From: a virus
Direction: 5' to 3' (one strand)
DNA length: 32,254 nucleotides
Virus record (IMG/VR): IMGVR_UViG_3300020125_000398
Coordinates: 1-32,254 of that record
Both the position numbers and the translations under genes were made by a program. Position 1 is the first letter of the stretch. Each line of letters starts with the position of its first letter. The notes beneath the pieces were generated by a model. The model saw nothing but the letters and a program-made list of their open reading frames with translations. It made no database searches and was not told the DNA's origin. This document shows, piece by piece, positions 1 through 32,254 of the stretch.

Positions 1-196
1 CACAATCGATAATTTCGTTCGAACCTTTCATCGAGCCAGAGATTCGTGCGTAACTTGTCCCACGCCAAACTTCGATGATAAGTTTCTGGCTCCAGAAATC
101 ATGCTTATACCGAAATGGCATGAAACCTAGAGGTCTCTTCGGGATTAATTCGGCTTCTGGTTCTAGATGAACTAACCTACTAGGTGCTCTAATCAT
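1..196 (-). CDS. Unknown protein, 3' part cut by window edge
   Basis: An open frame starts at an ATG at 196 and runs through position 1 without a stop, so the C-terminus lies outside the window. The visible 65 residues begin MIRAPSRLVHLEPEAELIP and are mixed charged and aromatic, with no membrane segment. The ATG overlaps the polymerase stop in an ATGA arrangement, and GGAG sits eight bases upstream, inside the polymerase coding end. This indicates translational coupling in the replication operon. I do not recognise the family. Its position directly after the replicative polymerase suggests a DNA metabolism role, but that is only an inference from context. Confidence 0.7.
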   Translation of the reverse strand, partial: MIRAPSRLVHLEPEAELIPKRPLGFMPFRYKHDFWSQKLIIEVWRGTSYARISGSMKGSNEIIDC

Positions 197-3100
197 TTTA
201 CAAACTCCTCAAAGGGGCCAAATGCTTCAATAGCCTTGATAGCATCAGCCTTTAGCTTGTCGAAATATGACATGTCAATTTTTAGATCCGGCATGGCTTG
301 GGCAATCTCTGCCTCAACCCACTTGTACCCCTTGGTTCCTGTTACCGCGTAGTACTTGTCGTCCTTGACCCGGTAGAGCGTTCCGCCCCCTTCAACAACA
401 GGTACAAAGCGACCAGTACGCCCAAGATGGCGCATATTGCGATAAACAAGGGTTTCATCTTTTTCGTGATCCTCCTTATCGAGATACATAGTTCCCTGAA
501 CAACAGAACGACCTTCGCATAGATCATCAAAAGTCGGTTCTTCACCTGAGAACAATGTCTTGAATACGTATGGATGTTGGAATTGTGACCCTACGGCGGT
601 CCACTCGTTTCCCTTTCTCGCTATGTAAACCGCGTCATTGACCAGACAGAACTTGTCGTAAGTCTCTTCATGCTCAAATTCATACCCGTACATTGAGCCA
701 ATAGTCGTCACAAATTCAACTGCATCTTGAGAAGCATTAGGGATCTTCACTGAATCGGTCTTGATGTGAACCACGTTGTAGTTGTTCTTTGTCAAGTCGT
801 TCTTCAGATCGATCATGAATAGGGCGCCACGTTTGGCGACGATGTTATCCACGTTTCGAATATCACGGAACGGATTGTCAAACTTGGCCGACGTCAGGCC
901 ATAGACGATGTTCAACGCGATTCGAAGGGCGAACGCCAACTGGCTGCCATGATTATCTACCTTATGATCTTCGGCACCCTCAAGGAAAGGTGCAAGTCTT
1001 CCGTCAAATAGTGTGCGAGCTCTCTCGTATTCCTGGCGCTTGATCGCTATCCGGGCTTTCGTGAGCTCAGCGTATTTCTCCGTGTACTTCCCGAAGAGAT
1101 TAAGTTTGATGATGCTGACGGGATGCATGGAGGCCACATCCAGGACGGCTACGTTCTCGTAGATTCCTGGCACTGCGTAGATGTAACCACCTTCTCCTGG
1201 ATCCTCTCCCTTGTAGCTGCTCTTCCCTGCTTCGAACTTGTACCCAGGGAATTCCTCGGACAGATCCGTATAGACAAAATAACGTTGTGGGTTTTTGTCG
1301 TCCCCAAATATGATCTTAGCTGTGTGTCTTTGTGTTGTATCATTAACCGTCAATCCACTCAGTTCGGCCAAGATCTGACGTGCGACAAAGTCGTCCCAGC
1401 GATCCTCGAGTACTGCCTCAGTAGCAATGACATCGTTGACGCAGTATTCGACGACCCTTGGCCAGTCTTTTTCATCTACAGGGTCATCCCAGGGAATGTC
1501 TAATTCCATATGGTGGACCCCCAGATCGATCTCGAATTTCTTTAATCCTTGCTTGATCGTGCTGAAATCCCAAATATCGGCATACGAGATGTTGTACGCT
1601 GCTCCGAACGGGGCGTTACGGTTATTGTCAACTATCATCTTCTGGCTGAGATTGAACAGTTGCTCGTTCGTATAGCCCATAGATGCCGCATAGAGAATAT
1701 GATTGTCGTATCTACGATTGTAGAATCCGACCAGTTTCAGCTTGAACAGCATCTCAACTTCGTGAGGCTTGGGATTGATCATCCTTACAACCTCATTACC
1801 CCCACGAAACTTCCAACAGATGACGAAGAGATTCTTGTAGACCTCTACGTCAAATATGGCCATGCGGTCATCGTCCACTTCGACGACGGCGTCAGACCCT
1901 ATCTCTGGATCTGACTGGAACTTCATGGTCTGTACTACCTTGAGTGCAATACCGGCCTGATGGGTCGAGTTGTTAGCAAAAGCCAAAACCCTAGGCCGTA
2001 GATCAATAACATCGTATTTCATCCCTGATTCATAAGCGTCGTCTAGAATCTTGGCGATGAAGTCGACGGATGGCTTCGTGCCTGGATGAATCTTCTTCTG
2101 GAGATTCCGCTCTATAAGCTCTCTCAGGCCCTTTTCACTTGTAATAGTCTTGGCCTTAAGCATCTTCTCCTTCTTCTGTTTGAGCGGCAATCCACTACTT
2201 ATCGACGCGATGGGCACTGCGTTGCATCGGGATAACCTTCTACGCAACGCCGAATCCCCAGCAAATATCTTAATCTCAATGCCATCTGAATACGTAGTCG
2301 ATAGAACAGAGGAGTCACCGGCATAATCATAATGTAAATGAACGCCCTTCCCTGACTGACTAAGTTCGGCATAAGTGGCAGGCCAGGTACTGGCTGCCTC
2401 CAGATTTCTCTCCAGAGCCTTACGTCCATCTTGGTCCCTCAGATCGAAGTCAATGACGATGTGGTTTTCAGGTACCTTTACAAAATGTAATCGCTGCGAA
2501 TCAATGTCTAAAAGCTTGGTCTTGACTGTTGACCATTTCTTAGTCGGCAATCCATCTTCAGTCGCCATCTGCGCAGGTTGATTGGCAAATTCCTCATCAA
2601 ATAGTGACTCGGTCTCTTCCATGACCAACGAGAAGGCAACTTGATCACCTGCTGTCTTAGGTGCCTTGAACTGTTCTGCGTTGAAACCGGAATATAGACT
2701 GCGAACTCGTTCACCGTTTATCTCACCCCGATCCTTGAATTCATCGAAGTAGTTTCGGAGCTCCTCTCGCATCTTGTACTGCGGTAGCGGCCGTTCTATT
2801 CCACTGTCTTCACAGAACTGCTTGTACAAGGTATACGCCTGAGTCAGGGTTATAGCATTTTGAGATTTGAACAGATCGTAATGTGCCTCAATGAAGTTGT
2901 AGAAGACGTCTGTCTGAAGCATCATCTCCAGTGGGCGATAATTGTTGTAGTAGTTCTTGCCCATTTCCAAATATACCTTCTGGCAATGAGCAGCTATTGC
3001 GCCAAGCTCGAAGTCGATCTGGCTTACTAGTGTGTTGTAATGTCTGACAGGAATTCTCACCCCAGTAGGGTGAACGTCTATCAACCGGCGAATAATCCCA

Positions 3101-3957
3101 GACTTAGCATCAGAAATTTTCACCGGCTGATTTGAACCGATGAACAACATAGCATCTGCTCTAGACGTGTAACTCGGCTTGTACTTCTCATTCATCGTCA
3201 TCTGCTCATGCGAGATGATTGAATTCAGCCGAGTGTTATCTTCTAACCTTGAAAGATCACCATCATGCTGGATGGCTACTAACGGATTGCTTTTGAAAGC
3301 CTCCGTAGCAAACGTGCCGTTACTGCTACCAAGAGCCTTACCATCAAACGTGGTAGTATATCCACTAAACAATCTCTCAAGAATATTGAGAATGGTGGAC
3401 TTTCCCGAACCGGCTGGCCCATAAAAGACGAAGAACTTTTGGATCTTCTTTGAATCTCCTGCGACAATGGATCCGATTGCCCACTCAATTTTTGCTCTCT
3501 CTTCAATAGAATATAATGTACCGACTAATTCATCCCAAGCGGAAATATCACCTTCTTCCAAAGCATAGTCAAGCTTACGACTTACGTAGTCTGACTTCTT
3601 CACTTCGTAATTAGCGAAGGCAATCTTGGAATCCAACGGATGGTTGTTGTCACTGATGTTGGACAGGTACTTCCTGAACTGCGCCCAAATATGACTGTTG
3701 TATGAGCGTAGAGATTTAACTTGATACCTGGTCCCGGTTTCAGAATACAGCCTATTCGCTTCACGTTGGAGATCTTCGTCAACTAGCCGCTGAACATCAT
3801 ACTCATCTCGAGACCAAAGACCGAGCTCTTCATCCCAGATGGCATAGAAGGTTCTACCCTGAACCATCAGATCCTGAGAACGACCGACAATGAAGTCAGG
3901 ATACAACTCCAAGGTCTTGTCTTTCGTTTCTCTGGTTAGGATCTGGTAGAAATCCAC
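193..3957 (-). CDS. Replicative fusion: SF3 helicase, primase-like, family B DNA polymerase
   Basis: This 1254-residue protein carries most of a replisome in one chain. An SF3/D5-like helicase lies at about residues 140-300: Walker A GPAGSGKS at 180-187, an acidic QHDGD at 230-234 and LFIGSNQP at 271-278. An archaeo-eukaryotic primase-like segment lies at about 495-590: DFD at 503-505, SGKGVHLH at 535-542, GIEIK at 559-563. A 3'-5' exonuclease follows at about 700-850: DVE at 703-705, YCVND at 838-842. Family B polymerase motifs come next: A, DVASMHP at 940-946; B, LNIVYG near 1015-1020; C, KTDS at 1066-1069. The start is a GTG with AAGGAG just upstream. Helicase and polymerase calls are firm. 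The primase call rests on three short motifs and is moderate. Confidence 0.93.
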   Translation of the reverse strand: MDFYQILTRETKDKTLELYPDFIVGRSQDLMVQGRTFYAIWDEELGLWSRDEYDVQRLVDEDLQREANRLYSETGTRYQVKSLRSYNSHIWAQFRKYLSNISDNNHPLDSKIAFANYEVKKSDYVSRKLDYALEEGDISAWDELVGTLYSIEERAKIEWAIGSIVAGDSKKIQKFFVFYGPAGSGKSTILNILERLFSGYTTTFDGKALGSSNGTFATEAFKSNPLVAIQHDGDLSRLEDNTRLNSIISHEQMTMNEKYKPSYTSRADAMLFIGSNQPVKISDAKSGIIRRLIDVHPTGVRIPVRHYNTLVSQIDFELGAIAAHCQKVYLEMGKNYYNNYRPLEMMLQTDVFYNFIEAHYDLFKSQNAITLTQAYTLYKQFCEDSGIERPLPQYKMREELRNYFDEFKDRGEINGERVRSLYSGFNAEQFKAPKTAGDQVAFSLVMEETESLFDEEFANQPAQMATEDGLPTKKWSTVKTKLLDIDSQRLHFVKVPENHIVIDFDLRDQDGRKALERNLEAASTWPATYAELSQSGKGVHLHYDYAGDSSVLSTTYSDGIEIKIFAGDSALRRRLSRCNAVPIASISSGLPLKQKKEKMLKAKTITSEKGLRELIERNLQKKIHPGTKPSVDFIAKILDDAYESGMKYDVIDLRPRVLAFANNSTHQAGIALKVVQTMKFQSDPEIGSDAVVEVDDDRMAIFDVEVYKNLFVICWKFRGGNEVVRMINPKPHEVEMLFKLKLVGFYNRRYDNHILYAASMGYTNEQLFNLSQKMIVDNNRNAPFGAAYNISYADIWDFSTIKQGLKKFEIDLGVHHMELDIPWDDPVDEKDWPRVVEYCVNDVIATEAVLEDRWDDFVARQILAELSGLTVNDTTQRHTAKIIFGDDKNPQRYFVYTDLSEEFPGYKFEAGKSSYKGEDPGEGGYIYAVPGIYENVAVLDVASMHPVSIIKLNLFGKYTEKYAELTKARIAIKRQEYERARTLFDGRLAPFLEGAEDHKVDNHGSQLAFALRIALNIVYGLTSAKFDNPFRDIRNVDNIVAKRGALFMIDLKNDLTKNNYNVVHIKTDSVKIPNASQDAVEFVTTIGSMYGYEFEHEETYDKFCLVNDAVYIARKGNEWTAVGSQFQHPYVFKTLFSGEEPTFDDLCEGRSVVQGTMYLDKEDHEKDETLVYRNMRHLGRTGRFVPVVEGGGTLYRVKDDKYYAVTGTKGYKWVEAEIAQAMPDLKIDMSYFDKLKADAIKAIEAFGPFEEFVK

Positions 3958-3966
3958 TCAACTCCT

Positions 3967-4479
3967 TCAGTCAATAGTGTGTTCGATCACATATGCATTC
4001 ATTTGGTACCAAAGCTCGACTTTGGTTTGATCCTCCTTTGCTGTTCTGAGTGGAAAGAAGCCCCCTGTACCATCTCGGTCATATGTCCGCCAGATAAGTG
4101 TGTCCAGAATTTCTTCTATCTTTCTGGTTTTCACAGAACCAACTGGATCGTACATCTTGTCCAGTCCGCTGTTCTTCAAAAGCTGGCCAGCCCAGACTTC
4201 CTTTTCACCACCAGCTATGAATTCGAGTCTGCGAGAGAGCCCCAAGATGATCTCGAGCATTGAAACCTCATGCTTGGGAACCTTGTTGCCCTCTCCCCAG
4301 AACTCCCTTCTCATCTCGTAGACATCCCCAATACGATTGTGATCGTTTGGAACAATCCACACAAAGTCTTTCGCATGGAGATGTCTGAACAGCCCGTCGT
4401 AATCCTTGTGCTCTTTTCCTTCAACGATGACTTGCTTGCAAAGCCAATTGAAATATCGCTCAGCAAACTCCTTAGTCAT
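3967..4479 (-). CDS. Conserved phage protein of unknown function
   Basis: This 170-residue soluble protein begins MTKEFAERYFNWL. I chose the ATG at 4479, preceded by a GGAT and overlapping the previous gene's stop by 8 bases, over a non-ATG start at 4515. It has no membrane segment. A central basic/aromatic stretch (DFVWIVPNDHNR) and a helical C-terminal half are visible. It looks like a gene that accompanies DUF6353-like genes and polymerases in many Gram-positive phages, but I know of no assigned function. It ends ten bases before the polymerase GTG, so the two are almost certainly on one mRNA. A replication-linked role is inferred from position only. Confidence 0.82.
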   Translation of the reverse strand: MTKEFAERYFNWLCKQVIVEGKEHKDYDGLFRHLHAKDFVWIVPNDHNRIGDVYEMRREFWGEGNKVPKHEVSMLEIILGLSRRLEFIAGGEKEVWAGQLLKNSGLDKMYDPVGSVKTRKIEEILDTLIWRTYDRDGTGGFFPLRTAKEDQTKVELWYQMNAYVIEHTID

Positions 4480-5287
4480 CGTCAAATCCACGAACAGGCC
4501 TACGTCGCCGTTCAACTGAGGATGAGTGACGAATATGTCTGCTTATCGTCGCCTCGTAACTTCCGGGATCACGACATACTTCGAACTCGAGCTGCAGATG
4601 CTCGTTACGAATATGAACAACGTTCTCGTCATTGGGCGAGCCATGTCCCCATCGTCCCAGATTTCCCAGACCGATTACCTCATCCATGTCCTCGATCTGA
4701 GTCTGGCTCGTCGTATCTATCAGAACGTCATCTTGTTCATAGTAAATATAGGCGAGTTGCTCATGCCCTGACTCATTCGTCTTGAACTCGTCATAGTGAA
4801 TGATGTAGGGAACGTCGGGCCTTCTGCTCTTCACCTCAACGGCGTAGTCCCACTCACTAGTATTGAAGACGTTTACTTTCTCCGAAGCTTCCACCACGGC
4901 TTCTTCGGCTGCTGCTTCTTCCGCAGGAAACCGGGCATTAACTTCATCGATCGCTGCTTGTTCTTCCGGCGTGTAACGTTCATGACGCTCCTCTATAACT
5001 ACTTCGATAGGTGGCTTCTCTTGCGCAGCCACAGCTTTTTTCTGATAATGCTCTCGCATCTCTGAGATCTCATCCTCAGCGAGCTTCGAGTACTTCGTCT
5101 GCAGCCTCTTCTCTGCAATTCGGAAACCGACAGTGAAGCCGATAGCTACTCCGATACCGGCTCCGGCAATAAAGAACCCAACTTCTCGTCCTGTCAGACG
5201 ACGAGTAGCTTCAGCGACTTCCTCGACTCGATACGCAACTTCCTCGATCTCGTCTGCCACTTTCTCGACTAGTTCCTCATTTGCCAT
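4472..5287 (-). CDS. Single-pass membrane protein with acidic tail
   Basis: The protein has 271 residues. An N-terminal amphipathic, acidic helix (about 1-32) is followed by a glycine-rich membrane segment at about 36-56 (FFIAGAGIGVAIGFTVGF). Next come a charged coiled-coil-like stretch, an Ala/Glu-rich linker (about 100-135), and a C-terminal domain of about 130 residues with aspartate-, tyrosine- and histidine-rich strands ending in a basic RRRRPVRG patch. It starts with ATG at 5287, after GGAGG, inside the end of the upstream DUF6353-like gene. No catalytic motif was recognised. It belongs to the run of membrane proteins between holin and polymerase. Envelope anchoring of a phage process is inferred. 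Confidence 0.85.
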   Translation of the reverse strand: MANEELVEKVADEIEEVAYRVEEVAEATRRLTGREVGFFIAGAGIGVAIGFTVGFRIAEKRLQTKYSKLAEDEISEMREHYQKKAVAAQEKPPIEVVIEERHERYTPEEQAAIDEVNARFPAEEAAAEEAVVEASEKVNVFNTSEWDYAVEVKSRRPDVPYIIHYDEFKTNESGHEQLAYIYYEQDDVLIDTTSQTQIEDMDEVIGLGNLGRWGHGSPNDENVVHIRNEHLQLEFEVCRDPGSYEATISRHIRHSSSVERRRRPVRGFDDD

Positions 5288-6180
5288 GAGACTGCCTCCG
5301 TCGGTGTATCGATCTTGTCATAGATGACTCCATCGACGTTGAAATCGAGGAGAATAGAGGCCTCACGGCCGTTTACGAAATCCCGGACAGTACCGTCACT
5401 GTCCCAAATCCCGAAATCGATGTAATTGTCCCTTACATCGCCGATCAAGATCCATCCGACGACAGATCCAGCCTTGGACCTTGGGATCCCGAGCTTGTCA
5501 TACACTTCGTTCAGGAAGACATGACCTCGAGCCCTCAGCAGATCATTCACATAGTTCTGCTGACACTTCAAGAATATGAGATTGTACTCCGGCTCTTTCG
5601 ACCATTCCGTCGAGAGCGGATCGAAGAATCTCGCATAGATCGAAGGCTCACCCTCACCAACTCGAACAGCCGTCTTCTTTTTGCCGTCCGTGATGACCTC
5701 GACTTCTCGTGTACCGTACCTGAAGTTCCGGTCCTCCTCCTCACCATATTTCTCAACAACACGCTGTCGGTATTCAGCAAACCCCTTCTCCAGTGCTAGA
5801 TATGCAGCGGTAAGTGCGGCATTCCTTCTGTTCAAGATGCTGTGAGCCTGAACCAGAGCTGCAACTGAAGCGCTACCCACAGCAATCGCAGGAGCGTACA
5901 ACCTGACAACCTTCATCAACGTCTGGACGTAGATGATCGAAATATCCCTCTGCTTGTCCTGCTCGGTGTACTCCCTGTGCTCGAGAGTCTTGGCCTTATG
6001 AAGGTTCACTTTCCCTTCATCAAGAACTTCCTCGAGCTTCAGAGTGGCCCGACAAGCGAGAACCGTGCTCCCCACCATTCCTACAAGACCTGCACCGAAC
6101 AGAAGTTGCGGTGAGTTCTTCTCCAAAACCAATGCTCGACGGCCCAGCGCCTTGCTGACCGCCATTGGGATCAACTGCAT
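5269..6180 (-). CDS. DUF6353-like membrane protein (copy 2)
   Basis: The protein has 303 residues, with two hydrophobic segments near residues 25-44 (LLFGAGLVGMVGSTVLA) and 95-112 (APAIAVGSASVAALVQA). Between and after them are charged helices. The C-terminal domain contains the DNYIDFGIWD and GREASILLDFNVDGVIYDKI stretches that I associate with DUF6353, a phage family of unknown function. The layout matches the gene at 7900-8697, so the two are likely paralogues. ATG 6180 has AAGGAG seven bases upstream. The end overlaps the next gene. No enzymatic motif is visible, and the role (perhaps envelope modification or superinfection exclusion) is unknown. Confidence 0.87.
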   Translation of the reverse strand: MQLIPMAVSKALGRRALVLEKNSPQLLFGAGLVGMVGSTVLACRATLKLEEVLDEGKVNLHKAKTLEHREYTEQDKQRDISIIYVQTLMKVVRLYAPAIAVGSASVAALVQAHSILNRRNAALTAAYLALEKGFAEYRQRVVEKYGEEEDRNFRYGTREVEVITDGKKKTAVRVGEGEPSIYARFFDPLSTEWSKEPEYNLIFLKCQQNYVNDLLRARGHVFLNEVYDKLGIPRSKAGSVVGWILIGDVRDNYIDFGIWDSDGTVRDFVNGREASILLDFNVDGVIYDKIDTPTEAVSWQMRN

Positions 6181-6190
6181 ATTAATCTCC

Positions 6191-6367
6191 TTAAAATAAT
6201 TTACCTTGTTCAGGCGGTTTGTCTTTTTCAGGCAACTCTGGAGGATTCTCCAAGTTCTTCAAATATATAGCTATGACCTGGTCGTCATCCATCTTGTCTA
6301 CCTGAGACGCCCAATTTGCATTGGGGTACATCGCTTTTACTGCATCACGAGTTTGCCCAATGTTCAT
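6191..6367 (-). CDS. Small protein, 58 residues
   Basis: This short frame begins MNIGQTRDAVKAMYP and ends in a proline- and lysine-rich tail (ELPEKDKPPEQGKLF). Support comes from its fit. It starts 4 bases after the stop of the upstream gene (TGA, then ATG), which suggests translational coupling without its own strong ribosome site. Its TAA is immediately followed by the AAGGAG of the next gene. It fills the only gap between the flanking genes. The fold looks like one or two helices with the motif QVDKMDDDQVIAIY. It is hydrophilic, with no membrane segment. I know of no function. Confidence 0.72.
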   Translation of the reverse strand: MNIGQTRDAVKAMYPNANWASQVDKMDDDQVIAIYLKNLENPPELPEKDKPPEQGKLF

Positions 6368-6370
6368 AGT

Positions 6371-6991
6371 TCAGTCGATAAATTGTGGTTCTGGGAGATC
6401 AAGCAAGAAACCTTCGCGTATCCGAGAGACTCCCGCACCTCTGATATCAGTCCAGCCCCACTTATTATCTGTGTGGGAACTTGGGAGACCAACCAGCTCA
6501 TATAGATCTGCGACTGTGGCTGTTCCATAACGGCTCACCACTTCGAACATCTTGTCGATGACCTCTTCTGCTTCTACTCGTGACGTCAACACGATCTCAT
6601 CGAAATCATGCTGAGAACGAGCTCGTCGACTGATCACTCTCTGAGGAGCCGACTGCCTACTCCCCATCGCATACCGGTTGTAACTGACGTAACCAGTGGG
6701 TCCAGCTTGAGGTGGCTGTGATCCTCCTCTACGGCGAATATCACCAAACACAAGCTTCTCGAGACCTTGAGTCGTCACATCAATGAACATGTCTCTTGCA
6801 GCTGGCAGCAAGACCTCGAATACGGCGTATCTGGCTGCTGTCTTGGCATCTCCGCCGACAAACGTCTCTTTGAACTGCTTCCCAAGAGACTTCTTCCTTC
6901 GAACTGGCTCTTCTGAAGTAATTCTCTTGATGTTCTTTACTTCAGGTTGCGGCTGATCTTTCTTGTTGGGCGGATAATCCGGGATCTCCAT
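6371..6991 (-). CDS. Conserved phage protein with basic N-terminus, unknown function
   Basis: The protein has 206 residues. The N-terminus is proline- and lysine-rich (about 1-40) and is followed by a helical stretch (YAVFEVLLPAARDMFIDV). A glycine/arginine-rich linker follows, then a C-terminal domain starting at SRRARSQHDFDEIVL and ending WTDIRGAGVSRIREGFLL. This C-terminal pattern recurs beside DUF6353-like genes in phages of Gram-positive bacteria, without an assigned function. ATG 6991 has AAGGAA just upstream and comes directly after an intrinsic terminator, so its expression may depend on readthrough. The C-terminal part, with GTATVADLYELVGLP, resembles a small helical DNA- or protein-binding unit, but this is a guess. 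Confidence 0.85.
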   Translation of the reverse strand: MEIPDYPPNKKDQPQPEVKNIKRITSEEPVRRKKSLGKQFKETFVGGDAKTAARYAVFEVLLPAARDMFIDVTTQGLEKLVFGDIRRRGGSQPPQAGPTGYVSYNRYAMGSRQSAPQRVISRRARSQHDFDEIVLTSRVEAEEVIDKMFEVVSRYGTATVADLYELVGLPSSHTDNKWGWTDIRGAGVSRIREGFLLDLPEPQFID

Positions 6992-7005
6992 ATTTTCCTT
7001 ACTCT

Positions 7006-7047
7006 AGAAAAAGAAAAAACTAAGAGTCCATTTCTGGGCTCCTAGTT
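7006..7047 (-). terminator. Intrinsic terminator after the 90-residue gene
   Basis: On the minus strand, AACTAGGAGCCC, loop AGAAAT, GGACTCTTAGTT forms a long stem with small mismatches. It is followed by TTTTTTCTTTTT. It starts six bases after the stop of the gene at 7053-7325. The stem-loop core is nearly identical to the terminator at 9918-9947. Confidence 0.85.
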
Positions 7048-7052
7048 TGATA

Positions 7053-7325
7053 CTAACGGTCTGACTTGTATTCTAGTTTTTCGGGCTTCTTGCTGAACTT
7101 CTCTGAAAGCCAGTCGGCTGCCTTCGCAACTGCAACATCGGTGTACGGCTTAGTCTTGTAAGCTACAAGCTGACCAGCAACAGTGGCTCCAACCTTGACG
7201 GGAATACCATCGGGGTCGAGATTCGTGTGCTGTGCAACTTGAGTCTCACAAACCTGAGCTGTCTTCAATGCTACAATCATGCTGGCGGCATACTGTGCAA
7301 TTTCGAGCTTAGTCATGGGAAACAT
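7053..7325 (-). CDS. Small protein, 90 residues, own promoter and terminator
   Basis: It starts at ATG 7325 (MFPMTKLEIAQYAASMI), preceded by TAGGAG seven bases upstream. A longer frame to 7379 would run through the promoter-like element at 7355-7383 and is not likely to be real. The protein is an N-terminal helix, a short loop with NLDPDGIPVK, a small hydrophobic stretch and a lysine-rich tail. There is no clear membrane helix. The gene sits alone between a promoter-like element and a strong terminator, so it looks like a monocistronic cassette. Function unknown. Confidence 0.8.
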   Translation of the reverse strand: MFPMTKLEIAQYAASMIVALKTAQVCETQVAQHTNLDPDGIPVKVGATVAGQLVAYKTKPYTDVAVAKAADWLSEKFSKKPEKLEYKSDR

Positions 7326-7354
7326 AAAATCTCCTATATAAAGTTTAGTTTGTA

Positions 7355-7383
7355 TCTCATATATAGGCATGTTTTCCACGCGA
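7355..7383 (-). promoter_or_regulatory. Promoter-like element 1 (TCGCGT-N14-TATATGAGA)
   Basis: On the minus strand the element reads TCGCGT, 14 bases, TATATGAGA. It touches the stop of the gene at 7385-7888 and lies 30 bases upstream of the ATG at 7325. It is one of six copies with identical 14-base spacing. A -35/-10-like role is inferred; a protein-binding site is the alternative. Confidence 0.7.
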
Positions 7384-7384
7384 A

Positions 7385-7888
7385 TTAGTCGTTTGTAATT
7401 ACGATCTCACCTGAGACAATCTTCTCGCTGAGCTGTTTGTACTCATCATCTGACAACTCACGAACTTCTCTCATGGTCATGGTCTTGGGTACGGGCTTGA
7501 TTTGAGTTATTACAGCTTCCTGTGGAACCAAATCGCCCGGAATGATGCCGTTCATGAACTCAATGGCAGCATCCGTATCCGTCACCAGTTCCATGAACAG
7601 AGTGGAATATGCCTCAGACGACTCGAACTCATCTCGCAGAGTCTGATTCTTGATGAATCGCTTACCATCCAGAGACTTCTTGCCGTAAGACTGCAAGATG
7701 ATCTTCTTGAATTCCTCAATGATGGTCTTGTTGTCTTCAGCTTCGACAACTTTCTGCATCGATGCAACGAAGCCGCCCTCATGACTCATCTCCAACTCGA
7801 CCAATTCCGCCTTGGACAGATGGAAGAGGAAATCTTCGCTAGTTTCCTCCCCATTGAAGTCGGTGTATTTGATCGTCTTCTTGAGCAC
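7385..7888 (-). CDS. Conserved phage protein, 167 residues, function uncertain
   Basis: It begins with GTG (LKKTIKYTDFNGEETSEDF) after AAAGGATATTT. The pattern of an N-terminal beta segment (YTDFNGEE...FLFHLSKAEL), a helical middle (IIEEFKKIILQSYGKKSLDGKRF) and a C-terminal acidic tail (ELSDDEYKQLSEKI) is one I have seen in phages of Firmicutes and Actinobacteria. Such proteins are sometimes labelled tail-assembly-chaperone-like, but a separate chaperone candidate lies at 21877-22419. I therefore leave the function open. It is soluble. It follows the DUF6353-like gene by 11 bases and is the last gene of that operon before promoter-like element 1. Confidence 0.85.
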   Translation of the reverse strand: MLKKTIKYTDFNGEETSEDFLFHLSKAELVELEMSHEGGFVASMQKVVEAEDNKTIIEEFKKIILQSYGKKSLDGKRFIKNQTLRDEFESSEAYSTLFMELVTDTDAAIEFMNGIIPGDLVPQEAVITQIKPVPKTMTMREVRELSDDEYKQLSEKIVSGEIVITND

Positions 7889-7899
7889 AAATATCCTTT

Positions 7900-8697
7900 C
7901 TAGTACAGCTTTGTGTATTCAGGCATAGGTGGACGTGCAAACTCAATCGCAATACACGGACGATTGTCTGGAGACATGACAGTTGAGAATCGCACTTCGA
8001 ACCGATCTGTCAATCCATTCCAGCCAACTTCATCGGAGTACTGAGTTGGCAGAATATCGATCAGATCGTAGAACCTGCTCAGGCTTGCGTACATATGGTT
8101 CAAGATCTCGTAGTTGATCTTGTTCTCAGCTTGTCTGATCTTCTCCACTGTGCTCTGGAAATACCTGCCCGTATACATGTCGAAGCACAGAACGTCCCCA
8201 GCTCCGATGACGAGGACTTCTTTGCTCACTGGAGTATTCGCAACTTTCTCCTGAGCGATCTCGTCCCTGATCGCCATTTCCTTGTTCTCGCCGATCTTCT
8301 CGAGTACCTTCGCCCTGTATTCGGACAGAGTACGCTCAGATATACTCGAGGCAACCGCCAGAGCTGCGATCTTCTTCGAAGCCGTGTGATTAGCCATGAC
8401 AATCGCAGTAATCGTTGTGGCACCGACACTGACAGGTGCGACATACAGCGGCCAGACTAGTCTGAACTTGTCCATGTTGGTCATCATGGGAAGAGACTCA
8501 TCATCGATGAGTTTCACATTGTCACGCGCAGCCTGCATACGGATCTTGGTCTCTTCACGATCAATGATCTGTGCTGCCTTGTACGATGCACGACCGGCAA
8601 AATATGCAGTCGTGACAACACCAGTAATACCCATACCCGTCAGAACTGTTGTCGGGTTGGCTCCCAGCACCTTCTCTTTAAAGAGTTCGAGAAGCAT
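7900..8697 (-). CDS. DUF6353-like membrane protein (copy 1)
   Basis: The protein has 265 residues from ATG 8697 (MLLELFKEKVLGANPTTVL), with AAAGGCGG upstream. A TTG 18 bases earlier is possible. Two hydrophobic segments lie near residues 15-34 (VLTGMGITGVVTTAYFAG) and 84-103 (PLYVAPVSVGATTITAIVMA). Between them is a charged helical loop, and a C-terminal soluble domain follows. The same architecture is seen at 5269-6180, so these are likely diverged paralogues of the DUF6353 type. The first 20 bases overlap the upstream gene's end, so it is co-translated. No catalytic residues were recognised. Confidence 0.87.
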   Translation of the reverse strand: MLLELFKEKVLGANPTTVLTGMGITGVVTTAYFAGRASYKAAQIIDREETKIRMQAARDNVKLIDDESLPMMTNMDKFRLVWPLYVAPVSVGATTITAIVMANHTASKKIAALAVASSISERTLSEYRAKVLEKIGENKEMAIRDEIAQEKVANTPVSKEVLVIGAGDVLCFDMYTGRYFQSTVEKIRQAENKINYEILNHMYASLSRFYDLIDILPTQYSDEVGWNGLTDRFEVRFSTVMSPDNRPCIAIEFARPPMPEYTKLY

Positions 8698-8914
8698 TGC
8701 GTAGCCGCCTTTCAATATTTTCTAGAGCTTGTTTATCAGTATTTGCTACAGATATAGCTTCGACTACTTCAGCGTTTGGAAACGTAACACGAACAAAACG
8801 GAGGAACGCTTTAGTCCTATCCCGATGAAGACGTTCGGAAAGTCTTTGGCCGATGAGCCCTCCCACGCCCGAGCCCACTGCAACCAATACATAAAATAAA
8901 ATGCTGTCATGCAT
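8678..8914 (-). CDS. Small membrane protein, 78 residues
   Basis: It starts at ATG 8914, which shares its A with the TAA of the 50-residue gene (TAATG overlap). The protein has one N-terminal membrane segment with a glycine-zipper pattern (LFYVLVAVGSGVGGLIG, about residues 5-22). A strongly basic helix follows (QRLSERLHRDRTKAFLRFVR), then a soluble helical tail ending in RRLRNASRTL. It probably sits N-out or as a hairpin in the inner membrane with a basic cytoplasmic tail. No family recognised. The tight coupling to both neighbours supports coexpression with the DUF6353-like gene. Confidence 0.8.
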   Translation of the reverse strand: MHDSILFYVLVAVGSGVGGLIGQRLSERLHRDRTKAFLRFVRVTFPNAEVVEAISVANTDKQALENIERRLRNASRTL

Positions 8915-9066
8915 TATCGCCTGCGCATCTCCCTCACAAAGATCCAGATGAGCCAAAGCCCTCCGGTTAGGAAGACCATTGCCACATCCCCAACGAACTT
9001 CCAGAAACCATAACGACGACGATAATCATGCATAGTGTAAATATACCTTTCGTATTCGTGCTTCAT
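8914..9066 (-). CDS. Tiny membrane protein, 50 residues
   Basis: This frame is read from ATG 9066 to TAA 8914 and begins MKHEYERYIYTMHDYRRR. One membrane helix (about residues 22-43, FWKFVGDVAMVFLTGGLWLIW) is flanked by arginine-rich ends, giving a positive-inside topology that is ambiguous. Reality is supported by AAAGG upstream and the TAATG overlap with the next gene. The AAAGG lies in a short AACC-GAAA-GGTT hairpin, so initiation could be controlled by folding. It is the first gene after the twin-hairpin RNA and its terminator, so its expression needs readthrough. Function unknown. Confidence 0.75.
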   Translation of the reverse strand: MKHEYERYIYTMHDYRRRYGFWKFVGDVAMVFLTGGLWLIWIFVREMRRR

Positions 9067-9087
9067 TAATTAACCTTTCGGTTTAGG

Positions 9088-9107
9088 AAAAAAAGAGAAA
9101 GATCTTC
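9088..9107 (-). terminator. U-tract terminator of the twin-hairpin RNA
   Basis: The 3' arm GAAGATCT of the closing stem (9107-9100) is followed on the minus strand by TTCTCTTTTTTTCC. The 5' arm is AGATCTTC at 9169-9162, so the terminator stem is the closing helix of a branched RNA rather than a simple hairpin. Confidence 0.65.
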
Positions 9108-9170
9108 CATCAGATCCCCTGCAATAGGGGGTCGGATGTGATTCCCTGCAATAGGGTATCTGAAGATCTA
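9088..9170 (-). ncRNA. Candidate small RNA with twin AUUGC hairpins
   Basis: Immediately after promoter-like element 2, the minus strand reads AGATCTTC (9169-9162) and, 54 bases later, its perfect complement GAAGATCT (9107-9100). An inner CAGAT/ATCTG pair continues this stem with a small bulge. Inside are two near-identical hairpins: CCCT-ATTGC-AGGG at 9156-9144 and CCCCT-ATTGC-AGGGG at 9130-9116. TTCTCTTTTTTTCC follows the closing stem. The predicted transcript is about 80 nt, starting and ending at the closing stem. It could be a free small RNA or an attenuating leader for the genes at 9066-7385. No known RNA family was recognised. Confidence 0.6.
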
Positions 9171-9199
9171 TCTCATATAGGGCGATGTTTTCTGCGCGA
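9171..9199 (-). promoter_or_regulatory. Promoter-like element 2
   Basis: The minus strand reads TCGCGC, 14 bases, TATATGAGA, one base off the consensus in the first block. It directly abuts the TGA of the NUMOD-like gene (9200). It stands immediately upstream of the twin-hairpin RNA, whose closing stem begins about where a start site would be expected. Confidence 0.7.
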
Positions 9200-9694
9200 T
9201 CAAGCTGCCATGCAGATTCGCTCGAAGTGATTACCTGAAACATGATCCCGAACGCCATTCAAATGTTCGGACAAATGAGATGCTGACAATCCCATTTGAT
9301 TTGCAGCAGACTTCTGAGAGGCAAACACATCTCCGGTCTCTATACAACGAACGACCCAACTTGGTGGGCCTTGCCTATCAGAAGAAAAATAAGAGACGCT
9401 GTTCAGAACATTGCTCTTTCCAGATACAATATTCTGACTCACATTCCTCTCTCCCAGCACGCCAATGGCACCCTGGGCAGGCACGCCAGTGGCATCCCTG
9501 ATAGATTGTGAGGCAACGCCTCTCATATAGAGGTATGTAAATGACGCGAACAAAATTCCAGCGCCACCAGTAATGTAAACTGCCTTGTACTTCTCGAAGT
9601 GGCTCTTGATCTCATCCGTCATATCCACTTCTTCCTGATGTCCTGCTTCATCATCTTTGACCATCTTCACAAGGAATGATCGGCCCTTCAACAT
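9200..9694 (-). CDS. Membrane protein with C-terminal NUMOD1-like domain
   Basis: The protein has 164 residues from ATG 9694 (MLKGRSFLVKMVK); GAAAGGAGC lies upstream, so the longer TTG start is not needed. An acidic N-terminal region leads to one membrane segment at about 39-57 (VYITGGAGILFASFTYLYM). The C-terminal 50 residues (CIETGDVFASQKSAANQMGLSASHLSEHLNG) match the pattern of NUMOD1-type helix-turn-helix units, which bind DNA and usually accompany homing endonucleases. No GIY-YIG or HNH catalytic part is present. Promoter-like element 3 lies inside the membrane-coding codons. The family call is from pattern only, so moderate. It may be a remnant of a mobile endonuclease joined to a membrane gene. 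Confidence 0.75.
   Translation of the reverse strand: MLKGRSFLVKMVKDDEAGHQEEVDMTDEIKSHFEKYKAVYITGGAGILFASFTYLYMRGVASQSIRDATGVPAQGAIGVLGERNVSQNIVSGKSNVLNSVSYFSSDRQGPPSWVVRCIETGDVFASQKSAANQMGLSASHLSEHLNGVRDHVSGNHFERICMAA
9521..9549 (-). promoter_or_regulatory. Promoter-like element 3, inside a coding region
   Basis: The minus strand reads TCGCGT, 14 bases (with the invariant C at position 7), TATATGAGA. It encodes part of the membrane segment of the gene at 9200-9694. It could drive a shorter product with only the NUMOD1-like part, for example from a GTG near residue 85 that follows GAGAGG. Confidence 0.55.
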
Positions 9695-9717
9695 AATGGC
9701 TCCTTTCAAGAGCATAG

Positions 9718-9761
9718 GAAAAAAACAAAAAAAAGAGGGTAATAACGCATCGAACGTTATT
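9718..9761 (-). terminator. Intrinsic terminator after the 160-nt RNA
   Basis: The minus strand has AATAACG, loop TTCGATG, CGTTATT (9761-9741). ACCCTCTTTTTTTT and another T-run follow. It ends 24 bases before the ATG at 9694, so the next gene depends on readthrough or on antitermination. Confidence 0.8.
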
Positions 9762-9886
9762 CGTTAACTACCAAAACTGTAGCGGGTAGCACCTGTGGGT
9801 CGGAGTTTCACCAATTTTCATCTCCCTTCGACCCTTGCGGGCGGGGAGGACGCTTTCGTGTCTCACAATGCAATTAATTATGCATC
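9718..9886 (-). ncRNA. Candidate 160-nt structured RNA
   Basis: Between promoter-like element 4 and the NUMOD-like gene lies about 170 bases without a convincing frame but with dense pairing on the minus strand. Visible elements, 5' to 3': ATGCA/TGCAT hairpin; GAC/GTC hairpin with a GAAA tetraloop; CCC-GCAA-GGG tetraloop hairpin; GGGTCG pairing with CGACCC around an inner GGAG/CTCC pair; CTACC/GGTAG stem; then the terminator. It may be a stand-alone small RNA or a riboswitch-like leader for the gene at 9694. The core has a loose resemblance to cobalamin riboswitches but lacks their B12 box, so I do not assign that class. Confidence 0.55.
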
Positions 9887-9888
9887 TC

Positions 9889-9917
9889 TTTCATATAGAT
9901 GCATGTTTCTGACGCGA
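9889..9917 (-). promoter_or_regulatory. Promoter-like element 4
   Basis: The minus strand reads TCGCGT, 14 bases, TATATGAAA; the second block differs at one base. It follows the terminator of the 71-residue gene without a gap. The 160-nt structured RNA starts a few bases downstream, so the element most likely drives that RNA. Confidence 0.65.
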
Positions 9918-9947
9918 AGAAAATAAGAGTCCATTTCTGGGCTCTTA
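9918..9947 (-). terminator. Intrinsic terminator after the 71-residue gene
   Basis: The minus strand has TAAGAG-C-CC, loop AGAAAT, GG-A-CTCTTA, then TTTTCTT. The core GAGCCCAGAAATGGACTCTT is the same as in the terminator at 7006-7047. It runs directly into promoter-like element 4. Confidence 0.85.
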
Positions 9948-9957
9948 CTTTTTAAGA

Positions 9958-10173
9958 CTACTGCTGTGCGGCGTTCTTAGCGGCTTCGAGCTGCAACTTC
10001 GCAGTCTCGAGGTTCATCGAGATGAGCTTCCAGCTGTAGTAGCAGGAGGCACCCGTGGCGGCGACTGGAATCGCGTAGATTCCAGCAACTGCCAGGTTGC
10101 GTCCGAGCTTCTTCAACTTTGAGGTCTTCTTGATGGGCTCCTCGACGACGGTGTTGTTGGTCTCGTTGCTCAT
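9958..10173 (-). CDS. Small membrane protein, 71 residues
   Basis: It begins MSNETNNTVVEEPIKK with AAGGAG eight bases upstream of the ATG. After a polar, lysine-rich N-terminus there is one membrane segment at about 27-49 (NLAVAGIYAIPVAATGASCYYSWKL). An alanine/leucine-rich amphipathic helix follows (LETAKLQLEAAKNAAQQ) and may self-associate. It is a single-gene unit: promoter-like element 5 is 26 bases upstream and an intrinsic terminator begins ten bases after the stop. No family recognised. Similar small single-helix proteins follow the lysis genes in many actinobacteriophages. Confidence 0.85.
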   Translation of the reverse strand: MSNETNNTVVEEPIKKTSKLKKLGRNLAVAGIYAIPVAATGASCYYSWKLISMNLETAKLQLEAAKNAAQQ

Positions 10174-10198
10174 AATTTAAACTCCTTAGTTAGTAGGG

Positions 10199-10227
10199 TC
10201 TCATATAGGGGTAAGTATTTTACGCGA
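10199..10227 (-). promoter_or_regulatory. Promoter-like element 5
   Basis: The minus strand reads TCGCGT, 14 bases, TATATGAGA. CCCTAC follows, also seen after element 6. The ribosome site AAGGAG of the gene at 9958-10173 lies about 10 bases further on, which leaves a very short leader. Confidence 0.75.
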
Positions 10228-10267
10228 CCTATTTTCAGAAATCTCCCCCCGGGGATTTTTTGGGATC

Positions 10268-10302
10268 GAAAAAAAAATATGAAAGGCCGCAGACGCGGCC
10301 CT
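10268..10302 (-). terminator. Intrinsic terminator after the 94-residue gene
   Basis: The minus strand has GGCCGC, loop GTCT, GCGGCC (10300-10285), then TTTCATATTTTTTTTT. It lies about 30 bases after the stop at 10332 and closes the unit started by promoter-like element 6. Confidence 0.88.
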
Positions 10303-10331
10303 CCATACTTAGACTTCCTTCTAAAGCTTTG

Positions 10332-10616
10332 TTACCTTGGCTTTGACACCAGCTGCATAGCTCTGGACGTGATGACGTTCACGTGCTCATGCCTGATAAT
10401 CAGCATTATTCCGACAATATTCGTAGCGGCCAGGAGTATGGTATCTGGATGCAGAGTAGAAGGTTTCTCTTCTTCCTTCATCTTCTGTAGCTTGATAGCG
10501 TACTCCAGCGCTTTCGGATATTCGTCCGAATCAATCTGCTGACTGGCCAGGTGGGTGAGCACACGTTCAGTCTCAGTCTCGAGCTGCGACTTGTGTCTCG
10601 TCTTCCTGGTAAACAT
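10332..10616 (-). CDS. Small membrane protein, 94 residues
   Basis: I chose ATG 10616 (MFTRKTRHKSQLE), with AAGGAG five bases upstream, over an upstream non-ATG start that would sit inside the promoter-like element. The first 55 residues are charged and helical. A membrane segment follows at about 58-75 (TILLAATNIVGIMLII), and the tail has RHEHVNVITSRAM. This tail pattern after a single helix is one I recall from small membrane proteins in phages of Actinobacteria, without an assigned role. It is a monocistronic unit after the holin, with its own promoter-like element and terminator. Confidence 0.85.
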   Translation of the reverse strand: MFTRKTRHKSQLETETERVLTHLASQQIDSDEYPKALEYAIKLQKMKEEEKPSTLHPDTILLAATNIVGIMLIIRHEHVNVITSRAMQLVSKPR

Positions 10617-10634
10617 AACGCTCCTTCGGTAGGG

Positions 10635-10663
10635 TCTCATATAAGGAGGAGCATTCTACGCGA
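10635..10663 (-). promoter_or_regulatory. Promoter-like element 6
   Basis: The minus strand reads TCGCGT, 14 bases, TATATGAGA. The first block overlaps the end of the holin gene (GTCGCGTAG). CCCTACCGAAGGAG follows at once, so the transcript would start almost at the ribosome site of the gene at 10332-10616. Confidence 0.72.
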
Positions 10664-11033
10664 CAGGGTCTTCTATAGGAGGTTTGTTATTGATCTGGAA
10701 TGTGGCCTCTTTTTTGTCTTTGAGGCCCTGTGGGTCGTCCTTGAGCGTCAGAGAATATAGAAGCTTCTCTGGTGTCTCTTGAACGTTTATCGCTCCGACA
10801 TATTTGGCACCACTGTCCTCGTATGACTTGCTACTTATGCCTAGAAGAGCTCCAAGAAAGGCTTGGGTAGCTATGAGCGTCCCCAGAACTTGCTGTGCTG
10901 CTGGTAGACCCCAGATCTGCGCGAGAGCGAAATATAACGTGCCAACTGCAGGTATGACTATCCCTACTACAAATTTGATTACATCATATAGATTATTCGA
11001 TAGAAGATGGGGTTCTGATTCAGGCCCAGCCAA
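10656..11033 (-). CDS. Holin, r1t-like type
   Basis: The protein has 125 residues. The start is a TTG at 11033, with a near-perfect GGAGGTGA upstream and no nearby ATG. Two membrane segments are visible: about 17-38 (VIKFVVGIVIPAVGTLYFALAQIWG) and about 45-66 (QQVLGTLIATQAFLGALLGI). The motif YFALAQIWGLP followed by GISSKSY is characteristic of r1t-type holins. A long polar C-terminal tail (about 55 residues) is extra. Holins permeabilise the inner membrane so that the endolysin can reach the wall. It closes the tail operon, while the endolysin is about 19 kb away at 30049-30906. Confidence 0.86.
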   Translation of the reverse strand: MAGPESEPHLLSNNLYDVIKFVVGIVIPAVGTLYFALAQIWGLPAAQQVLGTLIATQAFLGALLGISSKSYEDSGAKYVGAINVQETPEKLLYSLTLKDDPQGLKDKKEATFQINNKPPIEDPVA

Positions 11034-11044
11034 ATGTCACCTCC

Positions 11045-12163
11045 CTAACCCAACATCGCTACAGTTGGATAAGCTTTCTCTCCTGCATTATCTTGTGCGC
11101 GAATATACTCGGTAACCATAGAGGTTTGGACTATCTCGCTGTTACCTTGCACTTCGATTACATCACCTAGGTTGTAGTCAACTCCATATTGGAATTGGTG
11201 CAGAGGAACGATCTCTCCGTCGATCGCTCTCTGGAATCGGTTGTCGGTCAGGGCTAGATTTGCACGGCTATTCAGGATACTGACAAGATTGTTTGGATCT
11301 CCACCAACCTGATCCGTCGTGATGTCCTCCTCAAAGGTCAACATCGCACGTAGGTCGAATCCCGTGTATTGAGCTCCAGCCAGACTGCTCACACCAGCGA
11401 TAGTGGCTAAGCCATCCGGGTTGCCTGGCGCGAACGAATATACAAGAGTCTTCTGGCTCTTATTGGACTGCAGCTCCTTGATGTTTGCCAATGAGTCCAT
11501 CTGAGGAGAGAATCGAATGACCGTATTGACACTTTGCCCACTCGTATGATCAAGACCACGATAGCAACGGAATCCGAGCGCATATGACGTATCTGTGACC
11601 GAATCCAGAGTGATCTGCATCCCGACCTGGTATGTCGTGCCAATTTCCCTCAGAGCGTCGTATACGGGCCCATAGGGGGCAGCGTAGCTGATAGGTGAAC
11701 CAGCATTATCAATCGATTTACCATACAGACCAGGAATGATTAACGAAGAAGGATTAGGGATCCCAGTGGGGACGCTTCCATCCAAATATCCTCCACCAAT
11801 GCACATGTAATAGACGATGTACCACATTGTCATACCAGGAGTTAATCCCGACATGTACCAATACCTGTCCTCATGCGCAGGTGTTATACGAATGAACCGG
11901 TTATTGAGGAACACCATCAGAGAAGACCCGGTTGCCTTCAGAGTACCTGATTCGATGTCTACGGTGTCGATCAACATGATCTCACCACTACCAACTAGAC
12001 CCAGGAAAGTGCCCACTGTCAAACTTTGGATCATGTCGGTAGTTGCCGGGACAATCAGCTCGACTTGGCTATCGCCATAATATCGCTCGGTCCAGATAGC
12101 CGATACGAACTTGTCTATCACATCTTGTCTAATGAATTGTCGATTCAGGGTGAATAGTTCCAC
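11045..12163 (-). CDS. Tail tip protein, ReqiPepy6 Gp37-like
   Basis: The protein has 372 residues and starts with GTG immediately after the TGA of the distal tail gene; GGGGGT serves as the ribosome site. The opening ELFTLNRQFIRQDVIDKFVSAIWTERYYG and the following VELIVPATTDMIQSL, GTFLGL and IMLIDTVDIESGTLKATGSSL match the Siphovirus ReqiPepy6 Gp37-like family of tail proteins. These follow the distal tail protein and probably form part of the baseplate hub (Tal/gp27-like role). It sits last in the tail gene order before the holin, as expected. No fused lytic or fibre domain is seen; the C-terminus ends soon after the beta-rich core. Confidence 0.9.
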   Translation of the reverse strand: MELFTLNRQFIRQDVIDKFVSAIWTERYYGDSQVELIVPATTDMIQSLTVGTFLGLVGSGEIMLIDTVDIESGTLKATGSSLMVFLNNRFIRITPAHEDRYWYMSGLTPGMTMWYIVYYMCIGGGYLDGSVPTGIPNPSSLIIPGLYGKSIDNAGSPISYAAPYGPVYDALREIGTTYQVGMQITLDSVTDTSYALGFRCYRGLDHTSGQSVNTVIRFSPQMDSLANIKELQSNKSQKTLVYSFAPGNPDGLATIAGVSSLAGAQYTGFDLRAMLTFEEDITTDQVGGDPNNLVSILNSRANLALTDNRFQRAIDGEIVPLHQFQYGVDYNLGDVIEVQGNSEIVQTSMVTEYIRAQDNAGEKAYPTVAMLG

Positions 12164-13006
12164 TCAGAGACCCCCAAAGCGCTCAAAATATCTGAGCTGC
12201 CATTGCTGCTTACCTGGAGAATCTGTTATGACTGAGAAATCGTTCACACCAGGCTTCAAAGTGGGCCACTGAGAACCGATTTGAAGTTTTGACAGGAGAT
12301 TGGTAATGACACCTGTATTCCACGCCACGTTCCGAACGTATTTTGCGCCAGGTACAGAATTCATCAGGAAGTACTTTGACGCATCGACTGAAGCAGCCAC
12401 TCGGAAATATGAAATTACTGCTTCACCGATTTGAATAGCTATGAAAGTGGGAGCCGGATCGGCCTCTCTAAGTACTTCGACATTGATCCCAGCTTCGATA
12501 GATCCCTCGTAGTCGATGTCCATCGGAGCAGAGCCATCACTGGTGTCACCTGTGACCAAGGTAGCTGTGACAGCTGTGAAATATGGATCTGGACAGATGA
12601 TAGAAACCAGGATCTCTAAGTCTTTGCTGAATGGATTAACCGAGACAGTTTCAACATACCCGTAAATTTCCACCGGGGGCATATCGTCGCTTCGAAATAC
12701 CAATCTTGTCAACAGCTTTGGCATGAAATATGAATAGATGAGTCGTCGAAGACTCTCAAATGTCCAGTCATGCCAATCTGGATTCGGGTGGAGAGTAATG
12801 ACAATGTTCCTGCTTGCCACACTGCTCCCTGTATAAGCTACTCCGTCAACAGATCCGAATGGCGATGTGTTGACAGCAGCTGCAACTGGATCCAATCCGT
12901 CTATATTTCTGATCTGGATCAGGTCCGTTTCTTCTCTACCATCATCACTTAAAGATAGCGTCGGGGCTGATTCCCAAGAGCTATACGCTTCAAGTTGTGT
13001 CAACAC
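12164..13006 (-). CDS. Distal tail protein (Dit-like)
   Basis: The protein has 280 residues, with a GTG start at 13006 about nine bases after GGAGG. The sequence has GLDPVAAAVNTSPFGSVDGVAYTGSSVASRNIVITL near residues 35-75, then LRRLIYSYFMPKLLTRLVFRSDD and VNPFSKDLEILVSIICPDPYF. This is the usual pattern of the Dit/phage-tail family that forms the hexameric ring at the end of the tail tube. The C-terminal half is beta-rich, likely a galectin-like domain. It lies between the tape measure and the Gp37-like gene, the standard order. Confidence 0.9.
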   Translation of the reverse strand: MLTQLEAYSSWESAPTLSLSDDGREETDLIQIRNIDGLDPVAAAVNTSPFGSVDGVAYTGSSVASRNIVITLHPNPDWHDWTFESLRRLIYSYFMPKLLTRLVFRSDDMPPVEIYGYVETVSVNPFSKDLEILVSIICPDPYFTAVTATLVTGDTSDGSAPMDIDYEGSIEAGINVEVLREADPAPTFIAIQIGEAVISYFRVAASVDASKYFLMNSVPGAKYVRNVAWNTGVITNLLSKLQIGSQWPTLKPGVNDFSVITDSPGKQQWQLRYFERFGGL

Positions 13007-13033
13007 ACTTGTTCAGACCTCCATTCTCAAATA

Positions 13034-13059
13034 TAACTAGGGCTCCCGAAGGAGCCCCG
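13034..13059 (-). terminator. UUCG hairpin between tape measure and distal tail genes
   Basis: The minus strand has GGGCTCC, TTCG, GGAGCCC (13057-13040); on the transcript this lies upstream of the tape-measure end's flank at 13065. The order of transcription is tape measure, hairpin, then distal tail gene. Only TAGTTATATTTG follows, a weak U-tract, so it may be an attenuator or mRNA-stabilising hairpin rather than a full terminator. Confidence 0.55.
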
Positions 13060-13064
13060 AGCTA

Positions 13065-16000
13065 TCACGCATTAGCGAGCGCTGTTCGCATTTGGGACAA
13101 CTGATTCTTCGTCTGCCTGTAGATTTCCACAGGCGACAACGATTCAGGTGAGTAGTTGTTCTGCTCGAACTTGATTACCGATGCTTCTGTACCCGTGGTA
13201 TCACTCACAGCACCCTGAGCCGCTTGTGTTGAGGATATAGAAGCAGCCTGTCCGTATGAAGTCGTTGCGACAGGGCTAGTTTCAAATATAGAATTCATCT
13301 GATCGGCAGCAGCTTGAACCTGCGTCAAATCCACTACAGGCGTTATTGTCGGGCTAACCTCCATCAGATCACTGAGAGAAGGAATCGTATTAACTGAATC
13401 GATTATCGAGTTGACCACATTCTCCACAGAGGCAGCTGGTGCATCCGCATTGTCGTCAAGACCCAGGGTCAGACCATCGATGATCTGTGTACCAATCTCG
13501 TAGAAGACCTTGGAAGGAGATCCGATGTGCAACAGTTTCTTCGCTGCCTTGGGAATGGATGACACAATGCTGATCGCCTTGGATACGACAGAACCAGCCA
13601 GACTAGCCATACCACTGATCATACCTTGAATCATTGACCAGCCAAGATTCCATCCAGCCTTCTCTATCTGAGGCTCGTACTTCCTAGCCGCTGCTGAGCA
13701 ACCATTGATGAAGTTGAGAATGGCTTGGGCACCCTTGTCGACCAGATCAACAGCTCCGGCAGATATAGCATTTATGAACTTACCGATAGAGGTCGCACCC
13801 GCGGAGACAATCTTCGAATACTGATCGCCAATACCAGTTATCAGGTGAGCTATGATGTTCCCACCCTGATTGAGTACCTTACCGATGTTATCGGAGATAC
13901 CACTCAGGAACTTAACGAGAATATTGGCACCGGAGTTGATGACCTTCCCGATGCCGTTGGCTATTGCGTTAAGTAACGTGGATATAACATTAGCTGCAGT
14001 GTTGATAACCTTGCCCAAGCTGTTGGCAATACCCTGTACGAAACTGGTCAACACACCGACACCGGCCGCTATGATCTGCGGCAAATGCGATGCTATCGAG
14101 TTCAACAAGGTGATGACAACCTGAGCAACCATGGATACAACTTGGCCTATGTTGTTCTTGACACCCGTTATGAGCGCTAACAACATAGAGAGCCCAGCTT
14201 GAACTATGGATGGATAGTTATCCTTGATTACCTTCAACGCCGCTTGAATAAGAGCATCGAATGCCTTAGCAAGCTGAGGTGCCGCTTGAATAACAGCATT
14301 GGCAAGCGCTACGAGTATCTTCCCAAGAGCTTCTACAAATTGCGGAGCAGCTGCGGCAATACTGGTTACAATTCCCAGAAGTGCAGTGACTACACCCTTG
14401 ACAAAGACAGGGATCTGATTCATGAAGTCGGTGAAACCCTTGAGTAATATCGCAATAGCGGTTGGGCCAGCTATCGCAATGGCACTCAGACCGGCTCCGA
14501 TCAGGAATATACCTGCGCCAACCAATGCAAAACCAGCACCGATAAGCGTCATAGCTGCGCCTAGAGCCAATAGAGCAGGCGCGACCGGCTCGAGTAGTAT
14601 CCCAGCAGCTCCAAGAACGACGAATGCCGCTGCCAGAGCGACCATACTCTTGATGATCTCACCCCAGGACATCTTGCCCAGTGACTGGATCGCCGGAGCT
14701 AATATGGCAATAGCACCCGCAGCTACTATCAATGCGGCAGCTCCGCCCAGACTTCCTTGCATAACGATCAAAGCAGCAGCCAAGATAGCCAGAGATGCGG
14801 CGAGAGCTATCAGACCCTTCGCAAGCTCTCCTATAGACATGCCGCCGAATGATCCAACTGCTTTGGCAATGCCCTGTAGAGCAAATGAAACCAGAAGAAG
14901 TCCAGCTGCCTGAACTGCCATAGTCGCGGGCATAGCTTGAACAGCCAATGCAATCGCAAGCAGCGCTACTGCAATAGCACCGATACCTTTACCCAGTGTC
15001 TTCAGATCCATCTTGCCGAAGGTCCCAACGGCACTGGCGATTAGTTTGAGTCCAGCACCGACTGCAATCAGACCGACGCCAATTTGAATCATCCCTGACG
15101 GGAATATCTTTGAAGCTGCGCCAATTGCGGCAAGTGAAACTGCAACCGAACCGATACCCTTACCAAGCTCGGACCAACTGAGACCACCGAAATCCTTGAC
15201 GGCACTCGCCAAGATCTTCATCGCAACTGCAATAGCTGTAATACCGACGCCAGCGGTGATCATTCCTGCTGAGCTCTCAGATAGAGGCCCAGCTGCCTTG
15301 GAGATGCCGACTAGAAGTACACCTACTCCGCCAAGACCCTTGGCAAGCTCAACCCAGCTAAGCCCTGAGAGTCCCTTGACAGCGAGTACGAGAATATCGA
15401 CAGCTGCAGCCAGCCCAATAAGTCCGGCGGAGATAAACGGGAGCTTGATGAAGCCCGTACCCGAGCTGATCTGATCGATGACCTTGAACGCACCAAGAAG
15501 CTCAGTGAATCCAATGGCCAAGGCTGCCATAGCCGTGTTCATCTTCTTTGCATCGACCATGGACAAACCGATAATCGAAGCAGCGAGAAGAGCAACTGCT
15601 ATGGCGATCTTCTCTATCGCACCAGCCTTGATACTGGTCTGCATAGAGGTTAGTACGCCAGTCAGGCCCTCGAAAGAGGAAGTGATACTCTTTAGAATTC
15701 CTCCACCGACGAGATCTGAGATCCCACCACTGAAGAACTTCTTGAAGACCAAATATATACCGCCAAGAAGCCCGGTCCTTATGAGATTCATAATACCGTT
15801 GAAGTTGATATTCTGAATCGCAGTGGAAATCAGAGTCCCGAGACTTCCAAACAGATTGGCAATACCTTGAATCGCGGGTTGAAGAACCTGGTCAGCATTC
15901 CCGAATCCAGCTACGAAGCTATCCCAGACCTTCTTGAACCCTTCCATGATCTTCTGCAGTGGAGTAATAGCAGCGCCCATTCCTCCCAGCGCAGCAGTAA

Positions 16001-17651
16001 GTCCTCCTCCAGCATTCTGACCGAACCCACTGAAGACAGTGCTGATAGCATGCCCCAGTTTTCCAATGATTGACAGCGGTGCGGCAAGAATATTTCCTAA
16101 GGTCTCAAAGAAGTTGTGAAGCCTGTCACCCTTCTTGAGAGTTTCATCAACCTTCTTCAGGAAATCGCCGATAGTTGCAGTAAGACTCAGGAAGCCACCG
16201 CCACCCTTGCTGACTGCACCGAAGACCTTGCCGAAGACGATAAATATACCGCTTAGAATCTGCTTACCAATATCAAGGATTGCAAAGAGACCCTCAAACG
16301 TACGCTTCAAGCTGTCTAGAGTCTGAGGGCTCGGCTTGAGGCTCTTGATGAAGTTGTCAAACCTGACAGTCAGGTCATAGAGTTCTTTCCCGGTTGTCGG
16401 CGGGAAAATATCGCGGAAAGCCTCTTTGACAGTCTTGGCAACTGCCCCGAGCTCTTCCCAGGCTTTCTTAATCGCATCAATCAGAACAGTTCGCCCACCA
16501 AGCTTTGCCCAATCCTCGAGCAATGTGTTCAGCTTGTAGATGGGGACTGTCAGAGCATTCTCAAGAACTACGTGTAGCCCGCTGAAGAGCTTCGTAGCGG
16601 CATTAATGTTGCCGAACAAGGTCTTGAAGATAGTGGCATATGCAGTCGCCACTTCCTCTTTCAAGGCTTCGGTCAGCTGGGTGTAAGTCTTGATATTGGT
16701 TGCAGCGCCCAGAGCAACTTTACCCATCTTCTGGATATTCTTGATCTGGTCATCCGTATAACCTTGAGCTTTCAACTGAGCTTTGGTCATATCGCCGGTA
16801 AAGCCCTGCAACGTCTGCGTCAGGACCTTACCTGTGACCCAACCACTCTTCAATGATCCTCTGAAGGTGTTACCAGCATCTGTCCACTGCTTGAAGGTCT
16901 CACCCATGTTCACACCCTTGATGGTGTGAAGAGCTTTACCCGTATTGAACAGAGCTTCCTGGAATACCTTACCACCCATACCCGCGTTTACAACTGAGTT
17001 CCAGTCTTGCAGTCCGACTTTATTAGCTGCGATAGCCTGAGACAGCTGATACATCGCAGTTGAAGCTTGTGCCGAGTTGGAACCAGATAGCGCCGCTAGG
17101 TTAGCGATACCCTTGATCGACTCAGTCGACGTCTTCAGATCGACACCGGCAGTCGTGAAGGTACCGATGTTCTTGGTCATCTCGGAGAAGTTGTATACAG
17201 TCTTGTTCGCGTAAGTGTTCAGATCGGCCAGAGCCTTGTTGACCTGATCCAAACCCTTCTTACCCGTAAGACCTGTGTTCGCCAGGATGACCTGAACCGC
17301 GTTGATCTGAGTTTCGTAGTTCTTGAAACCCGCAACGATCGGGTCGATAGTGAAAGACTTTACCAGCGATATTCCAGCGGAGACAGCTTTACTGACAATC
17401 GAGTTCAACGCTGAAATAGCAGCAATGCCTAGAAAGGAGAATTTGCTCTTGATAGAGTCAATAGCCTTGCCGATATGACCGAGGTCGACCTTGTCAGCAG
17501 AAGCGGCAACATCGTCCAAGCCTTTACCAGCGCTTGGGAATTTTAGAGACTCCTTCAGCTTGTTAAGTGCATTGATAGCCGAGTTCACACCAGTTTCGAA
17601 CTTACTGCTTTCGAAACTCATTGATACGACTTTGTCATCAATGTTTGCCAT
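13065..17651 (-). CDS. Tail tape measure protein
   Basis: The protein has 1528 residues from ATG 17651, which overlaps the previous stop as TAATG. The N-terminal third has the tape-measure core: FKNYETQINAVQVILANTG, then TYANKTVYNFSEMTKNIGTF, then GSNSAQASTAMYQLSQAIA. A very hydrophobic middle carries about five repeats of roughly 57 residues, each opening with a GGLSW-ELGKG-like motif (about 14.65-15.37 kb). The C-terminal third has about eight repeats of 22 residues of the form IGKVINTAANVISTLLNAIANG (about 13.70-14.22 kb). The common IGSPSKVFYEIGTQIIDGL motif follows. Length sets the tail length; at about 0.15 nm per residue this implies a tail of roughly 230 nm. Confidence 0.97.
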   Translation of the reverse strand: MANIDDKVVSMSFESSKFETGVNSAINALNKLKESLKFPSAGKGLDDVAASADKVDLGHIGKAIDSIKSKFSFLGIAAISALNSIVSKAVSAGISLVKSFTIDPIVAGFKNYETQINAVQVILANTGLTGKKGLDQVNKALADLNTYANKTVYNFSEMTKNIGTFTTAGVDLKTSTESIKGIANLAALSGSNSAQASTAMYQLSQAIAANKVGLQDWNSVVNAGMGGKVFQEALFNTGKALHTIKGVNMGETFKQWTDAGNTFRGSLKSGWVTGKVLTQTLQGFTGDMTKAQLKAQGYTDDQIKNIQKMGKVALGAATNIKTYTQLTEALKEEVATAYATIFKTLFGNINAATKLFSGLHVVLENALTVPIYKLNTLLEDWAKLGGRTVLIDAIKKAWEELGAVAKTVKEAFRDIFPPTTGKELYDLTVRFDNFIKSLKPSPQTLDSLKRTFEGLFAILDIGKQILSGIFIVFGKVFGAVSKGGGGFLSLTATIGDFLKKVDETLKKGDRLHNFFETLGNILAAPLSIIGKLGHAISTVFSGFGQNAGGGLTAALGGMGAAITPLQKIMEGFKKVWDSFVAGFGNADQVLQPAIQGIANLFGSLGTLISTAIQNINFNGIMNLIRTGLLGGIYLVFKKFFSGGISDLVGGGILKSITSSFEGLTGVLTSMQTSIKAGAIEKIAIAVALLAASIIGLSMVDAKKMNTAMAALAIGFTELLGAFKVIDQISSGTGFIKLPFISAGLIGLAAAVDILVLAVKGLSGLSWVELAKGLGGVGVLLVGISKAAGPLSESSAGMITAGVGITAIAVAMKILASAVKDFGGLSWSELGKGIGSVAVSLAAIGAASKIFPSGMIQIGVGLIAVGAGLKLIASAVGTFGKMDLKTLGKGIGAIAVALLAIALAVQAMPATMAVQAAGLLLVSFALQGIAKAVGSFGGMSIGELAKGLIALAASLAILAAALIVMQGSLGGAAALIVAAGAIAILAPAIQSLGKMSWGEIIKSMVALAAAFVVLGAAGILLEPVAPALLALGAAMTLIGAGFALVGAGIFLIGAGLSAIAIAGPTAIAILLKGFTDFMNQIPVFVKGVVTALLGIVTSIAAAAPQFVEALGKILVALANAVIQAAPQLAKAFDALIQAALKVIKDNYPSIVQAGLSMLLALITGVKNNIGQVVSMVAQVVITLLNSIASHLPQIIAAGVGVLTSFVQGIANSLGKVINTAANVISTLLNAIANGIGKVINSGANILVKFLSGISDNIGKVLNQGGNIIAHLITGIGDQYSKIVSAGATSIGKFINAISAGAVDLVDKGAQAILNFINGCSAAARKYEPQIEKAGWNLGWSMIQGMISGMASLAGSVVSKAISIVSSIPKAAKKLLHIGSPSKVFYEIGTQIIDGLTLGLDDNADAPAASVENVVNSIIDSVNTIPSLSDLMEVSPTITPVVDLTQVQAAADQMNSIFETSPVATTSYGQAASISSTQAAQGAVSDTTGTEASVIKFEQNNYSPESLSPVEIYRQTKNQLSQMRTALANA
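13700..14220 (-). repeat. About eight 66-base coding repeats in the tape measure
   Basis: Successive blocks of 22 residues align: NSLGKVINTAANVISTLLNAIA, then GIGKVINSGANILVKFLSGI, then NIGKVLNQGGNIIAHLITGI, then a copy beginning YSKIVSAGATS. Each ends in a hydrophobic helix. The DNA copies have diverged, so no exact long repeat is seen. Copy number differences between relatives would change tail length. Confidence 0.75.
14650..15370 (-). repeat. Five roughly 57-residue repeats in the tape measure
   Basis: Motifs GLSWVELAKG, GLSWSELGKG, GKMDLKTLGKG, GGMSIGELAKG and GKMSWGEIIKS recur at about 165-175 base intervals. Each is followed by two alanine-rich hydrophobic helices. The region probably forms the membrane-active part of the tape measure that helps DNA cross the host membrane; that role is inferred. 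Confidence 0.7.
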
Positions 17652-18031
17652 TAAACTTTGGTCACCTCCTTCCAAGCATCGGCTGCTATTCGATCAAATA
17701 TAGGACGTATCGCAGGCATGATGTAGTCTCGCCCTTGAACGTACCCACCAGTACCTGTTCCATGCCCATATTCCAGCAGTATGGCAATCGGTCGACCGGC
17801 TACGACATGACTGTTATGCCAACGAATAGAATAGTACCCTCTTCGTTGAACAATCTCGAAATACCAGGAAGCTGCGGTCAAACCAGTATCCGTTGGAGTA
17901 GCGTTGGACAGCGCTGCTACGCCAAGTGACCCATATTTACCAAGAGTAGCGTACAGATCATCTTTGCTCAGATGACTCAAATATCGTTCTGTGTTATTGA
18001 ATGAGCCCTTCTGTGTAATTTCGATTCCCAT
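17651..18031 (-). CDS. HK97 gp10-like tail completion or neck protein
   Basis: The protein has 126 residues. The core ATPTDTGLTAASWYFEIVQRRG, then WHNSHVVAGRPIAILLEYGHGT, then YIMPAIRPIFDRIA, is the signature of the HK97 gp10/phage tail completion family, which acts at the head-tail or tube-terminator joint. In the usual order this gene sits between head closure and tail terminator genes. Here it has been displaced to just before the tape measure, and six genes separate it from the head-closure candidate at 23617. Its stop overlaps the tape-measure start (TAATG). Confidence 0.85.
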   Translation of the reverse strand: MGIEITQKGSFNNTERYLSHLSKDDLYATLGKYGSLGVAALSNATPTDTGLTAASWYFEIVQRRGYYSIRWHNSHVVAGRPIAILLEYGHGTGTGGYVQGRDYIMPAIRPIFDRIAADAWKEVTKV

Positions 18032-18037
18032 AAGTCA

Positions 18038-18916
18038 TCAGGCTGCAGTAAGTCGAATGGTCACTGCACCTGGATCACTGGGAACTCTGTGTCCTGCCGA
18101 CGAACCATACACGTTTGGGAGCCCGTCAATGGGTGTGGTCTTTCCTCCACCGGCATATCCACCCATGACATTAGCCGCACCACTGGGATTATCGGTAGTC
18201 GCGGCACTTCCTGGCCCATAAACTACCTGATCTGCAGGATTGTATGAGCCTCGTCCCCCTGCGGTACCAGCGTTGCAAGTAACTGGCGGAGAGCCGTACT
18301 TACCTACACCTCCAGCGCCCCCACCCCCACCTTGACCAATGGTCCCATCCCAGGTACCGTCAGCGCCAGGTGTTCCAGCAACACCAGGGCCAGTTGCAGA
18401 AGGTGTACCAGCGACTCCACCCTTTCCACCACCTCCCGGTGTGATGCTGTTTCCCACTCCACCGTCGCCACCGTTAGCCTGCGTAGGGACAGTTACGGAG
18501 TTTGATTGGGCTCTCTTACCACCCTTTCCTCCTGAGGCTCGGCAAGTAGTTCCATTGAATGAGGAATATCCACCATCTCCACCATCAGTGGTAACAGCTG
18601 GGTTGTTTTGGTCCTCCGTTCCCAAAAGTCCCCCGGAGCCAATTACCACTGGACATGAAGCAGGTAGTGCCGATAGCAATCCCTGAACTCGGTGAAGACC
18701 TCCGCCTCCTCCGATCCCGCCAGGACTTCGAACCAGAGTACCCGTGTTAGCAGTATTGATACCGCCGCCCATACCACCTCCACCACCAATGCAGATAACA
18801 TCGAAATCGGTGTAACCCATGGCAGTATACTTGGTCGGATCAAAATTCTGGTTCACTATGAACTTGATCACCAATGGATCTGGGCGAATTAAACTTCCTG
18901 CAAGCTCGAATCTCAT
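18038..18916 (-). CDS. Glycine-rich tail protein
   Basis: The protein has 292 residues from ATG 18916, with CAGGAG upstream and a TAATG overlap. A short N-terminal segment (MRFELAGSLIRPDPLVIKFI) and YTDFDVICIGGGGGMGGG lead to a long stretch dominated by glycine runs (GGGGG, GGDGG, GGGGKGG). The C-terminus closes with VPSDPGAVTIRLTAA. Phage proteins of this pattern are adhesins or fibre tips, where glycine-rich polyproline-II helices display surface-exposed loops for receptor binding. It lies in an unusual fibre cluster upstream of the tape measure, not downstream of the tail tip. Confidence 0.83.
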   Translation of the reverse strand: MRFELAGSLIRPDPLVIKFIVNQNFDPTKYTAMGYTDFDVICIGGGGGMGGGINTANTGTLVRSPGGIGGGGGLHRVQGLLSALPASCPVVIGSGGLLGTEDQNNPAVTTDGGDGGYSSFNGTTCRASGGKGGKRAQSNSVTVPTQANGGDGGVGNSITPGGGGKGGVAGTPSATGPGVAGTPGADGTWDGTIGQGGGGGAGGVGKYGSPPVTCNAGTAGGRGSYNPADQVVYGPGSAATTDNPSGAANVMGGYAGGGKTTPIDGLPNVYGSSAGHRVPSDPGAVTIRLTAA

Positions 18917-19314
18917 TAGAGCTCCTGAACAGAAAGCTGACCTTCTTGCATAGTCCAAATATTAGCGACACTTGACGAAACACTCATGTACACTGTATGA
19001 AACCCTGCTCCCAGTCGCATAATACGAGATCCAGATGATATGCCATGAACGTATTGCTGTGCTGCAGCAGCAATTTCTACTTGGGTATAAAGACCCGTTC
19101 CATCGACAAATACTTGACGATTAAGTCCTGACAAAGTAGAACTGCTATCATGATTAGTGTTAACGTGATGGTAAATTCGAAATAATCCGGCTCGTTCAAG
19201 TTTAAAATTAAGTGTAGCTACTGTAAGGGCAGGAGAAGCTGGTACTGCTCCACCAGAAGCTACCACTTCAAGTCCCAATTTAGGAAAAGCAGCATCAACA
19301 GTTTTTGATCTCAT
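18916..19314 (-). CDS. Small beta-rich tail fibre companion
   Basis: The protein has 132 residues, with ATG 19314 overlapping the LamG gene's stop (ATGA). The sequence is beta-strand-like: TVATLNFKLERAGLFRIYHHVNTNHDSSS, then QVFVDGTGLYTQVEIAAA, then RLGAGFHTVYMSVSSSV. This fits a small jelly-roll-like module. No catalytic motif. Its place between the LamG protein and the glycine-rich protein suggests a fibre subunit or chaperone. It could also be a C1q/TNF-like receptor-binding head; this is a guess from strand pattern only. Confidence 0.78.
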   Translation of the reverse strand: MRSKTVDAAFPKLGLEVVASGGAVPASPALTVATLNFKLERAGLFRIYHHVNTNHDSSSTLSGLNRQVFVDGTGLYTQVEIAAAAQQYVHGISSGSRIMRLGAGFHTVYMSVSSSVANIWTMQEGQLSVQEL

Positions 19315-21062
19315 GCCGCAACCCTCAAATCCACTTGTGCAACATTTTCTAGAGAATCAAACACAGCCAAAATATCAGTTGCACTCATAGCTTCAACATG
19401 ATCGCCGACATTCTTTGGAGATGGTGCCAATGTTTGCGAAACTTTGGAATATAGCTTTGTTATGTCTTCAATAGTCAGCGCGTAATTGCATATGAATACG
19501 CCATCAGCCTGTCCAGTATACACTTGAGCGCCCCATGTGGAAGTCCCAATACGAAGACCATTGGCGCCCATAAGAGTAAGTGCATTCATAACCGTTGATT
19601 CAGCTACAAGTTTCCCGTCAAGATACAATTTGCGTTTCACACCATCAGTGGCAGCATTATCCTCAACTGCAACAGCATGATGCCATTGTCCATCGCAAGC
19701 ATAAGGACCTATTATTGCATCTGCACCATTGGTGAAGAAAATCGAACCATTAGAAACTCCCAAACGAGCATCGGCTGCGCCCAATGCTGTGCCGCCATAC
19801 CCCACAATTGTACCTACATTAGCAGATGATGATTTAAACCAACAACCATACGATCGTGAATTCAGAGCAGCTGGTAACCCGGCGTCCGTCGAAGCCAATG
19901 ATTGAGCACCGTTGAAGTTATACGCATTCCCGGCACTACCATCTGAACCAGCTACACTCACTGCATTGCCCGGATTAGTCAATGCTGCGCCATTTGAACC
20001 TTCATCCCCAAGCGATCCACCTGAGAAATTGTAAAGGCGCAATGGCTGAGTTGAGAAATCAGCAGCAACAAATGTCGCACCACGACGACGCCGACGAATA
20101 TTGATCGAAGCCCTTGAAGGAACGGCAGCAAGTGTATGCGGAATCCTAGCGCAATAAAGATTACGAATCTGATCTTCAGAAAGCACATCCGCCGTAATAA
20201 AAGCTTCGTCAACACGACCCAAATGCTGAAATTGACCAACGGTACCCGCATCTGCGCTACGACAACCAATGTTCAATGGGGCTGATCCAGAAAACATAGG
20301 AAAGGAAAAACTGCCAATACCCTCTAAAACCCCATCTACATAAAGTTTTGTATACACACCATCATGCACAGCCACAGCAAAATGCCAACTATTATCAGTA
20401 ACATCAGTTACACCTGTTACTGTATATGAATTGTTGCTACCATCAGGACAAACGCCAAAACGAACAGCGTTTACATCCGTAATCATCAATGAATAGATTT
20501 GCTGAGGCGCCGACGCGTATTTGTCGACAAGCATTTGATACGTGCCCTTCTTGGCTGTGCGAACCCAACATCCAACCGATCCAGTTTTAATTCGAAACGG
20601 ATCATTTGCTCCTGTATCTGGAATATAAAGCGCTTGTCCGCCAGCAGCAGAAAAGAGTGCCGCTGTTGCAGCCCCACCATTAATACCAGTAACAAATGAT
20701 ACTGGACCTTTGACAGTAAGATTACGTCCATTACCACTTACGTCACTGAGATCCGAAAGATTCCACAAACCAAGAGGTGCAGACAATCCCATATTCGTGA
20801 AATCAGCGGCCGTAAGTTGACGACCAGCACGAATCTGGTTGATGATGCCTACATCAGACACAGATATAGCATTAAGCACAACAAGATCTGACCCAACCGG
20901 ACCTGGATCACCTTTAGGACCTTTAACACTTCCTGCGTTGATCTGAGTTCCATCGTGTTTGGTGAGAATCAGATTACCACTAGCGTCAACGTCACCATCC
21001 ACAACCGAGGCAGCTTCAATTGCCAACATCCGGTCAGCGGTAAGACTTGTAACTGTAGTCAT
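19311..21062 (-). CDS. Tail fibre with collagen-like stretch and two LamG domains
   Basis: The protein has 583 residues, with GAGGAGGTGAA before the ATG. The N-terminus (TSLTADRMLAIEAASVVDG, then LILTKHDGTQINAG) is a common head of minor tail proteins in actinobacteriophages. A short collagen-like GPKGDPGPVG lies at about 48-57. Two concanavalin/LamG-like units follow, at about 90-305 (GCWVRTAKKG, NSWHFAVAVHDGVYTKLYVDGVLEG) and about 340-545 (YGCWFKSSSANVG, QWHHAVAVEDNAATDG, RKLYLDGKLVAES). The repeated WHxAVAV and KLYxDG motifs support internal duplication. LamG folds bind sugars, so host glycan binding is likely. Codon use looks more A/T-rich than in neighbouring tail genes. Confidence 0.9.
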   Translation of the reverse strand: MTTVTSLTADRMLAIEAASVVDGDVDASGNLILTKHDGTQINAGSVKGPKGDPGPVGSDLVVLNAISVSDVGIINQIRAGRQLTAADFTNMGLSAPLGLWNLSDLSDVSGNGRNLTVKGPVSFVTGINGGAATAALFSAAGGQALYIPDTGANDPFRIKTGSVGCWVRTAKKGTYQMLVDKYASAPQQIYSLMITDVNAVRFGVCPDGSNNSYTVTGVTDVTDNSWHFAVAVHDGVYTKLYVDGVLEGIGSFSFPMFSGSAPLNIGCRSADAGTVGQFQHLGRVDEAFITADVLSEDQIRNLYCARIPHTLAAVPSRASINIRRRRRGATFVAADFSTQPLRLYNFSGGSLGDEGSNGAALTNPGNAVSVAGSDGSAGNAYNFNGAQSLASTDAGLPAALNSRSYGCWFKSSSANVGTIVGYGGTALGAADARLGVSNGSIFFTNGADAIIGPYACDGQWHHAVAVEDNAATDGVKRKLYLDGKLVAESTVMNALTLMGANGLRIGTSTWGAQVYTGQADGVFICNYALTIEDITKLYSKVSQTLAPSPKNVGDHVEAMSATDILAVFDSLENVAQVDLRVAA

Positions 21063-21071
21063 TTCACCTCC

Positions 21072-21875
21072 TCAGTCTGGATTTGTGGTAGAAATCTGAT
21101 ATGTGGTCACATCCAAATATACAACGTCAGCATTATCTATCTGGAACGTAGTCGGGTTGATCATAGTGATGTAGTTGTCACTTGCATCAATAGCTTTCCA
21201 CGTACCATCACCATTATCGATAATGACAAGCGACCCCAGTGAAGCAAAAAGATCCAGAAGTTCATTCATCGACGGAAAATATGGATCACTGTCAGCTGAT
21301 CCATAGAGAATGTCTTCTATACCTTGCAGCACCTCAAGTGGAGTGTCGTTGGAATCGATGGAAACGTGAACCGTGGGCCTATACTTACCTGTCCTTGGCG
21401 GAGTACCACTCAACGTCCAAGAGAATTCAATCGGCTGAAGCGCTGTACCCGTGAGTGTGGGGTATACAACAGTATCTGGATCAGCTACAAGATTGTAAAG
21501 CAGATGAATCTTGTAACCATGATCTATACCGTCTAGATCATTTCCCACCATTGTCCGATAAGATAGGTTGAAGCTCTTGGATGGCTGATTGTAGAAGAGC
21601 AATCCGTCGGAAGCAGAGACAACTCCATTGATTGAATCGAATTCTTCCGGATAGGTGAATGCTTTGAGTTTACCGGAAAAATCCCCCGGAAGAATATTGT
21701 CCAAATACTTTACACCATCAAGGTAAAACGATTTCAGTTCTACGGTAGAAGTCTCTTCCACAGAAGTGATTCCGTTCCAAGCTACTCCCGATCCGTTCTG
21801 TAGATAAAGAACTCCACGATCGACGCCAGTTTGATAAGTTCGTTCACCTGATTTGTCCCAAACAAGAGCTGTCAT
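21072..21875 (-). CDS. Second major-tail-protein paralogue
   Basis: The protein has 267 residues from ATG 21875 (MTALVWDKSGERTYQTG), with AAGGGGGTGA upstream overlapping the chaperone's stop. A longer frame to 21914 is not needed. It matches the major tail protein at 22450-23328 block by block: ALVWDKSGERTYQTGVDRGVLYL against ALEWDKVGERLYETGVDHGVLYI; YRTMVGNDLDGIDHGYKIHLLY against YRTRVGNDLDGTDHGYKLHLIY. It lacks the first paralogue's Ig-like tail but has its own short beta end with DNGDGTWKA. It may form a minor tube ring or a fibre attachment collar. Confidence 0.9.
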   Translation of the reverse strand: MTALVWDKSGERTYQTGVDRGVLYLQNGSGVAWNGITSVEETSTVELKSFYLDGVKYLDNILPGDFSGKLKAFTYPEEFDSINGVVSASDGLLFYNQPSKSFNLSYRTMVGNDLDGIDHGYKIHLLYNLVADPDTVVYPTLTGTALQPIEFSWTLSGTPPRTGKYRPTVHVSIDSNDTPLEVLQGIEDILYGSADSDPYFPSMNELLDLFASLGSLVIIDNGDGTWKAIDASDNYITMINPTTFQIDNADVVYLDVTTYQISTTNPD

Positions 21876-21876
21876 G

Positions 21877-22419
21877 TCACCCCCTTGTGCCCAATTGTGC
21901 CCTGCGTTGAGCATTGAGTTCTCGATTTCGAGCTGCGATTTCGGCTCGACTCATCTTCTGCGGTTTCGCTTGCTTGATGTTGCATACTCGAATCAAAGTA
22001 AACAATCGATTGAGGTGCCATCTTTCACATTCGAATGGGATTTCGAAAGCAATCATCCAATAGTAGATGACTTCCGAAGTAATCACTTCCCGGCTTCGTG
22101 GGGTTCCTGGTTGATCACTGAACCAAGTGGCAGTCATCTTGGCGTCGATGTAATTGTTGATTTCTGAGATGTTCGATTCAGAGAGTTTGCGGAAAATTTC
22201 CTCCGGAGGATTTTCAGTCAATGTCATTGCTTTTACGTAGCCGAGAACTTCCTCTACCGTCTTTTCAGTAGAGGCAAGAAACGGCTTCTCGTAAATTGAC
22301 TCCCATTTTGAAAGTGAGACCAGAGAATGCTCTAGCTCCAAAGTGAAGTCGTCTCGAGTAACGAACTCTTGACTTTCATCATCGAACATTTCGACGCCTG
22401 GAACTACAATCTTGAGCAT
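21877..22419 (-). CDS. Tail assembly chaperone
   Basis: The protein has 180 residues, and GAGGAGAC lies before the ATG. It opens [39 protein letters not shown] and continues with [22 protein letters not shown] and [21 protein letters not shown]. These are typical of the tail-assembly-chaperone family between the major tail and tape-measure genes of Gram-positive phages. These proteins bind the tape measure during tail assembly. A lysine/arginine-rich C-terminus ends at AQLGTRG. The classical downstream frameshift product is not obvious; see the finding on the GGGGGTGA overlap. Confidence 0.87.
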
Positions 22420-22449
22420 TCCCTAGTCTCCTCTCACAGCAGCCCCATC

Positions 22450-23328
22450 CTAGTAATCAAACGTCCAGTCGTCGTCGCCTGTGATTGCATGACCAGGCTG
22501 TGCATGAGCCGTCACTTCAGATGACTGCCCAGCTGTCATAGCGGGCTGAGCACCAGTTGACGCATCGACGCCATTGACCTTCCAATCCACACCAGCCACA
22601 GCCGGAATGGTGACCACATGAGTGGCCGAATCATAAGACGGAGCGTTGGCATCCGTCAAACGAACATTGGTGATTGTCCCTGCGAACATGCCCAGAACTT
22701 CATCCGGAAGAGGAAGCCTGGCGTCGACTGATCCCGAACCAAACAGTGCATCTTCGAGGGTGGCTAGTGCAGTTGCGTCGACCTTGCTCGAATCGATCGA
22801 CAGCATGGCAGCTGGCTTGTACCCAGTGACCTGCACTGGAGTAGTCGTGACATCCCAGCTAAATGCAGTCGCTGCAGGTGAGTCGTTGATCGTGGCATAA
22901 GCCTTCTGAGAAGGAGCCGCCTGTGCTCCATAGATCAGATGCAGCTTGTACCCATGATCTGTGCCGTCCAGATCATTACCAACTCGAGTACGGTAACAGA
23001 GACCGAAGATCTTTCGGCTCTGCTGCCCAATGGCAACCCCAGGCTCGGGCATTGCCGTACCATCGCACTGAGCGAACTCGTCAGGATACGTGAACGCCTC
23101 AACCGTCGCTCCGAACTCCTCGGCAGAGATCAGGTTCAGGTACTTGATGTTGTCTGCATACTGCGGATTGGATGCAGCTCCTGAAGGTGACTCGGTAACA
23201 GTCGTGAGACCATTCCAAGCAACCCCATCGATGTATGCTCCCGTGTCATCAGGAATATAGAGGACTCCGTGGTCTACGCCCGTCTCATACAGCCGTTCAC
23301 CCACTTTGTCCCACTCAAGGGCTGTCAT
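22450..23328 (-). CDS. Major tail (tube) protein with Ig-like C-terminus
   Basis: The protein has 292 residues, with AAAGGAAG before the ATG. The core (TALEWDKVGERLYETGVDHGVLYIPDD, then FAQCDGTAMPEPGVAIGQQSRKIFGLCYRTRVGNDLDG) is the tube-protein family of many Gram-positive siphophages. From about residue 220 (GTITNVRLTDANAPSYDSATHVVTIPAVAGVDWKVNG) an Ig-like/beta-repeat domain ends in GHAITGDDDWTFDY, a surface decoration found on tubes and capsids. It would form stacked hexamers around the tape measure. A paralogue without this domain lies two genes downstream. Confidence 0.93.
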   Translation of the reverse strand: MTALEWDKVGERLYETGVDHGVLYIPDDTGAYIDGVAWNGLTTVTESPSGAASNPQYADNIKYLNLISAEEFGATVEAFTYPDEFAQCDGTAMPEPGVAIGQQSRKIFGLCYRTRVGNDLDGTDHGYKLHLIYGAQAAPSQKAYATINDSPAATAFSWDVTTTPVQVTGYKPAAMLSIDSSKVDATALATLEDALFGSGSVDARLPLPDEVLGMFAGTITNVRLTDANAPSYDSATHVVTIPAVAGVDWKVNGVDASTGAQPAMTAGQSSEVTAHAQPGHAITGDDDWTFDY

Positions 23329-23342
23329 TTGCTTCCTTTCCC

Positions 23343-23642
23343 TTAGAAGAATACTCTGTAAACGTCATGATTCAGGTTGTCGACTGTAAAAAACCGAGTA
23401 AATAGACTCATCGGTAATCCAGCTATCTTTCCTGGAATATCACTATCAGGATCTCGATCTATGGCCGTGACCATATACCTTATAACATGATTATATGGCA
23501 CATTATCAGCAAATTCAGTTTCAGCATAATCACGCTTATAGATAATGCATGGATATTCCAACGATATGTTTACCGGAGGCTGAAAATATACGTTGTCAAC
23601 AAACGATTGAAGAAGCTCATGGAGCTGCAGGCGTGGGGCCAT
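23343..23642 (-). CDS. Tail terminator-like protein
   Basis: The protein has 99 residues. ATG 23642 follows GGGGAGG and overlaps the end of the preceding gene by 26 bases. The pattern LHELLQSFVDNVYFQPPVNISLEYPCIIYKRDYAETEFADN, then NHVIRYMVTAIDRDPDSDIPGKI, with a short length, fits the lambda gpU/HK97 tail-terminator-type fold seen directly before the tube gene. Its position supports this: it ends 15 bases from the major tail gene. The family call is by pattern, moderate. Confidence 0.78.
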   Translation of the reverse strand: MAPRLQLHELLQSFVDNVYFQPPVNISLEYPCIIYKRDYAETEFADNVPYNHVIRYMVTAIDRDPDSDIPGKIAGLPMSLFTRFFTVDNLNHDVYRVFF

Positions 23643-23949
23643 TGTAAACCTCCCCTAGTCTTAGCAGCAGACGAGGCCTCTGCACTTCAACGGATGAAAT
23701 CGTCCACAGAGACCCCGCCCATTCCACATAACGAATGGCAAAGAAATGTTCGTTGGCATATTCGTCAGCCATAATACTGATCGAGTTCTGCACGCTGAGA
23801 TCCATGTTGAGATTCTCTCCTTGACGGAGTTCTCTCGAGTCACGGATAACATCTCCGTAATATGAATACTCAACTATCTCATCAACCCATACACCAGGAG
23901 CTGATTCTACAGTCTCGCCATACCCGACACGACCAAAGAACCTTGCCAT
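23617..23949 (-). CDS. Head-tail joining (head closure) protein
   Basis: The protein has 110 residues, and AAAAGGTAGG precedes the ATG. It contains FFGRVGYGETVESAPGVWVDEIVEYSYYGDVIRDSRELRQGENLN and VEWAGSLWTISSVEVQRPRLLLRLGEVYNG. The closing WxISSVEVQRPRLxLRLG pattern and the size match head closure proteins that plug the connector after packaging. It sits immediately after the capsid gene and before the terminator candidate. The gp6-like adaptor is at 29599-30024. Confidence 0.82.
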   Translation of the reverse strand: MARFFGRVGYGETVESAPGVWVDEIVEYSYYGDVIRDSRELRQGENLNMDLSVQNSISIMADEYANEHFFAIRYVEWAGSLWTISSVEVQRPRLLLRLGEVYNGPTPAAP

Positions 23950-23967
23950 TGAGAACCTACCTTTTCG

Positions 23968-25257
23968 TTAGTTCTCGTTCGTGTAGGTCCACTCGTCGTC
24001 AACGTTGTTAGCGAAGTAATGACCCGCAGATGGAACAGCGTAGACCTTGAGCGTCTCACCTGACGCCAGCACAACGGTAGAATTGTCTATCAGAACTGTG
24101 TTATCATCTGCGCGATGATACACAACACCGGTTGTGCCATTGATGGTAATAGTCGTACCATCGAAGGAAGGCTCATTCGGAACAGTGAGCACATCAGCCG
24201 CGGCAACCTTCTTGATGACCAGAGCGGAACGGATCTTCGTAAGGGCGCCCGAGCAACGAGACTCAAGCAGGTACTTGTACTGGTTGTAGTCGATGTCAAA
24301 GAAGTCGAAGAAGTTGACTTCTCCACCCTTGTCCGTACCGAGCGTGTAATCTGACAGATTCACAATGATACCGACGACATCCGGATAGTCTTCCATGACC
24401 TCGACAGCGACGATAGACGAAACGCCCATCTCGGAGGCGACTTCAGCGATGGAACTGTACAGACGACGTCCCAGAGTATCCCTTTGGAGCAGGAAATCTG
24501 TGATGTAAGGCAACGTCGTGTAGAGCGTCGGAGTTCCAGATCCCTTGTACAGCCTCATTGAGCCGACGATGGAATCGACGATCTCGGACGGAGTCGAGTT
24601 GGCGTCATCGATGTTGACATTCACCGTTGCCGCGTAGAGATCATCGTCGTTCAGGATCGAACGAATACCGGCACCTTGAGGAGAGCCAGCCGGGTCCAAA
24701 ATATGATCCTCATCAGCGATGTCACGACCATCGCCCACGAGAACTGCACGAGCGAGCTCCTCGTCCAGCAGGAGACGCATTTCCTGCTTGAGCCAGACCA
24801 CGACATCGAAGTCCGTGATGTCGATGATGTCATCACGATCCAGCTTTTGCTTCTTGTAGACCGTGGTGGGCGTCGTCAGACGCTTGGAAGCGCTGATGAA
24901 CTCTTCCTTCTTCAGGTTGCCCTTGATGTACCCCTTCGCTCGAGCTTCCTCGAAGGTGATGTCAGCGACCAGGGACTTGATACGAGTAAATGGCGACTTC
25001 CTGGTGCCGTTAATGACACCAGCAACCCACTCGACCCTCCGACTATCGAACTCCGGGGAGTCTGTGACCGTACGAGCTTCAGGAAAGAGGACATCGATGT
25101 TCTCAATGCCGTGCTTCAGGGCATATGCCTCTACGGCCTCTTTCAGCGAGCCAGAACGCTGAGCATCAGAGATGATCCCCCGCATCGCGTCATGAGTGAG
25201 AGTGTGCTTCTCCTCCTTCTTTGTTTCACCGCTCTGCTCGAAGACGTTGCGGGTCAT
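23968..25257 (-). CDS. Nested capsid-only product from an internal start
   Basis: Within the protease-capsid frame, ATG at 25257 (MTRNVFEQSGET) follows AAGGA with a 6-base spacer (AAGGACGACGC). It marks the point where free-standing capsid proteins of this family commonly begin, right after the acidic linker. Initiation here would make a 429-residue capsid protein including a roughly 80-residue scaffold-like head. It would give an excess of coat over protease. The downstream Ig-like domain is present on both products. This is an inference from ribosome-site spacing and homology, not shown directly. Confidence 0.5.
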   Translation of the reverse strand: MTRNVFEQSGETKKEEKHTLTHDAMRGIISDAQRSGSLKEAVEAYALKHGIENIDVLFPEARTVTDSPEFDSRRVEWVAGVINGTRKSPFTRIKSLVADITFEEARAKGYIKGNLKKEEFISASKRLTTPTTVYKKQKLDRDDIIDITDFDVVVWLKQEMRLLLDEELARAVLVGDGRDIADEDHILDPAGSPQGAGIRSILNDDDLYAATVNVNIDDANSTPSEIVDSIVGSMRLYKGSGTPTLYTTLPYITDFLLQRDTLGRRLYSSIAEVASEMGVSSIVAVEVMEDYPDVVGIIVNLSDYTLGTDKGGEVNFFDFFDIDYNQYKYLLESRCSGALTKIRSALVIKKVAAADVLTVPNEPSFDGTTITINGTTGVVYHRADDNTVLIDNSTVVLASGETLKVYAVPSAGHYFANNVDDEWTYTNEN

Positions 25258-25971
25258 GCGTCGTCCTTCCTTATCTTTATCGTCGTGGACTAGTTCCTTC
25301 TCGGAATCACCCGACTTGTCGTCGGAGGAATGTTCGGCGTTATCACCACTTTCACCTTCAAGTGCAGCACCCACCATGTAGTGGACGACCGCCTGCTGCT
25401 CGGGAGTCATCGAATCATAAACATCTTGAACAGTCTTGCTGTTCTCAACGTCGTCTTCGACATCACCTGTATTTGCTGGATCACTGGTAGACCCATCAGC
25501 ATGATTGATCTCGAGGCCGGTGTAGATAATGGCCTCATCTTCCAATGTGACCAGATCTCCATCAGCGTGAGACAATGTGATGTTGTCAATCAGAGCGCCA
25601 GGATTGGCGCCCGACAGAACCAGGCTCAACTCACGAATGAAACCGTGAAGAACCTGCTTGGCTTTCTCTGTCAGCTGATTGGCATAGATGGAAAGAGACT
25701 TGACGTCTCCGTGCTGCACCAACGTCCTGGCATTCTTTGCCTGATCGGTGTCGTTGAAGTACCCGTAGGCGTAGACACCGTCGTCACGATTCTCGAGAAC
25801 AGCGTGTCCGAGAACGTTTCCTGGTTCACTGTGACTATGTTGCCAGACCAGCGGAACGGTCGTCTTGTCCTGATGCGCAAAGGCATCTTTCATGATCGTT
25901 CGGCCGTCTGAGCACTTAAGACCAGCCTTCGTGGCATAGCCACTGAAGTCGGGCTGGGCCTTTTCTTCCAT
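23968..25971 (-). CDS. Prohead protease fused to HK97-type major capsid protein
   Basis: The protein has 667 residues. An HK97-type prohead protease lies at about 1-155: candidate residues are His45/His47 in QHSHSEPGNVLGH, Ser92/Ser94 in GDVKSLSIYA, and ELSLVLSGANPGA at 114-126. A highly charged, flexible linker follows at about 160-255. The capsid protein starts near 239-300 and runs to about 595 (KSPFTRIKSLVADITFEEARAKGYIKG, KKQKLDRDDIIDITDFDVVVWLKQEMRLLLDEELA). An Ig-like domain at about 600-667 ends in GHYFANNVDDEWTY. The protease matures the shell by cleaving the scaffold. An internal start at 25257 may give the capsid part alone. Confidence 0.95.
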   Translation of the reverse strand: MEEKAQPDFSGYATKAGLKCSDGRTIMKDAFAHQDKTTVPLVWQHSHSEPGNVLGHAVLENRDDGVYAYGYFNDTDQAKNARTLVQHGDVKSLSIYANQLTEKAKQVLHGFIRELSLVLSGANPGALIDNITLSHADGDLVTLEDEAIIYTGLEINHADGSTSDPANTGDVEDDVENSKTVQDVYDSMTPEQQAVVHYMVGAALEGESGDNAEHSSDDKSGDSEKELVHDDKDKEGRRMTRNVFEQSGETKKEEKHTLTHDAMRGIISDAQRSGSLKEAVEAYALKHGIENIDVLFPEARTVTDSPEFDSRRVEWVAGVINGTRKSPFTRIKSLVADITFEEARAKGYIKGNLKKEEFISASKRLTTPTTVYKKQKLDRDDIIDITDFDVVVWLKQEMRLLLDEELARAVLVGDGRDIADEDHILDPAGSPQGAGIRSILNDDDLYAATVNVNIDDANSTPSEIVDSIVGSMRLYKGSGTPTLYTTLPYITDFLLQRDTLGRRLYSSIAEVASEMGVSSIVAVEVMEDYPDVVGIIVNLSDYTLGTDKGGEVNFFDFFDIDYNQYKYLLESRCSGALTKIRSALVIKKVAAADVLTVPNEPSFDGTTITINGTTGVVYHRADDNTVLIDNSTVVLASGETLKVYAVPSAGHYFANNVDDEWTYTNEN

Positions 25972-26023
25972 TTTGAATGCTCTCTTTCAGTTTTGGATCT
26001 CGGCCTTTAGCCGTTCTTAGTAG

Positions 26024-27343
26024 CTAGCCACTTCCATTGTTAGAACCATTACTATTGCCATTAGTTGAGCCTGCACCGACAAGTCCACTGTCTCCACCAG
26101 AATCTGGATTAGTACCAGGTGCTGTTGAACCAGAAACTTGTGAGAAACCGGAAGGTGTTTGCCCTCGAATATTACTGTTGATCAACTTGTCAGCCTTCGG
26201 ATCCGTAGACGGCCTGAGTCCGAGGACTTGTCTAATTTCGTTTGCCGACATAATCTCGTTACGACTGAACACATCTGCAATCTTCGCAATGTTCTCAATC
26301 GGGATCAATCTGAATGGATCGCGGAAGTACTCGATCGTCTGATGTTGCGTTCTAGCTGTCTTGGTCAAGAACGTCCGGCGCATAGCTTGGGCAATTGCAT
26401 TTAGCGTCGGATCGATTGTCCTATTCCAATAGTTCAGCATTGTCTTCTCGTCGGCTGTTCCATTCATGACTTCTTCAGTCAATCCAAGCTGGCCGTAGAG
26501 CATCGTGGTCAGAAATTCAATCTGAGCCATTAGATTATTCTCAGCTGGACGGTTCAGCTGAGTAATCTTTTCTGTTCCATCCGTATAAGCAATGCCGTAC
26601 TTACTACCCTTGAGCTGAAACTCAATATCTTGCCGACGTTGTTCTGCTGCTTGCCGACGAGCTTCAGATTTGATCACATAAGGAAGCTGAATGATAAGAT
26701 CAAGTTTCCCAGAAGCGGATGCATCGTCTACAGCATCCAATAGATTCAGCTTATTGAGCAAACGTTGAAGAGTTGAGTTCGGCTCATTCATTACGGCGTA
26801 CAACGGATTCTCAACGATGGCGACAACAGTTTTCGGAAGAGTAATGAGCTGCCTATATCCAAGTGCCTGATTATACAGCCAAATTTGTACATGTTCAGGA
26901 TACCATTGCACAATTTCGCCGACACGAAGCGTCAAGATGTCGTATCCACCAGTTGAAAGTGGATTAAGCGATGTATCCACTGGAACAATCGCAGCAACAC
27001 CCTTGTCAAAAAGAGTCAATGCGATGTCCATACGAAAAGCTTGCGCTGCTTGATCAATATTGGCTTCAACTGTGAGACAATTTTGAAGACCACTTACAAT
27101 GTCATCCTTGTAACGATCATCCGCATCAGTTTTGATATGACGCATGTCAATTGAAGCGACATCGATACTAAGACGTGTATAGATAGAGGCGATAATCGAG
27201 CGTTCATTGGGAATTCGAAGTCTTACTCGATCTGGTCTATAAGCATAAGCCGAACCATAGTCACCTGAGTATGGCTGAGTTTTGTTATCCTGGTTTGAAA
27301 AGACATTCCAGGCATGTCTCAATACTGATCCAAATCGTGACAC
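26024..27343 (-). CDS. Portal protein
   Basis: The protein has 439 residues. GTG start at 27343, after AAGGAGGTGA. It has the HK97-like portal pattern: ERSIIASIYTRLSIDVASIDMRHIKTDAD, GFRSTDP..., LTLRVGEIVQWYPEHVQIWLYN, YAVMNEPNSTLQRLLNKLNLLD, MLNYWNRTIDPTLNAIAQAMRRTFLT, then DPFRLIPIENIAKIADVF. The dodecamer forms the DNA gate at one capsid vertex. The last 40 residues are a Ser/Gly/Asn-rich low-complexity tail (GSTNGNSNGSNNGSG) of unclear role. It follows the terminase by 20 bases and precedes the capsid gene. Confidence 0.95.
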   Translation of the reverse strand: MSRFGSVLRHAWNVFSNQDNKTQPYSGDYGSAYAYRPDRVRLRIPNERSIIASIYTRLSIDVASIDMRHIKTDADDRYKDDIVSGLQNCLTVEANIDQAAQAFRMDIALTLFDKGVAAIVPVDTSLNPLSTGGYDILTLRVGEIVQWYPEHVQIWLYNQALGYRQLITLPKTVVAIVENPLYAVMNEPNSTLQRLLNKLNLLDAVDDASASGKLDLIIQLPYVIKSEARRQAAEQRRQDIEFQLKGSKYGIAYTDGTEKITQLNRPAENNLMAQIEFLTTMLYGQLGLTEEVMNGTADEKTMLNYWNRTIDPTLNAIAQAMRRTFLTKTARTQHQTIEYFRDPFRLIPIENIAKIADVFSRNEIMSANEIRQVLGLRPSTDPKADKLINSNIRGQTPSGFSQVSGSTAPGTNPDSGGDSGLVGAGSTNGNSNGSNNGSG

Positions 27344-27363
27344 GTTTCACCTCCTTCCCAAGC

Positions 27364-29109
27364 TCATTCGAAAGCCTCCTTGTTGGCTTTGTATGCAATG
27401 TAGGCATCCATAAGAGCAGAGACATTGTCGATCTTCTCGTCTTGTCGCCTCTTTAGAAGCTTTCTATTACCGTTAGTATCTTCCAAAGTAATTGCGTTTC
27501 CCATCGCAAAGGACATAAGTGACTGATCAAAGATGAGCATTCTTTCTTCGCTCAGAATCTTGAGTTCACCCAATGGGACAGATTCAGTCCGGGCTCCTTG
27601 AATGACTTTCTCAATAGCATAATCCCCATTCTCTGCCTGCCACCTGGCTACAAACTCTTTGGCATTGTATGGGTCAAATCCTAAAGTACGAACGTCATAC
27701 TCAGACGACAGAATGAACGCATCCAGATCGTCATAAACTTCCATCATGTCAAGAACTGTTCCATCCAAGACATGAAGACTCGCTTCGTTGATGAACTCTT
27801 CATACTTCGCTCTCATGGCCCCCGGAAGTTTCATCAATGTCAGAGACGTGATGTAACTCCGAGTCTTAACCCCAAATTTTTCGTGGCTCAGCGGAAAAAG
27901 GAATGTGAATGCGCAAAAGTCATCACCTTGAGACAAGTCTGCGCCGAGAGCACATGGCAGCTGCCAGAACTCGCGCGCGCGATGGGGTAGAGTCTCTTCA
28001 TACGTGAAGAAGTATGTGTAACCTTCCATAGGGATTCCAAAACGCTTGGCAAGGATGTCATTACGTGACGCAGGAGCTTTTTCAGCTCTTTCGACATCCA
28101 GATGATACGTCTCATATGAGATTGTCGCGCCCAGATTTGGATTTGCCTTTAGCCAAGTTGATGGATCGTTAACTTCTTCGAGTTCATCAAGTTTGTAATG
28201 CCAGATCGAAACATGCGGAGCGAGGTACTCACCCTTGAGTATGTCAGCTAGTTCCATTTTGATTGTGTCACCGGAACCAGCTCGAACAGTTCCTTCTGAA
28301 CTAATAGCGACAATCAAATAGTCTTCTAGCTTTGATGCTCCCTGTTCAACTGCCCCCACAACATCTTCACGCAAATCTCCAGACAACCATTCGTCAATTG
28401 TAGAGATTTTGGGACGCAGACCTTGTAGCTTATTAATGGCCATAGGTCTAACTTCGAGCAGTGATCCTGTGAGGAAGTTCTCGATTCCCTTTTTGGTTGC
28501 TGCGAGCTTGACACGATTGGCCCTCGATCCTGTCGTGTTCTGCAATGAGCCTTCAGTCAGGAATTTGAACAAGGGGCCGCGTGCGCGCGTGATGGCTGTA
28601 CGAGCCGGAGACATGACTTCATCGGCTTGCTTCATCGTTGGCGCTGTAGTTATCTGATGCGTCGTTGACGTATCGACATTTAGAAAGTAGCTTTGTATCA
28701 TTGACGCATACATAGACTTGGCTGCGCCTCTAGCAACGATTAGATACTGCTTCAGAATCAGTCGTTTCTTGACTGTCCTATGTTCATAGTGCCCCCCGTG
28801 ATTATCCTTAGTCGGAACATAGACACTTCGCTCAACGAAGTAGTACCAACCAAAGATCTGCTCTGACCATAACTTGAACGATTCTAAGAGATGAAGATCG
28901 GACCCATCTGTTAAAGTCAATTCTCCTTCGCAAAAGAGAATGAAACCTTCAACAGCTTCATCATCATAGTAGATGTTCGGGTTAGCTATGAGCGCGTCAA
29001 TTCGATTCATCTCCATGGAGACTTCACGATTTACCGGAATGTCTCCTCGAAGAACTGCTTCACGAAACCGACCATAGTAGATCGGTGTCGCAGTATTAGA
29101 CAGACCCAA
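27364..29109 (-). CDS. Terminase large subunit
   Basis: The protein has 581 residues. I prefer the TTG at 29109, preceded by AAGGGAGG with a 5-6 base gap, over the TTG at 29127 that overlaps the upstream TGA. ATPase: VARGAAKSM is a deviant Walker A near residue 125, and ISTIDEWLSGD is a Walker B near 240. RNase H-like nuclease acids: GADLSQGDDF, LGFDPYNAKEF and NVSALMDAYIAY. This is the Terminase_1/phage terminase family that cuts and pumps DNA into the prohead. No obvious small subunit lies directly upstream; the coiled-coil protein at 31983 is a candidate. Confidence 0.95.
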   Translation of the reverse strand: MGLSNTATPIYYGRFREAVLRGDIPVNREVSMEMNRIDALIANPNIYYDDEAVEGFILFCEGELTLTDGSDLHLLESFKLWSEQIFGWYYFVERSVYVPTKDNHGGHYEHRTVKKRLILKQYLIVARGAAKSMYASMIQSYFLNVDTSTTHQITTAPTMKQADEVMSPARTAITRARGPLFKFLTEGSLQNTTGSRANRVKLAATKKGIENFLTGSLLEVRPMAINKLQGLRPKISTIDEWLSGDLREDVVGAVEQGASKLEDYLIVAISSEGTVRAGSGDTIKMELADILKGEYLAPHVSIWHYKLDELEEVNDPSTWLKANPNLGATISYETYHLDVERAEKAPASRNDILAKRFGIPMEGYTYFFTYEETLPHRAREFWQLPCALGADLSQGDDFCAFTFLFPLSHEKFGVKTRSYITSLTLMKLPGAMRAKYEEFINEASLHVLDGTVLDMMEVYDDLDAFILSSEYDVRTLGFDPYNAKEFVARWQAENGDYAIEKVIQGARTESVPLGELKILSEERMLIFDQSLMSFAMGNAITLEDTNGNRKLLKRRQDEKIDNVSALMDAYIAYKANKEAFE

Positions 29110-29123
29110 GCTAACCTCCCTTC

Positions 29124-29606
29124 TCAAGCCATAGCAGCAGCCATCGTAGCACCCTTGAACAGGTGCTTAACCACTTTCCTTCCAGTTTCAGACGTTGCCA
29201 GTTTTGTAGCCTCTTGCACAGCTTGCTTGCCTTGCGGAGACTTCATGAAATCCGTCGTTACCTTAACGCCCTTCTCGAAAGTACCTTGACCAACTCCAGA
29301 TCTCTTGATCTGGCTCTCGAGATTGGTACGAGTGGCCAGACTCTGTAGCTCTTGATTGGAAAGAGTGTGCATACCACTCTTCTTGAGCTTCTGAGTTACT
29401 ATCTTGGCTGCGACAGCATCAGGATGAGCAGGAAGTCCTCTCCCACCCTTTGTCTTGATGATCGTCTTGTGTTGTGGATTCGACCTGGTACTGACAGAAA
29501 CTGAAGCCAACTCCTCACGGCTTCTACGACGCCCCCATTTCATTCCCAAGACGCCGTGATGTTTGAGAATATGATCTACAACTTCTTTACTCGCCAATCT
29601 ATCCAT
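29124..29606 (-). CDS. HHGVLGMKWG-motif virion-type protein
   Basis: The protein has 160 residues from ATG 29606 (MDRLASKEVVDHILKHHGVLGMKWGRRR), which has AAGGAGGT upstream. The short HHGVLGMKWG motif recurs near the ends of phage structural proteins from Gram-positive hosts, often near portal and head morphogenesis genes, and is of unknown function. The rest is basic and helical: KTKGGRGLPAHPDAVAAKIVTQKLKK, then KSPQGKQAVQEATKLATSETGRKVVKHLF. It may be a minor head or ejected protein, or a portal/terminase helper. It starts inside the end of the connector gene. Confidence 0.83.
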   Translation of the reverse strand: MDRLASKEVVDHILKHHGVLGMKWGRRRSREELASVSVSTRSNPQHKTIIKTKGGRGLPAHPDAVAAKIVTQKLKKSGMHTLSNQELQSLATRTNLESQIKRSGVGQGTFEKGVKVTTDFMKSPQGKQAVQEATKLATSETGRKVVKHLFKGATMAAAMA

Positions 29607-30024
29607 ACACACCTCCTTCCCAAATGGGGCCCCAAGGCCAGTCGTGAACAGGATCATCGACAACTTCGGGAGGTGGAGTCCATTCCGTTTCCTCCCGATG
29701 AGTATTCAGACGCCACTCGAGCTCTTTGATCTGATCATTGAACGCTCCGATCAAATATGATGTTGCCGGAGGATCAAAGAGTAGACGAACGCGCAAATAT
29801 ACATATGACTTGACCGAGTTGTACTGAAGATCAGTTTCATCGATGAAATCGACCCACTCTGCTATTTCATCCTCGATCATAAAGCCTTCAGGAGGCCCGA
29901 CACCCAATTGGGCGAGAGTAGAGAACGCAGTATTGATATGAGTGATCACATCATGATCAAATGCTGTATAATCCTCCGCCAAACCTAGAATTTTCTTTGT
30001 TCCGGTGAGGATACTAGTTATCAA
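29599..30024 (-). CDS. Head-tail connector, gp6-like
   Basis: The protein has 141 residues with a TTG start at 30024 after AAAGGGGGTGA. The sequence ITSILTGTKKILGLAEDYTAFDHDVITHINTAFSTLAQLGVGPPEGF, then VKSYVYLRVRLLFDPPATSYLIGAFNDQIKELEWRLN, is the HK97 gp6-like adaptor family. It forms a ring below the portal. Here it is placed before the terminase, not after the capsid gene, which is a common variant in some Gram-positive phages. The C-terminus (WPWGPIWEGGVYG) includes the next gene's ribosome site. Confidence 0.9.
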   Translation of the reverse strand: MITSILTGTKKILGLAEDYTAFDHDVITHINTAFSTLAQLGVGPPEGFMIEDEIAEWVDFIDETDLQYNSVKSYVYLRVRLLFDPPATSYLIGAFNDQIKELEWRLNTHREETEWTPPPEVVDDPVHDWPWGPIWEGGVYG

Positions 30025-30048
30025 CTACTCACCCCCTTTCGTGGGTGC

Positions 30049-30906
30049 CTATTTTGGCAAGTTGGTAAAAGACGCGATGGCTTTCCCCTTCTCGCCTCCG
30101 TTCCACGCTGTCTCGCCCTTCCTCTGCCATGTATGTGCAGGAGTACCATCCTCATACCTCACGAACACCTCAAGTGTTCCCGAAGCATTGAGTGTGGCGG
30201 AGATACCCGCTATCTTCTTGGGATCAGAACTGGCAAACTTCCCGCCATCGATCCAATCAGTACTATTTTTCTTCTGATACCTGTACCAAACCGTCTTTTT
30301 GTCTTCGCCAACCCACCATACATGTATCGATCCACCATCAGACACGGCCGAGGTAATCAAATCTGTTTCCTCCTCTTGTGTAGGACCAGGACTAGGCGAT
30401 CCACCACGAGCCATGTCGAGTACACGATCCATAGGGAATCCAGAACCGCAGTCCCAATGTCCCCCACCACCGGAACCTAGATCCGCATGTTGACAAACAC
30501 CACGACCAGAACCCTGAGCTTGAGACGAATTAAGTCTAGTAATCGGAATGCCATAGTATTTTGCTTCTTCAGCAATCCATTTTGCGCAATTCTCCAACAT
30601 GTTTGGATGACGATTCCATTCGTCAGCACTCCAAGAAGCAAATCCGCATAGCTCTATAGCCACAGACACTGGATTGTAATTTGCCTGAGTCCATGCCTTG
30701 TTGCCGCGCTTTACATACTCGCCAATCGTATTGGCCTGATCGTCAGCGCCGACATGACTCGAGGCACCAACATCACCTTGAAAGAAAGAACCAAGACTTT
30801 CAATGGTGCGAGCTCCTTCAGCTGTATGAAGGACAATCAGTCTTACTCCCGAGCCGCCCCTACTCGAGTAATTGGGAGATGGGATCCAGACTCGTTTTAA
30901 AGCCAT
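30049..30906 (-). CDS. Endolysin, N-acetylmuramoyl-L-alanine amidase
   Basis: The protein has 285 residues. ATG 30906 overlaps the upstream TGA (TGATG). An amidase_2/PGRP domain lies at about 1-165: Zn-ligand-type His27 in VLHTAEG, substrate-cleft VAIELCG at 82-88, and HADLGSGGGGHWDCG at 140-154, with His140/His150 and Cys153 as candidate ligands. A Pro/Ser linker follows at about 168-180, then a roughly 105-residue C-terminal beta repeat domain (IHVWWVGEDKKTVWYRYQKK, LEVFVRYEDGTPAHTW) that probably binds the wall. It cleaves peptidoglycan after holin action, releasing progeny. No signal peptide was seen. Confidence 0.93.
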   Translation of the reverse strand: MALKRVWIPSPNYSSRGGSGVRLIVLHTAEGARTIESLGSFFQGDVGASSHVGADDQANTIGEYVKRGNKAWTQANYNPVSVAIELCGFASWSADEWNRHPNMLENCAKWIAEEAKYYGIPITRLNSSQAQGSGRGVCQHADLGSGGGGHWDCGSGFPMDRVLDMARGGSPSPGPTQEEETDLITSAVSDGGSIHVWWVGEDKKTVWYRYQKKNSTDWIDGGKFASSDPKKIAGISATLNASGTLEVFVRYEDGTPAHTWQRKGETAWNGGEKGKAIASFTNLPK

Positions 30907-31124
30907 CAAGCAGCCGGATCTTCTGGTTCACGTAGATCTCGCAGATGCTTCTCGTCCTCTGGATCGTCGAGCGGAGATCCGTGAGGATCGCCTTCAACAT
31001 CCGGCTCACGATTCGGAGTGACGTCTGGCCTGTCGTCGACTTCTTCTGGTTCCGGAGCAACTGGCGGCGGAGCCTCGCCAGGAGGAATGCCCATCGGGGG
31101 TTCGGGAAGCTCTTCAGTCTGCAT
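30906..31124 (-). CDS. Small acidic Pro/Glu-rich protein, 72 residues
   Basis: It opens MQTEELPEPPMGIPPGEAPPPV and continues with repeated Pro, Glu and Asp residues (EPEEVDDRPDV, then SPLDDPEDEKHL), most likely intrinsically disordered. ATG 31124 overlaps the stop of the upstream gene, with GGAGC ahead. Its TGA overlaps the endolysin ATG. There is no membrane segment or motif. Being placed between a similar disordered protein and the endolysin, it could be a lysis or assembly accessory, but no function is known. Confidence 0.72.
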   Translation of the reverse strand: MQTEELPEPPMGIPPGEAPPPVAPEPEEVDDRPDVTPNREPDVEGDPHGSPLDDPEDEKHLRDLREPEDPAA

Positions 31125-31305
31125 TCGACGAGCTCCGAATCTTTTTCAGAGGAGCGGGCGGAACATCCGCTGGGCGATAGTGCTCGGGATCCGAGGGAAC
31201 CCGTTGGTCCACCGCCACTTCAGGAACCTCTTGAGGCTGAGTCTCCTCTTCTTGCGTCTTCTCCTCCTGCTCAGTGTCTTCCTTCTTCTTTCTAGCTGGA
31301 CTCAT
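31114..31305 (-). CDS. Small Glu/Gln/Pro-rich protein, 63 residues
   Basis: A very hydrophilic protein: MSPARKKKEDTEQEEKTQ, then a Glu/Gln/Pro-rich stretch and a basic tail (APLKKIRSSSNAD). It appears disordered. ATG 31305 overlaps the stop of the upstream membrane gene (ATGA) and GGGAGAATC lies before it. No family recognised. Composition resembles its downstream neighbour, so the two could be a split or duplicated disordered protein. Confidence 0.7.
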   Translation of the reverse strand: MSPARKKKEDTEQEEKTQEEETQPQEVPEVAVDQRVPSDPEHYRPADVPPAPLKKIRSSSNAD

Positions 31306-31598
31306 TCTGATTCTCCCTTGTCGTTCGGGTTTTCAGGTGGTAAATTGTTATTATTTATGCGATAACCAACATAACCACCAAGAACACCAACTATGCCACC
31401 AATAGCAGCAATCAAAATTTGCGTGGCATTCTCAGAAAGCTGAATCTCTGGGACATCTTTGTCATTGTTAATAATTTGAACCATAGTCGCAACAATAATT
31501 AACGAAACAAGCAATGTTAATCCCAAAGCTAGAATAATCGCTACAATATCGACACCAGTTAAGTTTCGTCTACCTCTCTTGTTTGGTTTCTTTACCAA
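31302..31598 (-). CDS. Two-helix membrane protein, possible second holin
   Basis: The protein has 98 residues. TTG start at 31598, with GGGAG upstream. A basic N-terminus (VKKPNKRGRRN) leads to membrane segment 1 at about 18-43 (VAIILALGLTLLVSLIIVATMV), a polar loop, then segment 2 at about 62-80 (ILIAAIGGIVGVLGGYVGY), and a polar tail. The size, the two helices and the nearness to the endolysin are compatible with a holin or antiholin. Codons look more A/T-rich than in neighbours, which hints at separate origin. The r1t-like holin at 10656-11033 is the stronger holin call. Confidence 0.78.
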   Translation of the reverse strand: MVKKPNKRGRRNLTGVDIVAIILALGLTLLVSLIIVATMVQIINNDKDVPEIQLSENATQILIAAIGGIVGVLGGYVGYRINNNNLPPENPNDKGESE

Positions 31599-32002
31599 AG
31601 CTTTGTATCTCCCGGCTGCCTTTCAACCGGTCCCCTAGGAAGAAGACTCTCGTCACCGAAATGAATCGCATTGTGGGTTTGAAGAGACGTGGTTATCAGA
31701 TATTCTGGATCAAGAATCCACTCGTCAACCTGAGCTATATTCTCTGAAGACAAAGGATTCATGTGATGCACAAGCAAACCTGTAAATATCTCATAACCTA
31801 TAATACCCAGATCACATCCGAGATCTCTTAGAATGACCTGACTACGAACGTTTTTCCATTCTTGCGATCTATAAAAACGTTGATTGATCCATCTATCGAA
31901 TCCAAACGTACTTTCCCCGACAGTTCCCCTAAGAGACAAATATGCAAACCTCTCTTCGAACGTTTGCAACCGACGAAGCTCTCTATACGATCTGATCTTC
32001 AT
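31592..32002 (-). CDS. HNH endonuclease
   Basis: The protein has 136 residues. I chose ATG 32002 (MKIRSYRELRRLQTFEERF), which has GAGGAG seven bases ahead, over an upstream start at 32065. The C-terminal half has RSQEWKNVRSQVILRDLGCDLGI, then LLVHHMNPLSSENI, then YLITTSLQTHNAIHFGDE. This is an HNH-type nuclease arrangement of a family commonly encoded close to terminase genes, where such proteins cooperate in DNA cutting and packaging. Here lysis genes and the connector separate it from the terminase. It could act as a homing nuclease, but the sequence and position fit the packaging-associated class better. Confidence 0.88.
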   Translation of the reverse strand: MKIRSYRELRRLQTFEERFAYLSLRGTVGESTFGFDRWINQRFYRSQEWKNVRSQVILRDLGCDLGIIGYEIFTGLLVHHMNPLSSENIAQVDEWILDPEYLITTSLQTHNAIHFGDESLLPRGPVERQPGDTKLW

Positions 32003-32254
32003 CGAGCTCCTCAGGTGTCGGTAAATCACCGGCATAAGAGCGCATTGCCTTGATAGCATCAACATATAGCTCTTCTATACGCTGTTGCGATTCAATCTGC
32101 TCGATCTTGACTCGAGTAAGTTCGTTCTCGTGCTCAAGTCGCTGTTGTTCAAGTCGTTCACGAGTCGAACCAAGCTTCAAGAAGTGACTAATCACCTGAG
32201 ACGACGCCGAACCCTCTCGAATCTGCCGTTCAGCAAGATCAGTGGCCAAGGAAA
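31983..32254 (-). CDS. Coiled-coil protein, 5' end cut by window edge
   Basis: The frame stays open to the right edge. A TTG at 32249 exists, but only five bases lie beyond it, so the true start may be outside the window. The visible part has SSQVISHFLKLGSTRERLE, then a coiled-coil rich in Leu, Glu and Gln (LEHENELTRVKIEQIESQQRIEELY), then an acidic tail (PTPEELDEDQIV). The pattern is one I associate with small proteins upstream of terminase operons. It may act as a small terminase subunit or DNA-recognition protein, but no helix-turn-helix is clear. Its stop overlaps the HNH start by 20 bases. Confidence 0.72.
   Translation of the reverse strand, partial: SLATDLAERQIREGSASSQVISHFLKLGSTRERLEQQRLEHENELTRVKIEQIESQQRIEELYVDAIKAMRSYAGDLPTPEELDEDQIV

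Follow-up and report, generated by a model that had tools for sequence, protein, structure and literature searches.

A Repeated Promoter-Like Element in a Phage Small-Gene Block and Its Probable Pairing with a Single-Chain Phage RNA Polymerase

The Small-Gene Block and Its Six Elements

The window analysed here is a stretch of 32,254 nucleotides, positions 1 to 32,254 of the IMG/VR virus record IMGVR_UViG_3300020125_000398. It covers part of a tailed-phage genome, in which terminase, portal, capsid/protease, and tail genes are followed by a block of small genes and then by genes that end in a primase/DNA polymerase fusion. Its protein relatives are found in the Rhodococcus phages ReqiPepy6 and Poco6, in phages of Gordonia, Streptomyces, Arthrobacter, Curtobacterium, and Microbacterium, in oral siphoviruses, and in Lactococcus 1706-like phages; a megablast search of the element region against phages gave no match. 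The features discussed below are listed here.

193–3957, minus strand: primase/DNA polymerase fusion (phrog_4210), which served as lineage marker for reaching relatives
7053–7325, minus strand: small ORF behind copy 6, 90 aa, phrog_7539
7355–7383, minus strand: element copy 6, predicted +1 at 7358; precedes ORF 7053–7325 and sits after the stop of ORF 7385–7888
9085–9174, minus strand: structured RNA after copy 5, z −4.6; closed hairpin with a terminal U-run, outer stem from the predicted +1 G
9171–9199, minus strand: element copy 5, predicted +1 at 9174; precedes a structured RNA and adjoins the stop of ORF 9200–9694
9521–9549, minus strand: element copy 4, predicted +1 at 9524; within ORF 9200–9694 (FASFTYLYMRG)
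9730–9892, minus strand: structured RNA after copy 3, z −3.6; outer stem starts at the predicted +1 G
9889–9917, minus strand: element copy 3, predicted +1 at 9892; precedes a structured RNA
9924–9947, no strand assigned: terminator-like hairpin, nearly palindromic and immediately upstream of copy 3, detected on the opposite strand
9958–10173, minus strand: small ORF behind copy 2 (71 aa), probably encoding a membrane protein
10199–10227, minus strand: element copy 2, predicted +1 at 10202; precedes ORF 9958–10173
10275–10310, minus strand: terminator-like hairpin and T-run upstream of copy 2
10332–10616, minus strand: small ORF behind copy 1, 94 aa, phrog_5818
10635–10663, minus strand: element copy 1, predicted +1 at 10638; precedes ORF 10332–10616; weak ACA box (GCTC)

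The element has the form TCGCG[TC]-N14-TATATGA[GA]A in the window, and all six copies lie on the minus strand, which is the coding strand. The initial annotation had placed six copies at these coordinates with an exact spacer of 14 bases, and all of them were found again; dinucleotide-preserving shuffles of the window contained none (mean 0, largest 0), and the chance expectation is 0. The absence of a seventh copy was also borne out, because a search of the whole window with two mismatches permitted added nothing to the six, and a weight-matrix scan of the 32 kb returned exactly six matches on the minus strand and 0 on the plus strand. The C described as invariant at spacer position 7 is indeed so, and it is the middle base of a conserved ACA box.

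Five of the six copies had been described as lying between genes. This stands, except that the copy at 10635–10663 slightly overlaps a stop codon, that of the holin-like ORF 10656–11033. The counterpart of copy 4 in a related contig, L013, retains the core bases, with the encoded residues altered, and the proteins of the window and of L013 diverge directly past this copy. The small ORFs and the two structured RNAs support the earlier view that tiny genes and structured RNAs follow the elements. The RNA at 9730–9892 is 94–100% identical in four near relatives. An Rfam scan of the window found no family reaching the gathering threshold, a relaxed Rfam scan of 9060–9930 yielded a single match that was judged to be due to chance, and a tRNA scan of the window found no tRNA. 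A sequence very similar to the hairpin at 9924–9947, GGAGCCCAGAAATGGACTC, follows ORF 7053–7325.

Occurrence of the Element in Other Phages

The initial annotation had seen no further copy elsewhere in the window. Scans of relatives and of IMG/VR show that the element, far from being local to this phage, is common to a very large phage lineage, and that the form in the window is one variant of a promoter-like motif spread far outside it. An exact scan of IMG/VR retrieved near relatives with the same array, together with the distant contigs L010 (102 kb), L014 (95 kb), L011, and L016, whose arrays are of like design. The element occurs in phages of Rhodococcus, Gordonia, Streptomyces, Arthrobacter, and Microbacterium as well as in gut Firmicutes prophages, and its copies are nearly always confined to a single strand. 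With position 0 set at the first T of TCGC, the parts that are constant across these groups are TCGC (positions 0–3), ACA (positions 11–13), and ATG (positions 23–25), and the supposed −10 box varies.

Random occurrence of the pattern across the rest of the genome and in unrelated phages had been named as an objection to a dedicated element, and the pattern scan across relatives had been proposed as the check; arrays were recovered and the reversed controls were near zero. A weight matrix built from 41 sites, whose source loci are included among the 106 loci scanned, found three or more copies in 73 of the 106, always on a single strand, and in 0 of 106 reversed controls. A relaxed pattern was present in 29 of the 37 records scanned, and its reversed form, used as a control, gave 0. 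In a spacing control, the strict consensus with the correct spacer matches at least 120 stretches, and with a spacer one base longer it matches 1. Through the small-gene region of known phages, the element counts are 14 in the ReqiPepy6 stretch, 10 in Gravy, and 25 in Qui. An unbiased search of Lactococcus 1706 and P078 recovered the ACA and the TATA(A/G)T part; most of the TCGC box has disappeared there, which counts against the polymerase reading proposed below. Two controls, Enterococcus phage LY0322 and 35 kb of SPbeta, gave 0 matches.

Promoter Features and the Predicted Start Point

Several features of the genomic context suggest a role in transcription. Of the 56 element copies in four annotated genomes, 47 are entirely intergenic, the G of the ATG lies at a median of 25.5 nt from the next start codon, and 35 of the 56 have a T-run within 30 nt upstream, against a background of 3.6%. 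A copy precedes a tRNA in ReqiPepy6, and hairpin leaders follow elements about 0.8–1.0 kb upstream of the ORF of the polymerase described below, in genomes mostly of gut Firmicutes. Because copies thus precede untranslated RNAs (the tRNA, the structured RNAs of the window, and the hairpin leaders), the element points to transcription rather than to translation. Visual inspection also suggested tRNA-like sequences behind elements of L113, L114, L115, and L268; ARAGORN confirmed none of the four, and ReqiPepy6 is therefore the only tRNA case used. An oriented element that is repeated with fixed spacing upstream of transcription units is what would be expected of promoters for a phage's own polymerase. 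On these sequence patterns, the element very probably represents a widespread promoter class.

The initial annotation expected transcription to start 5–10 bases after TATATG. We would replace this with a start at the G of the ATG itself. Over 64 leaders, the paired fraction jumps from 0.12 at position 24 to 0.48 at position 25 and reaches 0.78 at position 29, and the commonest first paired base is position 25, the G of ATG. Since the RNA stems begin so sharply there, this G is the predicted +1, as in the TATG promoters of phiKZ and unlike sigma-70 promoters; a sigma-70 start several bases downstream would cut off part of the stem. The purine-rich composition weakens this stem-based argument. 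The outer stems of both window RNAs also start at this G, although the folding of these two was begun at that very base.

The best-surviving alternative, which we nevertheless consider unlikely, is that the AT-rich part serves as a −10 box for the host polymerase and its principal sigma factor, with assistance from a phage activator that binds TCGC and ACA in the manner of MotA at the middle promoters of T4. A perfect TATAAT is suitably placed in 60–67% of the sites in the actinophage and DNA-polymerase-relative sets and could be used by a host sigma, and fixed spacing is compatible with an activator that contacts the polymerase. However, the A expected at sigma-70 position −11 occurs in 0 of 10 distinct sites of the window set and at frequencies of 0.13 in L014, 0.31 in L010, and 0.32 in the Firmicutes set, although Firmicutes hosts should favour TATAAT. 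An extended −10 TG is present in at most 6%, and a host-type promoter scan of the window found no sigma-70-like pair, with a TTGACA-like −35 at 16–18 nt, at the elements, in line with the misfit to the host consensus TTGACA-N17-TATAAT already remarked upon. In addition, a single motif is common to phages of different host phyla, and the predicted start falls 1 nt after the box, which argues against a sigma-70 reading.

A Single-Chain RNA Polymerase as the Probable Reader

The protein that travels with the element belongs to the family phrog_4291. Its gene is absent from the window because the window is a fragment, and we place it past the fragment end; the closest relatives of the window do carry it. 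One contig that encodes it is L024; the DNA polymerases of L024 and of the window share 83% identity. Matches to the family at 1175–1337 bits include Lactococcus 1706 orf75, Streptomyces phage RosaAsantewaa gp54, oral contig89 gp106, and P078_0077. The first is labelled “structural protein”, a label from which that of ReqiPoco6 was derived by similarity, and the second “HTH protein”; many of the copies in the 250 sequenced phage records in which the family was found have been annotated as “helix-turn-helix protein”, “structural protein”, or “RNA-dependent RNA polymerase”. A search for the polymerase on plasmids did not find it.

The catalytic motif DxDGD is present as DFDGD in 24 of 24 sequences, and D512-F-D-G-D516 is invariant in 65. 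Helix-turn-helix signals occur at both ends of the RosaAsantewaa protein and at the C-terminal end of the L024 protein. In a Foldseek search, the predicted model of the L024 enzyme (mean pLDDT 82) had as its best PDB matches QDE-1 (E 5e-9), P74-26 gp62 (E 9e-7), and plant RDR2. The match is global yet loose (TM about 0.3), and the domain arrangement therefore differs from those of the three. The protein is thus predicted to have a single-chain two-barrel polymerase fold of the QDE-1 type. It is one chain of about 870–1030 aa, not the split beta/beta-prime-like subunits of the phiKZ type. Clear homology to the YonO family proper was not found, the two falling in separate PHROGs (phrog_8308 and phrog_4291, respectively) with a weak local match near the active site; an hhalign comparison of the family with a single YonO sequence found nothing, which carries little weight.

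Element and polymerase were found together from both directions. L010 and L014, retrieved by the motif only, encode the polymerase, and so does every one of the 32 viral contigs of 41 kb or more that were selected by the motif (28 of 28 in one test, together with L317, L351, L369, and L377); seven contigs with a single match do not. Conversely, 80 host-genome loci were retrieved via the polymerase, many of them from Lachnospiraceae and other gut Clostridia, and 78 of these hold at least one element match, with 165 sense matches against 1, 3, and 3 in the controls. An attempt to separate the polymerase from the phrog_4210 DNA polymerase failed, since 11 of 11 host genomes have both. Because polymerase, element, and DNA polymerase travel together, another conserved protein of the lineage could be the reader, and the RNA polymerase is the most plausible one by its nature rather than by exclusion.

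The idea of a dedicated phage polymerase factor is largely supported insofar as the reader does not appear to be of host origin, and a single-chain phage polymerase is likelier than the sigma factor or modified host polymerase first suggested. We infer that the element is probably read by this phage-encoded, single-chain, two-barrel DNA-dependent RNA polymerase (phrog_4291, distantly YonO/QDE-1-like). The helix-turn-helix parts of the enzyme itself would probably touch TCGC (about −25 to −22) and ACA (−14 to −12), and RNA synthesis would begin at the G of the ATG as +1. Promoters of this kind in arrays, many just past a terminator-like T-run, would then yield many short transcripts, whose products may be tiny, often membrane, proteins, tRNAs, and hairpin RNAs. 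We put forward more tentatively the broader proposal that phages and prophages of Actinobacteria and Firmicutes share an ancient sigma-independent code (TCGC/ACA/ATG, +1 at G), read directly by a virion-carried single-chain two-barrel polymerase with built-in DNA-reading domains that makes short early transcripts, as many as dozens from one genome.

It is improbable that the decisive protein is another conserved member of the lineage, either a sigma-like factor that redirects the host core enzyme or a required partner of the phage polymerase. Such a helper has a precedent in gp226 of the AR9 nvRNAP, and several shared core proteins have no assigned function; on the other side, no match to a sigma-like family was found among the core lineage proteins tested, and the polymerase has helix-turn-helix signals of its own. 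That the element is instead a place of recombination or cassette exchange, or is bound by a regulator or a replication protein, is very improbable: the protein divergence beginning right past copy 4 would suit such a site, but homology breaks at promoters can have other causes, and the strict orientation with transcription, the fixed distance to start codons, the upstream T-runs, and the copies before tRNA and hairpin RNAs all speak for a promoter.

Comparison with Known Phage Transcription Systems

YonO of Bacillus phage SPbeta resembles the predicted phrog_4291 polymerase in size and in being a two-barrel phage RNA polymerase made of one chain, and it makes phage transcripts; it is DNA-dependent, and its promoter sequence and need for a helper were left for later work (PMC5467207). 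Unlike the arrays considered here, it transcribes late genes as one operon (PMC5467207), and the 35 kb of SPbeta scanned contain no copy of the element. Also comparable are gp96 and gp64 of Thermus phage P23-45, which are single-chain two-barrel phage enzymes tied to their own repeated promoter motifs, and relatives without the tail-fused enzyme also lack its motif (PMC10770324). P74-26 gp62, the structural match named above, is homologous to gp64. Unlike the phrog_4291 enzyme, gp96 is fused to the tape measure protein, and the motifs are one AT-rich and one GC-rich, with no mention of a TCGC/ACA/ATG code in the passages covered (PMC10770324).

The late promoters of the phiKZ non-virion RNA polymerase also resemble the element in having a conserved T(−3)ATG(+1), a start at the G, and no host sigma, but they are served by a multisubunit enzyme and have no upstream boxes of the TCGC/ACA type (PMC4666361). 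The TATG resemblance is likely to be analogy, not descent. T7-like promoters are similar in another respect: one phage enzyme serves many strong, same-orientation promoters of fixed length, with a core extending to the start site. The T7 polymerase fold is unrelated to the two-barrel fold, and this analysis gave no match of the T7 polymerase type.

Small-gene arrays in the same region have been described in Arthrobacter AM/AU, Gordonia DJ, and Rhodococcus CC phages, where many small, often membrane-protein genes lie past the tail genes or in mid-genome; a term search of the accessible text of these reports found no promoter element or RNA polymerase for them (PMC5513430, PMC13313380). An exact-text literature search for TATATGAGA returned nothing relevant among the matches listed, and no prior account of the element or of its pairing with the phrog_4291 enzyme was found in the part of the literature searched, on which we claim no priority. 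The evidence that the phage polymerase rather than the host reads the element is strong, if indirect; the motif is a first candidate promoter sequence for this polymerase group and a concrete candidate answer, in a related and widespread family, to the promoter question left by the YonO paper (PMC5467207). If the pairing is true, it would allow transcription to be mapped, gene starts to be corrected, and small RNAs to be predicted in a large number of phages, may provide an orthogonal polymerase/promoter pair, and would offer a simple model of promoter reading by a minimal relative of the cellular RNA polymerases.

A hairpin leader upstream of the proposed polymerase

In most of the genome contigs collected through the phrog_4291 protein, the proposed single-chain, two-barrel phage RNA polymerase (loci L226-L305), the promoter-like TCGC/ACA/ATG element is conserved at a site that precedes the polymerase ORF by approximately 0.83-1.02 kb; there it is followed by a short hairpin and a U-run, ahead of the next gene. 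The contigs with this hairpin leader belong largely to gut Firmicutes. It is possible that the leader is an attenuator or a small RNA controlling the polymerase operon.

Elements and gene boundaries

The element lies downstream of the annotated start in both Rhodococcus phage ReqiPepy6 gp040 (L104:7032-7397) and phage Qui gp61 (L111:5575-5892); the true start of these genes is likelier to be the ATG behind the element than the annotated one. In ReqiPepy6, at L104:9321-9428, the first base of tRNA-Ala is located 33 nt past the start of an element. When copy 4 of the window (9521-9549) is compared with the relative L013 (at 3584), the two encode a common protein as far as the element, but immediately past it no similarity between the proteins is left, which places copy 4 at a homology breakpoint.

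Structured RNAs and membrane proteins of the window

Two structured RNAs are conserved among near relatives, and an Rfam scan assigned no family to either:

9730-9892, minus strand, structured RNA; 94-100% identity in the four near relatives holding it
9085-9174, minus strand, structured RNA; identical in three near relatives

Two membrane-type phrog_2152 paralogues are found within this one genome:

5269-6180, membrane-type protein, phrog_2152
7900-8715, membrane-type protein, phrog_2152 and Pfam DUF6353

The small membrane ORF at 9200-9694 carries at its C-terminal end a NUMOD-like stretch of the homing-endonuclease type, as suggested by a weak Pfam match.
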